A stretch of 64,000 nt of DNA from Bacteroidetes bacterium HLUCCA01 (lineage in GTDB: Bacteria > Bacteroidota > Rhodothermia > Balneolales > HLUCCA01). How positions within the stretch are numbered: the stretch's first letter is position 1; the number at the start of each line of letters is the position of its first letter. The translations under genes and the position numbers were made by a program. This document shows, one piece after another, positions 1-64,000 of this stretch. The notes beneath the pieces are model-generated. The model saw nothing but the letters and a program-made list of their open reading frames with translations, did not search any database and was not told the DNA's origin. Location of the stretch: NCBI GenBank assembly GCA_001314545.1, contig LIHN01000021.1:186001-250000 (forward strand), read 5' to 3'.

Positions 1-1959
1 ATTGCTGCCAGTTGTGAGTCCCTCACGCGTCACAATATATTCAGAGATGGTGGGGTAATTATGAAATGCTAAACGGACTTGTTCTGAGGCCCAAAAAACT
101 AGAGGTTGCCCGGGGATTATTAGAAAATCATCGTCGCTAGCAGAGAATCTAATGTCGCTTTTAGGATTTTTGGCGGCACTTAATAGAGCCCGGTTCTTCT
201 CGTCTTCATTTTTCCCTTCAGTTAATCTTATAAATTGGCCTTTTAGGCTTGGGTTTCGATTATTTGACAGAACAAACGCAGTCGTTGAAACAACCTCTCC
301 ACCGATAGAGTCAAATGCCCTTTCACCTAATTGCGCCATAGAAAGGATGCTGCAATTAGTCAGGATGTTAGAACGGATCGCCTCGTACCTTGGTGCGAAC
401 ATCCAGCCTTGCATCGTGATCATCGCTACATACCCATCACCAACGGCAAGTTTGGCGTTTCGGAGGATAAAGGCTTGGTATAAGTCGTACTTGCCGTCAA
501 CGAAACTGTTTTCAAGCCAAGCTTGAAGATTGTCATTTAAATCCGCCTTTTTCTTATACGGCGGATTGGCAATCACTACATGGTATTTCGGGCTCAGGTA
601 ATCGGCCTGCCGCAGGGCCTGTAGCACCTTCTGATGGGTCATGCTGATAAACATCTGCCCGGAGACGTTTTTTGATTCCAGAATCCTGAGCATGCCGTCC
701 ACGTCGGTGACATCCGGCTGGATCAGGGACCCGAAGTTGTCGGCCTCTTCGAACTGGCGCAGGGTGGTTTGCAGTGGCGCGGTGAACAGGTCGCGCCCGA
801 CAAAATCCATGTAATCCTTCAACTCATTGCCGTCGAAGTGGACGTTCTCCAGCACGCAGATGTTCGGCTTGACGCCCTTGTTGAAGAACCGGCGCTGCTT
901 TGCGCGGGCCTTCATGGTGAGGGCAAAGGCCGCCAGCTCCCCGGCGCGTTCGTCTATCTCGATACCGTAGAGATTGTTCGTGAGGATCTTCTCCGGGATC
1001 TCGGCAGGCTCGTAGCCCTCCTCCTCGTAGATGGCATAGAGCAGGTCAAAGGCATAGGTGAGCATGTGGCCGGAGCCGCAGGCCGGGTCGCAAATCTTGA
1101 TCTCTTCCGGCTTGGCGATGCGCAGAAAGTCCGATTCGGCCTGTTCGGGCTTGATGTAGTAATCCATTCGCTCAACCAGCTTTGAGCCAGGGCGGTTGAG
1201 CAGCCACAGACGGCCGAGGGAGTTTTCCACCAGGTAACGGACGATCCAGTGCGGGGTGAAGAGCTGGGTGGCGGCGGGAATGTTCTCGGGCGTGATCTTC
1301 TTGTTCTTCTTCAGGCCGTCGAACACCTCGTCCTTCTTCTCGGAGATGTAGAACTGGTAGAGCCAGCCGATCACCTCGACATCCTCGCAGGCATCCGGTG
1401 TCATCGCCTCGCGGGTATAGGCAAGGATGGAGTTGCCCGAGAGCAGATCGTCGGGCATCAGCAGTTCGGTGTAGTCGTCGATGCGCTGGAACAGGAACGG
1501 CATGGCCTTGTTCCAGTAGTTGCAGGCGGCCACCACCAACAGGCGGTAGGCCTCGCCCTGCGGGTCGCGACTGGGCGCTTTGCCATCGAGCAGTGCGAAG
1601 ATCTGCTGACGGACCTTGTCGTGGACCATCTCTTCATCGATGTGGCCCATCTTGGCCTCGGCCAGAATCTCAGGCTGGAACTGTCCCTCTGAGGGCGACA
1701 CCACGCCGATGCGGGTGTAGCGGTTCACGTCCATGAAGCGCAGGGCGCAGAAGCGGTTGAACCAGATGTAGGCCACCCGTTCGATGACCTGTTCCTTGCC
1801 GTGCCCCTTGATCGCCTCTTCGAGCTTTTTGACGGCCTCGGCACGTTCACGCCGGGCGGCGCTGTTATCTGCGAGCACCAGCTTCAGTTTGGCAGAGACC
1901 TGCTCCAGCAAGCTGCGCCGGGCGAACTGGGCGAATTTTTTTAGTTTTGCTGTTTCCAT
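1..1959 (-). CDS. pglX: BREX adenine-specific DNA methyltransferase PglX, N-terminal 653 residues (cut by window edge)
   Basis: This frame stays open from an ATG at 1959 to the window edge and encodes 653 residues. PglX is the site-specific N6-adenine methyltransferase of BREX; it marks self DNA and is needed for phage exclusion. The AdoMet-binding motif is visible as CDPACGSGHML (about residues 292-302) and the catalytic motif as IANPPY (about 463-468), with the spacing usual for this family. The sequence ends in TREGLTTGSN, typical of the stretch leading into the target-recognition part, so about half of a usual 1100-1200-residue PglX is missing off the edge. The ATG directly follows the TAG of the 66-codon ORF, suggesting translational coupling. 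The catalytic part (about 600-1959) is clearly richer in G+C than the distal part (1-540), which suggests a mosaic gene. Confidence 0.93.
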   Translation of the reverse strand, partial: METAKLKKFAQFARRSLLEQVSAKLKLVLADNSAARRERAEAVKKLEEAIKGHGKEQVIERVAYIWFNRFCALRFMDVNRYTRIGVVSPSEGQFQPEILAEAKMGHIDEEMVHDKVRQQIFALLDGKAPSRDPQGEAYRLLVVAACNYWNKAMPFLFQRIDDYTELLMPDDLLSGNSILAYTREAMTPDACEDVEVIGWLYQFYISEKKDEVFDGLKKNKKITPENIPAATQLFTPHWIVRYLVENSLGRLWLLNRPGSKLVERMDYYIKPEQAESDFLRIAKPEEIKICDPACGSGHMLTYAFDLLYAIYEEEGYEPAEIPEKILTNNLYGIEIDERAGELAAFALTMKARAKQRRFFNKGVKPNICVLENVHFDGNELKDYMDFVGRDLFTAPLQTTLRQFEEADNFGSLIQPDVTDVDGMLRILESKNVSGQMFISMTHQKVLQALRQADYLSPKYHVVIANPPYKKKADLNDNLQAWLENSFVDGKYDLYQAFILRNAKLAVGDGYVAMITMQGWMFAPRYEAIRSNILTNCSILSMAQLGERAFDSIGGEVVSTTAFVLSNNRNPSLKGQFIRLTEGKNEDEKNRALLSAAKNPKSDIRFSASDDDFLIIPGQPLVFWASEQVRLAFHNYPTISEYIVTREGLTTGSN

Positions 1960-2160
1960 CTATTTAGGCTCCTCCGGGGCTGCAACGGCCAGGCGGGTTA
2001 CCGGCCACTTGGGGAAGTTTTCATTCCATTTGTCCAGATTTACGACATGACAGCTTGTGGCCAGGGCCTGGACCCAGCGGCGTGATGCTTTGCCCACTGG
2101 CAGCTCCTGTTTCAGGCCGGTGAAGACCGTGAGGTTTCTCAGTTCAAGACGCTCAATCAT
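1960..2160 (-). CDS. 66-residue ORF between brxC and pglX, possible remnant of an AAA ATPase gene
   Basis: The start overlaps the brxC stop (ATGA at 2157-2160) and the TAG stop abuts the pglX ATG, so the frame is kept as a translational bridge in the operon. The first residues, MIERLELRNLTVFTGL, resemble the usual opening of RecF/SMC-like AAA ATPases that sometimes sit between brxC and pglX in other BREX loci (family knowledge, from memory). No Walker A or other ATPase motif follows, and the rest, which includes DKWNENFPKWPVTRLAV, is not recognised. The simplest reading is an in-frame internal deletion that left the two ends of a larger gene or gene pair. A genuine small BREX protein is also possible. 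Confidence 0.55.
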   Translation of the reverse strand: MIERLELRNLTVFTGLKQELPVGKASRRWVQALATSCHVVNLDKWNENFPKWPVTRLAVAAPEEPK

Positions 2161-5100
2161 ATTTGAATCCTTTTCCCTTTGCGGATTTCATCCAGTAGTG
2201 CATCACGCATGGAGTTCAGATAGCGCTCTACGTCGGACTCGTCAGCCAGCCAGGCTTTGTCGAAGGTTACCCGTAAGGAGCGACTTGGGACGTACTGGAT
2301 GGGTGCTATGGTCTGGGATGGCCGGTTTGCTGATGAACCCAAATCGTCAGCCTGCGTGTTAGCCGGTTGATCGGGTATGGGTTCGTGTTCTGGGGTAGTC
2401 TGGGCCCAGGTGGTCATCCGCGACAACAAACGTTGGTACTCGGATTCCTCAAAACGTCGCCGTGTATCCCGTATTACTGCAATTAATGTTTGGTCTGCAA
2501 TTTGCGTGCGAAACTGATCAAAGGGATGTAGCAGCTCCTTTTTTTGCGATTCACTGAGCATACCAAACTCATCCATACCACAAAGCCGATCTTTCAGTAG
2601 ATCAATGGAGTTTTTGGCGTTGGAAATCTCACGCTCCAACTGGGATCCGATCATTTTTTGTAACGTTACCACCTGATTGCGAACTTGCTGCATACGGTCA
2701 CCTTTGAAGCAAGTGGGGTCGTTCAGGGCCTCTCCCAGAGCCGCAGGAGTATTCGCATCGGGTGTTTCTTCGTTGGTTGCATTGGGGTATTCCTCACCGA
2801 TGTAGGAGAAGTTAGCCTCCTGTTTCTGCATGAAGGCCCTGGCCTCGTCGTAAATTGCTTTTTGAGGACCGCTCATGAACGTACGGATAGGGTCCACAAC
2901 CGATTCTTTCAAATCCAGCAAGGTATCATGTTCTCTGCTAAATTCGGTCAAAAACCAAGTATACGGTTTGCCTTGGTGGGTTTCCAGTTTGGTAATGACG
3001 GGATTCAATGCTCGCAGGAATGGGTATTGCGAGGTTTCGGCCACCAGAATCCGTAGTTCCTGGATAAGCTGTACCAATGCTGCGGCGGTGTCTTTTCCAA
3101 GCGCTTTGGCTTCGTTTGAGTGGGGGGGCGTGTCGAAGAAGTCTTCATAGAACTCTTTAAGGGCACGGATTTGCGATGCTGTAAATTCCATTTGAGGATC
3201 CAGTACCACGTTACTATGTCCGTGGGTGTTTCGCAGCGCCCGTTCCAGTACCGATTCTTCGAGCAGGTTTCCATCTGAGCGTACTTCCACTTTCCCCCGG
3301 GCGCATATTTTGGCCAGAGTACATAGTACAGCAGCATAGGGCCAACCGTAGGGTTTACGTTCAAACTTCTCTAACAGCCCTTTGAGCGTGGTGCGAACAC
3401 CGCCCCTACTATTGCTTTGAATAAAGGCGAATAATTCCTGTTCCGATTCTGGTACTGTAGCAGCATCATTTCCAAAGAGCCCGTCATCAGCGTATTTCAG
3501 ACATTTTGTAATATCATTCTCTGTGTACGTTATGCCTCGTAGCATCCGCAAGTTAGGGTAGGTACGCGCTATCAGTTCATAAAACCCTTTCAGAATTCGG
3601 GTTTGCGGATCTTCAGAGCCGGTTTCAATATCCGCTCCTGCCACCAGAAGCTGGGCCTTACTTAACAGGATCTTTACACGTGTTTTAAGCTCCGCATAGC
3701 GTTCCTGGTTCTGGAAGCCTTTGTCGGTGAGTATCCGTCGTACGGCATCCTGTTGTGTGGAAGAAAACGTTTGTCGCACATACTTTTCGGTACGTTTGTA
3801 CATTAGCAGGTCCCGTACCAAGCGTTCATCCGGTGGAAGTATGACCAGCAGTTCGTCACGGCCCATGGTTTGCATTCGCAGGGTGTCTTCCTTATCTGCG
3901 TTTTCATGAAATGGACTTATTACATGAATAGCCAGTTCATATTCTTTGCCGTGCAGGCGGTCGTCCAGTTTCTTTGAAAAAGGGTAATCCTGTCCGTTTT
4001 CGGTGTACCGGATTTTGTTGTGTTTGATAACGTGATCAAAAATGATCTTTTCAAGTTCATTGGCTACATCGCTGGCATCGACCTCCGTGTTTTTGATTTC
4101 CTGTTCAACGTCTTTTTCTTCGTCGGTCAGAAAGCCAAATAAATCGCCATTCCGCTGGATATAGGTTTGCTGTTCAAGCAGGTTTAAGGCTTGTTCTACC
4201 TGTTTTTTTAAAGCTGGAATATCCTTACTGAAGCCATCCAGCATGAGAATACACAGGTTGCGTAGCGTTGGCTTGAACTCATTTACATATTTAACCAGAA
4301 AAAGCACTTTAAGCAGACGAACGGCAAAGGGGTTGTTCAGATGATTTTCAGCCTGAAGCACGGCTCTTTGAATATTGGCCTTCAGAGCGGTTCGAATACC
4401 TTCAAACATGAGGTCGAAGGTTGCCAGTTCACCAATTGCATGGTTACCAATGTGGATGGCTACCTGCTGAAAAACTCCCAGCATAGAGCGTTCTCCTACC
4501 GAGCTGTGCTTCCCCTCGAATGCATTGTGTTGTGACAAATTCTGTATGGCAGACTGAAACAACGCAAACTGGTAGGGTACAAACGGGTAGCTTGCTACGA
4601 AGTGATCTACATCCTGGAAGTTCTTGTACTCTCGTGAACCGTCTGAAAATCCGAACAGGGTTTTGAAATTATTGGATTGTTCCGAATACAACGTTTGTAG
4701 TTTCGCAACTCCCAGTTCTGTTTTTGACAGAAGGCGCTTTTGAATGACTTCATCCACATTTTTGCTGGTGAGTTTCATCCGACCGGGACTTCTGCCGGTT
4801 TCGCAGGCAAATCGTGCTTTAATTTTAGAGAAGTCATTGGTGCTGTGCGATCCTCCTTGCCCTATCACGCTGTCAAGGTCTTCCTGGGAAGTGACCACAA
4901 TCCACGAGCGTCCTTTACATTTGGTAGCAAGACTTTCCGCGACCGTTTGCAGATTGGTCATCAATTTGACATTATCCGCGATATATTGACCAACCTCATC
5001 AACAAAGAAATTCAAGCGAAAATCGGTTCCTTGTTGATTGATGTAAGCATTAACCTTTTCAGCAAAATCTTCGATAGATACGCGGTAGTCTTTACGGTAG

Positions 5101-5768
5101 CAGTCCAGAATACCTATGGCTTCACTTTCCTCGGAACCGGATACGCGGGCATAGGCTTTGGCGATGTTTGTTGACTCCAGCAGTGCTTGCTCACGGCCCC
5201 GCTGCCAGGGTTTTCCTGCTACAGACTCATATTCTGCCATAAATGAAGCGTAGAGTCCCCGACTGTCCAGATCTCGTTCGAATTGTGCGATATGACCTTG
5301 TTTACCGTAATAGCCGCAGGTTTCATCAAAGACTTTTACAAAAACAGCCAGCAGGGCATCGGTCTGCGTTTTACTGATTACATCCGCTTTTTGATCGATG
5401 TTGAAAAGGATGCTTCTTGATGGAATAGCCGCCGCTCTTCTGAGTTCACCACGTAGAATTTCATTGTCACCGCACTTGGTTAAAAAGATGTCGAGTGCCG
5501 GTACACCATCCAGTTCTTTGTTTTCAAGTAGTAGCGCCAGCATCTTAAGTAAATGGGATTTCCCGGAACCGAAAAATCCGGACAGCCAGGCGCCGTTTAC
5601 GTCTTTTGCGGAAGTATATGCTCCGAGGAAAGCTTCCAGGCGCTGTTCTACTTCATTCGTGAGCACGTACTCTTCAACTTCTAAACGCAGGCTTGCGTTA
5701 TCATCGGCTTTAATGACTCCCTCGATGGGGCGGTCAACGGGTTTTGTAAAAATTGAGTTCAGCGTCAT
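2157..5768 (-). CDS. brxC: BREX P-loop ATPase BrxC
   Basis: This is a 1203-residue protein of the size and sequence type of BrxC, the large ATPase of BREX thought to act with PglX, PglZ and BrxB on DNA. A Walker A motif GSGKSHLLKML lies near residue 67 inside LSGFFGSGKSHLLK, and a Walker B-like FFVDEVGQYI lies near residue 255. The N-terminus (SIFTKPVDRPIEGVIKADD) is characteristic of the family. The C-terminal third is rich in charged helices. It begins 14 nt after the brxB stop and overlaps the following 66-codon ORF by ATGA, so it is in the middle of the operon. The only oddity is the rise in G+C over its last ~200 bp, continuing into pglX. Confidence 0.95.
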   Translation of the reverse strand: MTLNSIFTKPVDRPIEGVIKADDNASLRLEVEEYVLTNEVEQRLEAFLGAYTSAKDVNGAWLSGFFGSGKSHLLKMLALLLENKELDGVPALDIFLTKCGDNEILRGELRRAAAIPSRSILFNIDQKADVISKTQTDALLAVFVKVFDETCGYYGKQGHIAQFERDLDSRGLYASFMAEYESVAGKPWQRGREQALLESTNIAKAYARVSGSEESEAIGILDCYRKDYRVSIEDFAEKVNAYINQQGTDFRLNFFVDEVGQYIADNVKLMTNLQTVAESLATKCKGRSWIVVTSQEDLDSVIGQGGSHSTNDFSKIKARFACETGRSPGRMKLTSKNVDEVIQKRLLSKTELGVAKLQTLYSEQSNNFKTLFGFSDGSREYKNFQDVDHFVASYPFVPYQFALFQSAIQNLSQHNAFEGKHSSVGERSMLGVFQQVAIHIGNHAIGELATFDLMFEGIRTALKANIQRAVLQAENHLNNPFAVRLLKVLFLVKYVNEFKPTLRNLCILMLDGFSKDIPALKKQVEQALNLLEQQTYIQRNGDLFGFLTDEEKDVEQEIKNTEVDASDVANELEKIIFDHVIKHNKIRYTENGQDYPFSKKLDDRLHGKEYELAIHVISPFHENADKEDTLRMQTMGRDELLVILPPDERLVRDLLMYKRTEKYVRQTFSSTQQDAVRRILTDKGFQNQERYAELKTRVKILLSKAQLLVAGADIETGSEDPQTRILKGFYELIARTYPNLRMLRGITYTENDITKCLKYADDGLFGNDAATVPESEQELFAFIQSNSRGGVRTTLKGLLEKFERKPYGWPYAAVLCTLAKICARGKVEVRSDGNLLEESVLERALRNTHGHSNVVLDPQMEFTASQIRALKEFYEDFFDTPPHSNEAKALGKDTAAALVQLIQELRILVAETSQYPFLRALNPVITKLETHQGKPYTWFLTEFSREHDTLLDLKESVVDPIRTFMSGPQKAIYDEARAFMQKQEANFSYIGEEYPNATNEETPDANTPAALGEALNDPTCFKGDRMQQVRNQVVTLQKMIGSQLEREISNAKNSIDLLKDRLCGMDEFGMLSESQKKELLHPFDQFRTQIADQTLIAVIRDTRRRFEESEYQRLLSRMTTWAQTTPEHEPIPDQPANTQADDLGSSANRPSQTIAPIQYVPSRSLRVTFDKAWLADESDVERYLNSMRDALLDEIRKGKRIQI

Positions 5769-5782
5769 CGTGTCTTGATAGG

Positions 5783-6394
5783 TTAAACTTCGTAATGATA
5801 GATATTAAAGGCGCGATAGTATTTATCGTCTTGCAGTCTCCCGAATAGATTGAGTGAGGCCCCGGCTTCAAGCGAATGGTTATAGCCCCCGGGAAAGAAC
5901 ATTACGGTTGGTTTGTCTTTTGCAGTACTTTGTAAGTTGTTCAGAATGTTATGGGATCTGATATAGGGAAAAACTTCACCGACCCCGGTCAAAAACAACA
6001 TTTCATACTCTTCGGTGTTTAGCTTTGCTGCTATAGCAGGGACTACATGTGTTTCGGAGTCCAGAACCCCCTGAAGTAATTCGAATAATTCCGCTTTTTC
6101 GTAGGTCGCTTCCTCTGTAATAATCTGGTCCCAAATTTGACGTTCTTTCAACAATTCAATAGTAAGATCGTACAGGTTGATGTCGATGACCCGGATACCC
6201 TGCTGATGGAGACGGTTTTTTAGTTGGCGCTGGACGCGTGACATATCAACGGCTTCTTCCGGTTTGAATGGACAAATGAAAAAAGGCACTTCGTTTCCAA
6301 GTCCCTCCATTTTCAAGAAGCGGTTGCTTGAAAGTACGTTTAGCAGATGCTCAAATCGCTCTTTTATTGGTTTATTTTCAGAAATGTTTGTCAA
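5783..6394 (-). CDS. brxB: BREX protein BrxB (DUF1788)
   Basis: The 203-residue protein matches the DUF1788/BrxB family in length and in recognisable stretches: PFFICPFKPEEAVDMSRV near residue 37, VIDINLYDLTIELL near residue 75, and a C-terminal PTVMFFPGGYNHSLEAGASL followed by a YYRAFNIYHYEV ending. BrxB is a small core protein of type I BREX that associates with BrxC and PglZ; its chemistry is not established. It lies 12 nt after brxA and 14 nt before brxC, so the three are one transcription unit. There are no membrane segments or signal peptide, so it is cytoplasmic. Confidence 0.95.
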   Translation of the reverse strand: MTNISENKPIKERFEHLLNVLSSNRFLKMEGLGNEVPFFICPFKPEEAVDMSRVQRQLKNRLHQQGIRVIDINLYDLTIELLKERQIWDQIITEEATYEKAELFELLQGVLDSETHVVPAIAAKLNTEEYEMLFLTGVGEVFPYIRSHNILNNLQSTAKDKPTVMFFPGGYNHSLEAGASLNLFGRLQDDKYYRAFNIYHYEV

Positions 6395-6406
6395 GGTAAG
6401 ACTCCG

Positions 6407-7006
6407 CTAAAGATTGTAATCGAATATAGGAAAGAATGACAGTTCTTCTGGTCTTTGCTGACGTATTAATTCAAGTAAATTGTTGCTCATCATAGATGGT
6501 AGAATAATATTATCTGTGCTTAGAAGACCCGCCTCCCGGAGCATTTTAAACAGGACCTGGCGCAGTTTACTGCGTGTCATTGGGGTTATTCTTTCGATCT
6601 CAGGATGCCACTGTGATTTGCGATTAAAAAACGAGTCGAAGTCTTCATGATGGAGGTCGGTTTTTAAAGAAAGGTAGCGTTCTCTCAGTACTTCGCTTGC
6701 AAATTCTGCAATGAATGGGTAACGCCTGCAAATAGAAATCCAAATCAGGTAAGCCTGGTCGGTTTCATTTGCAAGAGCCAAAAATTCAAGTTCTTCCTCA
6801 CGTAATGTAACTAATCGGGAGAAGACTTCGCGATATACGCGTTTCAATGATGTTGCGGTGCGGGTTTGCAGAAGGTTGGATTCGATCGTTTGTATTCGAA
6901 CTATATCCCAATCTTTGACTTCAAGATACCGTGTACACAGCTTGACCGACTCTGCATGGAAGAGTCCGCCAGTGGAAAAGGCCATGCTGTAGGTTTCAGG
7001 CTTCAT
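6407..7006 (-). CDS. brxA: BREX protein BrxA (DUF1819)
   Basis: This 199-residue protein matches DUF1819/BrxA, a small helical DNA-binding protein and the usual first gene of type I BREX operons. The family pattern is seen in MAFSTGGLFHAESVKLCTRYL near the N-terminus, the ICRRYPFIAEFASEVLRERYL helix in the middle, and a winged-helix-like tail around MTRSKLRQVLFKMLREAGLL. A 234-bp gap separates it from the Hsp70-like gene upstream, so it probably has its own promoter (see 7055-7083). The start ATG at 7006 has no strong Shine-Dalgarno sequence, which is common in Bacteroidota. Confidence 0.95.
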   Translation of the reverse strand: MKPETYSMAFSTGGLFHAESVKLCTRYLEVKDWDIVRIQTIESNLLQTRTATSLKRVYREVFSRLVTLREEELEFLALANETDQAYLIWISICRRYPFIAEFASEVLRERYLSLKTDLHHEDFDSFFNRKSQWHPEIERITPMTRSKLRQVLFKMLREAGLLSTDNIILPSMMSNNLLELIRQQRPEELSFFPIFDYNL

Positions 7007-7054
7007 CTTTGACTAAGGTGTACGGATACAGGTTTCAATAGTACGGTTTAAGCG

Positions 7055-7083
7055 CTTGTAAAATAGTAAATGGTCTATGTCAA
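7055..7083 (-). promoter_or_regulatory. Candidate promoter of the brxABC-pglX operon
   Basis: On the minus strand there is a perfect TTGACA (7078-7083 on +) followed, after 17 bp, by TACAAG (7055-7060), about 50 bp upstream of the brxA ATG. The -10 box is weak and Bacteroidota use other consensus sequences, so this is only a candidate. Confidence 0.3.
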
Positions 7084-7195
7084 AAAGTGATACTGAGGCG
7101 ACGCGATATGACCTGATACTTTCACGTGGTTAGCCTCCAATATAGCAATCTATCCTGGTGTATTTTGGTGAAATCGAAGGTGTCTTTACCTTAGA

Positions 7196-7229
7196 ACGGT
7201 AACAGGAATACGAATTATACCATTACCGT
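7196..7229. promoter_or_regulatory. Inverted repeat in the gap before brxA, possible operator
   Basis: The arms ACGGTAA (7196-7202) and TTACCGT (7223-7229) are perfect 7-bp inverted repeats separated by 20 bp. On the minus strand the spacer contains a TATAAT. It lies just after the Hsp70-like gene stop and about 190 bp before brxA. The symmetry suits a dimeric repressor site or a weak hairpin; no T-tract follows, so a terminator is unlikely. Confidence 0.35.
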
Positions 7230-7240
7230 GATGATCTGAA

Positions 7241-8719
7241 CTACACCCACCTTGCCGCACTGACATCAAACAGGCCGGTCGGTGTTTTGAGGTCTTCTTT
7301 GCGGTAGAAGTCTTCCGTCAGTTGGGTAGTGATTTCGTCTGACATCGCCAGCGATAAGCCAAGTGGAACGATCAGAAAGTCCATCTTTTGCTGCCAGTTT
7401 GCCGGGTGCACGCTTTCGGATATCTGTAACTCTCGAATGGGTTGCACATGTACATGTGTTTGTTCGGCCGTGAAGCTGTCGCGTACACCATTATCATGAA
7501 TGAGTATCCGTTGCAGATAGCGTTCTGGATTCGGGTCTGCAATGGGCATAAGTGCTCCACCTCCGTAAATATAGCAATAGGTGTCTTTGTAGATGGCAGT
7601 GGCGTTGAGCTTTTGTGAACGAAAATATACCTGACTGTTGAACATCCGGTAGACCTGCCGGTTGATATTCTGTTGAACCCAGTTAAAGGCCTTCGTGTAG
7701 GTTTTACTTCGTTGAATGCCGGGCTTGCTCAGGTTTTTTAGCAACTTCTCGCGAAGGTCGGTTAATCGCATATCAGCCCCGAACATCTGTAAACCTATGT
7801 CGTTGGATGCAACCATCACCGATTTGGAGGCAAGGTAGGTGAATGTGTTGTTTGCCTCTACTTTGAAGAATGATACATCCGTACTGCCTCCGCCGATATC
7901 CAGTGCGAGGTAGTATTTGTCTTTGGTTAGTTTATTGGTCCTTACCAGGAAGTGTAATCCAGCTGCAGTTTCAGGAAAAACCGAAATACGTTTAGTATCA
8001 AGAAGTGCATTCCAGTCGCGTTGATCGACTTCACGAACACTCTTGAGATTGAAAGCGGTAAGCAGGTTCTCGAATATGCGGTCCACCTCAAGCTGCAGTT
8101 CCCCGGCAGTCCATGTTTCAATTCCGGTAATTTCAGACAGCTCTAAAGCCATGTAGAGTATCTGCTGAAACTTGCGCTTTCGCAGTGCATTATAGCGCTG
8201 CTGATACTCGGTTGGCACTCCCATCTGTATGGTCCACTCATAGGTAAGACTCTCATCTTGAGATGCCTGAAACCGCGCTAAAAAACCTTTCCGCTCCGTT
8301 TTTTGCTTCCCAGGTTTAAGATCGTTGACGATGTACCCTTTTATCTTTCTGATGACATCGGCCAGATACACAACGGCCAGGAATTCGGGGGTATAGGGTT
8401 TAAAGCGGCTGGGGTCGTATTTGGGTTGCGAAGCCTTGATGTCAAGTCTAAACTCTTCGTCTTCGGCAGACGCTATTTTAAAGAAACTGAACGTGAAACG
8501 CGCATCATCGAGCTGACGTCCATAGATGAAGTGTTCGTCTGCTGTTTCGGAAATCACGGAAGGCAAAAGGTGGGCGTCTAAGCCATCAGCCAGAGGATTC
8601 AGCGGAACAAAGTGATACTCAGCCGGCATATTGGCTGCCCGTTTGAAGCGCACACAGGCTTTCGTCTGGTAGGTTCCGAAATCAAGTCCTATTGATATGG
8701 GGAATGTTGATCCGCTCAT
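7241..8719 (-). CDS. Hsp70/actin-fold (ASKHA) ATPase linked to BREX
   Basis: The 492-residue protein has the nucleotide-binding motifs of the Hsp70/actin superfamily: phosphate-1 GLDFGTYQTKAC near residue 11, phosphate-2 LDIGGGSTDVSFF near residue 273, and an adenosine-type IYGGGALMPIA near residue 390. There is no clear Hsp70 substrate-binding domain after the ATPase fold, so it is an Hsp70-like ATPase rather than DnaK. Its ATG overlaps the stop of the SNF2 helicase by 4 nt (ATGA at 8716-8719), so the two proteins are translationally coupled and probably form a complex. Their position directly before brxA suggests an accessory role in the BREX system (inference). It is not one of the six standard type I BREX proteins. 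Confidence 0.85.
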   Translation of the reverse strand: MSGSTFPISIGLDFGTYQTKACVRFKRAANMPAEYHFVPLNPLADGLDAHLLPSVISETADEHFIYGRQLDDARFTFSFFKIASAEDEEFRLDIKASQPKYDPSRFKPYTPEFLAVVYLADVIRKIKGYIVNDLKPGKQKTERKGFLARFQASQDESLTYEWTIQMGVPTEYQQRYNALRKRKFQQILYMALELSEITGIETWTAGELQLEVDRIFENLLTAFNLKSVREVDQRDWNALLDTKRISVFPETAAGLHFLVRTNKLTKDKYYLALDIGGGSTDVSFFKVEANNTFTYLASKSVMVASNDIGLQMFGADMRLTDLREKLLKNLSKPGIQRSKTYTKAFNWVQQNINRQVYRMFNSQVYFRSQKLNATAIYKDTYCYIYGGGALMPIADPNPERYLQRILIHDNGVRDSFTAEQTHVHVQPIRELQISESVHPANWQQKMDFLIVPLGLSLAMSDEITTQLTEDFYRKEDLKTPTGLFDVSAARWV

Positions 8720-11700
8720 ACGACCTCCACGAGGGCTACAATACGTTCGCTCATCCGGGTACTTATTTGGGATGCTTTCAATAACGCCATTTTGTCATCC
8801 AGCTCTTTTTGGAGCTTGTCGATTTCAGCGCGTAGAATGGTCTCGATACCTGCTTTTTGCATGATGCGCTTATCCCGTACCTCCATTTGCCAGTCATAGA
8901 ACTCCTCGAATTGACGAGCGTACCGCCCACGTGCGGATTCCAATCGGATACGTTCCTCCTGTTCGACTTCTTTGCGTTTCTTTTCCAGAGCCAAGGCTGA
9001 TGCGTAACGTAGCGCATCGGCAGCTTCAGGCGGTATAGGCATGGGGTCACTCAATGAGGGCTTGCTCGTTTGGCAGTGCTTGAATAGCATTTCAGCATCT
9101 TCATCCGATAGGATGATGGGTTCGTCACTATTAAGGTCAGAGACGAAGGGGATGAGTAGCTGCTGGGTACGCCGTTGACCTAACCACTGTTTTTCTATTT
9201 CCAGCTCGTTTAATGCGAGGAGGTAAAGTCCATGATTAAGGGTGAAATCCTGTATGCCGTCTCGTTCGATCTTGAAATTGAAGGCGTTGTATAAATTTAT
9301 TTCTTTGTCTTTGAACACCTGCGTGGCCGCGTATACCAGTGGATGGTAAGGACTCACATAATGCAGGGTACGGTTATGAAAGGCTTTTTCACTGTCAAAG
9401 CACAGGTGTAGTTGTTTTTGCCTGTGTAGTTCTATGAGAAAATCGTGCAGCATGAGTTGAAGCTGCTGTTTTAAACGCGTTGGGGCAGAACGGGTGACAT
9501 CTTTAAGGTAGTATTCCAGTCGTTCAACGACATGTTTGTCCAACTGTAATATCATTTCGCTGTCGGAACGATGAACAATGTTTATCTGGGTAAATTCATG
9601 CCTGATGAGTCCCTCAACATAGTTTACCAGATTGGATGGGGTTACATATCGTTCGTTCTGAACTATTTTGTTGATTTCGTCCCGGAAGTAATGGTCTTGC
9701 ACCATCGCATCGGTCAATTCAGTCTCAAGTACTTTTATATTCTCCCGCTGATTGACTAATGCCGCTGCGTGTTGGTCGAGCTGGTCTTTAATCTGCTGTG
9801 GGGTCAGTTTTTGGCTGTATAGTTTTCTTTCCAGCGCTTCAATTTCTTCAAAGGGATTAGACTCACCTTCGTCAGACAGAATGGCTTCCAGTACGCCTAT
9901 GCTTTCCTCGAAAATGCGGATTTTCATCAGAAGCCGGTCGTATACCTCTTCCTCAATGGACCCGTGAACTACCATGTTGTAGATATGGATGATGTCCGAT
10001 TCCTGACCGATACGGTCGATTCTACCGATGCGCTGTTCCAAGACCATGGGGTTCCAGGGCAAGTCGTAGTTTACCATGGCATCGCAGAATTGTAAATCGA
10101 TGCCCTCGGTACCTACGCGGGAGGCCAGTAACACGCGGGTTTCAGCATCATGCTGAAACTGACTGAGCAGAGCGGAGCGCTCTTTGGGGTTGTCACCGGT
10201 AATGACGGCTGTTTTGAGGCCTTGGTCTTGCAGGCGATGAGCGAGGTAGTACAGCGTTTCCTTGAACTCGGCAAAGACGATAATCTTGTTCTGCTTCTTT
10301 ACGACCACCTCTTGGATGATTTTATTGAATTCATCGAATTTGCTATCTGTTTGGGGCCAGCCTTTCCCTCGTTTTTTCAGATAAGCTGGCAAACAGCTGG
10401 CCATAGTTCGGGATAGCGTAAGTATAGGTAATGTACGGCTATGGTGGTTTTTATCGTCGGCAGCTACTGCGTTATATTCCATATACAATGCATGCTCTTC
10501 CCGTTGCATTGTGGCGGCTTCTTCCGGAGTGATTCGTACCAACGCCTTGTATGGGTTTCGTATTGCTGAAACCCCTTCAACGTCTTTCTTTTTAGTACGA
10601 CTGAACAGGTAGTTGATGGAGTTCAATTCGGCCAAATCTCTCTGAATAAGAACCCTGTTTTTAATGGAACTATCGCCGGATTGCATACGACTAATGACAC
10701 GATTAAACAATGGATCATCTTTGAGTAAATCGCTCAGTAAAGCAGTTTCAGGTCGTGAATAGTCACCGTAGGAGAACTTCTTTGTTACGGTTGAGTCAAG
10801 AAGTTCTTCCAGTACATCACGGGCATTGGCTCCCCTGCTTAGTTCGTTCTGGGCCCGTATAAACGGTCTGTTAATACTGACGTCATTCTCAAAATTTTCA
10901 CTATTGAAATACCGGACGGGATCGAGGAGTTTTAATAAATTGAACAAGTCGTCAATCTTGTTATTTATAGGAGTAGCCGAAAGGAACACTACATGACTGG
11001 CGTTGGTGATGAGCGGCTCAATAGCTTTGTATCGCTTGGTTTCCCGATTTCGTATCGCCTGAACCTCATCACAAATGATCAGATCAAATTGTGTATTCAG
11101 TTCATTCGTGAATTTTCGAAGATTTTTATTTGCAGAAAATTTGTCATAGTTAATTACCCCGAAGAATTCATCCGGGGGCATCTGTAGCGAGAAAGTTTTA
11201 ATTAGCTGCTTTGCATCAAACTCCTGAAATGGAAATCCGAATTTTTCCTGCATTTCCTGTTCCCACTTCGGGATAAGGGTCTTTGTGCAAATAACCAGCA
11301 CTTTTGATATGAGCCCTCTGGCATAGAGTTCAAGCAGAATATGACCAGCCTCGATGGTTTTTCCGAGCCCAACCTCATCGGCAATGAGCAGTCTTTTTTG
11401 CTGGTAGTTGAGCAACTTTACCAGGGGAATAAACTGGTGGGGTTTGAATAGCGTTTTTGAGGCTTTCAGGCTGGAGATGGTATTATCAACGGTGTTCTGG
11501 ATCTTGTGGTAGATCGTGTTCAGTACAAAATCGTTGTAGCTGTAGAAACTGGAATTCCCGAGGTTTGCCCATGGATCCGTTTCTTCTTGCTGGAAAGTGA
11601 GTTCATCAGCGCGAAGCATACTTGTGCCGGTACGACCTGCTGTGTAGGTAATTCTGACCATTTGGCTGGATCCATCCCCGCCGAGAACTCCATCTATGAT

Positions 11701-11754
11701 GCCTTTATTCTGTGGATTAGCTATCTCTTGAACGCGGTCGTTAACCTTGAACAT
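8716..11754 (-). CDS. SNF2-family (RapA-like) helicase/translocase linked to BREX
   Basis: This 1012-residue SF2 protein starts with a small beta-rich region (residues 1-55) like the N-terminal tandem SH3-like part of RapA-type translocases. Motif I is ADEVGLGKTIEAG (about residue 125), motif II is IICDEVQAIRN (DEVQ rather than DEAH, about residue 230), motif III is FLSATPINNK (about 258), and motifs V-VI are GTEGIDLQFCDAM and QRIGRIDRIGQ (about 558-590). The C-terminal 120 residues are predicted coiled coil. Such enzymes move along DNA or remodel protein-DNA complexes. It heads the defence module, about 200 bp after terS, and overlaps the Hsp70-like gene. DISARM and Dpd systems also use SNF2 helicases, but no other genes of those systems are visible here. 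Confidence 0.88.
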   Translation of the reverse strand: MFKVNDRVQEIANPQNKGIIDGVLGGDGSSQMVRITYTAGRTGTSMLRADELTFQQEETDPWANLGNSSFYSYNDFVLNTIYHKIQNTVDNTISSLKASKTLFKPHQFIPLVKLLNYQQKRLLIADEVGLGKTIEAGHILLELYARGLISKVLVICTKTLIPKWEQEMQEKFGFPFQEFDAKQLIKTFSLQMPPDEFFGVINYDKFSANKNLRKFTNELNTQFDLIICDEVQAIRNRETKRYKAIEPLITNASHVVFLSATPINNKIDDLFNLLKLLDPVRYFNSENFENDVSINRPFIRAQNELSRGANARDVLEELLDSTVTKKFSYGDYSRPETALLSDLLKDDPLFNRVISRMQSGDSSIKNRVLIQRDLAELNSINYLFSRTKKKDVEGVSAIRNPYKALVRITPEEAATMQREEHALYMEYNAVAADDKNHHSRTLPILTLSRTMASCLPAYLKKRGKGWPQTDSKFDEFNKIIQEVVVKKQNKIIVFAEFKETLYYLAHRLQDQGLKTAVITGDNPKERSALLSQFQHDAETRVLLASRVGTEGIDLQFCDAMVNYDLPWNPMVLEQRIGRIDRIGQESDIIHIYNMVVHGSIEEEVYDRLLMKIRIFEESIGVLEAILSDEGESNPFEEIEALERKLYSQKLTPQQIKDQLDQHAAALVNQRENIKVLETELTDAMVQDHYFRDEINKIVQNERYVTPSNLVNYVEGLIRHEFTQINIVHRSDSEMILQLDKHVVERLEYYLKDVTRSAPTRLKQQLQLMLHDFLIELHRQKQLHLCFDSEKAFHNRTLHYVSPYHPLVYAATQVFKDKEINLYNAFNFKIERDGIQDFTLNHGLYLLALNELEIEKQWLGQRRTQQLLIPFVSDLNSDEPIILSDEDAEMLFKHCQTSKPSLSDPMPIPPEAADALRYASALALEKKRKEVEQEERIRLESARGRYARQFEEFYDWQMEVRDKRIMQKAGIETILRAEIDKLQKELDDKMALLKASQISTRMSERIVALVEVV

Positions 11755-11954
11755 CTCGGTACTTTTATGTGGGTGCAGCTTAGTGGAATGCTCTTGATGA
11801 ATGAGACAGTCCAGGTGCTAATGACATATAGTGACTGCAGGGTATTACCTGATCACATAGGATGGAGAGCCAATGCAGTCCTTGGCAATCTCGGAAAACA
11901 ATACGAAGCTTGCAAGGACAAAAAACTTAACCTAATTCGAATTCATAGCGTTGA

Positions 11955-12515
11955 TCATTCTTTATACTTGGCAAATTTGGACCCTGATGTACTTGAAGCT
12001 ATTTTACGTGCAATAGCTTCGTTGACACGGTCGAGATGGTAGGAAAGACTATTCCCAAGATCTTCTTTGTGATTCGCGTCGTACTTTCCATGGAATTTCA
12101 GCATCCTATCCAACGCTTTTAGGGCATCATGAAGCTCAATCTCCACCTCCTGAATTACTACTCCGTCCGGCGTTGTTCGGGTCCGTTGCCGGAGTTTTTT
12201 TATGGTATGCAGCTTCGTGAGAGCTTCATCGGAAGTAATATCGATGGTAAAGTTACCCTTCGTATCGAATTTCAGAAATGGCTGTAGTGAAGCTCTGGCA
12301 ATATCTGAGAGTCGCGCAGTAGCCTCTTCAGACTGCATCGACATTTCATCAAGGCGTTTATTGATGGCGTCTCGAATGGTTCTTTTCTGCAGAAGCTCGT
12401 GAGCGGTAACCTTTGCTCGTTTTTTGGTGTAACCAGACCTTTCAGCGGCCTTTGCCCCACAAAAGTCTACCGTGTATTCCTGGATGAATTGCTTTTCTTT
12501 TGGCGTCATAGACAA
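11955..12515 (-). CDS. Phage-type terminase small subunit
   Basis: The 186-residue protein opens with MTPKEKQFIQEYTVDFCGAKAAERSGY, the helix-turn-helix pattern of the Terminase_2 small-subunit family (KQ-F--EY--D-NA--AA-RAGYS). A middle region of charged helices follows, with the family's RLSDIARASLQPFLKF stretch near residue 68. Small terminases recognise the pac or cos site and deliver DNA to the large subunit. No large subunit is found beside it; the next gene is the SNF2 helicase. Lone TerS genes are typical of PICI satellites, which use them to redirect a helper phage's packaging machine. The last residues (SGSKFAKYKE) are basic. Confidence 0.85.
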   Translation of the reverse strand: MSMTPKEKQFIQEYTVDFCGAKAAERSGYTKKRAKVTAHELLQKRTIRDAINKRLDEMSMQSEEATARLSDIARASLQPFLKFDTKGNFTIDITSDEALTKLHTIKKLRQRTRTTPDGVVIQEVEIELHDALKALDRMLKFHGKYDANHKEDLGNSLSYHLDRVNEAIARKIASSTSGSKFAKYKE

Positions 12516-12609
12516 ATCCGTTATATGGTTATGCAGCTCTGCAAATCAATGCAAAAGTTACGTTTCGTTACGGTAATTCAATTATTGTGGATTCTCGTAT
12601 GGTCAATAC

Positions 12610-12939
12610 TCATAAGTCTATTGTGGCATCATGAGGTATCAATGTATCGAGCGTCTTATTGTATTCTGTATCAGTCATCACATTTAAACCCATGAGTAGC
12701 TCGAAATGGATTAGTACTGGTATGATACATGTCGACTCTTTTTGCGGGTGTCTGCCTTTAAACCATAGCGCAAGATTTGAGAGTTTGTCAATATCACGAT
12801 AAATTATCCAACTCAGATACAGTCGTTCCCATAAATGGTTAGCTAATAATTTATCTCCGCTTTTCTTCCCCAAACCCTTTATAATTGCAGGTCTTTTGTA
12901 GTTTGTAACTACTGCTAATTTTTGTTCAATGTTTTCCAT
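12610..12939 (-). CDS. Hypothetical protein, 109 residues
   Basis: I do not recognise this protein. It starts MENIEQKLAVVTNYKRPAIIKGLGKKSG, has a hydrophobic middle (LYLSWIIYRDIDKLSNLALWF) that looks like an amphipathic helical core rather than a membrane span, and ends acidic. It lies 29 nt after the DnaB-like gene and 94 nt before terS, on the same strand and with similar low G+C, so it belongs to the replication/packaging block. Small genes at this place in satellites are often packaging or capsid-size modulators, but nothing in the sequence shows that. Confidence 0.6.
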   Translation of the reverse strand: MENIEQKLAVVTNYKRPAIIKGLGKKSGDKLLANHLWERLYLSWIIYRDIDKLSNLALWFKGRHPQKESTCIIPVLIHFELLMGLNVMTDTEYNKTLDTLIPHDATIDL

Positions 12940-12968
12940 TCTTCGACTATAGTTTTTAGGTTCAGGTT

Positions 12969-14249
12969 CTAATTCGCAATTACGAGTCCCATGTCCTTGT
13001 GAATCATGTGGAGCCGTCTGTGTTGAAGTTCACCATCTCTGACCTTTTGCTGCTTGATGTATACTGACCTTTTGTCAATTCGATTGCCATTCCAGTCCAG
13101 CGCGGCATCGTTCCCAGTATCGATCAAATCTGCTATTACAAATGGTCGAAAAACAGATGTCATTAAGTGTGCATCCTGCTTTATCTGTTGGCTTTGCCTC
13201 ACGTCATTCAATCTTGGTTCCAGTTGCCAACCTTTTCTCAATCTGGTGTCAATGGTAACCTGTGATAGAAGGTGTCCGACTATCTGCAGCTCTTCCATAA
13301 GTTTGGTTAGTTCTTTGCTTACGTACTCGGTAACCTCATGCCGCAACTTCTGATTCTTTGACTCGACATTTTGTATGTAGTCAATCACCACATAGTCTAT
13401 TTCATGCTTTCGCTTTAAAACACGTATTTCACGCTTTATGTCTTCTATCTCTCGATTTCTGGATGTTATATAAAAGTTTAGAAGTAATCCCGAATCTACC
13501 ATTTCAATTCGTTCAAGTGTTTTTCTTGGACTATCTTCAAGTTGAAACCACGCTACTCGGTAGCCCTGCTTAAGCAGCTGTATTGCTTTGAACATGGCGT
13601 AAGTTGTTTTGCCATGGGAGCTATCAGCTATCGTGATTTCTACTTGCCCTCGGTATAATCCACAATCGCGATATATTCCCTCGTCAAGCCTTGGTATACC
13701 AAGAAGAAGTTTTGGTGATAGTGGGGCACTTCTTAGTCGCTTCAACATTAAATCACCTCTTTCAGCCACGTGATGTGTGGAGCTACTATTGATAGAAGAT
13801 ATCATTGTCGCTAAAGCATCAACCGCATCGTAACCGTCCATCTCTCGGGCTTTTACGGACAGTTCCGCTGTTTTGTAGACTACCTCTCTTCTCAGATATT
13901 GCCCTTGTAATTGATACAAACTTTGTTCTACTATACCATCGTGTATGCCCAAGGTTAGAGATTTCTCGAGGTAAGCTGATCCACCAACTGAATCCAACGT
14001 TTCGTCTTCTCTCAAGTTGGCAACTACCAAAGTCATGTCACAGTTTTTATTCGTATCCCAGGCGCGACGAATAGCTTTATATAGAGCTTTATTTCTTGTA
14101 TCGAAAAAGTGATTCTCCCCGGTCGATATCATCACTAATTCTGCAACCGAATCGGATAACATACACCCCATTAGAACATAGAACTCGAGCTCTTCGTTAA
14201 ACGGAGGCACAAGGTCACTATGGACGGAATTACCAAGAGCCTTCATCAA
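12969..14249 (-). CDS. DnaB-type replicative helicase of the element
   Basis: The 426-residue protein has the DnaB N-terminal domain (residues 15-120, with EFYVLMGCMLSDSVAELV and HFFDTRNKALYKAI) and a RecA-like C-terminal domain. The P-loop near residue 207 reads IADSSHGKTTYAMF, slightly off the usual G-x4-GKT because the first glycine is alanine. Walker B is YVVIDYIQNV near residue 290. Motif-rich stretches follow, with LSQVTIDTRLRKGWQLEPRL and a DVRQSQQIKQDAH segment matching the DnaB consensus S--I-Q-AD. It would unwind DNA at the element's replication origin. It overlaps the upstream replication-protein gene by 20 nt. Confidence 0.87.
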   Translation of the reverse strand: MMKALGNSVHSDLVPPFNEELEFYVLMGCMLSDSVAELVMISTGENHFFDTRNKALYKAIRRAWDTNKNCDMTLVVANLREDETLDSVGGSAYLEKSLTLGIHDGIVEQSLYQLQGQYLRREVVYKTAELSVKAREMDGYDAVDALATMISSINSSSTHHVAERGDLMLKRLRSAPLSPKLLLGIPRLDEGIYRDCGLYRGQVEITIADSSHGKTTYAMFKAIQLLKQGYRVAWFQLEDSPRKTLERIEMVDSGLLLNFYITSRNREIEDIKREIRVLKRKHEIDYVVIDYIQNVESKNQKLRHEVTEYVSKELTKLMEELQIVGHLLSQVTIDTRLRKGWQLEPRLNDVRQSQQIKQDAHLMTSVFRPFVIADLIDTGNDAALDWNGNRIDKRSVYIKQQKVRDGELQHRRLHMIHKDMGLVIAN

Positions 14250-14970
14250 TTACTCCTCCCTTCTTTTTCCCCTCGGTACTTAACTTGAGAATCCCTTGAT
14301 TGTAGCAATTGACATAGTCACTACGCCAGTTGCGAATATTCGTAAACTGTGCGTTCGGTCCTTTGCCCCTGAGAACAGTCCAAGATTTTGAGTCACGCAT
14401 GTAGAAGTAAGACTCCCCATAACCAGGCTCATGGCCGTGCATTTTAGCAACTTCTATGCACTGCTGTATGGTTGGTATGTGTAGCCCATCTGTGGATGTT
14501 GGAGCTTGCAGGATTGTCCCAGAGACTGTGTCTTCGGACTGTGTATGTATTACATTATTATCATTATTGTTAGTTGCCCTTTGACTGACCTCATACAGCC
14601 CATTTACAGCCGCTTCAAAGCTCTTTTGCTTGCCCTCTGCGGTATGCTCGCCTTGGTAAGTGTTGTAATTACAAACTGTTAATAGGGTGCCTTTACTTGC
14701 CCTTCCTTTTGCCTCTTCTTTACGCACTTCACCAGTTAACTCAAGTTTCTCGAGTGCTCGCCTAACTTGTTTGATTGATAGTGAGGTATCTTTGGCAAGG
14801 TGAGCAATAGAGGTGTAAAGTTGTCCCCTATCAATATGCAAGCCTCTCCATTTTTGTGGTTTATGGTTGCACGTAAGGAGTAGATGGATAAACAGTACCT
14901 TAACTGGTATGTCATCGTACCACTCCCATTCTATTATTGACCGTTGAAGCTTTATCCATCCAGTCATCAA
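14230..14970 (-). CDS. Phage/satellite replication protein with winged-helix N-terminus
   Basis: The 246-residue protein begins MTGWIKLQRSIIEWEWYDD, the common opening of phage replication-initiation proteins of the DnaD/helix-turn-helix type. A winged-helix segment follows (SIAHLAKDTSLSIKQVRRAL near residue 53, ending at GTLLTVCNYNTYQ). The middle is low in complexity, with an Asn-Asp run near residue 135, and the C-terminal part (QCIEVAKMHGHEPGYGESYF then NIRNWRSDYVN) resembles the C-terminal module seen in such initiators. It probably binds the element's origin and loads the DnaB-like helicase encoded by the overlapping next gene. The assignment is by pattern and context. Confidence 0.75.
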   Translation of the reverse strand: MMTGWIKLQRSIIEWEWYDDIPVKVLFIHLLLTCNHKPQKWRGLHIDRGQLYTSIAHLAKDTSLSIKQVRRALEKLELTGEVRKEEAKGRASKGTLLTVCNYNTYQGEHTAEGKQKSFEAAVNGLYEVSQRATNNNDNNVIHTQSEDTVSGTILQAPTSTDGLHIPTIQQCIEVAKMHGHEPGYGESYFYMRDSKSWTVLRGKGPNAQFTNIRNWRSDYVNCYNQGILKLSTEGKKKGGVIDEGSW

Positions 14971-15028
14971 AACCTCCTTGTACTTTGATTAAGTGGCTCA
15001 ATCTTGTGTGTCTTCCTTGATTGGCCGC

Positions 15029-15349
15029 TTACCTAATCGGTTTGATGTGACATTTTTCAAAAAACTCCATCATACCATCATAAGGGTAGAGGATTTTTTT
15101 TCCATGCTTCACAAATGGGATTTGCCTGGTATCACGAAGGTGTTGTAGCGATCCATCACTCCAACCGGTAAGTTCTTTAACCTCTTGTTTCGTAAAGTAT
15201 TCTTTCCGCGTAGCCTTGTGGATAAGTTCAGGAACGAGTTGCCGCATTGCCCGTTCAACAGCTTGTGATACAACTGAATCGAGTTCAGATTTTGTGGGAA
15301 TATAAGCTTGCATATCGAATAGCGTTAGTTTTGGATTCTGTTTTACCAA
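15029..15349 (-). CDS. Excisionase/AlpA-like helix-turn-helix protein
   Basis: The 106-residue protein carries a MerR/excisionase-type helix-turn-helix in its C-terminal half: YFTKQEVKELTGWSDGSLQHL, then a recognition-wing stretch IPFVKHGKKILYPYDGMMEF, the pattern of HTH_17 proteins. Such proteins act as excisionases or as activators of element excision (AlpA/Xis role), or as early regulators. It lies between the integrase block and the replication genes, the usual place for AlpA in satellites. About 60 residues of helical N-terminus precede the HTH, longer than a minimal Xis. An 80-bp A+T-rich stretch (15350-15441) separates it from the next gene upstream. Confidence 0.75.
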   Translation of the reverse strand: MVKQNPKLTLFDMQAYIPTKSELDSVVSQAVERAMRQLVPELIHKATRKEYFTKQEVKELTGWSDGSLQHLRDTRQIPFVKHGKKILYPYDGMMEFFEKCHIKPIR

Positions 15350-15441
15350 AACTTATACAGGGCTATGGCTTATTTCACCAAGTTCAAACTTTTATCATCT
15401 TAAAAGAACTTACCAATATGTAAAATAGTGCAAAATATATG

Positions 15442-16224
15442 TCAGCTGTTATTTTTTTCGTACTTACTTTCTTCAACGTCATACCATTTCATCCATGATT
15501 TGTATGTACTGTTCGCTGCCTCATTTTTCTTTATAGTCTCCATTTCCTTGAAATCTAAACTATTTAATACACTCTTTCTGAATAGAGCATCCTTCTTATC
15601 TGAAGTAATCCAACTCCTTTTGCCCTCCTCTTGTTTCTGTTTACCGTATTCGGTTAAGAAAACTTTTAGCAAGTCTGGCTTTCTACAAGTGTGTGAATCA
15701 ATGACGTTTTTAATGATTTCATTTATCCGCTTTTCACCAGGTGGTACCCCAGTAGCATTTTTCAGGACTTTTAGCTTTAATCTATATGCTGCTATAAAGT
15801 AGACTAATTTTTGATCAGTCAGATCATCCGGTAGCGCTGGCCAAATAAGATTGAATATTACCTTATGGTAATCATTTCCATAAACTCCCAAGTCTTTTAA
15901 TTTATCACTTCCAAAAAGACGGTCTTCTATAAGAGCGGCTGTAACTGATTCCACAGCAGTAACCGAAACGGAGCTTTTAATTCTCTTATTTGCGTATTCA
16001 AAGTTAACTTGGTTGGGGCTAAAGGACGCTTGGATGATATCTAAAACTGATTCAGCCCATTCCAGTATTTGATTAACAGCATCACTTTCTAATGTATTTA
16101 GAGCTTCAAGTTGGTATCTGGAATCTTGGAGAAAAATTTGGACAGGATAATCAGGTTTTACATTGCTAAGAAGGCTCCTTAAATCCTGTTCAAGTTTTTT
16201 GTCGTATAGTTCAGAAGATACCAT
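15442..16224 (-). CDS. Hypothetical protein, 260 residues
   Basis: I do not recognise this protein. It is mostly helical and charged, with no signal peptide, membrane span or known motif. The middle contains IFNLIWPALPDDLTDQKLVYFIAAYRLKL, and the C-terminus is very rich in lysine. It starts 2 nt after the integrase stop (16227), so it is co-transcribed with the integrase. Local G+C is about 37%, among the lowest in the window, in keeping with a mobile origin. Unknown genes next to an integrase are often element-specific regulators or cargo, but the sequence does not show a role. Confidence 0.65.
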   Translation of the reverse strand: MVSSELYDKKLEQDLRSLLSNVKPDYPVQIFLQDSRYQLEALNTLESDAVNQILEWAESVLDIIQASFSPNQVNFEYANKRIKSSVSVTAVESVTAALIEDRLFGSDKLKDLGVYGNDYHKVIFNLIWPALPDDLTDQKLVYFIAAYRLKLKVLKNATGVPPGEKRINEIIKNVIDSHTCRKPDLLKVFLTEYGKQKQEEGKRSWITSDKKDALFRKSVLNSLDFKEMETIKKNEAANSTYKSWMKWYDVEESKYEKNNS

Positions 16225-16226
16225 GA

Positions 16227-17486
16227 TTACAATCCGTTGTTGAATAACTTTTCCATTTCAGTATCGAGGCTTGTCTCATCGAAGCTCTTGAGGTACGCCT
16301 GCGTAATTGTGATATCGGCATGGCCCAACGCTTTGCTGATATTGTAAATATCCATACCTGAAGTACGTGCATAGTCTGCGAAGCTATGCCGGGCAACATG
16401 AAAGGATACGTTTTCTTCAATCCCTGCCAGCCCTGCCAGTATTTTTAGGTTCCTGTTTACGATTACATTCTTGCTGGATATCTGTGCCTTCAGAAATACT
16501 TCATCCGAGTAATCAAGCCCGGCATCAAGGATAGGAAACAGAAACTCTTCTTTGTCCGGGGTTACCGGTCTGTACTTGTCCAGTATGGTAAGGGCTGGTT
16601 TTAGTAGGTGGATATTCTTACCGGTGCCTGTTTTGCTCATGTTGTATTTCAATCGACCGTCTATAATATGCTTCCATTGAAGCCGTGCAATATCTCCAAA
16701 GCGGATACCGGCGTTGTAGAAACTAAACATGAAGGCATCCCGTGTAACATCAAGCCATGAACCAGGTGGTAAATCAAGAGTTTCAATCCCCTGGACCTGC
16801 TTATAGTATAGCCGGGCTTTGTCGGTGCGCTGCTTCTGTATAGGCTTGAATTTCAGGAATGGGTTCGTGTTGATCACGTCATCCAGAAGAGCTTGTTTAA
16901 AAATACGCTTCAGGTTCTTGAAGTGATTGTAAACCGTATTGGCTTTATTGCCGTGCTTCTTAACTTTTTCACCGTTCACGGTTATCATTCGGGGCTCCTG
17001 TAAGAAGTTCTGAAAGCCGTGCAATGTGTCGGCTGTAATTTCATCAAAAGGCACATACCCCTTACCCAAATAGCTGGTAAAGAATCGCAAAGTTACCTTA
17101 GTGTTTTTATAGGCTGATATCCGCTTGCTTTGAATCAGGGAATCGCAGAAGGCATTAGCGTACCCGAAAAAATCGAGGGCCGTACCGGATGCTGAAAGTG
17201 CACTTTTCACTTCCGTGATGCTTTTCTTTTCATCAGGCATATCCCAGACCGTTTCTTTTGCTGTCGCAAGGATATCATCAAGCCGGGCATTGATACTGCT
17301 GTGCCGGGGGTGGCTTTTGCGTACTGTTTGACTGGATTCATTCCATTGCTTTTCAGGTACTGAAACACCAGTTGAAACAATTCTGTACTTCCTGTCTTTT
17401 GTTATGCGCAAATAGACCGGCATTTCACCATTGCTTTTGCGTTTACGCTTAAGCAAGAAAAGCCTGAATGTGATACCATTGTACAT
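16227..17486 (-). CDS. int: Tyrosine recombinase (integrase) of the element
   Basis: This is a tyrosine recombinase of the Bacteroidota type, with an N-terminal arm-binding segment (MYNGITFRLFLLKRKRKSNG and PVYLRITKDRKYR), a SAM-like core-binding domain (about residues 95-190) and the catalytic domain. Catalytic residues are in place: Arg in NAGIRFGDIARLQW, Lys in YNMSKTGTGKNIHLL, the HVARHSFADYA box, and Tyr in LGHADITITQAYLKS. An upstream in-frame ATG at 17549 would add 21 residues, but these would be translated from two 11-bp direct repeats that look like protein-binding sites, so 17486 is preferred. It is the outermost gene of the element, beside the likely attachment site. Confidence 0.92.
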   Translation of the reverse strand: MYNGITFRLFLLKRKRKSNGEMPVYLRITKDRKYRIVSTGVSVPEKQWNESSQTVRKSHPRHSSINARLDDILATAKETVWDMPDEKKSITEVKSALSASGTALDFFGYANAFCDSLIQSKRISAYKNTKVTLRFFTSYLGKGYVPFDEITADTLHGFQNFLQEPRMITVNGEKVKKHGNKANTVYNHFKNLKRIFKQALLDDVINTNPFLKFKPIQKQRTDKARLYYKQVQGIETLDLPPGSWLDVTRDAFMFSFYNAGIRFGDIARLQWKHIIDGRLKYNMSKTGTGKNIHLLKPALTILDKYRPVTPDKEEFLFPILDAGLDYSDEVFLKAQISSKNVIVNRNLKILAGLAGIEENVSFHVARHSFADYARTSGMDIYNISKALGHADITITQAYLKSFDETSLDTEMEKLFNNGL

Positions 17487-17515
17487 GATTTTCAGTATAG
17501 ATTGCTGTTTCGGAA

Positions 17516-17538
17516 TAGGTACCAACGTAGGTACCAAC
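17516..17538. repeat. Two 11-bp direct repeats before int, candidate integrase arm sites
   Basis: TAGGTACCAAC occurs at 17516-17526 and again at 17528-17538, a 12-bp period, each around a palindromic GGTACC. Direct repeats of this size close to an integrase gene are typical arm-type or excisionase-binding sites; an operator for int is the alternative. Confidence 0.45.
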
Positions 17539-17564
17539 AAAATATACATTATCCTGTGTTAAGA

Positions 17565-17602
17565 TATGCTTATTTAAAACAACAATTGGCTTTATAAGCA
17601 TA
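17565..17602. repeat. 9-bp inverted repeat upstream of int
   Basis: TATGCTTAT (17565-17573) and ATAAGCATA (17594-17602) are perfect inverted copies 20 bp apart in an A+T-rich stretch between int and the probable attachment site. They may be core or regulatory binding sites. A related ATAAGATGCTTAG lies near 17631-17643. Confidence 0.4.
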
Positions 17603-17647
17603 ATAGCGTAGGGTTTTGGCATTTTTGACTATAAGATGCTTAGATTG

Positions 17648-17670
17648 TTCGAATCTTGGCGGGTGTACTT
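17648..17670 (+). other. Candidate attachment site: tRNA-like 3' half
   Basis: TTCGAAT followed by CTTGG and CGGGTGTA has the layout of a tRNA T-loop, T-stem 3' strand and acceptor 3' strand, but the sequence before it does not complete a cloverleaf. It is followed 7 bp later by a plus-strand terminator. This is what remains when an element integrates into the 3' end of a tRNA gene. No CCA is encoded and the partner half is outside the window, so the call is tentative. Confidence 0.25.
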
Positions 17671-17676
17671 GATAAA

Positions 17677-17714
17677 GCCCTGCATCCCAATAACTTACGG
17701 GTGCGGGGTTTTTT
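17677..17714 (+). terminator. Rho-independent terminator, plus strand
   Basis: A GC-rich stem (CCCTGCATCCC at 17678-17688 with GGGTGCGGGG at 17699-17708, G-T pairs allowed) is followed by six T residues. No plus-strand gene ends here now, so it probably belonged to the gene interrupted at the attachment site. Confidence 0.7.
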
Positions 17715-17754
17715 CGTTTAAATAGGTCGTGTTCGTCCGGGGTACACACGGGGT

Positions 17755-18297
17755 CTACACAGTGTGTGCCTTGCTACTTTTGAACATAGCGTCTATGACC
17801 TTCATATTGGCAAGGGCATCTTCCAGTGGCGTTGGCACCGGGGTGTTATCCAGAATCGAACGGCAGAATGCATCGACCTGAAGCCGGTACTGGTCCACAG
17901 CCTCGGTTACCAGGGTTTTGCGCACGCCGTTTTTGGTGATGTGGATGTGCATCGGTTGATCCGGCGGCGGGTTGAATGGCCTTTCCAGCTCAATCACACC
18001 CCCGGTGCCGAAAACAACAACGCGTTGATAGTTTTGCAGACGGGTTGAACAGGTGAAGGTGGCCGTCTTGTCACCAAAAGTGAGGATCCCGGAAGCCTTC
18101 CAGTCAACCCCCAGCTCTGGCAATATATCCATCCTGCCACTGACACTATTGGGCTCTTCACCGTACAAAAAACGGGACAACGAAATACAGTAGCACCCGA
18201 TGTCCATGAGTCCGCCCCCTCCCATCTCGGGACTGTTCCGGATATTCGCCGGATCATCATTGTAGTAGGTAAACACGGATTGAATATTCTGAACCAA
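17755..18297 (-). pseudogene. Gfo/Idh/MocA-family oxidoreductase, 5'-truncated
   Basis: The frame encodes the C-terminal ~180 residues of an NAD(P)-dependent sugar dehydrogenase of the Gfo/Idh/MocA family: YYNDDPANIRNSPEMGGG, LMDIGCYCISLSRFL and the conserved tail VDAFCRSILDNTPVPTPLEDAL. The N-terminal Rossmann domain with its GxGxxG is absent. The frame can be read back only about ten codons before a stop, into the repeated segment shared with 19241-19636, so the 5' half was lost by rearrangement. A TTG at 18297 is the only internal start and lacks support. It lies just to the chromosome side of the element's integrase end, so either integration or the repeat duplication may have broken it. 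Confidence 0.8.
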
Positions 18298-18605
18298 CCC
18301 GATTTCTGCGCGCTGATTGTGCGCGATGTTTTTTCAAAATCTATTACGCACGTATTCACTTCCAAAATACGGTAACTTGTGTTTTCACCATTTACGATAC
18401 TTCATGGAATTCACGTTCACAACGCTCATCAGAATGCTGGCTGCTGTATGCATCACCATTGCGTTTTTACCCCAGGTAATCAAAACCTGGAAGGCTAAGT
18501 CGGCGAAGGATTTGTCGCTGCGTATGTTCTCCATTCTCGCCTTTGGCGTAACCATGTGGCTGATTTACGGCATCAGATTGGGTGAACTGCCAATTATACC
18601 GGCCA
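18211..18605. repeat. Direct repeat copy A (~395 bp), paired with 19241-19636
   Basis: This segment matches 19241-19636 at a constant offset of 1031 bp (1030 in its first 20 bases), with scattered substitutions. It contains the broken 5' edge of the oxidoreductase, the shared upstream region, and most of a SemiSWEET gene. Similarity stops abruptly inside the SemiSWEET gene after the stretch encoding GELPII. Confidence 0.9.
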
Positions 18606-18610
18606 CTTGA
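18404..18610 (+). pseudogene. SemiSWEET sugar transporter, 3'-truncated copy
   Basis: The first 65 codons are nearly identical to the intact copy at 19435: MEFTFTTLIRMLAAV, the PQ-loop PQVIKTWKAKSAKDLS and the second membrane span. After GELPII the sequence diverges and stops after three more codons, so the third membrane helix is missing. SemiSWEETs work as dimers of three-helix bundles, so this copy is unlikely to transport. It lies in direct repeat A, immediately before the toxin-antitoxin genes; an insertion or unequal crossover that brought in that cassette probably removed its 3' end. Confidence 0.8.
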
Positions 18611-18652
18611 GCGTTGCTTGTATAAGGTATCATCTCAGACTATATTACACGT

Positions 18653-18877
18653 ATGGATTACAAAAAATACATTACTATTGAGGCGGACAAGCGTGGTGGT
18701 AAGCCTTGTATTCGAGGCATGAGAATAACTGTGTATGACGTTCTGGAATATTTGGCCTCCGGTATGTCTGCTGAGGAAATCCTGGTCGATTTTCCACAAC
18801 TCACCGCAGATGACATCCGCGCTTGTATTGCTTTTGCAGCGAACCGTGAACGGGAACTGACCAAAATATCGGCTTGA
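18653..18877 (+). CDS. DUF433 antitoxin
   Basis: This 74-residue protein is a typical DUF433 member: YITIEADKRGGKPCIRGMRI, then a helix-turn-helix VYDVLEYLASGMSAEEIL and DFPQLTADDIRACIAFAANRE. DUF433 proteins are the DNA-binding antitoxins of type II modules whose toxin is a DUF5615 PIN-like nuclease. The stop overlaps the toxin's TTG start (18874-18877), so the pair is coupled. It would bind and block the toxin and repress its own promoter in the 40-bp gap after the truncated SemiSWEET gene. Confidence 0.88.
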   Translation: MDYKKYITIEADKRGGKPCIRGMRITVYDVLEYLASGMSAEEILVDFPQLTADDIRACIAFAANRERELTKISA

Positions 18878-19206
18878 AACTGCTGTTCGACCAAAATATC
18901 TCTCACCGAATCGTTGAAAAGGTGAGTCTTCAATTTCCGGAATCCGTGCATGTACTTGAAATCGGTCTGGATAATGCTTCCGATACCGCTATTTGGGATT
19001 ATGCCAGACAGGAAGGATTCGCCATTGTGTCTAAGGATTCTGATTTTCATCAGCGAAGTTTTGTTTACGGACATCCGCCAAAGTTTATCTGGGTCAAGAA
19101 AGGGAATTGCAGCACAGAAGAAATCTTATCCATTCTTCTGAGACACCATGAGGAGATTCTCGCCTTTGGAAAAGATACAACGAGTTCATTCCTGGTATTC
19201 GAATAG
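18874..19206 (+). CDS. DUF5615 PIN-like toxin
   Basis: The 110-residue protein fits DUF5615, a PIN-fold nuclease family paired with DUF433. It starts KLLFDQNISHRIVEKV (the D-N motif at residues 5-7), with the acidic and signature stretches TAIWDYARQEGFAIVSKDSDFHQRS near residues 38-62 and PPKFIWVKKGNCST near 68-81. The metal-binding acidic residues (D5, D39/E45, D55, D57) appear intact, so it should be active on RNA. Translation begins at TTG overlapping the antitoxin stop. The module sits between two direct repeats and could be a recently inserted cassette. Confidence 0.86.
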   Translation: MKLLFDQNISHRIVEKVSLQFPESVHVLEIGLDNASDTAIWDYARQEGFAIVSKDSDFHQRSFVYGHPPKFIWVKKGNCSTEEILSILLRHHEEILAFGKDTTSSFLVFE

Positions 19207-19240
19207 TCAATTTCTACTCGGTCTTATTTTAATTAACAAC

Positions 19241-19636
19241 TCCGCTCCCACTCATCGCGGAGACTGCTCCGGATATTCGCCGGATCATCACTACAGCAGG
19301 TAACCACGGTTTGAATACGCTGAATCAACCCGATTTCTGCGCGCTGATTGTGCGCGATGTTTTTTCAAAATCCATCACGCATGTTTTCACCTTGAAAATA
19401 CGGTAACTTGTGTTTTCACCATTTACGATACTTCATGGAATTCACGTTCACAACGCTCATCGGAATGCTGGCTGCTGTATGCACCACCATTGCGTTTTTA
19501 CCGCAGGTAATCAAAACCTGGAAGGCTAAGTCGGCGAAGGATTTGTCGCTGCGTATGTTCTCCATTCTCGCCTTTGGGGTAACCATGTGGCTGATTTACG
19601 GCATCAGATTGGGTGAACTGCCAATTATTCTGGCCA
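19241..19636. repeat. Direct repeat copy B (~395 bp), paired with 18211-18605
   Basis: This is the second copy of the repeat, carrying a short remnant of the oxidoreductase reading frame (19262-19350, minus strand) and the start of the intact SemiSWEET gene. The stretch 19207-19434 between the toxin gene and this SemiSWEET holds nothing else recognisable. Confidence 0.9.
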
Positions 19637-19710
19637 ATGCGGTTACACTGCTCCTCATTTTGGTTATAATGTATTTTAAACTCACAATGGACCGACCGTC
19701 AAAATTGTAG
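19435..19710 (+). CDS. SemiSWEET sugar transporter
   Basis: This 91-residue, three-helix membrane protein is of the SemiSWEET/PQ-loop family. Helix 1 carries LAAVCTTIAFLPQVIKTWK with the PQ motif, the loop is KSAKDLSLRMFS, helix 2 is ILAFGVTMWLIYGI, and helix 3 is PIILANAVTLLLILVIMYF, with the conserved Asn of the substrate pocket in LAN. It dimerises in the inner membrane to move mono- or disaccharides down their gradient. The mannanase-like gene starts 27 nt downstream on the same strand, so sugar release and uptake may be linked, though SemiSWEETs are widespread and the link is inferred. Confidence 0.9.
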   Translation: MEFTFTTLIGMLAAVCTTIAFLPQVIKTWKAKSAKDLSLRMFSILAFGVTMWLIYGIRLGELPIILANAVTLLLILVIMYFKLTMDRPSKL

Positions 19711-19737
19711 AGCGTAAACTACCCGATGATTCTACTA

Positions 19738-21420
19738 ATGAAAGAATACAACCGACTCTATGGATGCAGGCGGTTTTGGACCTTCGTGCCGCGCACCACG
19801 GGCAGGCCTGGTCTGGTGGTTTGGATGCTGCTTAGCGGATGCAGGCGGTTTTGGACCTTCGCGCCGCGCACCACGGGCAGGCTTGGTCTGGTGGTTTGGA
19901 TACTGCTGAGCGGATGCAGGCGGTTTTGGACCTTCGCGCCGCGCACCATGGGCAGGCTTGGTCTGGTGGTTTGGATACTGCTGAGCGGATGCAGCCCGTC
20001 GGACCGGTCGCCGTCCTGGCAGGGTCAGGCGACGGTCAGCAGAGAGGCCGGCGAATCTACCCACGAGTCGTATAGCGACAAGCATGGAACGGCAGGTGCA
20101 CCGGCAACGGTCAGCGCAACAGATCCGGATTCCGCAACCATGCTAATCTCGCCCTCCGACCCCCTCGCCACAACGCAAACAAAGGCTCTTTTCCGCAACC
20201 TGAACCAGGTACGCATTAGTAACACCCTTTTTGGCCACCAGGACGCTCTGGCCTACGGGGTCTACTGGATGAACGAGGCAGGCAGGTCGGACGTACTCGA
20301 GGTTGCAGGTTCATACCCGGCCGTGTACGGATGGGACCTGGGCGGCATTGAACGAGGCGGTGCGACCAACCTGGATGGGATAGCCTTCGAGCAGATGCAG
20401 CACTTCATCCGCGAAGTACACGCCCGGGGCGGGGTCAGTACGCTGAGCTGGCACATGGATAATCCCCTGACCGGCGGTGATGCCTGGGACGTTGCCCCCG
20501 GGGAAAGACCCGTACACAACATACTCCCCGGCGGAAGCCATCACCACATCCTGCTTCGGAATCTGGACAAGGCGGCCGATTTCATCCGTGAACTGACAAC
20601 TGCCCCTGGTGACATCGAAGTACAAAGAACCAACCCTGATTTTTGGGAAACCGATGGTTCGTCATCCGGCATGCCCGCCGACACCATTACCAATCTTCAG
20701 CACGCCTCAACTGCGCAAGCCGCAACCCTGCAACCCGGATATTCCGATGCCGGTCGTTCAACCGACATCGTACCTGCAACAACTCCCACAGCAGGGCCTC
20801 ATCCCATACCCATCATTCTTCGACCCTGGCACGAAATGAACGGATCCTGGTTCTGGTGGGGTTCGCCACACACCTCGCCGGAGGCATATAAAGAGCTTTA
20901 CCGGTTTACCGTGACCTACCTGCGCGATGTACACCAGCTTAATCATATTTTGTGGGCTTACTCACCGAACTCGCTGAGCGAGCTGGTGAGCCCGGAGCAG
21001 TACTGGGAGTGGTACCCCGGCGATGCCTACACCGATGTGCTGGGTTTCGATGATTACTATACAACCTGGGGTGGCTATGGCGATGAAGACGGCGTTGAAC
21101 GCATGGCAGCCCACCTGGAATGGCTGGTGACGGAAGCCGAGAAACGAGGCAAAATCCCGGCCCTGACGGAGACCGGCGAATATACCATGCTTTCGGATAC
21201 GACCTGGTATACCAACCAACTGCTGCGTGCAATTGACCATAACGAGGTAACCCGCAGAATAGCCTGGGTACTGGTCTGGCGTAACGCCAATAATAGTGAC
21301 AGTCGGGCCGACCATTTCTACGTTCCGTACCCCGGTCATCCGGCAACCGGTGACTTCATCAAGTTCGTGTCCCACCCGATGATCTGGCTTGAAAATGATC
21401 TGCCTGATCTCTATCAATGA
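19738..21420 (+). CDS. GH26 family glycoside hydrolase (beta-mannanase-like), lipoprotein
   Basis: The catalytic domain (about residues 150-555) is GH26: LFGHQDALAYGV near its start, PIILRPWHEMNGSWFWWG with the acid/base Glu, and IPALTETGEY with the nucleophile Glu. GH26 enzymes mostly hydrolyse beta-1,4-mannans. The N-terminus holds three in-frame 25-residue copies of CRRFWTFAPRTTGRLGLVVWILLSG, each of which could be a lipoprotein signal ending LLSG/C. Starts at 19726, 19738 or the ATG inside copy three (19948) are possible; the last gives a compact leader MGRLGLVVWILLSGC and 490 residues. A Thr/Ser/Pro-rich linker follows, and a second low-complexity insertion lies near residues 290-350. 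It is expected at the outer surface or periplasm. Confidence 0.85.
   Translation: MKEYNRLYGCRRFWTFVPRTTGRPGLVVWMLLSGCRRFWTFAPRTTGRLGLVVWILLSGCRRFWTFAPRTMGRLGLVVWILLSGCSPSDRSPSWQGQATVSREAGESTHESYSDKHGTAGAPATVSATDPDSATMLISPSDPLATTQTKALFRNLNQVRISNTLFGHQDALAYGVYWMNEAGRSDVLEVAGSYPAVYGWDLGGIERGGATNLDGIAFEQMQHFIREVHARGGVSTLSWHMDNPLTGGDAWDVAPGERPVHNILPGGSHHHILLRNLDKAADFIRELTTAPGDIEVQRTNPDFWETDGSSSGMPADTITNLQHASTAQAATLQPGYSDAGRSTDIVPATTPTAGPHPIPIILRPWHEMNGSWFWWGSPHTSPEAYKELYRFTVTYLRDVHQLNHILWAYSPNSLSELVSPEQYWEWYPGDAYTDVLGFDDYYTTWGGYGDEDGVERMAAHLEWLVTEAEKRGKIPALTETGEYTMLSDTTWYTNQLLRAIDHNEVTRRIAWVLVWRNANNSDSRADHFYVPYPGHPATGDFIKFVSHPMIWLENDLPDLYQ
19762..19986 (+). repeat. Three tandem 75-bp repeats in the GH26 signal-peptide region
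   Basis: Units start at 19762, 19837 and 19912, with the beginning of a fourth at 19987. The period is exactly 75 bp (25 codons) and units differ at only a few bases. The repeat keeps the reading frame, so copy-number change would not shift translation. Confidence 0.95.
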
Positions 21421-21927
21421 CCGGGCAGGGAGAGGGCGGTCCGTGACAATGCGCTCGCAAGCACAGTGACAGGTATCGGCCCCCTTTGACCATCTCATAC
21501 CCTTCTGAAGATTAACCACGCCGGGCCCTCATGAGGTGGACTTAACACCCCTTTGACCACCGCATACCGTCATACAGCTGTGTGCTCTGCCCCGTTACGC
21601 TGCCCGACTTTTTTAAAACGTATTACGCTAAACTTTACATTAATTTATTGTAATTGTTTACCGGTTTTCAGATTACTTACATTTAATTTGTTGTGAAAAA
21701 ATATTTTATACTGGTAGTATCAGCAGATACTGCCTTGTATCAAAAAAAATGCCATAACAGTTTAACTGTCTACACTAAACAGGGGTTGACAACCTGCCGG
21801 TGTAAGATGCGTTCTGTGTTCTTCCGGCTTTCCTGCTGTGTGACTGGAAATACCATAAAATTTATCCGGGGACGGGAATATTTCCAGTGTTGTGTCTGGT
21901 TGAGTTATGCCATAATTAAAGGTAAAC
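21421..21927. other. 507-bp stretch without a convincing gene
   Basis: The first 180 bp resemble decayed coding or spacer DNA. The stretch 21600-21730 is strongly A+T-rich, with runs of T and A, and may hold the promoter of the response regulator gene. A purine-rich AAAGG lies 7 bp before its ATG. The open frame at 21693-21947 is rejected as coding. Confidence 0.5.
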
Positions 21928-22293
21928 ATGAGAATTCTGATTGTTGAAGATGATCGGGTGAACGTACGCGTTCTAACTGCAATGACCAAGCTCAAAGGCC
22001 ATGAGGTATTGACTGCCTGGGACGGATTTCAGGCACTCAAAATCCTCGAGGAGGAAAAGGTTGACCTCATCTTTATGGATGTGAACATGCCCCTTATGGA
22101 CGGATTCGAAACAACCCGCCGGATCAGGAAAATACCCGGAATGGAAACGGTTCCGATTGTAGCTGTGACAGCTGATAATGACGCTGTAAAAGACGAACGG
22201 AACATATCCAGTGGCATCACCGATGTCGTGCTCAAACCCTATCGTGTTGCCAAAATCGATGAAATTATCACTAAATTCACAACGTCAGCCTGA
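21928..22293 (+). CDS. Single-domain response regulator (CheY-like receiver)
   Basis: The 121-residue protein is a receiver domain alone. The acidic pocket is EDD at residues 7-9, the phospho-acceptor Asp lies in IFMDVNMPLMDGFE (near 53), the Thr in AVTAD (near 83), and the Lys in VLKPY (near 103). With no output domain it must act by protein contact, as CheY or Spo0F do, or as a phosphorelay intermediate. It converges with the exopolysaccharide operon (4 bp between stops) and may be the partner of that operon's sensor proteins or of the hybrid kinases elsewhere in the window; pairing is not shown by the sequence. Confidence 0.9.
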   Translation: MRILIVEDDRVNVRVLTAMTKLKGHEVLTAWDGFQALKILEEEKVDLIFMDVNMPLMDGFETTRRIRKIPGMETVPIVAVTADNDAVKDERNISSGITDVVLKPYRVAKIDEIITKFTTSA

Positions 22294-22297
22294 CGAC

Positions 22298-23881
22298 TTA
22301 CCAGGCTCTCTGACCTCGTACCGACCACTCAGAATTTGTAGCAAATACCACCCAGGCATCATTTCGGAAGACCTCGGTATAAGCGCCGCTCAAAGCCCCG
22401 TCCTGCACAGCGCTCAACTGATTGTAGAGCAAATCAAAGCGTCGAAACATATTCTCTGCGGCTGGAACCAGGATATAAGAGGCCATCTCGGGATTCGATA
22501 AATAGGTAATAAAATCGTTTTCCATCGGCAATACAAACTCCTCCGACCTGCCGTGAAAAGCAATAACTCTGTAGGTTGTAGCGTCATCGGCCATCACCCG
22601 CTTATCTGTTCCGGTGTGGCTGCGAAGCCAGCGGGCCACTTCCTGATCCGCAAGCGTTGTCCCTGATACGCCTCCACCCAAAGCCACCTGAACAAATTCA
22701 CGCTCAGAGGTATGGGTGGAGCTGGCCATATAGGTATAGTTGAAATAAACCGAAAGAAGACTGAGTAGCAGAAAGATACGTCCAATATTCCTGCGTGATA
22801 CATACTGCTGTTGCATCATGGGCGCCGCCGTAATAACGGATATCCCGACGAGCATAAATAAAGGCATGTTGACAATGGCGATGTTCTCCCGACTCAGATG
22901 GAAAAAGACAATCAGCAGCGGTATTGACAGAATGTACACCTTCAGCGGATCTTTCAGACTGGTGATCAGCAACAGGGTTGCGAAGGGGACCGCCGTGAGC
23001 AGGAGCAAAGCAAAATCGAGATTCGACAAAGAGAAAAAGTAATACTGCTGAATTCCGGGAACCGACTCAATGGAGCGGCTTGAGATAAGCTCCGCATTTA
23101 CCGAGGCACTGTTCAGGAAGAACATACTGTAGCCGGCAAAAAGGTGATTGTAGTACATATACAATGCCAGTGCGCCAGCGGGCAGAATCAGTAAAAGAAA
23201 AGACGTTGCCAGCACCTTGCGCACGAACAGGTTTCGTCGGTAGCTGTCGTCAAAGAGTATTTCCAGGGTCAGCTGATTCCGGACCGACTCCACCTCCACG
23301 CCTCGCAGGGATATCAACAGCAGAACCGGCAGTATGAACACGAAAATCCAGACATAGCTGAATTGCACAAAAATAATTCCGGTGTAGAAAACGCCTGCCA
23401 TGGCTATGGAAAAGGTAGAAGGCTCATCCAGATAGGTAAGCATGTAGTACAGAAAGCCACTGAAAAAGATGAGCAGCAGGTAAATGCTTTGACCAGACAT
23501 GGCGGCATATAAAAATCCGGGATTGGCCAGAAATATTACAAGTAAACCCAGCTTCCAGCCCCATTCCATCCCGCGTTTTTCGGCAACTGACCACAGAAAC
23601 CGGAATAAAAAGGCCATCCCCAGAGCGGACGCAACCACGGGGGTAAACAGTCCGGTAAGGGGGAATAGTACCAGTACCGCCTGGAACGGCAACAGCGGAA
23701 AGGTGACCCCGAATACAGCCAGCCGGGGTACAATTCCGGAATAAAACATATCGGCCTTGGCCACATAGAAAAGGGCCTCCGAACTGAAAAACCCCTCCTG
23801 CTGCATCCACCATCCCAGGTTGACATACACAGCCGCCAGTACCATCGCAAGTATACTTCCTGTTAAGGCGCTGTATTTCAT
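22298..23881 (-). CDS. Polytopic membrane protein of the exopolysaccharide operon
   Basis: A 527-residue integral membrane protein with about ten hydrophobic segments in residues 1-390 and a soluble C-terminal part of ~130 residues (from SSTHTSEREFVQVAL). The C-terminal part, with VARWLRSHTGTDKRVMADDATTYRVIAFHG, looks like the luminal domain found after the membrane part of GT-C (PMT/ArnT-like) glycosyltransferases, but I see no clear catalytic D/E pair in the first loop, so a transferase is only possible. The ATG at 23881 overlaps the synthase stop (ATGA), so this protein is made with the GT2 enzyme. An earlier in-frame start at 23956 would overlap it further and is less likely. Confidence 0.75.
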   Translation of the reverse strand: MKYSALTGSILAMVLAAVYVNLGWWMQQEGFFSSEALFYVAKADMFYSGIVPRLAVFGVTFPLLPFQAVLVLFPLTGLFTPVVASALGMAFLFRFLWSVAEKRGMEWGWKLGLLVIFLANPGFLYAAMSGQSIYLLLIFFSGFLYYMLTYLDEPSTFSIAMAGVFYTGIIFVQFSYVWIFVFILPVLLLISLRGVEVESVRNQLTLEILFDDSYRRNLFVRKVLATSFLLLILPAGALALYMYYNHLFAGYSMFFLNSASVNAELISSRSIESVPGIQQYYFFSLSNLDFALLLLTAVPFATLLLITSLKDPLKVYILSIPLLIVFFHLSRENIAIVNMPLFMLVGISVITAAPMMQQQYVSRRNIGRIFLLLSLLSVYFNYTYMASSTHTSEREFVQVALGGGVSGTTLADQEVARWLRSHTGTDKRVMADDATTYRVIAFHGRSEEFVLPMENDFITYLSNPEMASYILVPAAENMFRRFDLLYNQLSAVQDGALSGAYTEVFRNDAWVVFATNSEWSVRGQRAW

Positions 23882-25728
23882 TGCTTGGGAGTTTTGTGCG
23901 AGGTGAGTCCGTGTGTGGTTTTTTCCCAATAGAACGGACGGGTAATCAGCTGCCATAGCCCCTTGTAGGCGCTGATGGAGTGCATGAGCCAGTACACAGG
24001 GTTGAACAGGGCGAAGAAAATCAGGTCGAAGTATTTCCGCTTGAAAACAGCCATCATGTTCACGTAGATAATCAGAGCATTGCCCAGCATGAGGTTGATA
24101 ATGGAGATCCCCATCACGAAATCGGGAAAAAACAGGCCATAAAAGTCCGGGGTGAATACCAGGTAGATGATAAACAGGGCCAACAGGATGGGGTACAGCA
24201 GAAACGTCATGAAGGTACCACCGATAAACAGCTGAAAGCCGAAGAACCCTTTCCAGCCAATGGTCCGGATGAGTTCAACGGGGTGGCGCATGTGTACCAG
24301 CCAGGTCTGCATGTATCCCTTGATCCAGCGCGAGCGTTGCCGTATCCAGTTGCCGGGCGCCTTGTTGGCCTCCTCGTAGGTAGTGGAATCCAGCACCCCT
24401 ACCTTATACCCGCGTGCATAGGTCCGTATGCCCAGGTCGGCGTCTTCGGTTACATTGAACGGATCCCACCCGCCCAGTTCCATCAGGGTGTCAAACTTGA
24501 AATGGTTACTGGTACCCCCCAGGGGGATGGGAACTTTGAGCATATGGAGCCCGGGCAGCATGTAATCGAACCATCCGGAATACTCCATGGTGAACATGCG
24601 GGTAAGGGCATTTTCGCCCCGATTATAATAATTCAGACAGCACTGAATAATGACGTACTCCTCGGGAAGCTTGGCAAACAGGGCCACGGCACGTTTCAGC
24701 TGATCACTGTCCGGGATATCTTCGGCATCGTAAATGGTCAGCATCTGAGCCCTGGTGTAATATAACCCGTAGTTGCAGGCCTTGGGTTTCGTCTTAGGCT
24801 GATGATGAGGTATAATCAGGGGTTCAAATACGCCCGGAATGTCCAGATTACGCAATGCATCCAGGGTAACATCGTCATCTTCCTCCACCAGCAGCTTGAC
24901 ATCCAGGAGGTGGCGTGGGTAATCAATGTTCTTGATATTCCCGACCAGCTTGGTTACCACCTCACTTTCTTTGTATACGGGGAGCTGGATGGTGTAGGTG
25001 GGGAGCTCGTCTTCATTGAGGGCCAGCACTTCATCGCGGGTGACAACAGTTTTGGTTTCGACCTGGCTGCCCAGTAACGCCAGCAAAAATTTAAAGAACA
25101 CCGATCCGAAAAAAATCAGACCAATGGCTGCATTCACGGTCACAATGGTGGCTACCGGAAAGAAAAAGAGCAGCACGATGGTTGCCGCTATAAGCAGAAA
25201 AATGATCAGCAGCTGTGTTTCGGTGAAGGAGATAAGGGCCGAGCGCTCCCGGTCTTTGTCGGCCAGCTCAAAAACGGCTCGTTTAACGTTGGGAATGCCG
25301 TAGTGTTTATGCATAACCCACATTACATCCAGGTCAGAGGCGTATACGGGATCGGCTTTGAGTCCGCTGATACGCTCAATCTCCAGCAATGAGTCGTAGT
25401 CGAAGGGATCGCACATGGCAACGGTAATCTTGCCGCCGTGCGTGCGCAGGGGTGCCACTACCCTACGGTTCAGCCATTGAATGTCAAACAGCTCGGTGAG
25501 AGGTGTTTCAAATTCTATGCTCCTGACATCCGTAAACGTGATGTCTTCGGCCTCTTTGAGCTTGAATTCATAGTCCTTGCGAACGGCAAAACCATAGTTT
25601 AAAACCGATTTTATCGGGGAAATATCATGAAAATCGGCCGTGAAGCGTATTTGCTCCAGCTGATATTCGCCAACCAGCTCGTTGGCAACCAGAAACTGGT
25701 AAATATCGCCTCGGTATTGAATATCCAT
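23878..25728 (-). CDS. Processive GT2 polysaccharide synthase with N-terminal MshEN/T2SSE_N-like domain
   Basis: 616 residues. Residues 1-160 resemble the N-terminal domain of type II secretion ATPases (MshEN), ending in LRTHGGKITVAMCDPFDYDSLLEI and an ISGLKADPVYASDLDV stretch; some such domains bind cyclic di-GMP. Two membrane spans follow (about 175-220), then a family 2 catalytic domain with VEEDDDV, the DxD-like IYDAEDIPDSDQ, VTEDADLGIRTYARG and the processive-synthase signature RQRSRWIKGYMQTW. Three or four membrane spans close the protein. The layout matches XagB/NfrB-like synthases of secreted beta-linked polymers. It lies 2 nt after the barrel gene and overlaps the membrane-protein gene by 4 nt. 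Confidence 0.88.
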   Translation of the reverse strand: MDIQYRGDIYQFLVANELVGEYQLEQIRFTADFHDISPIKSVLNYGFAVRKDYEFKLKEAEDITFTDVRSIEFETPLTELFDIQWLNRRVVAPLRTHGGKITVAMCDPFDYDSLLEIERISGLKADPVYASDLDVMWVMHKHYGIPNVKRAVFELADKDRERSALISFTETQLLIIFLLIAATIVLLFFFPVATIVTVNAAIGLIFFGSVFFKFLLALLGSQVETKTVVTRDEVLALNEDELPTYTIQLPVYKESEVVTKLVGNIKNIDYPRHLLDVKLLVEEDDDVTLDALRNLDIPGVFEPLIIPHHQPKTKPKACNYGLYYTRAQMLTIYDAEDIPDSDQLKRAVALFAKLPEEYVIIQCCLNYYNRGENALTRMFTMEYSGWFDYMLPGLHMLKVPIPLGGTSNHFKFDTLMELGGWDPFNVTEDADLGIRTYARGYKVGVLDSTTYEEANKAPGNWIRQRSRWIKGYMQTWLVHMRHPVELIRTIGWKGFFGFQLFIGGTFMTFLLYPILLALFIIYLVFTPDFYGLFFPDFVMGISIINLMLGNALIIYVNMMAVFKRKYFDLIFFALFNPVYWLMHSISAYKGLWQLITRPFYWEKTTHGLTSHKTPKQ

Positions 25729-25730
25729 GG

Positions 25731-26567
25731 TTAAATAAATACCAGTAAACTCAGGTTAAATGCCCTGCCCAGGGCTGACTGTCGACCGGCATAGTCGGTG
25801 TAGAAGGTCCCGATAACCCCGAATTGTTCAACCGGCTTCCACATCAGCCCGATACCGGCCTTGTGAGAGAAGAAGTCTGTATTGAGCAGGATATTCTCGG
25901 GGGTAAAAACGTTGCCGCTGCTGCGCGAGGCCGTGCCGCTCAGCTCATACAACAGCTGCCATTGGGGAGCCAGCGTAAGACCGCCTGCCAGAGTATACAC
26001 CCATTGCAGGATGTCGGAACCGGGGTACAGACGAAATCCGGTATCAGCAGAATAGAATGCAGGTCGACCAGCCAGTTCATACCCCCCGGCCAGCATAATT
26101 CGTGCATCCAGGCCGGGTTTGCGGTATCCCGGAACCGGATTGAGTCCATCGCGGTACAAGGGTACCAGAACCATGCCCTGTATACTCAGGTGGTACGCAG
26201 CGTCCGGTCCGCGGCGGATACGGTACCGGGCCCCGACCTCGGCATCGGTAAAACTGCGGGTATCGGCTCTGGAAAATGCGTCTTCGTAGACGGCAGTGGC
26301 ATACGGAACTGAACCGAACAGGGTGAGGTTTCCATCGATGCCCGCTTCCACAAACAGTTTGGTGGTAGCACTGCGGTACGACCCGTCCGAACCGTAGCGC
26401 TGCAGATTCAGGTCATTATCCCAGAATCGGGAGGCCAGATAGCGGTAATGATTCAGAATAAGGGTGACCTCGCCCGGCTGTTTGGGAAATCCACTGGCTT
26501 TCAGCGATGAAACGGCGCTCAACAGCGTAAAAATTATAGCAAACCCGATCATGACTACAGACCGCAT
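25731..26567 (-). CDS. Outer-membrane beta-barrel protein (XagA-like)
   Basis: The start at 26567 gives a clear signal peptide, MRSVVMIGFAIIFTLLSAVSSLKASG, and a 278-residue product; longer starts (26729, 26873) place unrelated sequence in front. The mature part alternates polar and hydrophobic residues as in beta strands (NLTLFGSVPYATAVY, YHLSIQGMVLVPLY, WQLLYELSGTAS) and ends LSLLVFI; a final aromatic is usual for barrels, but here the last residue is Ile. It sits between the BcsB-like and synthase genes, so it is the likely outer-membrane exit or anchor for the polymer. XagA of Xanthomonas-type loci is similar in place and design. Confidence 0.75.
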   Translation of the reverse strand: MRSVVMIGFAIIFTLLSAVSSLKASGFPKQPGEVTLILNHYRYLASRFWDNDLNLQRYGSDGSYRSATTKLFVEAGIDGNLTLFGSVPYATAVYEDAFSRADTRSFTDAEVGARYRIRRGPDAAYHLSIQGMVLVPLYRDGLNPVPGYRKPGLDARIMLAGGYELAGRPAFYSADTGFRLYPGSDILQWVYTLAGGLTLAPQWQLLYELSGTASRSSGNVFTPENILLNTDFFSHKAGIGLMWKPVEQFGVIGTFYTDYAGRQSALGRAFNLSLLVFI

Positions 26568-26739
26568 AGCCACTGACGGTGGGCTGACCTCCGCCTGTCC
26601 GGGCGATTCCGGATGACTGCGATGCGGGCAGGATACTGCTCCATAGCTTACGCTGCTCTTGATCCAGCATCGGTTAACAGCCGCATCGCACGGATAGTTG
26701 TTGCGCCTGCCTGTATACGGTCTTGCATTCATAGGGCCA

Positions 26740-28818
26740 TCACTGAAACTGTTTACGGGCTTCCAGTACCGATCGCCGGATAGCCAGGTAGCCAAAGACC
26801 AGCAGCAACAAGACGGCCAGTAAGAGCACAAACCCGAAACGGTCGAACCAATATTGCCAGGTAGTGGTGCCATCGCCTCCGGTCACTCCCGTGTATTCGT
26901 TGATGTTGAACAAGTGGTGAGTTTCATGGTTGGCGATGCCCAGATTGTTGGTAAGGCGGAAACGCTGATCGGAAATCACCGAGGCGATATATTCGTGGCC
27001 GGCACGTGAACGCCCTCCCATTGCGGTCAACAATAGTACTGGCTGAGCATTTTCGAGGAAGATTTGTGCGATGCCAACGTTGGCCGTGTCGGCTGTAGCG
27101 AATAACTCCCGACCCAGACCCTCTGACTGAATCCGGAAGGTCTCCCCGGAACGTACCATAGCCCCATCGAAATGGGAGGTTAATGTACTGCCGCCCACGC
27201 CGAATCCTATTACGGGGCGGGAACGAAGGAATTGGCGATCCACCTCGTTTTGATAGTAAATGCGCGGAAACAGCAGCATCCGCTCCTGCACGTTGGTATT
27301 CAGAAAAGCCACGGTTCGGGCCACGGCATTCAACGTCCGGAGAGCCGGGGCACGGTCGATGAGCAGGGTGGTTTCAGGGTGATAAAAAACCGTGGGGAAG
27401 TGATGAAACGATAAGGGTTCCGGCTGATATTCCCTGCCACCGTTAAGCACCGATTGCCGCGTATCCACGCGGGCAGAGAAGTCGGCGGTGACGCTTTCAC
27501 AACTCATCTGCGGAGGATAGTACACGAACTCAACGGTAATGGTGTTGAAGGGTTGAAGCTGATCGCGCCGAAAACGGAGCTGATGGCTCAGATAACCACT
27601 CTGATCCAGGCGCTGACTGGACTGCAGGAAGTCGTTGATATACACATTCAATATGCCACGGTCTTCCGGATCAATACTGCTGTATCTGGCATTCAGAACC
27701 ATATCAATATTTTCGGGCAGGTAGCCGAAATCATTCAGTGAGAAGTTATATTCTACCTGCTGGGAGCCTATCCCCTGCAGGGCTACGTCAGGAGCCCCCA
27801 GGTCGCGCAGGGTCAGCGTGCGATTACGGTACTGCGAACGCACCTCATACGGGGCAACGGCGCTGGCCACACTCAGATAACTGCCAAAAGCCGTACTCAC
27901 CTGGTTACGGTCGAGCAGGGCGTTGACCGCATTTTTATACCCGGTTGAGTCCCTGCCGGTCACAATCAGATGGCGATAACGACGGATGCTCTGACCATCC
28001 CGGTACTGCCGGCGGATTAGCTCAAGCAGACCCTGACCCTGTGGCTGCGACTGCGTTAAGCGGTTGACCAGGGAATCCGGTATCACTCCGTTCATACCCA
28101 GCAATACACTGCCGGACGGTTGCCGTATCGCCTCGGCATAGGTGGTAATTTCGGCCGACTGGTTCCCCCAGGTTTTATCCAGAAATGCCTTCAGCCAGAC
28201 AGCGGTTTCCATATCAACCAGAGACGGGTTGTCTGGTATGCCGATATAGCGAATCGTTGGAACGAAGGAAGCGATGGTAGGTTCGGCCACCGCACCGGTC
28301 CGACGTACATGGAGGGTCGATCTGCCCGAAATGGTCACCCACATGGTATTGAACAGCACATCTTCACAGCGATCATCGGTAATGGTCACATCGGTTCCAA
28401 TCTCCAGTTTCACGAAGTTATCCTCCGGAAGTAGGGTTCCGGCCAGTGGAACACGAAGCGTACCCGGGTCGGATGAAAGTCTGCGTGACGTGACCGGCAT
28501 ATCATTGACCCTGACCGATACAAATGACCGGTTCATCATGAGCACCTCAGACCACCCCAGCTGCAGGGTAATGTAACTGTTGGCCAGGTCAATGTCGGAA
28601 GGAACCCGGAAAAAATAGGTTGCCGTAGAAGAACGACCGGTCAGAATCACATCGTTGTAATCATAGGCCGTAAACGGTAACGATTCCGGCTGGGCCTGCA
28701 GCGGTGTTGCCGTAACCAAAACCAAAACCATGGTTACAAACAGCCCTATCATCCTTCCGGGTGACCGGCTGCCGGTGAATACGTCAGGAAAGCTGCGGGT
28801 ATTAATAGGTGATTTCAT
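26740..28818 (-). CDS. BcsB-like periplasmic polysaccharide synthase partner
   Basis: 692 residues with a start at 28818 that gives a signal region (MIGLFVTMVLVLVTATPLQA) ending before QPESLPF. The mature protein follows the cellulose-synthase regulatory subunit layout: a first jelly-roll (RSSTATYFFRVPSDIDLANSYITL, VNDMPVTSRRLSSDPGTLRVPL, DRCEDVLFNTMWVTI), a flavodoxin-like part (TYAEAIRQPSGSVLLGMNG), a second jelly-roll with VEYNFSLNDFGYLPENIDMVLN and SCESVTADFSARVDT, and a C-terminal membrane anchor (FGFVLLLAVLLLLVFGYLAI). It would guide the polymer through the periplasm beside the GT2 synthase. It overlaps the preceding kinase gene by 17 nt. Confidence 0.87.
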   Translation of the reverse strand: MKSPINTRSFPDVFTGSRSPGRMIGLFVTMVLVLVTATPLQAQPESLPFTAYDYNDVILTGRSSTATYFFRVPSDIDLANSYITLQLGWSEVLMMNRSFVSVRVNDMPVTSRRLSSDPGTLRVPLAGTLLPEDNFVKLEIGTDVTITDDRCEDVLFNTMWVTISGRSTLHVRRTGAVAEPTIASFVPTIRYIGIPDNPSLVDMETAVWLKAFLDKTWGNQSAEITTYAEAIRQPSGSVLLGMNGVIPDSLVNRLTQSQPQGQGLLELIRRQYRDGQSIRRYRHLIVTGRDSTGYKNAVNALLDRNQVSTAFGSYLSVASAVAPYEVRSQYRNRTLTLRDLGAPDVALQGIGSQQVEYNFSLNDFGYLPENIDMVLNARYSSIDPEDRGILNVYINDFLQSSQRLDQSGYLSHQLRFRRDQLQPFNTITVEFVYYPPQMSCESVTADFSARVDTRQSVLNGGREYQPEPLSFHHFPTVFYHPETTLLIDRAPALRTLNAVARTVAFLNTNVQERMLLFPRIYYQNEVDRQFLRSRPVIGFGVGGSTLTSHFDGAMVRSGETFRIQSEGLGRELFATADTANVGIAQIFLENAQPVLLLTAMGGRSRAGHEYIASVISDQRFRLTNNLGIANHETHHLFNINEYTGVTGGDGTTTWQYWFDRFGFVLLLAVLLLLVFGYLAIRRSVLEARKQFQ

Positions 28819-30256
28819 GATAGTCAGATAAGTTGGCATAATTGAATTCCACAAGAAAATAAAGGCCGGTTTGTTTGTTGCTGGAGTAGTACAGTGTAGC
28901 CTGCATACGCCTGAGCAGCTGTCGGGAGAGCGACAACCCAACTCCGGTGCTGCTCTTGGCGGATTTACCCTGTTCGGTGAGCGTTTCCAGACGGTTGAAC
29001 ATTTCGTCAAGTTCCTTGTACTCCACCGTAGTAGCAGCCTGGGAAATGTGACAACGGACCTTATGTCCCTCCTGCTCCACCAGTACCTTCAGTTCGCTGT
29101 TATTTTGCGACAGGAGTACCGCATATTTAAGCAACCCCGTAACCGATTGTTTCAGGTAGGATTCATGCGCCATGACCGGCAGTTCACGGGAGGGTTTCAG
29201 ATAACTCACGGTAATGTATCGGTCGTCCGCTTCCGTTTTGACCGCAGCCACCGCGGTATCGATTACGTGCAGCATATCCGTACGTTGAAGCGCGAGGGGT
29301 TCGTTATCGTGTTCGATGGTTTGCACGTCCAGATACTGATCTACCACTTCATTAATGTGCGTAGCCGCCTGTTCCATATCCTCATGCATGGAGCGAATCT
29401 CTTCCGGCAACGCATCGCCATATTGAATTTTCATCAACTCCAGCAGTCCCAGAATTCCGTTGACCGGGTTCTTGATTCCGTGGGTAGAAATATTCAGATG
29501 ACGCGTTTTCTGGTCGTTGAATCGCTTCAATTCGGCACTTTTCTGCTCAAGAAGTTCTTTCTGCCGGACAATCTCAGCAACCTGTTGCTCCAGTCTGAGG
29601 TTGGCTTTCTTGCGGAAGATATCGGCCGATACCTTGCGCGACTCATACTCATAGCGTACGGCGGGAATGAACAGGGATAGGGTAGCGGTGACAAAAAAGA
29701 ACATCCCACCATATTCAACCAGCAGACTGATGGGATGTGGGCTGTAGGTCAGATTTAATCCGATGAAGGCACCCACGGCGATGAAGAGCTGAAGCAGACC
29801 GTTGTAGGGCTGCCAGAGCATGGCCAGGTTGATGGCTACAAAGCACAGCGACCAGGCAACCATGTAGTAGTAAAACGCCGTAAGGGGTGCAAAAAGGGCA
29901 AACCCAACCATCTGTAAGGTGATACCCGTGAGAAGAAGGTGTACCGGTGCGAGCAACCACCGGTCTGATCGGGAGCTGTAGTCGTACAGGATGTATACCC
30001 CGGCGAGCAGAATAATACGGGCTGTGAGCATCTCCAGCCAATAGGGCTCGATGTACAGATAGTCCAGAAACGTGAACAGCGGATACAGGAAAAGGGTGGT
30101 CCAGATGAGCAAGTTCAGGTAATGCCGGCTCTGGACACGCATTTCACGATTGATTTCATCGGTACTCACCGAGATTTCATCGTAAAATATGCCGGCCCTG
30201 GCCGCCGTGCGGGCCATTTCGGCTCTGCTTCCTGCCGGTTGATCTGAAGATTTCAT
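28802..30256 (-). CDS. Membrane histidine-kinase-like protein with degenerate ATP site
   Basis: 484 residues. Six or so membrane spans (about residues 50-200) form a 7TM-like sensor, followed by a coiled coil and a HisKA-type segment with an intact phospho-acceptor His in LNISTHGIKNPVNGILG. The catalytic domain is damaged: the N-box reads SVTGLLKYAVLL, lacking both Asn residues, and the DxGxG G1 box is replaced by SQAATTVEY, while the G2 box STGVGLSLSRQLL remains. It probably cannot use ATP by itself, so it may serve as a phosphorelay acceptor, a regulator of another kinase, or a non-catalytic sensor of the polymer system. The 30256 start is preferred to 30289. Confidence 0.82.
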   Translation of the reverse strand: MKSSDQPAGSRAEMARTAARAGIFYDEISVSTDEINREMRVQSRHYLNLLIWTTLFLYPLFTFLDYLYIEPYWLEMLTARIILLAGVYILYDYSSRSDRWLLAPVHLLLTGITLQMVGFALFAPLTAFYYYMVAWSLCFVAINLAMLWQPYNGLLQLFIAVGAFIGLNLTYSPHPISLLVEYGGMFFFVTATLSLFIPAVRYEYESRKVSADIFRKKANLRLEQQVAEIVRQKELLEQKSAELKRFNDQKTRHLNISTHGIKNPVNGILGLLELMKIQYGDALPEEIRSMHEDMEQAATHINEVVDQYLDVQTIEHDNEPLALQRTDMLHVIDTAVAAVKTEADDRYITVSYLKPSRELPVMAHESYLKQSVTGLLKYAVLLSQNNSELKVLVEQEGHKVRCHISQAATTVEYKELDEMFNRLETLTEQGKSAKSSTGVGLSLSRQLLRRMQATLYYSSNKQTGLYFLVEFNYANLSDYHEITY

Positions 30257-30491
30257 AGTTGCGTAGGCTGATGGTGTTAACTGCCGCAAGATTACGGCGA
30301 TATCACGCGGTCACAGTATTTTTTGGAAAACCCTAATTTTTTAGGCGCCTTGTGTTTTTGAACAACGTGTTTTCTGTTCTGAAGTGCGTATTTGTGTTTA
30401 GTACCAGAGCCCATTTTGTCTCACTCCACCTGGTATCTGGCAGGGAAAGAGGCGTTTTAACCGATAGATGTAAAGAATCCGGATGTTGCAT

Positions 30492-32114
30492 TTAGTCGGG
30501 CAAGGGAACGGGCCGGACATCAATACCCGATTTGCGGGTGACATATTCAGCCAGCATACTCACTTCGGTCTGATCGTTGTATCTGCCGGTTACGATTTGG
30601 TATCGACTCCCGGAAGGGATAGCTATAATCCGTACCTGGTTGAATCCGATCTGATTCCATGCGTCTGCAACCATTTCTGCTTGCGTATGCGACGTAACGG
30701 TGCCCAACAGCAGGGTATAGCCCTGCGCTGATGGATTATAATCCGGGGCGTCACCAAAGACCCTGAAATCTGTGTAGTGATGCAGTACGATGAAAGCTTC
30801 CTCCAGGGCCTGATCCCCCCCGGCAGCCCGTATTGCATTGGCCGCGTCCCAGTAGGTGGTGTACTGTCCCACACCCACCAGCCATCGCACAAAACGACCT
30901 TCACGATACTGGGGAATAAGCGTGACCCGGCCGGATTCATCCTGATCGAGCAAGCGCTGATAATTTCTCAGCGCCAGGCTTCCGGTGCTGTTGACAACCT
31001 TCACTTCGAAATAATACCGGTCACTTTCGTTCCAGCTGACCGTGTAAACCGGTTCGGGTAGTGGTGTTTCCACGGGACTATCCGCAACGTCGGGAACATG
31101 GGTTTGGTCGACACCGGATGCAGCCTCTGACTGTTCCAGCCGCTCGGTTGCCTCCGCGGCAGCCTCCGGTATGATAACTGGTTGCCGGATTGACTGGTTT
31201 ATTTGCAGGGACTCCTGAAACACGGAAGACAACGGGAACCCCATTGATACGATCAGGGCCGAAACCACGCTCCATCGGACCAACCCACCAGACATAGTAC
31301 CGGCTACCAGAAGTGTGGTGAGCACCGATGCAGCCAGTATCAGATCAGGTGCTGTAACATGACCGTTATCAGACTGCCCGACCGCAGCTATGAGGAGCGA
31401 CAGGAACGGGGCTGCACTCACATAAAAAAGCAACGGTCGCGATCCGAGCTGCCACAACGCAATCCATGCCACAAAAAGGAAAGCGACCAGACGAGGGGTG
31501 ATCTCCATTGGAAATCCGTCAGAGATCAGCATGACCGGTAACACAGAGGCCTCCAATGGAGGCTGGTGACCTGCTGCGGTTACGGTATCCGGATCGGGTA
31601 ACGACCAGAACTCCGGCGAAATCCAGACGAAGCCGGTTTTAATCGCCGTATAACCCAAAAAGACCACGCCGGGGAATACCAGAAACAAGCCGATGGACTT
31701 AAGAACAGGTTTGACAGCCGGCCATTCCAGTGGGATGTCGCCATTCAGGCAGGATGAAGTTACAGAGACTACGGGCTTCGGATCCCGTTCGGCCGGTTCC
31801 GGGATACGGTTTATACTGCCCATTGCCTGGTTCACGGCTAAAAAAAAGAGTACCGGGAACATGAGAACGCCCAGGGGAACAAAATGGGCATCCAGAAACA
31901 TAAGACCCGTCCAGCAAACGGCCATGTACCCAATCTGCTCTGGTCTTCGCTCAGATACCCATCGTAAAACCACATAAATAAACGTCGCCAAGAGCAGCAG
32001 GGTAAACGAGGTATCAACCACACTGAGAAGCGTATCGGATATACGATATTCCAGGCCTGAGTAAATCAGAAACAGGGTTATCGTGATTCCGGTAAACGGC
32101 ACAGCCTGTCTCAT
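30492..32114 (-). CDS. Multi-pass membrane protein with C-terminal SPOR-like repeats
   Basis: 540 residues. Eight or nine hydrophobic segments fill residues 1-300, then a Pro/Glu-rich linker, then about 180 residues containing two SPOR-like units: YYFEVKVVNSTGSLALRNYQRLL with RFVRWLVGVGQYTTYWDAANAI, and YTLLLGTVTSHTQAEMVADAWN with RYQIVTGRYNDQTEVSMLAEYV. SPOR domains bind denuded peptidoglycan glycan strands. Its ATG overlaps the end of the upstream kinase-like gene (32111-32114). A 200-bp gap separates it from the next kinase-like gene. I do not recognise the membrane part; the protein may tie the polymer apparatus to the cell wall. Confidence 0.75.
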   Translation of the reverse strand: MRQAVPFTGITITLFLIYSGLEYRISDTLLSVVDTSFTLLLLATFIYVVLRWVSERRPEQIGYMAVCWTGLMFLDAHFVPLGVLMFPVLFFLAVNQAMGSINRIPEPAERDPKPVVSVTSSCLNGDIPLEWPAVKPVLKSIGLFLVFPGVVFLGYTAIKTGFVWISPEFWSLPDPDTVTAAGHQPPLEASVLPVMLISDGFPMEITPRLVAFLFVAWIALWQLGSRPLLFYVSAAPFLSLLIAAVGQSDNGHVTAPDLILAASVLTTLLVAGTMSGGLVRWSVVSALIVSMGFPLSSVFQESLQINQSIRQPVIIPEAAAEATERLEQSEAASGVDQTHVPDVADSPVETPLPEPVYTVSWNESDRYYFEVKVVNSTGSLALRNYQRLLDQDESGRVTLIPQYREGRFVRWLVGVGQYTTYWDAANAIRAAGGDQALEEAFIVLHHYTDFRVFGDAPDYNPSAQGYTLLLGTVTSHTQAEMVADAWNQIGFNQVRIIAIPSGSRYQIVTGRYNDQTEVSMLAEYVTRKSGIDVRPVPLPD

Positions 32115-33379
32115 ACCTTCGCTGATTTAGCCGGAATTACAAAAGGAAATGCAAATCGTACGTAATACACGCCCTCATCGGATCGCGTGTGCAGCAACGT
32201 GGCCCGCATTTGGTGCAGATGGGCAACCGCCTCAAGTACACCTATCGGTTTCAGCTCGGTGTACGGCTCCAGCCCGGGAGCCAGCTCGTCCAGAGCTGCA
32301 CTCAAGGCCGCAAAGTCATCGGCCGCAATGCCTGTATCTGACACGACGACGTGGATGAGAACGAGGTATTCATTGGCCTCTGTCATTACCTGAATAGATC
32401 TGCCGGCCGCTTTGGAAATAAGTTCATCGCACAAATTTAGTAGTGCTTTTTGCGTGTTTTCCGGATGCACCCGGACCATGAGTCCGTTTCCGGGGCGAAT
32501 CAGTTTAATTCTGACATCGTTGGATATTGACTTCTGGCGCACATCTTTAAGCACCTGGCTCACCAGCTCTGACAAATCGACCCGTTCCAGGTCAGCAGTG
32601 TCGGTTTTCACCCGTCGTGAATACGCTTCCTCGAAGGTTATAAAACGGGGACGACCCTGCGGGTCGGACCGGGCAGACAATGGTTTGTCATTTCGATTTT
32701 CAGCGTTGCTTTCAGCGGCCTCATCCATCCCGCCATGGGATACTTTTTCCGGTTTAATCACCCCTTTTTCAAGCAGAATGCGCGTCAGGGCAACCTCCCT
32801 GCGAAATGGTCGGGCTATACGCGGTATCAGCACCCCCGCAGCAGTGGTGAACAGCAGAACGAGTCCTCCCTGCAGATAAACCTCCACGGAATGCGGAATC
32901 AGCAGGGAGAATATGAGTATAAACACAGCAGCAACACTCCATTGAAACAACATATGTCCTGTACCCCACAGAACAAACACGGGGGTTAACAGGTAGACTG
33001 CTGCCATGAGGTGAAGGTAGAACAGTCCGGTGCCGTGTGATAAAGAGCCGGTTATCCAAAGCGTATGCACAAGACTGAGCAGTAATGCTGCATGAATACA
33101 GTGAAAACGAAGGGTTTCGCTGTTGCGGGTTTTATACCAGATCAACGGCACCAGTATTGCCACAGCAATTCGGCTTGCTATAAAAGGCAGTGATGCAGAA
33201 CCCAGAAACAGTATATCCAGTATGCTGGTCAGCGTCAGCATAAGGGAGAAAAATCCTACTGCAAGTTTGAGATAATGTGCGGTATGGATTTCATAACGAG
33301 AATCAATCTCGTTGCTGCTAACCGGATAAACTGAAGCAGGATTTTCCATAACGGAGGGGGTTCCATCGGGTGAAGCCAC
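32111..33379 (-). CDS. Membrane protein with degenerate histidine-kinase ATPase domain
   Basis: 422 residues, with a six-helix membrane region (about 35-195) like that of the kinase-like protein at 28802. The C-terminal part keeps the outline of a HATPase fold: QKALLNLCDELISKA in place of the N-box, VVSDTGIAADDF in place of G1, and KPIGVLEAVAHL where the G2 box should be. There is no HisKA phospho-acceptor His (the segment reads RFITFEEAYSRRVKTDTADL). It is therefore a probable pseudokinase. As first gene of the exopolysaccharide operon it may sense and relay by protein contact. An alternative start is 33349. Confidence 0.78.
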   Translation of the reverse strand: MASPDGTPSVMENPASVYPVSSNEIDSRYEIHTAHYLKLAVGFFSLMLTLTSILDILFLGSASLPFIASRIAVAILVPLIWYKTRNSETLRFHCIHAALLLSLVHTLWITGSLSHGTGLFYLHLMAAVYLLTPVFVLWGTGHMLFQWSVAAVFILIFSLLIPHSVEVYLQGGLVLLFTTAAGVLIPRIARPFRREVALTRILLEKGVIKPEKVSHGGMDEAAESNAENRNDKPLSARSDPQGRPRFITFEEAYSRRVKTDTADLERVDLSELVSQVLKDVRQKSISNDVRIKLIRPGNGLMVRVHPENTQKALLNLCDELISKAAGRSIQVMTEANEYLVLIHVVVSDTGIAADDFAALSAALDELAPGLEPYTELKPIGVLEAVAHLHQMRATLLHTRSDEGVYYVRFAFPFVIPAKSAKV

Positions 33380-33615
33380 ACGAACCTTTGATTACAAATC
33401 TATAATTATTGACACAGCGGGTGTACCATGAGGCTCCCGGATTGACTGAACATGTTCCACTGGAGCACTCCCTAACAACAAAAAACGTTGGTTATTCTGC
33501 TAAATGGCTCTAAAAAAGGGTGCTTATTTCTTAATGTCTACACGTATCTCAAGCTACTTGGTGGCTCCCCATAAAAAAATTAGATTCTTCTATAAAACGA
33601 TCCCGTCTGCCGCAA

Positions 33616-35241
33616 TCAGGGCTCAGGCTCCCCATTGCGGTACACCCTCATTCGTACCAGCTCTCCTCTGGGATTCCACTGTTCATATGTACCGTTAAGT
33701 TCACCATTTTGATAGGTAGCCCGGATATGAAGTACCCCGTTTTCAAACCACTCTTCGTATAAACCATGCTGAAGCCCCTGCTCAAACCGGGCCACGGTTT
33801 TTCGGTTACCATTTGGGTACCAGGTCTCCAGAGATCCATGCAGCTGGTTATCAGCATAACCGGCGCGCATAGAACGCCGGCCATTCAGGTACTGAGTCTG
33901 GCGGATAAACTCGCCGCTGCGGCTGAATTCGTCGAAGTCGCCCTCGCGTAAATCACGCCGATACGTCCCGAGGAGGCGAATATTTCCATTGGGGTGCCAT
34001 TCTTCGAGTGACCCGTTCTTCTGTCCGTTACGGTATTGTGTTTTACGGATAAGACGACTGTTTTCATCAAACTCCTCGAAATATCCCTCGCGTAAGCCCG
34101 ATATAAACGAACCCTGCAGCCGGAGTGTACCGTTATCGTGCCACTCGGCAGATTCGCCATGCAACAGTCCGTTGAGGTAGCGCTCCTGTTTGATGAGCTG
34201 TCCGTCAGCATTGAAATATTCAAACAGTCCTTCCCGGTTACCCTGCTCATAGGTCCCTGTAAGCCGGATGGTGCCGTTGGAATGCCATATTTCATACAAC
34301 CCGTGCATGTGTCCATCCTGAAAACGGACCTGGCGAACCAGCACATCGTTTTCATCAAACTCACGGAAAACACCATCTGTGTGAAGTCCGTCCTCCTCCT
34401 GCTGCAAGATTGCCAGGCTGGTGTCGAGCGTTTCTTCGGATAGTACCTGCCCGGCCTGATAGACGACCCGCTGCTGAAGCTGACCTTCCGGAGAGAATAG
34501 TTCGAAGAGCCCTTCCTCCAGATCTTGCTCAAATTGACCGGTCTGGCGGAGGGTTCCGTCGTCATACCACTGTTGCTGCAGTCCCTGGCGCAGGCCGTGC
34601 TCGTAGTTGGTTTGCCGGACCAGCTGACCCTGTGCATTGAACGCATCGTAAACCCCATGCTTCAGACCGTTCTGGTAGGTGGCCGTACTGCGAAGCGTCC
34701 CGTCGTCATACCATGTGTTCACGGAACCATGAAGGAGGCCGTTTTCGTAGCCGGCCTGTCGGGTGAGCTGTCCGTCCGAATTAAATTCAGTGAACTCGCC
34801 GGTGCGAAGTCCTTCGGCGTAGACCCCCTGCGTAAACAACGTCTGGTTTTCGTGCCATGCCTCGTACAGCCCGTGGAGGTTTCCCTGTTGCCAGTTAGAG
34901 CGGACTTGCATGGCTCCGGATGGATACCAGGCCTCTAGCAAACCGTGTCTGCGACCCGCCTCCATGGTAACCTGTTGGTATAACTGCCCGTTTTCGTGCC
35001 ATTCCTTCCAGCTTCCGTGTGGGATGCCATCGCGATAGCGGATTTCAGACAGAAGCTGTCCGTCAGGTCCTTCAGTGAAGGCAACACCGGTATAGGGTCT
35101 GCCATGCAGGCGCAGCAGTTCATCGGACTCGGTGAGGTAAACGGTGCTGAGGTAGCGCTCAGAGCATGAGCTCAACATGAGGACTCCGGCAAGCAGGGCG
35201 ACGACCGCAGGCAGGGGAAAAGCAGATGGTTTTCTACGCAT
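33616..35241 (-). CDS. Lipoprotein of YwqK/MORN-like repeats
   Basis: 541 residues. The signal peptide MRRKPSAFPLPAVVALLAGVLMLSSC ends in a lipobox (LSSC). The remainder is about twenty repeats of ~23 residues with the pattern G-x2-H-G-x2-E-x-W-x2-N-G-x-L, as in YwqK-type MORN-like proteins (for example NGLLHGESAEWHDNGTLRL). Such repeats form extended beta hairpins and are found in surface or interaction proteins of Bacteroidota; some are annotated as antitoxins, but nothing supports that here. It lies 23 nt after the CotH gene and probably shares its transcript. It would be anchored in the outer or inner membrane by the lipid. The region 33380-33615 after it holds no gene. Confidence 0.85.
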   Translation of the reverse strand: MRRKPSAFPLPAVVALLAGVLMLSSCSERYLSTVYLTESDELLRLHGRPYTGVAFTEGPDGQLLSEIRYRDGIPHGSWKEWHENGQLYQQVTMEAGRRHGLLEAWYPSGAMQVRSNWQQGNLHGLYEAWHENQTLFTQGVYAEGLRTGEFTEFNSDGQLTRQAGYENGLLHGSVNTWYDDGTLRSTATYQNGLKHGVYDAFNAQGQLVRQTNYEHGLRQGLQQQWYDDGTLRQTGQFEQDLEEGLFELFSPEGQLQQRVVYQAGQVLSEETLDTSLAILQQEEDGLHTDGVFREFDENDVLVRQVRFQDGHMHGLYEIWHSNGTIRLTGTYEQGNREGLFEYFNADGQLIKQERYLNGLLHGESAEWHDNGTLRLQGSFISGLREGYFEEFDENSRLIRKTQYRNGQKNGSLEEWHPNGNIRLLGTYRRDLREGDFDEFSRSGEFIRQTQYLNGRRSMRAGYADNQLHGSLETWYPNGNRKTVARFEQGLQHGLYEEWFENGVLHIRATYQNGELNGTYEQWNPRGELVRMRVYRNGEPEP

Positions 35242-35264
35242 AGCTCATTTGGTTTGCATCGCAC

Positions 35265-38200
35265 TTAACGGATCAGGAGAAGTTTACGTGTCTGAACCTG
35301 CCCGGCCGATTCCAGTCGGTAAACATACACGCCGCTGCTCAGTCCCGTGGCGTCAAAGCGGACTTCATGCCAGCCCGCCGGCAGCACCTCGTTGCGAAGA
35401 ACGGCAACACGCTGGCCGATGGTGTTATAGACTTCGAGCCGGACCGGGGCCGATTCAGTGAGTGTAAAGGGGATGGTGGTCAGTGGATTGAACGGGTTGG
35501 GATAGTTCTGACCCAGCGAGAAGGCTTCCGGCAGGTCTGTTGCCAGTACCGGAGCCGATACCGATACCGGGACGGCGTCCAGGGCGATGTTGTTGAATGT
35601 GACCCGGTCGCCATTAGCGAGGGAAGCGTCCTGCACGTCGAACCGGATTCTGACTCTGAAATGCGGGTTCTGCGCGGCCTGCTCAATCTCGCTGAAATCG
35701 ACCGAAAAAAGCTGGTAGGTATTGTTGAGCAGCGATTTATACCGATCTGTTGACACCAGCCCTGCGTCGGTCCAGGTATGTACGGTATCAACGCGACCAT
35801 CGATGGTTGACCGGGTTTCGAAATCAACGGCGTAATCTATGTAAAGTCCGTACGCTCCGGCATCTTCGTCTTTAGCCGCAAAAGTCAGCACCGGATCATC
35901 AAAACCGGTAGTGGGCAGGTGTAAAATCAGCGTATTTTCAAGTCCATCGGTACGGAATGGTTGCCGGACCTGCAAAGCACGAATGCTGCCAGCCTGTTCG
36001 TACGATATTCCGCCGTTTCCTTCAGGCCGGTAGTTCAGCGGCGTTGGTTGATTTCGGCGCTCCATGGAGGCGGTTCGCCAGGAGGGATGCGCTGCATCAA
36101 AGGGGTATCCGGCGAGGCTGGAGCTGAAAAACAACGAGGGACTGCCCGCGGTGTCGTCAGAATATACACTGGCTATACTTTTAAGCGGGGTATCATTGGG
36201 CAGGTTTTGGAAGAGGAAGTAGTGAACCAGTTGGTTTTCAGGAGCCGGCTCAGCGACCTTATCGCTGAAATATGCCGTAATATGGGTATCGGACTGCAAG
36301 GACAAACTCAGGCTCTCCTGATCCCATCGTTCTCCGTTAATCATCCAGTGGGAAAATACATACCCCTCATGCGGCTGCGCTGAAAGCTGAACAGGAACAT
36401 CTCCAAAGTACCTGCCCGACCATTCGTTAAGCTGGAAAACCACACCCGGGGTATTTTCGGCAAGGTACATGCTGTTGAGTTTTACAAGACCCTGATGGTT
36501 GTTGGCAGCAGAAACCGTCACCGTATATAAATCGCCCAGATTGAAAAACTCCTGAAGATGCCCGAAGACCATGGCAGGCCGGTTCACACCAAATTCACGG
36601 ACACGGTTTAGTTCCTGTTCCCATGCAGACATAGATTCAATGACATATCTCCACCGCGACAGGTGCGCGGGCATTTCAGGTCGGATACCCGCGGTGAGCT
36701 GATCCAGCAATGAAGAAAAACGTGCTGCTGTAAAGGCCGTGTTCAGCTGATCGGTGTATCGATTGATAAACTCATGGCGAAAGCCTTCATTTTTCAGCAA
36801 GCTTCGGAGTATCAGGGTAGCCCATGGCGGATTCTGCCAGCTATCACTATTTTCGGCTGTGGCGTAGGCGAGGGTATTGAATGTCCAGTCCTGGTCTATG
36901 TCAGGGTACAACGTCATAGTACGGTCCATATCATACATCAGCCATCGCCATCGGCCATCATGACCGTACGGTCGATTCGGCTTATATTGGTCCGTCCGCA
37001 AACGCCAGTATTGAACGTTACTGCCCGGCCAGTCCAGATTTTGCACAAACATCTGTGCAATCTGATAATCCATGAAATTCTGCGGATCCAGACGGGTAGT
37101 GATATACTCGTAGTGTTCGTCAGCAGCCAGGTCGTGATCCAACATGTACTGAATGGTGTTGAAATAATGGACAACATCTCCGTCAACCGGTACAAAGTTG
37201 GTTTCATTGATATCCAGGTTATCGGAATCAAGCCCATATTGAATTCCCAGATAATGTCTGTCAAGACGTTCTCTGATATCATGAATACCCCAATATTCAC
37301 CATTTATATACAAAACTGCAGGTCGGTAGGCCTGGGTATCAAAACGCATATGGGAAACCAGGCTCTGCGCCAAAGCGTCACGCAGATAGGCATAACGAAA
37401 GTCCTGACCTGCATTCCGGAGAATCAGGCGACGGTGCGTTTCTCCCGGGACACCGCTAAAAAATGGATAATTGAAGACCTCATCTCCGTAACGTCCCCGG
37501 GCATAGAGCCTTAAAGATTTATTGGGATTTCGCCGGGCAGTAAATCCGTGGATACGTATACCGGTTTCCTGCTCGATGGCAACGGCAGGGTTATCCGGTT
37601 CGAAGAAACTCATGTAGCCGTTTCGTTCTGCATCCTGCCCTCTGCGGTGATAATTCGCCGCTGTATTTGATTCAGCGGTTTCATCGGGATTCTCGCTGCG
37701 CCACTGATCAAAATCAACCCCGGGTACATAAATTCCATCGTCATAATCGAACAAGCCCGAAGGATCCGTCACGAGGGAAATTACGGGAAGATGGGAACGT
37801 TCATTTTGGGGAATGACAAAGTAGCTGCGGGTGATAATTTTACTTGGCAGTGCGCCGGGCTTATAGGCGATTGCCCGGATAACAGCAGCTTTACTCACGG
37901 GAGTGTCCGGCAGGTAAAACGGATCCGCATCCCAGGTGGATGGAATCATACTGAACCGGTTCGGTTCCGGTGTGCGGTCTTCAATGGTCAGGGGCTGCGT
38001 GTACATGTAAGATCGTAACGTATCTTCCACGATGATCCCCGTTTCTTCATTTGCAAACCGGTTATAGCTGGTTTTGTAGCGATATGGAATACCCTGCAGC
38101 GCCTGTTCCCCGGGTTCGGACCCATCCAATGTGTAAATAATCTGTACTTCAGGGTCCGGGTGCGACAACGTTAGATTAAATCCGGTGTTATAGAAGCCGC

Positions 38201-38747
38201 TGTCATGCGAAAATACCGGCGGACTTAGTACCTGTGAAGCAGTCGGAGTGGTGTTGGCAGCGCCCGGTGTGGGTTCACTGAAAAAAACCCAGGCAGATCC
38301 GCCGGTTGGGCTCCGGCCATAGGAAACATCAGCGGGTATCGCCGTAGGCAGGAGCACATCCGAGCGCACTCCGTCTGGTCGGGTCAGCACAACTTCCTCA
38401 CCCTCAGATGCCAGGGCAAAGTTGGTATGCAGGGTGGAATCGGGATGTATACGGTTCTTGCCGGACGCCCGGACGAGCAGGTAATCACCCGGTCCCAGGG
38501 TAACCGCGGGAAACGCCCATTTAAAGGGTTCCCCGAAATCATCGCTCAGACCGAACCCTTCCAGATTAACCGGCACACTGCTTCGGTTGTGGAGTTCAAT
38601 CCAGTCTGTATAGTCTCCGTCATCGTCAGCCAGTACCGTCCTGTTAGAAGACATCACTTCACTGAGGTATACCTCCGGCAGGGTCGATGCCAGGGCAGGC
38701 ATCCATACCACCAGCAGGATTATCAGCAAAACGGCTCTGGATTTCAT
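35265..38747 (-). CDS. CotH-kinase-like T9SS cargo with lamin-tail domain
   Basis: 1160 residues with a signal peptide (MKSRAVLLIILLVVWMPALAS). Domains in order: lamin-tail (LTD) near 25-150 (PEVYLSEVMSSNRTVLADDDGD, DYTDWIELHNRS), a Fn3-associated/chitobiase-like part (residues 200-260, EVQIIYTLDGSEPG), a CotH-type kinase (about 340-700, IRIHGFTARRNPNKSLRLYAR, YWGIHDIRERLDRHYL, WLMYDMDRTM), an InlB/Big-type repeat, and a C-terminal sorting domain (FSLGQNYPNPFNPLTTIPF, ending VQTRKLLLIR). CotH enzymes phosphorylate proteins using ATP. The tail sends it through T9SS. A start at 38759 would add four residues and is possible. Confidence 0.9.
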   Translation of the reverse strand: MKSRAVLLIILLVVWMPALASTLPEVYLSEVMSSNRTVLADDDGDYTDWIELHNRSSVPVNLEGFGLSDDFGEPFKWAFPAVTLGPGDYLLVRASGKNRIHPDSTLHTNFALASEGEEVVLTRPDGVRSDVLLPTAIPADVSYGRSPTGGSAWVFFSEPTPGAANTTPTASQVLSPPVFSHDSGFYNTGFNLTLSHPDPEVQIIYTLDGSEPGEQALQGIPYRYKTSYNRFANEETGIIVEDTLRSYMYTQPLTIEDRTPEPNRFSMIPSTWDADPFYLPDTPVSKAAVIRAIAYKPGALPSKIITRSYFVIPQNERSHLPVISLVTDPSGLFDYDDGIYVPGVDFDQWRSENPDETAESNTAANYHRRGQDAERNGYMSFFEPDNPAVAIEQETGIRIHGFTARRNPNKSLRLYARGRYGDEVFNYPFFSGVPGETHRRLILRNAGQDFRYAYLRDALAQSLVSHMRFDTQAYRPAVLYINGEYWGIHDIRERLDRHYLGIQYGLDSDNLDINETNFVPVDGDVVHYFNTIQYMLDHDLAADEHYEYITTRLDPQNFMDYQIAQMFVQNLDWPGSNVQYWRLRTDQYKPNRPYGHDGRWRWLMYDMDRTMTLYPDIDQDWTFNTLAYATAENSDSWQNPPWATLILRSLLKNEGFRHEFINRYTDQLNTAFTAARFSSLLDQLTAGIRPEMPAHLSRWRYVIESMSAWEQELNRVREFGVNRPAMVFGHLQEFFNLGDLYTVTVSAANNHQGLVKLNSMYLAENTPGVVFQLNEWSGRYFGDVPVQLSAQPHEGYVFSHWMINGERWDQESLSLSLQSDTHITAYFSDKVAEPAPENQLVHYFLFQNLPNDTPLKSIASVYSDDTAGSPSLFFSSSLAGYPFDAAHPSWRTASMERRNQPTPLNYRPEGNGGISYEQAGSIRALQVRQPFRTDGLENTLILHLPTTGFDDPVLTFAAKDEDAGAYGLYIDYAVDFETRSTIDGRVDTVHTWTDAGLVSTDRYKSLLNNTYQLFSVDFSEIEQAAQNPHFRVRIRFDVQDASLANGDRVTFNNIALDAVPVSVSAPVLATDLPEAFSLGQNYPNPFNPLTTIPFTLTESAPVRLEVYNTIGQRVAVLRNEVLPAGWHEVRFDATGLSSGVYVYRLESAGQVQTRKLLLIR

Positions 38748-39075
38748 AGGAAGATTCATTTAGAACCAACAAGATAAAACGAATACTCTAATGCTGACAG
38801 ATTCTATGAAAACTGTAACAAACCGTTGCTAAGGCAACACGGAGACCGAACCCAATTCCAGCGTGAAGACACTTGCATTTTTGGGTTTAGTTGCCCATGT
38901 TAGACGTTCGTTTTTATGAAGGGGTATTTCATTACAAGATACCTTCGGGGGAACAGTCTACTATAAACCGTTCGTCTGATGCCGGGGTATTTACGTGTCT
39001 CCCCAGCGTGTACACTCACCATTATCGACCGTTGTACTTGTGGATCCGGATGACCGGCCGGATATCAATATATTT
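38748..39075. other. Divergent intergenic region (328 bp)
   Basis: This region lies between the CotH gene (minus) and the ECF sigma gene (plus) and must hold both promoters. I see no convincing consensus boxes. A short hairpin-like GTTGCTAAGGCAAC lies at 38825-38838. An in-frame ORF extension of the sigma gene back to 38995 exists but is not supported. Confidence 0.5.
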
Positions 39076-39660
39076 ATGGAATCAGCTTCATCCCATATCC
39101 AAACTGAGGTTACGCAACTGCTCCACGGATTGCGCTCGGGCGATGAGCATGCCACAAAGCTGCTTTTTGACATCGTCTATGATAATCTCCTTCTCATTGC
39201 CCGCAATCAGTTAAACCGTGAAGGTCCTGACCATACCCTCAGCAAAACCGACCTGGTACACGAGGTGTTTTTCAAGCTGGTAGCCGTTTCCGATACCGAC
39301 TGGCAGGATCGCGGGCATTTCTACGCCATTGCCGCCCGGGCTATGCGACAGGTACTCACCGACCACGCCCGCAAACGACTGGCCGCCAAGCGGGGCAACA
39401 ACCCGGAGAAAGTGCCCATCGATGAACGTACGATGGCCGTTGAAAAGCAGGCAACCGAGCTCATCGATATCGACGCAGCGCTCACCGAACTTCAGGATGT
39501 AGACGAACGATTGGCTAAAATTGTGGAACTTCGCTTTTACGCCGGGCTCACCCTGGAGGAAACGGCCCAAAGCCTGAATGTATCTTCACGAACCGTGAAC
39601 CGCGACTGGATCAAAGCCCGGGCCTGGCTGCACGGTCGTCTGCAGAAGGAATTACCCTGA
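39076..39660 (+). CDS. ECF sigma factor, TIGR02999-like (Ser/Thr-kinase-associated group)
   Basis: 194 residues from the ATG at 39076, chosen because MESASSHIQTEVTQLL fits the family start; 38995 adds unrelated sequence. Region 2 is seen in DLVHEVFFKLVAV, with HFYAIAARAMRQVLTDHARKR, and region 4 in RLAKIVELRFYAGLTLEETAQSLNVSSRTVNRDWIKARAWL. There is no transmembrane part or anti-sigma gene. This group (often called ECF-SerThr) usually sits beside Ser/Thr kinases with TPR repeats, and such a kinase gene indeed faces it at 39816-42308. It would direct RNA polymerase to a small regulon. Confidence 0.9.
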   Translation: MESASSHIQTEVTQLLHGLRSGDEHATKLLFDIVYDNLLLIARNQLNREGPDHTLSKTDLVHEVFFKLVAVSDTDWQDRGHFYAIAARAMRQVLTDHARKRLAAKRGNNPEKVPIDERTMAVEKQATELIDIDAALTELQDVDERLAKIVELRFYAGLTLEETAQSLNVSSRTVNRDWIKARAWLHGRLQKELP

Positions 39661-39815
39661 GCGAAGCAACCAGGGCAACATACGCAACGCGACCTGACCG
39701 GTTTGATGCGCTCAATAAACCCCGCGCAGATTCCGCAGCAATCAACGCTTACCCCACGCAAGCTTCACAACTGCATCGTGGAAATCAGTCCTTAACAGGC
39801 ACCCTCAGTGGAGCG

Positions 39816-42308
39816 TTAGTCCGGCAGCCGGCCCCGTGAGAAGCGAACCATACTATGGTCTTCCCCGTGCAGGGCAATGGTATTGGCTATGGACTGTTCA
39901 ATCATAGCCCGACCCTCATCCGGCCTGCCCGTATTCATCATAATCTGGCCTGCCAGCGTTCGGGCCAGCTCCGGTTTCTGGCTGCCCGGCTCATAATTCA
40001 CATCGTACACACGCAGCGCTTCGCCAAAAAGCCGGCCCGATTTCTCCAGATCACCGGCAACCATCCATGCATTGGCCAGCCAGAACTGCTGATCCGCTAT
40101 ACGAACACTACCCGGTTGATAAAGTCGTTTCGCACCGTCCACCGAACGTTGCAGTACCTCAATCGCCTCCTCATTTCTTCCGGCCCTACGAAGCGCCGAA
40201 CTCATATTCGTCTGGGTGTTTATGGTGCGGTAGTGATTATCGCCATAAAGCGAGGTATAGATTTCCATTGCCTCCCGGAAATACGAAATACTCAGCTCCG
40301 GGTCTTCAAACCGGGTGTCAAGGGCCATAGAATCGTAGATATTGGCCACCCGGTAGTGATAACGCCCCTCGCGGGCCTCTACCAGTCCCTTTGCGACCTC
40401 ATATAACGCCATTCGATCGGCATAGTCTGCTTTAAGCGATGCGTATTCGATCAGGGCGAGGGCGTATTGCTCATCGCTGTAATCAAACAGAGAATGCATA
40501 ATCCCCAGATAGGCAGCGAAGTACAGCGCTGCCCGGTCGCGGTTTTCTTCATTGCCCTCTTCCAGCCGGTACAGATACCAGCCCTTGCGGTGCAGGGCCC
40601 GGGCATGGGGTTCAGACACCCGACCATGCTCTTGTTCCGTGAGCAGCAGGGCTTCGTCAATGGTTTCAAGACTGGCCGGATTTCCGGTATGATGCTGCAC
40701 TTCCGCCAGTTCGGTCAGGGCTTCGCCGAGTGTGAGCGCGTATCCGCCGCCCCGCTCCTGCATAATAGCCACGCCTTCGGATATCATATCAAGGGCCTGC
40801 TGATTATCGCCCAGGCTCAGAAATGAACGACCCACCGCCAGCAACAGCTCCGCACGCACTTCGGGATTATCCTGCAATCCCGTGGAGAGCTTAAGGGTAC
40901 CGGCTTGCAGCAGATTGGCGACGGTAGCCTCCTCCGGTGGCACGGCCATTTCATCGTAGTCCAGCAAGTCAACCAGAAAACCGGCCATCTGCTCAAACTT
41001 CGCAGCCTCATTCCGGGCAATATCCCGTTCGGCACTTACGGTAACGGAGTGGTAGATAAAACCGGAAAGCAGCATCAAAAATACCAGCGCCGCTGTTGCA
41101 GCGGCGGCGGCATTGCGGCGCAGAAACTTGCCTAACGTATACAGGTAGCCGGGTGGACGGGCCTGGATGGGTTCGTTATTCAGGTAACGGCGGATATCAT
41201 CGGCCATGGCCTGTACCGATAAGTAGCGCCGTGACGGTTCTTTTTCCAGGGCTTTCAGTACGATGGTGTCCAGATCGCCGCGCAGCTGCCGTGCCGTTAC
41301 CGCAAACCGCCGTATCGGTTCCCCACCGACTACCTCGCCCGTTTTTTCTTCATCCACCTTCCTGCTCGGCGGTACAACGGGGTCTTCACAGATAACCTGC
41401 TGGATAGCAGCCGGGGTTTTATCCTCTGTGGTATAGGGAACCTTCCCGCTTAACAGCACATAAAGCAGCACACCCAGGGCATACGTGTCGGTGGCTGTAG
41501 TCACCGGCCGACCGCTGATCTGTTCGGGCGAGGCATACGTGAGTGAAAAGAAATTCAGGCCGGTACGTACGTGACCCTCACCGGAATCCGGGTCGGCCAG
41601 GGTGGCGATACCGAAATCGAGCAGTTTGATGTCTCCATCGGGTGTGATGTAAATATTGGAGGGTTTCAGGTCGCGGTGAATAATCAGGTTCTGATGGGCG
41701 AAGTGGATGACATCACAGATCCGTGCAAAGAGATCCAGGATTTTTGCCGGTGGCAGCTGTTTCCGGCGAACATATTCGGTTACCGGTTCACCCTCTACAT
41801 AATCCATGACGATGTAGGGAGTTCCGTGCTCATCGGTACCGGCATCGTACAGGCGTGGAATGGCCTCGTGCTGCAAGCTGGCCTGGATACGCTGCTCGCG
41901 CTTAAACCGTTCAATCAGGGTAGTCTGCTGCAGTTCGGTCCGGATGAATTTGAGGGCCACGCGACGATCAAAGGCACCGTCAGAGCGTTCAGCCAGGTAA
42001 ACGGCCCCCATTCCTCCGTAACCTGCCTGCCGGATGATGCGGTAGCTGCCAATAAGCCGACCCTCCATAGGTACCGGGTCGTCCAGTTGTCCTACCAGAT
42101 CACCGATGAAGTCGCCATAGCGGCTGAGGGCTTCATCGCCCAGAAACGATCCGCCGGCCTTTTCGAAGCGCATGATTTCCGTAAGACGGCGATACAACGC
42201 AGGGTCGGTTTGTGCCAGTTTCTTCAGGTAGGAAATCCGGTCGGCTTCAGGTAATTCGTAAAGCTCATCGAACAACGCCGAAGCGCGTGTCCAGGTATCA
42301 TTATCCAT
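39816..42308 (-). CDS. Ser/Thr protein kinase with transmembrane and TPR region
   Basis: 830 residues from 42308, where MDNDTWTRASALFDELYELP matches family starts. The kinase domain (about 95-390) keeps a P-loop GYGGMGAVYLAE, the Lys in RVALKFI, HRDLKPSNIYI, the DFG in LLDFGIATL and YASPEQISG. A single membrane span lies near residue 410 (AAAAATAALVFLMLLSGFIYH), followed by ~380 residues of helical TPR-like repeats (for example GRSFLSLGDNQQALDMISEGVAIM). It sits tail-to-tail with the ECF sigma gene (155 bp apart). Family knowledge suggests it phosphorylates and activates that sigma factor; the TPR part would bind a partner or ligand outside the membrane. Confidence 0.92.
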   Translation of the reverse strand: MDNDTWTRASALFDELYELPEADRISYLKKLAQTDPALYRRLTEIMRFEKAGGSFLGDEALSRYGDFIGDLVGQLDDPVPMEGRLIGSYRIIRQAGYGGMGAVYLAERSDGAFDRRVALKFIRTELQQTTLIERFKREQRIQASLQHEAIPRLYDAGTDEHGTPYIVMDYVEGEPVTEYVRRKQLPPAKILDLFARICDVIHFAHQNLIIHRDLKPSNIYITPDGDIKLLDFGIATLADPDSGEGHVRTGLNFFSLTYASPEQISGRPVTTATDTYALGVLLYVLLSGKVPYTTEDKTPAAIQQVICEDPVVPPSRKVDEEKTGEVVGGEPIRRFAVTARQLRGDLDTIVLKALEKEPSRRYLSVQAMADDIRRYLNNEPIQARPPGYLYTLGKFLRRNAAAAATAALVFLMLLSGFIYHSVTVSAERDIARNEAAKFEQMAGFLVDLLDYDEMAVPPEEATVANLLQAGTLKLSTGLQDNPEVRAELLLAVGRSFLSLGDNQQALDMISEGVAIMQERGGGYALTLGEALTELAEVQHHTGNPASLETIDEALLLTEQEHGRVSEPHARALHRKGWYLYRLEEGNEENRDRAALYFAAYLGIMHSLFDYSDEQYALALIEYASLKADYADRMALYEVAKGLVEAREGRYHYRVANIYDSMALDTRFEDPELSISYFREAMEIYTSLYGDNHYRTINTQTNMSSALRRAGRNEEAIEVLQRSVDGAKRLYQPGSVRIADQQFWLANAWMVAGDLEKSGRLFGEALRVYDVNYEPGSQKPELARTLAGQIMMNTGRPDEGRAMIEQSIANTIALHGEDHSMVRFSRGRLPD

Positions 42309-42637
42309 ATTGCAACTCGTTAAAATACAGGCACGGTACAGACGCTGTGATCCGATTGAACAGTCGCCCTTTGCACCGGCCGCCATCCGGCAGACACCGC
42401 AACCCCGCAATAACAGCGCATCGGGAGGGCTGTTGGCGCACGTGAATCCTTCTCTTTATGTAGCGTACATCTTCCGTCAAAACCGACATCGTATTAAAGC
42501 ATCGCCGCGAATGTCGCGCAGGTTCAGACCGGCAGCCATGACTTTTGAACCCCGCAATGTTCACAAAACGTGATTATTTTGGGTGAAAATGTGGTCTGCT
42601 GCATCCCCTATACAGGCTGGCACAGCAGGGGCACCCA
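42309..42637. other. 329-bp stretch without a gene
   Basis: The stretch lies between the end of the TetR gene and the kinase start, both minus strand, and probably holds the kinase promoter. I see no strong promoter, hairpin or repeat. Short open frames on both strands have unlikely composition and are not reported. Confidence 0.5.
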
Positions 42638-43297
42638 TCAAAGATGGGTCAGGACCACCTTCAGTGTCTGTTCCATCTCCTCCAAAATAACGGCTATCTC
42701 CTCGCGCGACAACCCCCGGATCTGGAGCTTGCTTTCGGCAAGGAACATACCGATTTCATGGGGAGTACGATCCAGTTCGCCGATCAGAACCCGTTCCAGC
42801 ACCGTGAGCAAACCACCCAGATGGTAGGCCAGCACCATATCCTGATCCATGTACACAAAACGCTCACCGTAACTGTCGTACCGCCGGCGCGACATCTGCT
42901 CCATAAAGCGGAGGATGTGTTTTCGGAAGAGTTTATGCGGTACAATGTTGAGCATGTTCCGGGCGAAGGACTCATTGGCAAAGAATGCCTGAATTTTCAG
43001 GTAATCGTCAACCGCCTCATGGGTGAGGGGATTGATGGTCAGATTATACTCCCCCGGATCAAACTCATGGTCCCAGATTCGGTTGATGACCGACTCAATC
43101 AGACGCATCATCAGATCGTCTTTGTTGGGAAAATAGAAATACAGATTACCGATAGAAGTACCCGCAGCCCGGGTAATATCCTTCATGGTGGTCGACTCAA
43201 ACCCCTTCTCGGCAAATAGTTTTTCAGCTGCATGCAGGATAGACTGCCGCCGCTCATCCACCCGCTGCTGCATCCGGTCGGTCCGACGATAAGCCAT
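42638..43297 (-). CDS. TetR/AcrR-family transcriptional regulator
   Basis: 219 residues. The N-terminal helix-turn-helix is standard: RRQSILHAAEKLFAEKGFESTTMKDITRAAGTSIGNLYFYFPNKDDL. The C-terminal ligand/dimer domain is helical (VDDYLKIQAFFANESFARNMLNIV, YDSYGERFVYMDQDMVLAYHLGGLLTVLERVLIGELDRTPHEIGMFL) and not specific enough to name an effector. It lies 29 nt after the hybrid kinase stop on the same strand, and could share its transcript. It would repress nearby transport or stress genes, but no obvious target operon is adjacent. No operator is visible by eye. Confidence 0.92.
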   Translation of the reverse strand: MAYRRTDRMQQRVDERRQSILHAAEKLFAEKGFESTTMKDITRAAGTSIGNLYFYFPNKDDLMMRLIESVINRIWDHEFDPGEYNLTINPLTHEAVDDYLKIQAFFANESFARNMLNIVPHKLFRKHILRFMEQMSRRRYDSYGERFVYMDQDMVLAYHLGGLLTVLERVLIGELDRTPHEIGMFLAESKLQIRGLSREEIAVILEEMEQTLKVVLTHL

Positions 43298-43326
43298 AAG
43301 TATAGAATTAGTGGTAGAATGTGGTT

Positions 43327-45792
43327 CTAGGCACCAATATACTTATACAACATCTTAGCTACCACATCTTGTTGCACAGGTTTAGCCAGAAAATCATCCA
43401 TTCCCGCATCCATACAACGCTCCTTGTCTTCCGCCACAACGCCGGCGGTCAGCGCAATGATTACGGCATCATGATTACGACTCCGAAGGGTACGCGTGGC
43501 CTCAAGACCGTCCATTTCGGGCATATGAACATCCATCAGGATCACATCCACCGGATTGTTCATCGCTATATCCACGGCGATTTTCCCATTTTCGGCCATC
43601 AGGATATGTGCATCCGGGATAAGCTTGTTCAGCACAAGCCGGATCAGATTGGCGTTCAACGGGATATCTTCGGCAATCAGAATGGTGGGTGAGGGTATAA
43701 AACTCAGGCCAGTACTGCCTGTGCGGGTCTTCACCATATCTTTTTTATGAACGCTGTGACGGTGACCGCGTACCAGGGGTACATCGATGGAGAAGAAAAA
43801 TTCTGAGCCCTTGCCCGGCTCGGAACGGATGCCAATCTCACCGCCCATCTTGCCAACCAGCAGGTTGGAGATGACCAATCCCAGTCCGGTTCCTCCAAAA
43901 CGACGCGTTGTGGACCCGTCGGCCTGACTGAATGCCTTGAACAGATTTTCCCGGGCCTGCGGGGCAATACCAATCCCTGTATCGTGCACGGAAACCCGGA
44001 GTCTGCCCATTCCGCTGGGGAGTTCATCCAGCTTCAGTGCGAGGGTGACCGACCCCTCATCAGTAAATTTGACGGCATTGCTTACCAGGTTCAGAATGAC
44101 CTGATTGAGGCGATGGGGATCCACAACCACATTGAAATCCGTGGTTTCATCCACGTCCAGCACCAGATCCAGCTGCTTTCTGGAAGCCTGATATTTGAAC
44201 ATAAGCAGGGCTTTGTCGGCCAGCTCGTGAACATCCGCAGGAACCGGATCCAGGTCCAGCTTACCGGCTTCAATCTTGGAAAAGTCGAGGATATCGTTGA
44301 CAATATTCAGCAGCGACTGCGCGGAGATTTTCACCGTTTCCAGGTAGCGGTATTGCCGCTCGTTGAGCGTGGTATCAAACAGCAGCTCGGTGTAGCCGAT
44401 CACTCCGTTCAGTGGTGTTCGGATTTCATGACTCATATTAGCCAGAAACTGTGATTTTGCCTTGCTTGCCGCCACGGCGCGGTCCTTGGCCTCAATCAGC
44501 TCCCGGTCAATGCGAACCTTATCTATAGCGTCACTGAGCATGGTGGCAACCAGCCGGAGCTTGCTGATGTCGTCTTCAAACCAGGTCCGGTAGTCCCTGA
44601 CGGCATCAAAGCCGAAGAATCCGAGCGTGATACCCCGCAGGAAAATGGGGACTACCAAAATCGACTTGATATCCTGCTCTTTTAGAATCTGATATTCCAT
44701 GGAAGCCTCAGCTGGCATGGTATCAATATCATGAAAAAACACCGGGTAGTTCTGGGTAAGCTTACTTGTCCACCAGGGAATGTACTCCGCACTGAGGTCC
44801 TGCAAATTGTGGATTTGGGGCTCAATACCATCTTCCACCCATTCATGGGTGTTAGTTGCCACTGTACAGTCTTCATTGTAACGGAACAGATAGCTGCGGT
44901 CGGCGTTGAAAAATCGTCCGAACCGCTGCAGGATGGAGTCTACCTTCGCATCGAAGTTCTCATTGGTTACATTAATCAGGGAAGCCGAGGTCTCGGCAAT
45001 CAGCTGCTGAAACGCACCGTTCCGCTCCAGAAGCAGCTGCTGCTCTTTCTGCTCGGTAATATCCTGAAAAATGCCGTGTACATACACCGGTTTGCCGTCT
45101 TTGAGGGTAGGGTAACCCAGTACGCGAACCCATCGTTTATTGCCCCTGGCGGTTATAATGCGGGTCTGCACGTCAAAAGGCTCACCGGTAGCATACGAAT
45201 GATTGACGGCCTGAACCAGGGCTGCGTGGTTCTCTCCCCGGTCATAAAAATGAAATCGCGGAACGGAGTTGGCATCGAAGTCAGGCGGTACTTCATGGAT
45301 TTCCCTGGTTACTTCCGACCAGTAATCACGGTTGTTGACCAGATCTTTTTCCCAGCCGCCTACCCGGGCTATTCGGCCGGTACGGGCCAGCATATCCCGC
45401 GCTTCGCTGAGCTCACCATACTGGTCAGTCACATCGTAAATGGACACCGCAAGAGTGCCGTTGTCTATCGGAACGATGTCGGTTTTCAACCAGCGATGGG
45501 TGTAGCGCGAGTATTCGGTGGACTTACTGATTTTTTTGTCCCGAAGTACCTGCGTACAAAGTCCGAAAAAATCGACTTTCGCCTTGTCATCAATAGCCGG
45601 AATCATAGCTCTGAATCGTTGCCCGGTCAAATCGGTGTCCGGCGATTTGCCAAAAATATCCAGCATGGACCTGTTACAGCTCAGAAAACGGGCGTCCGTC
45701 ACAACCTCGTTTTCATACAAAGGCTCAAGAAGCATAAAACCGAAGGGGGCCTGCTCTAAAAAACTGCTGTAAAGTGACACATCGACCTGCAT
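43327..45792 (-). CDS. Hybrid histidine kinase, PAS-PAS-GAF-HisKA-HATPase-REC
   Basis: 821 residues, all soluble. PAS near 10-120 (ASPEP-like LEPLYENEVVTDARFLSCNR), a second PAS near 140-250 (GGWEKDLVNNRDYWSEVTREI, ending HGIFQDITEQKE), GAF near 265-420, HisKA with His in FLANMSHEIRTPLNGVIGY (near 457), HATPase with NLVSNAVKFTDEGSV, VHDTGIGIAPQ and GGTGLGLVISN, and a receiver near 695-815 with AEDIPLN, the phospho-Asp in ILMDVHMPEMDG, and Lys in LAKPV. All catalytic residues seem intact. No output domain follows, so phosphate should pass to another protein. Its stimulus is probably sensed in the cytoplasm by PAS/GAF. Confidence 0.93.
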   Translation of the reverse strand: MQVDVSLYSSFLEQAPFGFMLLEPLYENEVVTDARFLSCNRSMLDIFGKSPDTDLTGQRFRAMIPAIDDKAKVDFFGLCTQVLRDKKISKSTEYSRYTHRWLKTDIVPIDNGTLAVSIYDVTDQYGELSEARDMLARTGRIARVGGWEKDLVNNRDYWSEVTREIHEVPPDFDANSVPRFHFYDRGENHAALVQAVNHSYATGEPFDVQTRIITARGNKRWVRVLGYPTLKDGKPVYVHGIFQDITEQKEQQLLLERNGAFQQLIAETSASLINVTNENFDAKVDSILQRFGRFFNADRSYLFRYNEDCTVATNTHEWVEDGIEPQIHNLQDLSAEYIPWWTSKLTQNYPVFFHDIDTMPAEASMEYQILKEQDIKSILVVPIFLRGITLGFFGFDAVRDYRTWFEDDISKLRLVATMLSDAIDKVRIDRELIEAKDRAVAASKAKSQFLANMSHEIRTPLNGVIGYTELLFDTTLNERQYRYLETVKISAQSLLNIVNDILDFSKIEAGKLDLDPVPADVHELADKALLMFKYQASRKQLDLVLDVDETTDFNVVVDPHRLNQVILNLVSNAVKFTDEGSVTLALKLDELPSGMGRLRVSVHDTGIGIAPQARENLFKAFSQADGSTTRRFGGTGLGLVISNLLVGKMGGEIGIRSEPGKGSEFFFSIDVPLVRGHRHSVHKKDMVKTRTGSTGLSFIPSPTILIAEDIPLNANLIRLVLNKLIPDAHILMAENGKIAVDIAMNNPVDVILMDVHMPEMDGLEATRTLRSRNHDAVIIALTAGVVAEDKERCMDAGMDDFLAKPVQQDVVAKMLYKYIGA

Positions 45793-45854
45793 TAATTCCC
45801 CATAAAGTCAAATAGTGGATCCGTACAGAAAATACTACGCATCCAGCTTCAGTC

Positions 45855-45972
45855 CTAATCTATCGGTTAGGTTCTCGACCATTTCCGGCATCAACTAAAT
45901 AAAAAAAGCCACGCTAATCTATCAGCCTGGTTCCCGGCCCTCTCCTGCATCAGCTAAATAAAAAAAGCCACC
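45855..45972. repeat. Two tandem 59-bp repeats containing an A/T tract
   Basis: CTAATCTATC starts each unit at 45855 and 45914, and both end in CTAAATAAAAAAAGCCAC. They differ at about ten positions. The second unit supplies the T-tract and one stem arm of the terminator at 45957-45993; the first holds only half of such a structure. Confidence 0.85.
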
Positions 45973-45993
45973 GGGCTACTACACCCGATGGCT
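45957..45993 (-). terminator. Rho-independent terminator of the trx-osmC operon, minus strand
   Basis: Stem arms AGCCACCGGG (45966-45975) and CCCGATGGCT (45984-45993) pair with one mismatch around an 8-base loop. On the minus strand the stem is followed by a run of seven T residues. It lies about 190 bp after the osmC stop; nothing else is seen in 45994-46184. Confidence 0.75.
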
Positions 45994-46184
45994 TACTGTT
46001 TTCACCTTCACTACTAAGAATCGGATGCCCGTGCAGGTCACGCCGGCCTGCAGACGGGCATCACAACCGGTGGATAGCGATCTGCAGGAGAACAGATGCA
46101 TCCGAAGACCGTGCCGTATGTCAAACGGGGAGGGTTACAACAACAACACCACACCCCTCCCTGGGACCAGCCTCTGTACCGGTT

Positions 46185-46628
46185 TTACCCCGTCACCACA
46201 CGGGGTTCAAATTGAATTTCTGATTTAATGGATCTTGAAATCAAACAGATATGCTCAGCTTTTTCCAGCAGTCGTATACCTTTTGCCTCCTGAGCGGCAT
46301 CGGCCACGGTCAGTACCGGTCGGAGTATCACTTTTTCCATGATAAACTTCCCGTCAACCTTACGCATGACCCCTTCACTTTCAATCTGAAGGTCCTCAAA
46401 CGGAAATTTGGAATATTCGGCTATGGCCAGAAACGAGGTGAGCAGACAGCTGACCACCGAGGCCGTATACAGGTGCTCGGGCGACCAAACGCCGGCAACG
46501 CCCCCATCGAACTCAGGCGGGGTGGCCACTTCAATGGTTTCGGTCAGGTCCGGCGAGGAGAGTACCCCCTTGCGACCTCCCGACCATTTCAGGTTCACGG
46601 CATAGCTGTGTTCATCAAACGAGCTCAT
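46185..46628 (-). CDS. OsmC/Ohr-family protein
   Basis: 147 residues from 46628 (46637 adds three). The family layout is clear: GVWSPEHLYTASVVSCLLTSFLAIAEYS with the first reactive Cys, and LLEKAEHICLISRSIKS with the second. These two cysteines reduce organic hydroperoxides in OsmC/Ohr proteins, using lipoyl or thiol donors. The gene overlaps the thioredoxin gene by 14 nt, so the two are translated together, and thioredoxin may re-reduce its disulfide. It acts in the cytoplasm. This subfamily is closer to the general OsmC group than to Ohr. Confidence 0.9.
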   Translation of the reverse strand: MSSFDEHSYAVNLKWSGGRKGVLSSPDLTETIEVATPPEFDGGVAGVWSPEHLYTASVVSCLLTSFLAIAEYSKFPFEDLQIESEGVMRKVDGKFIMEKVILRPVLTVADAAQEAKGIRLLEKAEHICLISRSIKSEIQFEPRVVTG

Positions 46629-46947
46629 AATCGGCAACTTTTTGTTTTATAATCGCTTCCAGTTGACTGGCCTGCACTACCCCGGCCTGCTGCCAGAGGA
46701 TGTGACCATTTTTAAACAGGATGAGCGTGGGAATTCCGCGCACCTGATACTGAATGGAAGCAGCGGGATTTTTTTCGGCATCAATTTTAATAATCTGGAG
46801 GGCGTCGCCCATGCGCGACTTCACTTCCTGAAGAATCGGCGTCATCATTTTACAGGGCATACACCAGTCGGCATAAAAATCGACCAGCACGGGGGTATCG
46901 CCTTTGATCAGCTCGGAAAAAGATTTTGAAACGGTTTCAGCAGACAT
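46615..46947 (-). CDS. Thioredoxin with WCMPCK active site
   Basis: A 110-residue classic thioredoxin fold with no signal peptide: VLVDFYADWCMPCKMMTPIL near residue 18-37, a conserved cis-Pro in RGIPTLILFKNGHIL (near 72), and a helical tail. The active site is CMPC rather than the usual CGPC, which should alter redox potential. It would reduce disulfides in cytoplasmic proteins, possibly including its overlapping neighbour, OsmC. It lies 245 bp after the Crp/Fnr gene with a degenerate repeat between, so it may have its own promoter. Confidence 0.93.
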   Translation of the reverse strand: MSAETVSKSFSELIKGDTPVLVDFYADWCMPCKMMTPILQEVKSRMGDALQIIKIDAEKNPAASIQYQVRGIPTLILFKNGHILWQQAGVVQASQLEAIIKQKVADYELV

Positions 46948-47056
46948 AGCTTCTATGGTGTTGTTTAGCTTTGTGATTCTACATTCTGACGTAAAGCTAC
47001 AACCCCTGGAAACCCCGTTCCGTCACTTAAGTTACATTCGTGATTTTTTTTAGTGA

Positions 47057-47190
47057 CCGGATGAAAAGGCGGTGCTCCTGTGAAAAGGTGTTACACCGGT
47101 AAAAAAACGTGCGCCGGTTGAAAAAGTGGTAGTCGGGAAAACGATAGTACTCCGGCAAAAAAGACCGTACGCCGGATGAAAAATTTGGCG
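47057..47190. repeat. Degenerate ~20-bp tandem repeats between crp/fnr and trx
   Basis: About seven units of roughly 18-20 bp built around CCGGnTGAAAAA (for example CCGGATGAAAAGG at 47057, CCGGTTGAAAAAG, CCGGCAAAAAAG, and CCGGATGAAAAAT at the end). The pattern is clear but irregular in length. It fills most of the gap between the regulator stop (47193) and the thioredoxin start. Confidence 0.6.
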
Positions 47191-47192
47191 CG

Positions 47193-47816
47193 TTACAACA
47201 GCGTAATCTGATTCCGGCTGAGTTTAACCAATCCCTCTTTCTCCATTTGCTTGAGCAGTCGGGAGACCACCACCCGGGCCGTCCCCAGCGCATTTGCCAG
47301 CTCCTCGTGGGTGATAGCAATCGTTTTCTTCCCCGCTGCGGTCGCCATTTTTTCCAGCAGTTCAGCCATCCGTTGGTCCATTTTCTTGAACGCCACAGCA
47401 TTAATCACATCCAGCAGCTCCTCGAAACGCTGGTGATAGATCCGGAATATGAAATGGGTCCAGGCGGGATGCTCCTGCAGCAGCGGACCGAGTCGGGTGA
47501 CCGGAACCATCAGGATTTCAGCGTCCTCATCGCACTCCACACGAATTTTGCTGACCTCGTTGAAAAGTCCGCCCAGGACCGACATAATGCAGGTCTCGCC
47601 GGCCTTCAGGTAGTACAGCAGCATTTCACGGATGTCATCGTCTGACTGAAATACCTTCAGACTGCCTGACAGCACGATGGGGACACTGGCAATGGTGGCA
47701 TGTTCATTCAGCAGGATATCGCCTTTCCTGTAGCGTTTCACTGTTCCGACGTTCCGAAGTTCCTCGATGAGCTCCTCCGACTGGCGGAAATCGGGGATAA
47801 ATTTAAGTTGATTCAT
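47193..47816 (-). CDS. Crp/Fnr-family transcriptional regulator
   Basis: 207 residues from 47816 (a longer start at 47858 would run through the upstream terminator). The cyclic-nucleotide-like domain has VKRYRKGDILLNEHATIASVP and GETCIMSVLGGLFNEVSKIRVECDEDAEILMVP; the C-terminal helix-turn-helix reads ITHEELANALGTARVVVSRLLKQMEKEGLV. No Fnr-type cysteine cluster is present and the cAMP pocket Arg/Ser pair is absent, so the ligand is unknown; many Bacteroidota relatives respond to redox or NO with heme. It could control the downstream thioredoxin-OsmC genes. Confidence 0.9.
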   Translation of the reverse strand: MNQLKFIPDFRQSEELIEELRNVGTVKRYRKGDILLNEHATIASVPIVLSGSLKVFQSDDDIREMLLYYLKAGETCIMSVLGGLFNEVSKIRVECDEDAEILMVPVTRLGPLLQEHPAWTHFIFRIYHQRFEELLDVINAVAFKKMDQRMAELLEKMATAAGKKTIAITHEELANALGTARVVVSRLLKQMEKEGLVKLSRNQITLL

Positions 47817-47833
47817 GGATACTGATTCGGGGG

Positions 47834-47854
47834 AAAAAGGCCGGGGTGCCGGCC
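47834..47854 (-). terminator. Rho-independent terminator after the PKD-repeat gene, minus strand
   Basis: A perfect GGCCGG/CCGGCC stem (47839-47844 and 47849-47854) with a 4-base loop is followed on the minus strand by five T residues. It lies 47 bp after the PKD gene stop and 18 bp before the Crp/Fnr start, so it separates the two transcripts. Confidence 0.8.
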
Positions 47855-47900
47855 TCATTCCTCATATAAAAACGGGGTTTGGGGATAGCTTGGGTGTGGA

Positions 47901-50900
47901 TCATTCAACCGTCACGGTAACCGGCAGGATGAGGTCGTCACGACCCGTAACGCGGTCGTTATCACGGATAATAAGTTCGAAGGTGTTCACGCCCTGTCGG
48001 ACCGGCAGCTGCGCGGAGCTGCCCCGGGCGAGGGTCTCGCCGGAGCCGGAACGTTGCCAGGTAAAGGTAACGGCGGCATCGGCAGGACGATTAAGTTGCG
48101 GAGCCCGAACCAGAACGGTGCTGTTAACCGGATTATACGTGGCGGATACATCGATACGATCGGCGTTGGCCTGCAGCGCGGGCAGCATTGGGACTTCGAA
48201 GCCGTACACTGCCAGCACCGGAGTATCCTCACCCCGAGGCTGCCATCCTACAAACAGCCGGGCCGTTTCATCCCCGGCGTTGCTCCCGTCCGCCTCCCCG
48301 GCAACCCAAACAGAAGCACCCGTCAGCCCCGCAGGGAGCCCCTCACCTACCAGCGCCTCCCCCGGCGTAAACACCTGCCCCGCACCCCATCCCCCGGAGT
48401 CCAGCAACACAAACCCATCCGGCAGCGAAAGCTCCTCGGCGCTGATCGCCGTTCCGGCCACCACCACCTGGGGCAAAGCCACCCGCGGCACCGGAACACC
48501 GCGCACATTCAGCACCCTGCGCACCGACGCCACCGAATTCGACAACCCAAGCCCGTTATCCTGGCTCAGCGTAATATCGTAGCGGGCTCCGCGGGCCGTA
48601 AACCGAAGGCTGCGGCCCCCGTCCTCCACGCGCGCATCATCCCCGTCCAGCTCCCCGCCGTTGACCACCCACGCAGACACGACCGCGTTCCCGGCCCTGT
48701 CCGCCACATCGGCCGCCTGCACCGTCACCTCCTCCCCGGCATACACCACGTCCGGCAGCGTAAATTCCGGCTCCGGAGCCGGACTCACCAGTACCTCGCC
48801 CGAAAGGCGTACCTCGCTGTTACCTACCCCGGCATCGTCACGGGCAATCAGCTCAACCCGGTGCGTACCAAACTCGCCGACCGGCATGGGAACGGTGAGT
48901 CCCTCGCCGATTTCCTCTCCGTTGAACAGCCAGGTAAACCGACCGATGTAGCCGTCGGGATCAGCGGAACCCTCGGCCGACAACCGGAACGGCCGGTGAC
49001 GGGGATGTTGCTCGGGCAGGTTCCAGCTGAGTTGTGGAGCCGCATTGACCCGGACTACACGGGTAAGGCTGTTCAGACTGCATCCGGCCTGGTTATCGGT
49101 GTTAATCACCAGCTCGATTTCATAGCGGCCCGGCTCCTGCGGGGTGTAGGTATTGCGCATCCCGGTCAGGGCGGCAACCTCCTCACCGTCTTTGCGAACC
49201 GTCCATCGGGTGCTGGTAATGGTATCTTCCGACTCGCTCTGTGAGCCGTCCAGGGTGATGGTCTGGCCCGGGGCAACTACGGAGGGGACCTCGAATTGTG
49301 CCATCGGTGCAGCTACCACGGTTACCAGGGCGGTGGCCTGACTGATATTCGGACAGTTGCCCGTACCCGATCCGGTTATGGTCAGGGTGACACGGTAGGT
49401 TCCGGGACGGGTGAACAAATGGGTGGTTTTCTCGCCCACTGCGGAGTTCATGTCTCCGAAGTCCCAGCTATAGGAACCGATCATGCCGTTGGGATCGGTG
49501 CTGCCGCTGCCGTCAAAGGTGATCGGACTGTTGGCGCAGACGGTGAATTCACTGCCCTGAATACGGGCCTGCGGGGAGCCTTCAATGATGACGGGAATCT
49601 GTCGGCGGGCGGGGGTTTCATTGAAACCATCATCCAGGGTGATACTTGCCGTGTAGCGACCGGGATCGGCGTAGCTGTGTACCGGATTGGGTTCGTTGCT
49701 GGTGTTCCCATCGCCGAAATCCCACAGGGTCTGGAAGCTGTCGCCGTCGGGGTCAAAGCTTCGGGCTCCGGAGAAGATGATGACCTGGTCGGTACACGAC
49801 TCAATCACCTCATCTACTACGGCTACCGGTGCGCGGTTAATCAGGATTTCGATACGCTCGGTCACCCGACTGTTGGAAAGGTCCTCGGTATCATCAATGC
49901 GGAGGCTGATGGAATGTACACCGGGCTCGGGCGCTGTCCAGCGGAATGCCGATCCGGTTCGGGTTTGCCCGTCGGGGAGGGTCCAGGTGTAGCGCAAGTT
50001 GTCTCCGTCCGGATCATAACTCTCGGATGCGTCAAGAAGCACCGTCATATCGTTGGACCGGATGCGGGTTTCGGTGACCAGTACCGGCTCCTGGTTTACG
50101 CGAATACTGCCCGTTTGGGTGGTAACGGAGTTAGAAAGACCCTCGCCGTCGTCTGCGATGATGGTAAAGTACACCTCGCCCGCTTCACCGAATTCCCGTT
50201 GCACTGAAGCTCCGTCCAACGAAATACCGTCACTGAATTCCCATCGGATATCCAGGTTTTCGTTGTCGGTATCGTAGGTGGAGGTCGCATCAAAGATGGT
50301 GGTTTGTCCCGGAGCGGTAACCACGGGATCCGTCTGGTAGGCAATCACGGGAGCGTGGTTTACCCGCACGGTTACCGAAGCGTTGTCTGAGGCGTCTTCG
50401 AAGGGCGTATCATCACGTACCGTGACATTCAGGTTGTGTAGTCCCGGCTGGTTGATGGTGTATTCGGTGCGGGCATCGGAACCGATTTCCGTGCCGTTGT
50501 GCGACCATGAAAAGCGGAGGGGGTCGCCGTCAGGATCGGTGCTGGCGGAAGCGTCAAGGGCTATGGGTTGTCCGGGCGCAACAATGGCAGGGGCGGTGGC
50601 CTGTGCCACGGGGTTTTTGTTTACCCGAATCTGGTGGGTTGTGCTTTGCCGGCTGTTGGGCACGTTGGTACCGTCGTCAACGGTAAGGGTGACGGTGTAG
50701 GTGCCGTGCCGGGTATAGGTATGGGTCGGGACGGACCCGGTGGAGGTGTTGCCGTCGCCAAAGTCCCACTCGTAGGCTTCAATTTGCTGATCGGCATCGG
50801 TGCTGCCGCTTGCGTCAAAGGTGACGATGGGATTGTTGGTGAAATCGGTGGCCGCAATGCGGGGCTCCGGAGCGGCGTTCACAATCACTTCACGCGCGAG

Positions 50901-52952
50901 CGTTTGAACGGAGTTGTCAACCTGTTCACCGTCGTTGGCCGTAAGGGTAATGGTGTAGGTGCCGGGGGTGGAGAAGCTGACCTCCTGGACAGGACCGCTG
51001 AGCTGTCGGCCGTCGGAAAGCTCCCAGGAATAGGCCAGTTCATCGCCGTCGGGATCGCTGCTTGCACCGGCATCCAGGGTGAGCACCTGCTCCGGGGCCA
51101 GATAGGTGGGAATATCGAAGGCAGGTACCGGAGCGGCGTTGATTTTATAGCGAACTTCGGTGGTGTACTCCGCGTTGTCAGTGCCGGAGTTATCGTTTAC
51201 CCGAAGCATCAGGCTGTAGCTTCCCGGCTCGGTATGCCGTACCGTGGTTTCCGTACCGGAAGCCGGTTCCTGCACACCGCTTCCCTCCCAGGTGAACGTT
51301 AACTGGTCACCGTCGGCATCCAGAGCGTTGACCACCGTAACCGGACTTTCCACGCCTCGGGCAACGACCGTCTCATAACGGATTTCGGCGTAGGGCTGGG
51401 TGTTGACCACAATGGGCAGGAATTCTACGGTCTGGGTACAGCTGGCGTTGGACTCATTATCGCTTAACACCAGCCGGACGTTAAAACGACCAGACACGCT
51501 GGTGGAAAAGGTGAAGGTAGGGGTGTTGCCACGCAGGTCATCGTTCACAAACCACTGGTAGCGCAGGTCGCGGCCTTCGGGATCGTACGACATACTCGCA
51601 TCCAGGGTAATCCGCTCCCCGGGCGCCACAATCGGTCGGTAATTATTAACCTGGGCAAAGGGCGGGGTGTTTACCAGGAGCTCACCGGAAGCTGCCACAA
51701 ACTCAGGCACATGCCGGCCCCGCGTGGGTACCAGCACCTGATACGCATATCGGCCATAATCGCTGAAGGTGTGACGGAAAGATGCACCGGTGTAGCGGGT
51801 ATCGTCGATCTCCCACTGAGCTTCATCTACATTCAGGGAAAAACCCCGGTACCCTGCTTCCAGACCGTACACCAGGCACTCATCGCCCGGCACCTGGGTG
51901 ATATCCGGGGTGCCTGCCGTAGTCTCGTTCAGAATAATGGGATCGTAGACAAAGGGTACGATCTCGTTCACGCCCATCAGCACCCGGTTATTGACCCGCA
52001 TGCTGGATCCGGTCATTTCCACGGCCCAGGAATTGGGTTTTCCATAGCGATTCAGCTGAAAATCTGTCCACTGCTCGAAAAGGGGATGGGTTTCGCCGAA
52101 GGCATCCATCAGATAGACCTGGCTGTCTTCCTGTCCGTCTACCCGAAGCAGCGGAGGCGGCGAGTCCGACCAGAGCGGTCTGAACTGAAACCGGTTGTTG
52201 GGGCCCGACTGATACAAACCTACGGCAAGGTTAAGGGTGATAAGCTCCCAGTCTTCTGCGCCGGGACCGGTAATCCTCAGCTTGAAATCGTTCACATCAT
52301 TGCCGTCATCGGTACGTACCCGTACGATGAATCCGTTGACACTGCCCGACTCCCCGAGCTGAAAAAACGGCACCCACCGGTTCAGAAAGCGGTCTTCCGC
52401 TGCGGCTGATACCGACTCAAGGGCCGTTGCCGCTGATTCCGACGGGGTAATGGCACGACGATCCAGCTCATAGAGGCTGTCGAAAGGATACAGCTGAAAT
52501 GTGGTTACCGTGCTGGGCTGGCCCTGGAGTACATCGGCAAAGCCTCCCAGCCCGGCGTCAAATACTTCAACCGTAGCAGGCCGGGGATTCTGCACCCCTT
52601 CGGCCGGACGAAACCAGTAGTCGTACTGGTTGGTCCGGTCGCCGGAGGTAATGGTGGTAGACCGACCTGAAATCGAAAAGTATACTTCCTGGGCGATGAC
52701 AGAGGGCGGAATGCATAAAATCATCCCCATCACAGCCGCTACAAGGCTGTGGGCAAGCAACCGGCGCTTAGCGGTGGCGTTGTTCCGTACACCAGCCTGA
52801 TGCATTGCAGGCTGGACCATGCGGCCGGGCCGGACCGCACCCGTTCCCGGTCGGTTAGATTGATTTTGGTCAGGGTTCAGACGGGCATGCCGGACCGCGC
52901 GGGTCGGCTGACTGGATGAACAGACCGCCGCAGGTGAGGTGAAATTCGCCAT
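47901..52952 (-). CDS. Giant secreted PKD-repeat protein
   Basis: 1683 residues from 52952. A signal region (RRLLAHSLVAAVMGMILCIPPSVIAQE) lies around residues 65-90. The N-terminal ~350 residues form a unique beta-rich domain. From about 400 there are some twelve PKD-type beta-sandwich repeats, visible by the SYDPDGD/STDPDGD stretches and WDFGDGNTS motifs; the last two or three are degenerate. No T9SS sorting tail is seen; it ends DLILPVTVTVE. PKD arrays make extended surface or matrix proteins. It follows the FecR-domain gene by 20 nt and is the last gene of the HK-FecR-PKD operon, which a terminator ends. Confidence 0.9.
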   Translation of the reverse strand: MANFTSPAAVCSSSQPTRAVRHARLNPDQNQSNRPGTGAVRPGRMVQPAMHQAGVRNNATAKRRLLAHSLVAAVMGMILCIPPSVIAQEVYFSISGRSTTITSGDRTNQYDYWFRPAEGVQNPRPATVEVFDAGLGGFADVLQGQPSTVTTFQLYPFDSLYELDRRAITPSESAATALESVSAAAEDRFLNRWVPFFQLGESGSVNGFIVRVRTDDGNDVNDFKLRITGPGAEDWELITLNLAVGLYQSGPNNRFQFRPLWSDSPPPLLRVDGQEDSQVYLMDAFGETHPLFEQWTDFQLNRYGKPNSWAVEMTGSSMRVNNRVLMGVNEIVPFVYDPIILNETTAGTPDITQVPGDECLVYGLEAGYRGFSLNVDEAQWEIDDTRYTGASFRHTFSDYGRYAYQVLVPTRGRHVPEFVAASGELLVNTPPFAQVNNYRPIVAPGERITLDASMSYDPEGRDLRYQWFVNDDLRGNTPTFTFSTSVSGRFNVRLVLSDNESNASCTQTVEFLPIVVNTQPYAEIRYETVVARGVESPVTVVNALDADGDQLTFTWEGSGVQEPASGTETTVRHTEPGSYSLMLRVNDNSGTDNAEYTTEVRYKINAAPVPAFDIPTYLAPEQVLTLDAGASSDPDGDELAYSWELSDGRQLSGPVQEVSFSTPGTYTITLTANDGEQVDNSVQTLAREVIVNAAPEPRIAATDFTNNPIVTFDASGSTDADQQIEAYEWDFGDGNTSTGSVPTHTYTRHGTYTVTLTVDDGTNVPNSRQSTTHQIRVNKNPVAQATAPAIVAPGQPIALDASASTDPDGDPLRFSWSHNGTEIGSDARTEYTINQPGLHNLNVTVRDDTPFEDASDNASVTVRVNHAPVIAYQTDPVVTAPGQTTIFDATSTYDTDNENLDIRWEFSDGISLDGASVQREFGEAGEVYFTIIADDGEGLSNSVTTQTGSIRVNQEPVLVTETRIRSNDMTVLLDASESYDPDGDNLRYTWTLPDGQTRTGSAFRWTAPEPGVHSISLRIDDTEDLSNSRVTERIEILINRAPVAVVDEVIESCTDQVIIFSGARSFDPDGDSFQTLWDFGDGNTSNEPNPVHSYADPGRYTASITLDDGFNETPARRQIPVIIEGSPQARIQGSEFTVCANSPITFDGSGSTDPNGMIGSYSWDFGDMNSAVGEKTTHLFTRPGTYRVTLTITGSGTGNCPNISQATALVTVVAAPMAQFEVPSVVAPGQTITLDGSQSESEDTITSTRWTVRKDGEEVAALTGMRNTYTPQEPGRYEIELVINTDNQAGCSLNSLTRVVRVNAAPQLSWNLPEQHPRHRPFRLSAEGSADPDGYIGRFTWLFNGEEIGEGLTVPMPVGEFGTHRVELIARDDAGVGNSEVRLSGEVLVSPAPEPEFTLPDVVYAGEEVTVQAADVADRAGNAVVSAWVVNGGELDGDDARVEDGGRSLRFTARGARYDITLSQDNGLGLSNSVASVRRVLNVRGVPVPRVALPQVVVAGTAISAEELSLPDGFVLLDSGGWGAGQVFTPGEALVGEGLPAGLTGASVWVAGEADGSNAGDETARLFVGWQPRGEDTPVLAVYGFEVPMLPALQANADRIDVSATYNPVNSTVLVRAPQLNRPADAAVTFTWQRSGSGETLARGSSAQLPVRQGVNTFELIIRDNDRVTGRDDLILPVTVTVE

Positions 52953-52972
52953 GGTGGGATAAATAGTAAGAC

Positions 52973-54757
52973 TTAGTTTAACTCGAAGGACTGCTCGGCG
53001 ATGGTCTCGCCGCTGGAGCGATCTTTGAACGTAATGATTATGGAATCGGCGTTGCCGGGGGAAATTTGCCGGCTCCATTGCCCGGTTGAACCCACGGGCA
53101 TCTGCCAGCGCTGGTCGCCAGCCTGAATTTCAACCCGCATGAACGGCCAGGCCGAACCACTGATCAGAATCCGGGGTGTCCGGGTTACCTGGTTTCCGGT
53201 TACAGGAACCGACCATGATAAATCGAACAGGCGTCCCGTGTCAATATACTGTATTTTCTGCGTCACCTCACGGGTATTCCCGGCCGGATCAATCGCCTGA
53301 ATCCGGACACTTCGTTCATCCTCCACGGTAAGGGGAGCAGCAAACCGGCCGCTGATATCGACCTGCACATCACTCCCATTCACCAGCAGACGCACATCGG
53401 GCTGGGTGGTTCCCGTGAGTCGGAAATCCTGTTCATAGGTATAAATAACCTGTCGGTCACGCTGATCCAATATGATGGGCGGAGGTGCGTCTGTAGCGAT
53501 GCGAAGAAGCCGGAGCGGGGCGGTATTGTTGCCACGAAGTCCGTTCTGGTCGAAGGCCCGGATCTGCAGGTAGCTGATTCCAACGGGAATACCGGTCAGG
53601 GCCGCCACGGTTCCGGAAGTCCGTACCGTGCGAAGGCCCGCATCGAAGGTCCGGCTCGGGGCCATATCTACCTCGTAATAGGAGGCGCCGTTTACTTCCT
53701 GCCAGGTCAAATCAATTTCATCATTATATATAACCGAGTCCGGACTGCTCCAGCCGTGCTGCGGGGCCGTGAGCAGTCGGATAGGGTCGGATGGCTCCCT
53801 GCCGCGGATGACGATGGTACCCTCGTTTTCCTGCAGCAGTACCTGTCCGGCTTCGGCCCTGACGGTCACCTCACCGTCAAAATTCGACATGGTAACGCGG
53901 TCTTCGGAGGCCGTTTCAGCCCAGAAGTTCCCCGAGCGGATGTCTGTGGTAGCTGAGCCGGCGTTCAGGCTGTACTCCGACTGGTTGCGGGCAGCGGCCG
54001 AAAGCCGGGTGAGCAGCCCACCACCCGAAAGCTCAATATCAACCTCGGAGCGATTGGTAAGCCGGTCTACCTGCGATTGCCGGATAACCGCCGTGGTATT
54101 TTCATAGAGCACAACATCGCTTCCATCCAGAAACACAAGCTGGGCCTGCGACTCCTGACCGGTACGGATACCGTCTTCCCGGACAAAAAGTTCACCGGTT
54201 GCGGCAGGATTCCACTCAGCCAGCAGTCCTTCCCGGCGGTCAACCTGACCGGTTTTTTGTTCCAGACGCGCTTCGATGTCGGCCTTGCGCCGGGTTTCGA
54301 TCAGATCATTGACCTCCTGCACACGCTCATCGATAGTTCCGCTCAGACGGATACTCTCCGGGATATTGGCTTCGCTGACCAGACGCCGGTGCCGGGCAAA
54401 AAGAGAGTCGATTACAACCAGCTCTTCAGCGGCAAAGACGCGCCCTCCTTCCAGAATCAGCTGAGAAAAGCGGGTCCGGCTGGCCTCCAGCTGCGACCAT
54501 GCCGTGCTGAACTGTGCCAGCGTCTCCAAGTTGGAAGGCAGAATGGTAAAGCGATTGGTCTGGGCATCATACTCGGCGAGACTGCTCAGTACTGGCCAGT
54601 TTTGAGCGGCCCCGGCGTAGCGGGCCGCGGCTTCAGACAACTGGGACGCCGGAAAGTTCAGGCTGTCCGCCACGTTGTTCACGTTTTGTGAATATGCCGT
54701 ATTTACACCTGCGACAGCAATACCCGAAATCACTGCCAGCCATACTAAAAGTTTCAT
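52973..54757 (-). CDS. FecR-domain secreted protein
   Basis: 594 residues with a signal peptide, MKLLVWLAVISGIAVAGVNTAYSQ. A helical region (about 30-165) is followed by a FecR-type beta domain (about 195-320, with GSDVVLYENTTAVIRQS, NAGSATTDIRSGNFWAETAS and VTMSNFDGEVTVRAEAG). The C-terminal half contains Fn3/Ig-like repeats (YYEVDMAPSRTFDAGLR, VRIQAIDPAGNTREVT). Here FecR is not tied to a sigma factor; such soluble periplasmic FecR proteins occur with large surface proteins and kinases. It is translated 12 nt after the kinase and 20 nt before the PKD protein, so the three likely work together. Confidence 0.87.
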   Translation of the reverse strand: MKLLVWLAVISGIAVAGVNTAYSQNVNNVADSLNFPASQLSEAAARYAGAAQNWPVLSSLAEYDAQTNRFTILPSNLETLAQFSTAWSQLEASRTRFSQLILEGGRVFAAEELVVIDSLFARHRRLVSEANIPESIRLSGTIDERVQEVNDLIETRRKADIEARLEQKTGQVDRREGLLAEWNPAATGELFVREDGIRTGQESQAQLVFLDGSDVVLYENTTAVIRQSQVDRLTNRSEVDIELSGGGLLTRLSAAARNQSEYSLNAGSATTDIRSGNFWAETASEDRVTMSNFDGEVTVRAEAGQVLLQENEGTIVIRGREPSDPIRLLTAPQHGWSSPDSVIYNDEIDLTWQEVNGASYYEVDMAPSRTFDAGLRTVRTSGTVAALTGIPVGISYLQIRAFDQNGLRGNNTAPLRLLRIATDAPPPIILDQRDRQVIYTYEQDFRLTGTTQPDVRLLVNGSDVQVDISGRFAAPLTVEDERSVRIQAIDPAGNTREVTQKIQYIDTGRLFDLSWSVPVTGNQVTRTPRILISGSAWPFMRVEIQAGDQRWQMPVGSTGQWSRQISPGNADSIIITFKDRSSGETIAEQSFELN

Positions 54758-54769
54758 CGTTCCCTGTAG

Positions 54770-56899
54770 TTATGCGTTTGCATCCGTCAGGGGCTTGTAC
54801 GGAAGCCTGACCGTAAACCGGGATCCGATATCCGGATTCGAATCTACGGTGATTGTTCCATCGTGCAGACGTATTATTTCCCGCACATGCGGCAGCCCCA
54901 GCCCGGTTCCTTTCTCCAGATCATACTCTTTAATCCGGTAAAACTTCTTGAAAATCTTCTCGCGATGCTCCTCAGCGATGCCGTAGCCGTAATCGGTAAC
55001 ACTGAAAACCACATCGGCCTGTCCATATCCAAAGGTATCAAGTTTCAGCGAGACATCAATAGTGCGATCACGACCACCGTATTTTATTGCATTTGACAGC
55101 AGGTTACGCACCACATCCAGCATCAGCTCATAAGATCCGCTCACATTTTCAATGTTTTCGTCGATATCCACCCGGAATTTCAATGCTTTTTCACTCAGCA
55201 GGATCTTCATCTCAGCGGCTACCTGACGTACAATTTCCGGCATGTAAATCGGGCTCTTATCAATGTGGGCGAGGTTGGACTGCAGCCGGGAAACCTGCAG
55301 AAAACGCTCTACAAGCTCCTGCAGCGACTGCGAGCTCTGATCAATAAGCCGATAAATCTCATGGAGTTCCTCTTCTTCAAAGTCAGGGTCGTCCAGCAGG
55401 GCCGATGTGAGCCCCTGAATACCTGCAATCGGATTTTTAAGCTCATGCACAATGATGTTGATCATATCATTACGAAGCTGATCCAGCTCCCGCTCCCGGG
55501 TGAGATCGTAGAGCAGCAGCAGTCCGCCCAGCAAATCGCCTTCTTCGTTGTAAACCGAGATACTCTGCTGGTTGTAGAAATACGCTTTGTCTTCATCCTC
55601 ATCCACAAACCGGATTTCCCGTCCTTCATTGCGAACCACCAGAGGTCTGACCCGATATTCAGCCGGGTCATCAACCTTCACTTCCGTATACAGAGCCGAA
55701 CGCTGAAATTCGGGCACGGAGCCCGGCGCCGGCTCACCGCCATGCAAAAACAAATCCACAAACCGGGTATTCCGGAACGTAAACTGGCTCTCAGCATCAA
55801 AAACCGCAATCGGGTCGGATGAGTACTCCATCATGAGGCTCAGACTTTCCTGATTCATGATCACTTTTTCCACATTGATCCGCTGATAATACGCCAGCTG
55901 CCCGCGAATCTCTTCCAGCTTCACACTGATGTCCCGTAATTCCGGGATGGCAGCGGTACGCACTGGTCGGGTAAAATCGTAGGCTTTAAACGGCTGAATA
56001 TCTTCAATAAACCGTCGGATGGGAAGGGTGAGCTGATGAAACATGGCCACGGAACCCAGAGATAGGGCAAAAAAGGCCATGAACAATACCAGCAAACTGT
56101 GGGAAAAAAGCCGGCGAACCGGACCATAAATTGATGATTTTTCAGCATAAATGACGTGCTGGGCATTCAGCGAGGGCACCGGTGAGGAAAGAACGATGCT
56201 GGCCCTGCCGTCTACATCCGCCTCGCGGTAACGCGTCACGGGTTCAATGGGTGGCTGCATGCCCGGCAACTGGCCTGAGCGACTAAAACCATCGCCGCTG
56301 CCATCAAACCAGAGCACCGCCTGGGCCGGGATTCCCAGGGTGTGACTCAGAAGAAGGTATTCGATCTCACCACTGTCGAAATAGGCCACCAGTCGATAGG
56401 TATCGTTTCCCAGGGTAAATACGGAAATGAGTGCCGCGTACCCGGATGTACCCGACCACGACAAGAACATGTTCTGGGTTTCCGAGGGGTCGAACCGGTT
56501 TCGGAATGTACCCAAAGGACGGGGATTCAGTGCCTGGCCGTCCGGCATAACGTCGGAACCCGCAGCCCGGAACTCCACAAACTCCCCGGTAGTCTGCTCA
56601 ATGAGCCGTAACCCGATAATTTCCGGAGCGAGGGATGAAAATCCACTGAACAGCAACCGGGTCTGGTTCACATCTCCGAATTCAATCAGGTTTTTCTGGA
56701 CCTCCAGCAACGCACCAATCCAGATTTTCAGCGCATGTTCGGCCAGTTCAATACGTTCGCGCTGCTGCTCGGCCATGATGGTCACGCGCTCGTCCAGAAC
56801 AGCATCCTCATAACCGGGTCGTACCCCATACCACACCGTAAGGCCAACGGCCAGGAGTATGACGGCGAGAAACAGGATAAATCGGGTTTGCAGGCGCAT
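54770..56899 (-). CDS. Membrane sensor histidine kinase with PAS domain
   Basis: 709 residues. Membrane span 1 is near residue 7-27, a periplasmic sensor domain covers ~30-260, and span 2 is near 265-285 (LFSHSLLVLFMAFFALSLGSV), followed by a HAMP-like linker (QLTLPIRRFIEDIQPF). A PAS domain is near 355-480, HisKA has the His in IIVHELKNPIAGIQGLTSAL, and HATPase has NLLSNAIKYGGRD, VTDYGYGIAEEH and KGTGLGLPHVREI. All catalytic residues appear intact. No response regulator is encoded beside it; the CheY-like proteins at 21928 and 60094 are possible partners. It is first in the HK-FecR-PKD operon. The gap 56900-57105 is a divergent promoter region. Confidence 0.92.
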   Translation of the reverse strand: MRLQTRFILFLAVILLAVGLTVWYGVRPGYEDAVLDERVTIMAEQQRERIELAEHALKIWIGALLEVQKNLIEFGDVNQTRLLFSGFSSLAPEIIGLRLIEQTTGEFVEFRAAGSDVMPDGQALNPRPLGTFRNRFDPSETQNMFLSWSGTSGYAALISVFTLGNDTYRLVAYFDSGEIEYLLLSHTLGIPAQAVLWFDGSGDGFSRSGQLPGMQPPIEPVTRYREADVDGRASIVLSSPVPSLNAQHVIYAEKSSIYGPVRRLFSHSLLVLFMAFFALSLGSVAMFHQLTLPIRRFIEDIQPFKAYDFTRPVRTAAIPELRDISVKLEEIRGQLAYYQRINVEKVIMNQESLSLMMEYSSDPIAVFDAESQFTFRNTRFVDLFLHGGEPAPGSVPEFQRSALYTEVKVDDPAEYRVRPLVVRNEGREIRFVDEDEDKAYFYNQQSISVYNEEGDLLGGLLLLYDLTRERELDQLRNDMINIIVHELKNPIAGIQGLTSALLDDPDFEEEELHEIYRLIDQSSQSLQELVERFLQVSRLQSNLAHIDKSPIYMPEIVRQVAAEMKILLSEKALKFRVDIDENIENVSGSYELMLDVVRNLLSNAIKYGGRDRTIDVSLKLDTFGYGQADVVFSVTDYGYGIAEEHREKIFKKFYRIKEYDLEKGTGLGLPHVREIIRLHDGTITVDSNPDIGSRFTVRLPYKPLTDANA

Positions 56900-57105
56900 A
56901 CGACACGTAACAGGTTACCGGAACCGGCTGTTCAGATTGCAAATTTCGACGATACAGACTCTGGAAAAGGATCCGGCATTACCTGTAAGATTGCTATTCG
57001 TGAGGGTTATGCCGTTTTCATTCAGTATTTTTAATATAATCAACGAATTGCTGAATATATGTTTGAAAATCGCAATCTTCATACACCCGCAACCCCCTGA
57101 TACCC

Positions 57106-57576
57106 ATGCTTTCATGGCTTTCCAAATGGTTTGGCCCCACGGCACCCGCCGTGCCGGAGTACACAGAACAGCTGCGTCTTTCCGGCCACGACCAACGATT
57201 CTTCGAGCAGGCTGTCAAGCTGTATATCTTCGCCCGGCATACCGATTCCCGCCACATCGCCCCGGAACTTGCCGAACAGCTCTCCTACTGTGCCCACATC
57301 GTATACAGTCTTATGATTAACTGGATGCGCGATGGGAAACCCTCTATTGAGTACCTTGACTTTCTGAATACCCGGCTGAATGAGCTGCGCTCCCTGCCCG
57401 CCAGCCTGCTTGCAGGACTGGAAATCCAGCCCCACGAAATCCAGGAAATCGAGCTGATGAAACAGGTCCGGCTGCAGTTCACCGACGAGGAAACCGGCGC
57501 GCTGTGTGCCCTGCTGTATGAACCGGAGTCAGGGTTATGCCGTTTTGGTTTCTCCGAAGGCAAAAAACAAGATTGA
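57106..57576 (+). CDS. Hypothetical protein, 156 residues
   Basis: I do not recognise this protein. It starts with a short amphipathic segment (MLSWLSKWFGPTAPAVPEY) and is mainly helical, with HIAPELAEQLSYCAHIVYSLMINWMRDG in the middle and a beta-rich end (GALCALLYEPESGLCRFGFSEG). There is no signal peptide or membrane span. It is divergent from the sensor-kinase gene and monocistronic, since the next gene begins 244 bp later with its own Shine-Dalgarno. The gap after it (57577-57820) has no gene. Confidence 0.7.
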   Translation: MLSWLSKWFGPTAPAVPEYTEQLRLSGHDQRFFEQAVKLYIFARHTDSRHIAPELAEQLSYCAHIVYSLMINWMRDGKPSIEYLDFLNTRLNELRSLPASLLAGLEIQPHEIQEIELMKQVRLQFTDEETGALCALLYEPESGLCRFGFSEGKKQD

Positions 57577-57820
57577 CTTTTCTGAATTATACCTTAGCTT
57601 GCGTTTGTTCTGTATGCACTTAGGCGTAAATGTATGGTTGTGTAAGTGGATGGTACTACACATGGTGATAAGGCAGCCCTCCTGACTAGAAAGTGGTGAA
57701 TGTACAATACAACGACACCACCCAGCAGCATCGTGTTACCAATTATGCACTTCTGCCCGGTTACATCAGAACAGGGGTACTACGCTTTTCAATGCAATCA
57801 CTTTTTTTAGGAGAATATCT

Positions 57821-58825
57821 ATGTTGTCACAACCAAAAAATCCTGGCAGCACCCTGGTTGCGGCCATGCTCATCATCAGCAGCTCAGCCCTGCTACTTCA
57901 GGCACAATCGGGTCAGCTGAACTTCACAGGTTCACCCAATTACGGCGAGGTCCGCCTGCAGGCCAACTTTGAACCGGACCCTCATACGGCCTCCGTGACA
58001 TCCGGCGGCGCTGTGAACGCTTCCTACCTCCCCGGTGCATGCATGGGTTGGGCGGCAGCATCCCCGGATTACCGCATCACCTGGTCGGGCAGCAGCGACG
58101 AGCTGCGCATTCTGTTTGAATCCGAGTCGGGCATGGAAGATGGTACGCTGATTATCAATATGCCGGACGGAAGCTGGGTGTGCAACGATGACGCCATGAG
58201 CGGCTCCCTGGATCCGATGGTGGTGCTGGATGATCCTGCCCCGGGCCAGTATGACATCTGGGTGGGCAGTCTGGGCGAGGGCGACTACATCAGCGGTATG
58301 CTCATCGTCACGGAATATCCTCTCAATCCGGGCGACTATGACTGGGTATCGGAAATGTCTGGCGGGGCGACCTCATCCGGATCCGGCGATAACCTGCTTG
58401 ATTTCACGGCCGATCCCTCGTACGGATCGGTTGAACTTCGTTCGGGTTTTTCACCGGACCCCTACACGGTGGCTGTAGCTGCCGGCGGATTTGTGAGCCT
58501 CGGCGAAAGCAATGCAGCCATGGCCGGGTGCCGGGGTTATGCCACAACCAATCCGGATTTCAAACTCAATTGGGATGGTACCACCGAAAATCTGCGCATT
58601 ATCTTCGAGGCGGAGACACCCGGTGAAGACGCCGTGCTGGTGATCAACACCCCATCAGGGGAATGGATATGCAATGACGACGCGGCCGACTACACCCTGA
58701 ATCCTCAGGTACTGCTCTCCGGGTACCAGTCGGGACGGTTTGACATCTGGGTGGCCAGTTTCGAGGCTGACGCAATCATTGGCGGCATCCTTACTATAAC
58801 CGAGCTGGACATCAACGCTGAATGA
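57821..58825 (+). CDS. Secreted protein of two homologous beta-sandwich domains
   Basis: 334 residues with a signal peptide (about 1-30, ending QAQSGQ) and a good AGGAG 9 nt before the ATG. Two repeats of ~125 residues follow (about 38-170 and 195-325), each with the pattern YG-V-L---F-PDP, a C-GYA/GWA turn, a glycine-linked W/L-I-F-E motif, VINTPSGEWICNDDA and a P-QVLL...G-FDIWV tail. This type of domain is found C-terminal in secreted peptidases and surface proteins. No catalytic motif is present, so it may bind polymer or other proteins. It is a single-gene transcript. Confidence 0.82.
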   Translation: MLSQPKNPGSTLVAAMLIISSSALLLQAQSGQLNFTGSPNYGEVRLQANFEPDPHTASVTSGGAVNASYLPGACMGWAAASPDYRITWSGSSDELRILFESESGMEDGTLIINMPDGSWVCNDDAMSGSLDPMVVLDDPAPGQYDIWVGSLGEGDYISGMLIVTEYPLNPGDYDWVSEMSGGATSSGSGDNLLDFTADPSYGSVELRSGFSPDPYTVAVAAGGFVSLGESNAAMAGCRGYATTNPDFKLNWDGTTENLRIIFEAETPGEDAVLVINTPSGEWICNDDAADYTLNPQVLLSGYQSGRFDIWVASFEADAIIGGILTITELDINAE

Positions 58826-59130
58826 GTCCGATGCCGACCGGCTATTTTGCCGGAACCGGTACTACGGGAACACCCCCGCTGGTGCCTCCCCGGCCCCGTC
58901 CGACGCCTGACTGGCGTAATTGCCTTCTTAGCCACGACAGAAACGGACTCCGCCCGGCATCTGCGAGACGTGAGAATACGGAAATCCGGATTTCCGTTGC
59001 CATGAAAACGGTATTCACTTTCAGTTGAGAACACATTGTTTGGCATACTTTATGCGGTTACATTAATTCTCTGTCCATCGTGCCGATAACTGCACGTACA
59101 TGAGAATGCATTTTCACGTCAACCAAACCC
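58826..59130. other. 305-bp stretch without a gene, with a 20-bp perfect palindrome
   Basis: An overlapping ORF starts at the previous stop (58822-59028), but its composition is not protein-like. The stretch contains an accurate 20-bp palindrome at 58978-58997 and an A+T-rich promoter-like segment at 59035-59065. Confidence 0.5.
58978..58997. promoter_or_regulatory. Perfect 20-bp palindrome, possible operator
   Basis: ACGGAAATCC and GGATTTCCGT are exact inverted halves with no spacer. It lies 133 bp before the zinc-ribbon protein gene and 150 bp after the secreted-protein gene. No T-tract follows, so a repressor-binding site or cruciform is more likely than a terminator. Confidence 0.5.
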
Positions 59131-59817
59131 ATGTTCTCCTGGTCTATCTTTAAGAAAGAGTACGCTCCCGGCTCCGACCTGCGTTCGTATGCAGTGCAGG
59201 TACTGCCCAAGGTGCGTTGTTTCAGCCTGCGACTCGGCGAAATGGGGGTACTGACCGATACCACCTGGGTGCTTTTCAGCGAACAGATCAAAGACAAAAC
59301 CATTTACCTGTTCCGACCCAGCGGCAAGGTCATCATCCACCAGAAAGACACAGCCCGGGAAGGTCGATGGGAAATCATCGGAGAACGCACGCTCATGGTC
59401 AAGGTAAATGACAAAACCTTCATGTTTCAGGCTGAATTCATGGATCATACCCTCCTCGCCCTGAAATATGACCGCCACGAGGAATATGTCATCCTGGTAT
59501 CCGAAGAGAAGTATCCCATTTTCCTGAACAACATCGGCCGGATTAACACCTATCTGAAAAACACCTACACCCGACCCTCCCATAAATCGGCCGTCAAGCC
59601 CATGAAAACCGTGTACAATGCCCATGTACGATACACGGTAGAAGAGTGCGAATACTGCGGTGCCTATCTGTCGCGCTACGCCCGGGATGTGTTCAAAGTG
59701 GGCAACTATCAGATCTGCTCCAATTGTGCCGAAGAAGCCTCAAATGTCACCCGATATACCGATCAGATTCCGGTCAGCAGCGAACTGGAGCAAATGAAAA
59801 GCGAAACCGGTTCGTAG
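59131..59817 (+). CDS. Hypothetical protein with C-terminal zinc ribbon
   Basis: 228 residues; I do not recognise the family. Residues 1-150 form a beta-rich domain (WVLFSEQIKDKTIYLFRPSGKVIIHQK, WEIIGERTLMVKVNDKTFMF, MDHTLLALKYDRHEEYVIL). Near residues 172-206 there is a zinc-ribbon pattern C-x2-C-x18-C-x2-C (VEECEYCGAYLSRYARD, then YQICSNCAEEA), so it probably holds one zinc ion. No signal peptide, so it is cytoplasmic. It lies alone between the secreted two-domain protein and the CheY-like regulator, both on the same strand but with gaps of 300 and 275 bp. Confidence 0.75.
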   Translation: MFSWSIFKKEYAPGSDLRSYAVQVLPKVRCFSLRLGEMGVLTDTTWVLFSEQIKDKTIYLFRPSGKVIIHQKDTAREGRWEIIGERTLMVKVNDKTFMFQAEFMDHTLLALKYDRHEEYVILVSEEKYPIFLNNIGRINTYLKNTYTRPSHKSAVKPMKTVYNAHVRYTVEECEYCGAYLSRYARDVFKVGNYQICSNCAEEASNVTRYTDQIPVSSELEQMKSETGS

Positions 59818-60093
59818 TAAAAACTCGTTAAGTTTTCCAGACCTGTTTCCGATAACGTTAGAAATCTCTAATTTGAGAGCATAGGCTTGTGAGGTGAGTT
59901 ACAGAACTGCTGTGTGAACTGTATTCCGGTAAACGGATCAGTTTTCAAACCTTAGTACCAGGGTTTGCAGCATATCAGTGGATTGAACATCCTTTCCGGC
60001 AGTCGGCCCGGCACCAGTCCGGCAATGGAAATCTGTACCAAACCGAAGCATCCGTTCTTTTTGCACTCATACATCGATTCTGAACCCACTGAA

Positions 60094-60513
60094 ATGAACG
60101 AAGAACCAACACCCTCCCTGAATATTCTTATCATCGAAGACGATTACACCTCCCGGACCCTGATGCAGCATATGCTCAAGAACATCGGGGAAACCACGGT
60201 TGCCAATAACGGCCTGCAGGGTGTTCACGAGTTCAATACGGCCCTGAAATCAGGCAAACCCTACGATCTCATCTGCCTGGACATCATGATGCCCGAGCTG
60301 AACGGTCACGATGTACTCAAACAAATCCGCGCCATTGAGCAAGACAACAATACCCGGCCCAGCGGGGGTGTGAAAATTATCATGACCACGGCCGTAGACA
60401 AGCTCTCCAGTGTGCGCGATGCCTACTTTGAGCTGTGCGATGGCTACCTGACCAAGCCCCTGCACAAAGACAAGCTCATGGACGAGCTGAAATCGCTCAA
60501 GCTGATCGATTAG
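60094..60513 (+). CDS. CheY-like response regulator
   Basis: 139 residues from the ATG at 60094, preferred to 59965 because MNEEPTPSLNILIIEDDYTS fits a receiver start. The acidic pair is in IIEDDY, the phospho-Asp in ICLDIMMPELNG, Thr in IIMTTAV and Lys in YLTKPLHKDK, so all key residues are present. A short insert with RPSGG lies before beta 4. It has no output domain. It is encoded 500 bp before the flagellin genes, which suggests a role in motility or surface signalling (inference), perhaps paired with one of the kinases in this window. No promoter is seen before it by eye. Confidence 0.9.
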   Translation: MNEEPTPSLNILIIEDDYTSRTLMQHMLKNIGETTVANNGLQGVHEFNTALKSGKPYDLICLDIMMPELNGHDVLKQIRAIEQDNNTRPSGGVKIIMTTAVDKLSSVRDAYFELCDGYLTKPLHKDKLMDELKSLKLID

Positions 60514-60920
60514 TCTGGGTATCCGGTTTTGGGCCGCTTTTGGGTCCTGATGGATACGCCACGAACGCGGGCCGGTCTCTTTTACACCAGCCCGGCAGTT
60601 GTCATGCTGTCATGCTCTGTAGTCCCCGGCCTGCACACCCGCCGTCTTGTCTGCGGTCCCTTTAAACCCCGCCGCGGCTTGTCCTCCAGTGCACGGTCCC
60701 TGCATACCTGCAGCCCTCCGATTCACCCCGATCTGCGGGACCGAAGCGCTCCTCCGGAAAATATTTCTGCCAGCGGAATTACCTGCGAAACCCCTGAGAA
60801 ATGATGATTCAACTCCCCCGCGAACTTTTTTTTCGCAACAAAAAACAGTCCCCATGCGCACTAAAAGCCGATTTTGTGGGTCTACTTCTCCAATGCAGGC
60901 ATCCCGGATAAACTTTTTTT
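60514..60920. other. ~407-bp stretch without a gene before the flagellin promoter
   Basis: No open frame here looks real. A run of T residues (60828-60835) lies between short GCGAA/TTCGC arms that could form a weak hairpin terminator. A+T content rises towards the flagellin promoter. Confidence 0.5.
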
Positions 60921-60946
60921 TAAAGGTCGGGAAATCCGAGCGATAA
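60921..60946 (+). promoter_or_regulatory. Sigma-28 (FliA-type) promoter of flagellin 1
   Basis: TAAA at 60921-60924, a 15-bp spacer and GCGATAA at 60940-60946 match the sigma-28 consensus TAAA-N15-GCCGATAA closely. It is 70 bp before the flagellin ATG, and the same layout precedes the second flagellin gene. Confidence 0.85.
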
Positions 60947-61015
60947 CTGTTTCAGATCGCAGCCGCCGCTTTCGGTTACGGTCTTAAACATTAACTAACG
61001 CTTTGGAGAAACATC

Positions 61016-61999
61016 ATGTCTAGCTTTGGAGACATCAACAGAATTAATACGAACGTTCAGGCTCTGGACTCTCGCTTATCACTGAACCGCATCAATAAAG
61101 GGATTGCGGAAAACCAGCTCAGAATGTCGACCGGTATGCGGATTAACCGCGCCGAAGACGATGCAGCAGGTTACTCGATCGCATCTAAACTTAATGCACG
61201 GGTTGCAGGTTTGGATCAGGCCCTGTCAAACGTAGGCGACGCCAAGTCCGTCCTGGACATCGCCGAATCGAGCTTTGATACCGTCATGGATCAGCTCATA
61301 GAAATGAAAGCCCTGGCTACCCAGGCTGCCAACGACACCCTCGGACAAACCGAGCGGAATTTCATCGCCACCCAGATTTCAGCTTTGGGCAAGGATATCA
61401 ATGAAATCGCTGCCCAGACCGTATTCCAGGATTACAACCTGCTGAGCGGTGACGAGGGTGGGAATACCGGCGCCTTTACCCTCACCTTCCAGGTGGGCGA
61501 ACGTGCCGAAGACACCATCGAAACCAGCATCAGTGCGGTCAACGTATTTGAGCTGTTTGGCGGCGCTGGTGAAGGCAGCGTAGCGGGAGACTACCAGTTG
61601 GGAGCCACAACGGGTGCTATCACCATCACTACCGACGGAACTGCCGTGGTAACAGGCGCCGGTGACATCGGTGCGGGAACAGCGGGAACGTTAACCTTCG
61701 CAAATGACGTGGAAAGTGCTGATTTCCGGGTATTCATGAGTGCCATTGATGATGCCATTGAGGCTATGGCCGACCGTGTAAATGAGATCGGGGTAACCCA
61801 ATCTTCATTGACCCTGAGGGAAGTAACCCTTTCGCAATCCGTTACAGCCAACAGTTCGGCCGCCAGCCGGATCATGGATACCGATTTTGCCAAGGAACAA
61901 AGTGAGTCTGTCCGACTCCAGATTCTCCAGCAAACCGCTATCTCCGCCATGGCCCAGGCCAATAACGGTCCGCAATCCGTACTCGGATTCCTCGGATAA
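61016..61999 (+). CDS. Flagellin 1
   Basis: 327 residues with the conserved flagellin ends: N-terminal INRINTNVQALDSRLSLNRI and NQLRMSTGMRINRAEDDAAG, and C-terminal SSAASRIMDTDFAKEQSESV ending AMAQANNGPQSVLGFLG. These form the D0/D1 coiled-coil core of the filament. The middle (about residues 155-235) is a short glycine/alanine-rich variable part without large D2/D3 domains. The 5' leader shares a GATCGCAGCCGCCGCTTTCG block with flagellin 2. Product is exported by the flagellar type III apparatus. Its transcription ends at a strong hairpin 12 bp after the stop. Confidence 0.95.
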   Translation: MSSFGDINRINTNVQALDSRLSLNRINKGIAENQLRMSTGMRINRAEDDAAGYSIASKLNARVAGLDQALSNVGDAKSVLDIAESSFDTVMDQLIEMKALATQAANDTLGQTERNFIATQISALGKDINEIAAQTVFQDYNLLSGDEGGNTGAFTLTFQVGERAEDTIETSISAVNVFELFGGAGEGSVAGDYQLGATTGAITITTDGTAVVTGAGDIGAGTAGTLTFANDVESADFRVFMSAIDDAIEAMADRVNEIGVTQSSLTLREVTLSQSVTANSSAASRIMDTDFAKEQSESVRLQILQQTAISAMAQANNGPQSVLGFLG

Positions 62000-62010
62000 A
62001 CCTGACGTAC

Positions 62011-62048
62011 GGAGTGCTGCCTGATTACCGGGCAGCACTCCTTTCTTA
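62011..62048 (+). terminator. Rho-independent terminator of flagellin 1
   Basis: A perfect 11-bp stem (GGAGTGCTGCC at 62011-62021 and GGCAGCACTCC at 62031-62041) with a 9-base loop is followed by TTTCTT. Confidence 0.9.
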
Positions 62049-62697
62049 AACCTTCGGTTAGCAAATCTGACCATCCGGCCACCCCGGTGGCAACGATACA
62101 GCAGGATTCTTCAACGCATACAGATGACCCAGACCTGACCTGGCATCCGGCGAGACGAACCACACAGAATATACAACGGTTACTACAACACAAACCCTTT
62201 CGGTGGGCTCTGTCCTGATTGGATTTTCTCCAAAGCAGGCGGGGCTCACCGTTTTTTATTTTTTAAACCCTGGCAAGTAAATGTCAATCCATCCCGGGTA
62301 AACCAAACTGCCAGGTAACTTCCCCTTCGGCTGTTGGCCCACTGCTGCGCCAGGCCAGGCTTCTCTGAACTGACCATCACAGTTCGTACAGGAGGGTAAG
62401 GTTGTGTGATCCTCAGATACCTGTAAACCGGATCAATACGAGTCGTGGAAAAAGCCGGCAACCATAACACGTTTCAGGCCGATCCGCCTCCGCCATTATT
62501 TCAGGACAAAAATCCGGACAAAAATACCCTCGCGGAAAAGTTTTCCATCGTCGTTTCCTGCTCCAACATATTGTTTTTGAATAATTTTTTCGAGGTTTCT
62601 TGAATCAAAAACAGCCCCCTGAAGCCCTATAGGGCCATTTTTCAACGTCCCATCGCACGAAAAGAGCGTAACGAGACCGCTGCCCGCATCTTTTTTT
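62049..62697. other. ~650-bp spacer between the flagellin genes
   Basis: No convincing gene. A minus-strand frame at 62246-62470 (74 codons) has a protein-like end (SYLAVWFTRDGLTFTCQGL) but an unlikely start, so it is at most a remnant. The last 200 bp are T-rich and lead into the second sigma-28 promoter. Confidence 0.5.
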
Positions 62698-62723
62698 TAA
62701 AGTCCGGGAAATCGGTGCGATAA
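62698..62723 (+). promoter_or_regulatory. Sigma-28 (FliA-type) promoter of flagellin 2
   Basis: TAAA (62698-62701), a 15-bp spacer and GCGATAA (62717-62723) repeat the arrangement before flagellin 1, with most of the leader after it also conserved. Confidence 0.85.
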
Positions 62724-62792
62724 CTCTTACAGATCGCAGCCGCCGCTTTCGGTTACGGTCTTCAACAATAACAAATGCTTTGGAGAAACATC

Positions 62793-63761
62793 ATGTCTAG
62801 CTTTGGAGATATCAACAGAATTAACACGAACGTTCAGGCTCTGGACTCTCGCTTATCACTGAACCGCATCAACAAAGGGATTGCGGAAAATCAACTTCGC
62901 ATGTCGACCGGTATGCGAATCAACCGCGCCGAAGACGATGCGGCCGGTTACTCGATTGCATCTAAACTTAATGCACGGGTTGCAGGATTGGATCAGGCCC
63001 TGTCAAACGTAGGCGACGCCAAGTCCGTCCTGGACATCGCTGAGTCCAGCTTCGATACCGTTATGGATCAGCTCATCGAGATGAAAGCCCTGGCCACCCA
63101 GGCTGCCAACGATACCCTCGGAGCCGCAGAACGCAACTTTATTGCTGATCAGATTACTGCCCTGGGCAACGACATCAACGAGATTTCATCCCAGACCGTA
63201 TTTCAGGATTACAACCTGCTGGATGGCGCACTAGACGGTGCGGGTGACTCTACCTTCACCGGCGACTTCACCCTGACCTTCCAGGTAGGCGAACGTGCTG
63301 AAGATACCATCAGTACCAACATCTCTGCTGTAAACGTAGCTTCCCTGTTTGAAACGGGCGCAGGCGGTGCCGTTGAGGGTGTAGATGAAAACGGTGCGGT
63401 TGCAACCATAGCCAACATTGTAGTGGCAACCAGCGGAAGTGACCAGGGAGCCTTCACCTTTACCAACGCTGAATCTGTAGACTACCGGAACTTCCTGGGC
63501 GCCATCGATGACGCCATCGAAGCCATGGCCGACCGCGTGAACCAGATCGGGGTAACCCAGTCGTCACTGAGCCTGCGGGAAGTGACCCTCTCACAAGCCG
63601 TCACAGCCAACAGCTCGGCAGCCAGCCGGATCATGGATACCGACTTTGCCAAGGAACAAAGTGAGTCTGTCCGACTCCAGATCCTCCAGCAAACCGCTGT
63701 CTCCGCCATGGCCCAGGCCAACAACGGTCCGCAATCCGTACTCGGATTCCTCGGAAACTAA
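62793..63761 (+). CDS. Flagellin 2
   Basis: 322 residues from the ATG at 62793 that matches flagellin 1; the in-frame 62775 start lacks the conserved context. The first ~115 residues are identical to flagellin 1 and the last ~85 nearly so, while the centre (about 120-235) differs in sequence and length (GALDGAGDSTFTGDFTLTFQ, ETGAGGAVEGVDENGAV). It should co-assemble in the filament or be used under other conditions. The conserved ends may be kept alike by gene conversion. No large D2/D3 domains are present. Confidence 0.95.
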   Translation: MSSFGDINRINTNVQALDSRLSLNRINKGIAENQLRMSTGMRINRAEDDAAGYSIASKLNARVAGLDQALSNVGDAKSVLDIAESSFDTVMDQLIEMKALATQAANDTLGAAERNFIADQITALGNDINEISSQTVFQDYNLLDGALDGAGDSTFTGDFTLTFQVGERAEDTISTNISAVNVASLFETGAGGAVEGVDENGAVATIANIVVATSGSDQGAFTFTNAESVDYRNFLGAIDDAIEAMADRVNQIGVTQSSLSLREVTLSQAVTANSSAASRIMDTDFAKEQSESVRLQILQQTAVSAMAQANNGPQSVLGFLGN

Positions 63762-63778
63762 TAAAGCAGGACGGGATG

Positions 63779-63798
63779 CCGCCTGAGCAATCAGGCGG
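63779..63798 (+). other. Hairpin after flagellin 2
   Basis: CCGCCTGA and TCAGGCGG pair around a GCAA tetraloop, 17 bp after the flagellin stop. No T-run follows, so it may protect the mRNA 3' end rather than terminate. The rest of the window (63799-64000) shows no gene. Confidence 0.55.
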
Positions 63799-64000
63799 TG
63801 ATCGTCTGCCGACGAGAGTGCCAATGGAATTCCCAGACAGGGTACGTCCCTGATTCCCAAAACCTCTCAGCGTCTGTTTTGCCGATCAGAAGGATGCTTA
63901 CCAAAACAGCTTCTTCTTAAAACGGCTCAAATTCTCCAAGGCACCGGTTTACAGTTGCTGATCGGTGAGCATCCTCTGGAAGATCAAGCAAATAGAGACT

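Follow-up and report, generated by a model that had tools for sequence, protein, structure and literature searches.

SNF2 motors recur in many defense systems, and it is unclear how they are switched on. The locus described here, a 64,000-nucleotide stretch of the Bacteroidetes bacterium HLUCCA01 genome (contig LIHN01000021.1, positions 186,001 to 250,000; the window in the following), raises this question in a compact form: the gene for an SNF2 motor overlaps the gene for an Hsp70-like ATPase, and both stand beside a type I BREX. Do the two genes belong to BREX, or do they constitute a system of their own? On balance, sequence comparisons and predicted structures lead us to lean toward the second answer, in which the pair is probably an independent, self-contained and mobile two-gene defense module of Bacteroidota that acts alongside BREX rather than within it. 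It looks like an undescribed candidate defense system. As a minimal conserved pair of motor and ATPase that needs no larger system, it would make SNF2 switching directly testable with two proteins.

The locus and its carrier element

The features of the locus are compiled in Table 1. The coordinates of the two genes and the overlap of stop and start codon, as given in the original prediction, are exact to the base, and both reading frames are open over their full length. The pair had also been placed directly 5' of brxA; while the genes are indeed adjacent on the same strand, 234 nt separate the ATPase stop from the brxA start, and we therefore regard brxA as uncoupled from the pair. On its other side, 5' of the SNF2 gene, the pair is bordered not by BREX genes, but by a phage-like block with TerS, the DnaB-like helicase and the integrase. 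Promoter and terminator scans of the locus stayed at chance level.

Table 1. Features of the locus. Positions refer to the window unless they carry a prefix; C11 is the contig that contains it.
Feature	Position	Strand	Remarks
pglX, 5' part	1..1959	-	remainder left of the window; whole gene L003 6417-9959
brxC	2157..5768	-	PADLOC BrxC, E 0; NCBIfam BREX_BrxC above cut-off
brxB	5783..6394	-	PADLOC BrxB, 5.4e-70
brxA	6407..7006	-	PADLOC BrxA, 1.7e-79; Pfam BrxA
Hsp70-NBD-like ASKHA ATPase gene	7241..8719	-	492 aa; predicted model and Foldseek
ATGA overlap of SNF2 stop and ATPase start	8716..8719	-	read as translational coupling
SNF2 (RapA-type) dsDNA translocase gene	8716..11754	-	1012 aa; Pfam SNF2-rel_dom/Helicase_C
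TerS, phage-type terminase small subunit	11955..12515	-	Pfam Terminase_2, 1.9e-21
DnaB-like replicative helicase	12969..14249	-	Pfam DnaB_C/DnaB; related to phage helicases
Small HTH protein, AlpA/excisionase type	15029..15349	-	putative, read by eye from the sequence
Tyrosine integrase	16227..17549	-	NCBIfam XerD/XerC family matches
attR, 34-bp perfect copy of the tRNA-Arg(ACG) 3' end	17647..17680	+	
attL, other 34-bp copy	L002:11628-11661 = C11:177628-177661		
Schlafen/AlbA_2 gene, pglZ, brxL	C11:178006-184417		left of the window, beyond pglX

The BREX genes and the pair share a 26.0-kb stretch (C11:177628-203680, from L002:11628 to window position 17680) with TerS, the DnaB-like helicase, the small HTH protein and the tyrosine integrase, and this stretch is flanked by 34-bp perfect repeats of the 3' end of tRNA-Arg(ACG). 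Its gene content is that of a PICI-like satellite, with an integrase, att repeats, a replication gene and TerS, and neither a capsid nor a portal gene was seen in its list of open reading frames. The G+C content falls from 0.53 in the host flanks to 0.46-0.47 in the cargo and 0.41 in the phage-like genes. Judged by these features, the stretch looks like a phage-satellite-type element with defense cargo, which would be mobile and dependent on a helper. In the two same-genus genomes used for an empty-site comparison, the tRNA is found on one contig and the right-flank gene on another.

This setting brings up the possibility, in our view unlikely, that the pair serves its carrier rather than general host defense, either by hindering helper or rival phages or by maintaining the DNA of the element in a ParM-like manner. 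Here, the pair is cargo next to TerS, and it recurs on a terminase-bearing viral contig (L074:454-11233), where a terminase-like gene and WYL-type regulators, by our reading of the sequence, precede the SNF2-ATPase pair; one of these regulators has homologs next to the pair in L040 and L047. Against this, most other loci lack a phage context in our survey of open reading frames, for which few phage queries were used. The fold of the ATPase, described below, also bears on this question.

The SNF2 motor and its ATPase partner

The SNF2 protein begins with an SH3/Tudor-like barrel, which is followed by the SNF2 core, an alpha+beta region, a long helical hairpin and a conserved C-terminal strand. 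Its predicted model (pLDDT 81) has RapA as the top full-length fold match (E 3.9e-35), which bears out the RapA-like start noticed earlier. The DEVQ noted for motif II is likewise present, as CDEVQ, in the window, whereas other family members have a DEAH-type motif. In an alignment of 42 members, K132, D229, E230, R575 and R578 are invariant, and the SF2 motifs I, II and VI are intact, as in an SNF2 translocase. We read the protein as a dsDNA translocase that is powered by ATP and belongs to the RapA/DrmD/BrxHII branch of SNF2 enzymes.

The top named profiles for this protein are DrmD, BrxHII, HmaA and DpdE, each of which it matches below the curated cut-off, if there is one. It scores 302.7 bits against the NCBIfam DrmD equivalog (cut-off 610), which leaves the residues past about 820 unmatched, 198.8 bits against DpdE (cut-off 500) and 185.5 bits against the RapA equivalog (cut-off 576); with 204 bits, the PADLOC HmaA profile also matches more weakly than DrmD. 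By these cut-offs, the protein is not a member of DrmD, DpdE or RapA. Instead, it represents a discrete subfamily. Against the profile of this subfamily, two members in 296 Bacteroidota genomes score 1,233 and 1,128 bits, and the next protein reaches 241 bits, with the caveat that the members scoring above 1,100 bits are themselves part of the profile. The helical hairpin (909-993) and the C-terminal strand have no sequence match among solved structures and are candidate docking sites.

The ATPase had been described as a protein with the characteristic nucleotide-binding motifs of Hsp70, but devoid of its substrate domain. This description is accurate: the motifs phosphate 1 (GLDFGT..TK), phosphate 2 (LDIGGGSTD) and adenosine (YGGGAL) are all found, and the protein stops before any substrate-binding domain (SBD). 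In Foldseek searches with its AlphaFold model (pLDDT 81, pTM 0.86), which contains no such domain either, the nucleotide-binding domains (NBDs) of Hsp70, DnaK and Ssz1 rank first (E 1.4e-10), with a similarity that is distant (TM about 0.4-0.56). The ATPase thus shares the nucleotide-binding fold of Hsp70 chaperones but not their other hallmarks, as its model lacks the SBD and no Pfam family passes its cut-off; it would be an actin/Hsp70-fold enzyme reduced to the nucleotide-binding domain. Likewise, no NCBIfam or PADLOC family covers it.

Conserved residues indicate that its active site is intact, as is that of the SNF2 protein. Among 42 members, D13, K20, K81 and the glycines 386-388 never vary. 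At least 40 members retain E250, D274 and D281, and 41 have T or S at residue 279 (35 T, 6 S). When the family profile is aligned to DnaK or FtsA, the alignment covers the phosphate-1 region only, and the equivalent of Hsp70 K71 is not located thereby. K20 lies seven residues past the catalytic Asp, the position that the phosphate-1 lysine also has in actin and ParM. This would fit a ParM-like role in the maintenance of the element and is a lead only; the closest fold, however, is the Hsp70 NBD and not ParM.

Distribution and obligate pairing

The original prediction had proposed to look for the pair in other genomes. A scan of 84,980 species genomes, one collection, with two short conserved ATPase peptide patterns revealed 46 further loci, a number from which divergent or solo ATPases may be missing, given that the scan began from two short peptides. 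Going by the record titles, nearly all of them belong to Bacteroidota; one is a contig of a Moraxellaceae metagenome-assembled genome and may be mis-binned. Clustering at 50% identity divides these ATPases into 22 groups. In 46 of 46 loci, the gene directly 5' of the ATPase gene encodes an SNF2 protein of the same subfamily, a recurrence of gene order that exceeds chance. The gap between the two genes ranges from -13 to +16 nt in all loci but L012, where, at the edge of a contig, 171 nt lie between the ATPase and a truncated SNF2 frame. The two proteins also share their history: their distance matrices correlate with r = 0.895, a value that was reached in 0 of 2000 permutations. Within the order, the pair is sporadic (3 of 129 genomes), and searches for it in plasmid and phage collections returned no matches. 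As no Pfam, NCBIfam or PADLOC entry names the pair and our literature search found no description of it, it is apparently an undescribed combination whose members always occur together in scattered Bacteroidota.

Relation to BREX

The neighboring BREX comprises the six core genes of type I in order (brxA, brxB, brxC, pglX, pglZ, brxL). It is complete, for the left-hand pglX, Schlafen/AlbA_2, pglZ and brxL genes were found beyond the window. In addition to the six core genes, it has a Schlafen/AlbA_2 gene between pglX and pglZ, which encodes a 557-aa Schlafen/AlbA_2 plus HATPase-type protein (L003:4744-6417; C11:182744-184417). Schlafen RNases are common auxiliary effectors in BREX according to a survey from 2026 (PMC12839542), which contains no mention of Hsp70 or ASKHA proteins.

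Could the pair nevertheless be an accessory set of this BREX, with the SNF2 motor and the ATPase feeding DNA to PglX and PglZ, a role that BrxHII may have in type 3 BREX? The pair adjoins BREX on the same strand and has a matching G+C content (0.463 vs about 0.465). Moreover, BREX-type genes occur near the pair in two of the 46 other loci: in L056, a BrxL gene lies 36 nt upstream, and L018 has a PglX-like gene. These, however, are the only two, and the order offers a similar picture. BrxC homologs are found in 8 of 127 genomes, and the pair is adjacent only in the genome studied here; in a second one (G025), BREX and the pair lie on different contigs, and the remaining six have BrxC without the pair. 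In this genome, too, brxA is uncoupled from the pair. We therefore consider an accessory role quite improbable.

A BREX subunit would co-occur regularly with the core genes, and on these co-occurrence data we reject the pair as one. Since BREX is rarely found near the pair and, within the order, adjoins it in this genome only, the pair is an occasional neighbor of BREX. The earlier view that it heads a type I BREX thus gives way to that of an independent system.

Gene neighborhoods

The 88 nearest neighbors of the pair matched 90 PADLOC families at E<=1e-30, compared to one family for 80 control proteins encoded in randomly chosen 20-kb segments, taken from 20 other genomes of Bacteroidota; PADLOC families are redundant, so that the 90 matches are not counts of distinct genes. 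By a narrow homology test, recognized defense genes lie within 10 kb of the pair in about 20 of the 46 loci, while the other loci are unscored or lie among housekeeping genes. The defense genes include type I, IIG and III restriction, McrBC, the PDC-S68 helicase (three loci), DpdF-like and PLD genes. In L015 (3404-6954), the ATPase even continues in frame into a Septu PtuA-type ATPase domain, and the gene overlapping the end of this fusion encodes a putative HNH nuclease (PtuB-like, by eye). In the sequence listing of L016, L022, L030, L042 and L044, by contrast, the neighbors are of the housekeeping type only, an indication that the pair can stand alone. None of the additional genes is constant across the loci.

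These loci also bear on a further alternative, namely that the SNF2 protein recycles RNA polymerase like RapA as a housekeeping or stress-transcription factor, with the ATPase aiding its assembly or release and the defense genes being hitchhikers. The housekeeping-only neighborhoods are consistent with it, as is the first rank of RapA among the full-length fold matches. Yet the sporadic distribution within the order is unlike that of a housekeeping gene, and the carriage by mobile and viral elements as well as the enrichment of defense genes likewise argue against this explanation, which we judge to be improbable.

The idea of a defense module draws on the obligate pairing, the shared history, the discrete SNF2 subfamily, the defense-rich neighborhoods and the carriage on an att-flanked element; the housekeeping-only loci count against it, and the likeness of the SNF2 protein to defense helicases is also a likeness to RapA, a transcription factor. 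The original prediction had spoken of an accessory or independent defense module; genomic evidence supports this well, with the pair being independent rather than the head of a BREX. Two outcomes had been named that would speak against a defense module, a pair found mainly outside defense loci and one already named as a component of a BREX subtype. Neither is cleanly the case, for the pair is unnamed in the profile libraries and literature searched, and it has defense genes nearby in the loci counted above, the remainder being unscored or of the housekeeping type.

Several individual neighborhoods deserve a description of their own. In six loci (L026, L028, L031, L035, L036 and L037), a related third gene lies directly behind the ATPase; the only member tested (L026:11445-13004) encodes BspA-type leucine-rich repeats and is a possible sensor. 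PDC-S68 family helicase genes adjoin the pair in three distant loci (L013:11782-15489, L014:5141-8815 and L049:2235-6752). Convergent to the pair, L007:966-7785 (the same locus as L011) harbors genes for an 878-aa PLD protein and for a DpdF-like helicase of 1376 aa, possibly an unnamed defense operon. Lastly, a 404-aa gene behind the pair in L056 (7695-8909) codes for a putative Mrr-like restriction endonuclease, identified by eye (VECKDY).

Possible mechanism and comparison with known systems

How might such a module work? With their translation coupled, the SNF2 protein and the ATPase may associate during synthesis, presumably forming a complex. The ATP/ADP state of the ATPase might then be the switch that holds the translocase idle or lets it run, although we propose only tentatively that the ATPase switches the motor, or controls its loading or release as the original prediction had suggested. 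On invading DNA, the released motor may displace phage polymerases or other bound proteins, so that the infection stalls; its target would be phage transcription or replication, and in some loci, it might hand the DNA to a separate nuclease. Because no nuclease domain was recognized in either protein, the killing step in this scheme is a guess.

In eukaryotic SWI/SNF and INO80 remodelers, the SNF2 motor depends on a partner with the actin fold, the actin/ARP module. It is conceivable, if rather doubtful, that the pair follows their design, with a dedicated actin/Hsp70-fold ATPase gating an SNF2 remodeler that acts on invading DNA and docks different nuclease effectors (compare the ATPase-PtuA fusion). 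The likeness is one of design only: the pair is bacterial, its partner protein resembles the Hsp70 NBD, its motor is of the RapA type, and no HSA helix is evident. If the gating were true, the pair would be a bacterial counterpart of the way in which SNF2 and actin work together in eukaryotic chromatin remodelers.

Among defense proteins, DrmD of class 1 DISARM, BrxHII of type 3 BREX, DpdE and ArmA belong to the same RapA-like SNF2 branch and have a single N-terminal Tudor/SH3-like domain, with DrmD as the top PADLOC/NCBIfam profile for the motor of the pair. The locus has neither a DISARM methyltransferase nor DrmA, DrmB or DrmC, and its SNF2 protein has a constant ATPase partner. Such a partner also sets it apart from RapA, an SNF2 ATPase that recycles RNA polymerase and has the same full-length fold at about 18-19% identity. 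Judging from sequence, the motor thus belongs to a known branch, and the pair is a candidate member of the helicase-centered defense modules.

The only Hsp70-like defense proteins found in our literature search are those of CoCoNuT systems, where CnuD/Hsp70-like domains likewise provide a defense system with an Hsp70-like ATPase and other restriction genes lie nearby. These CnuD/NxD McrBC Hsp70-like proteins comprise an NBD and a substrate domain, possess degenerate Walker A-like motifs and have McrBC GTPases as partners (eLife 2024, PMC11090510), whereas the ATPase of the pair consists of the NBD only, has an intact active site and is partnered with an SNF2 protein. We also considered the PADLOC candidate PDC-M61, whose B protein is represented by a profile for an Hsp70-like ATPase; of the 42 pair members, 36 match it weakly. 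We rejected this identification, as the match reflects the generic phosphate-2 GGG motif and, in half of the Bacteroidota genomes, the profile also picks up proteins of the FtsA and DnaK types; PDC-M61A has no match in the genome studied here, G025 or G045, and none in the control genomes either. A different Hsp70-like ATPase that matches the PDC-M61B profile is encoded in L057 (718-2040), beside a 235-aa glycine-zipper-like reading frame.
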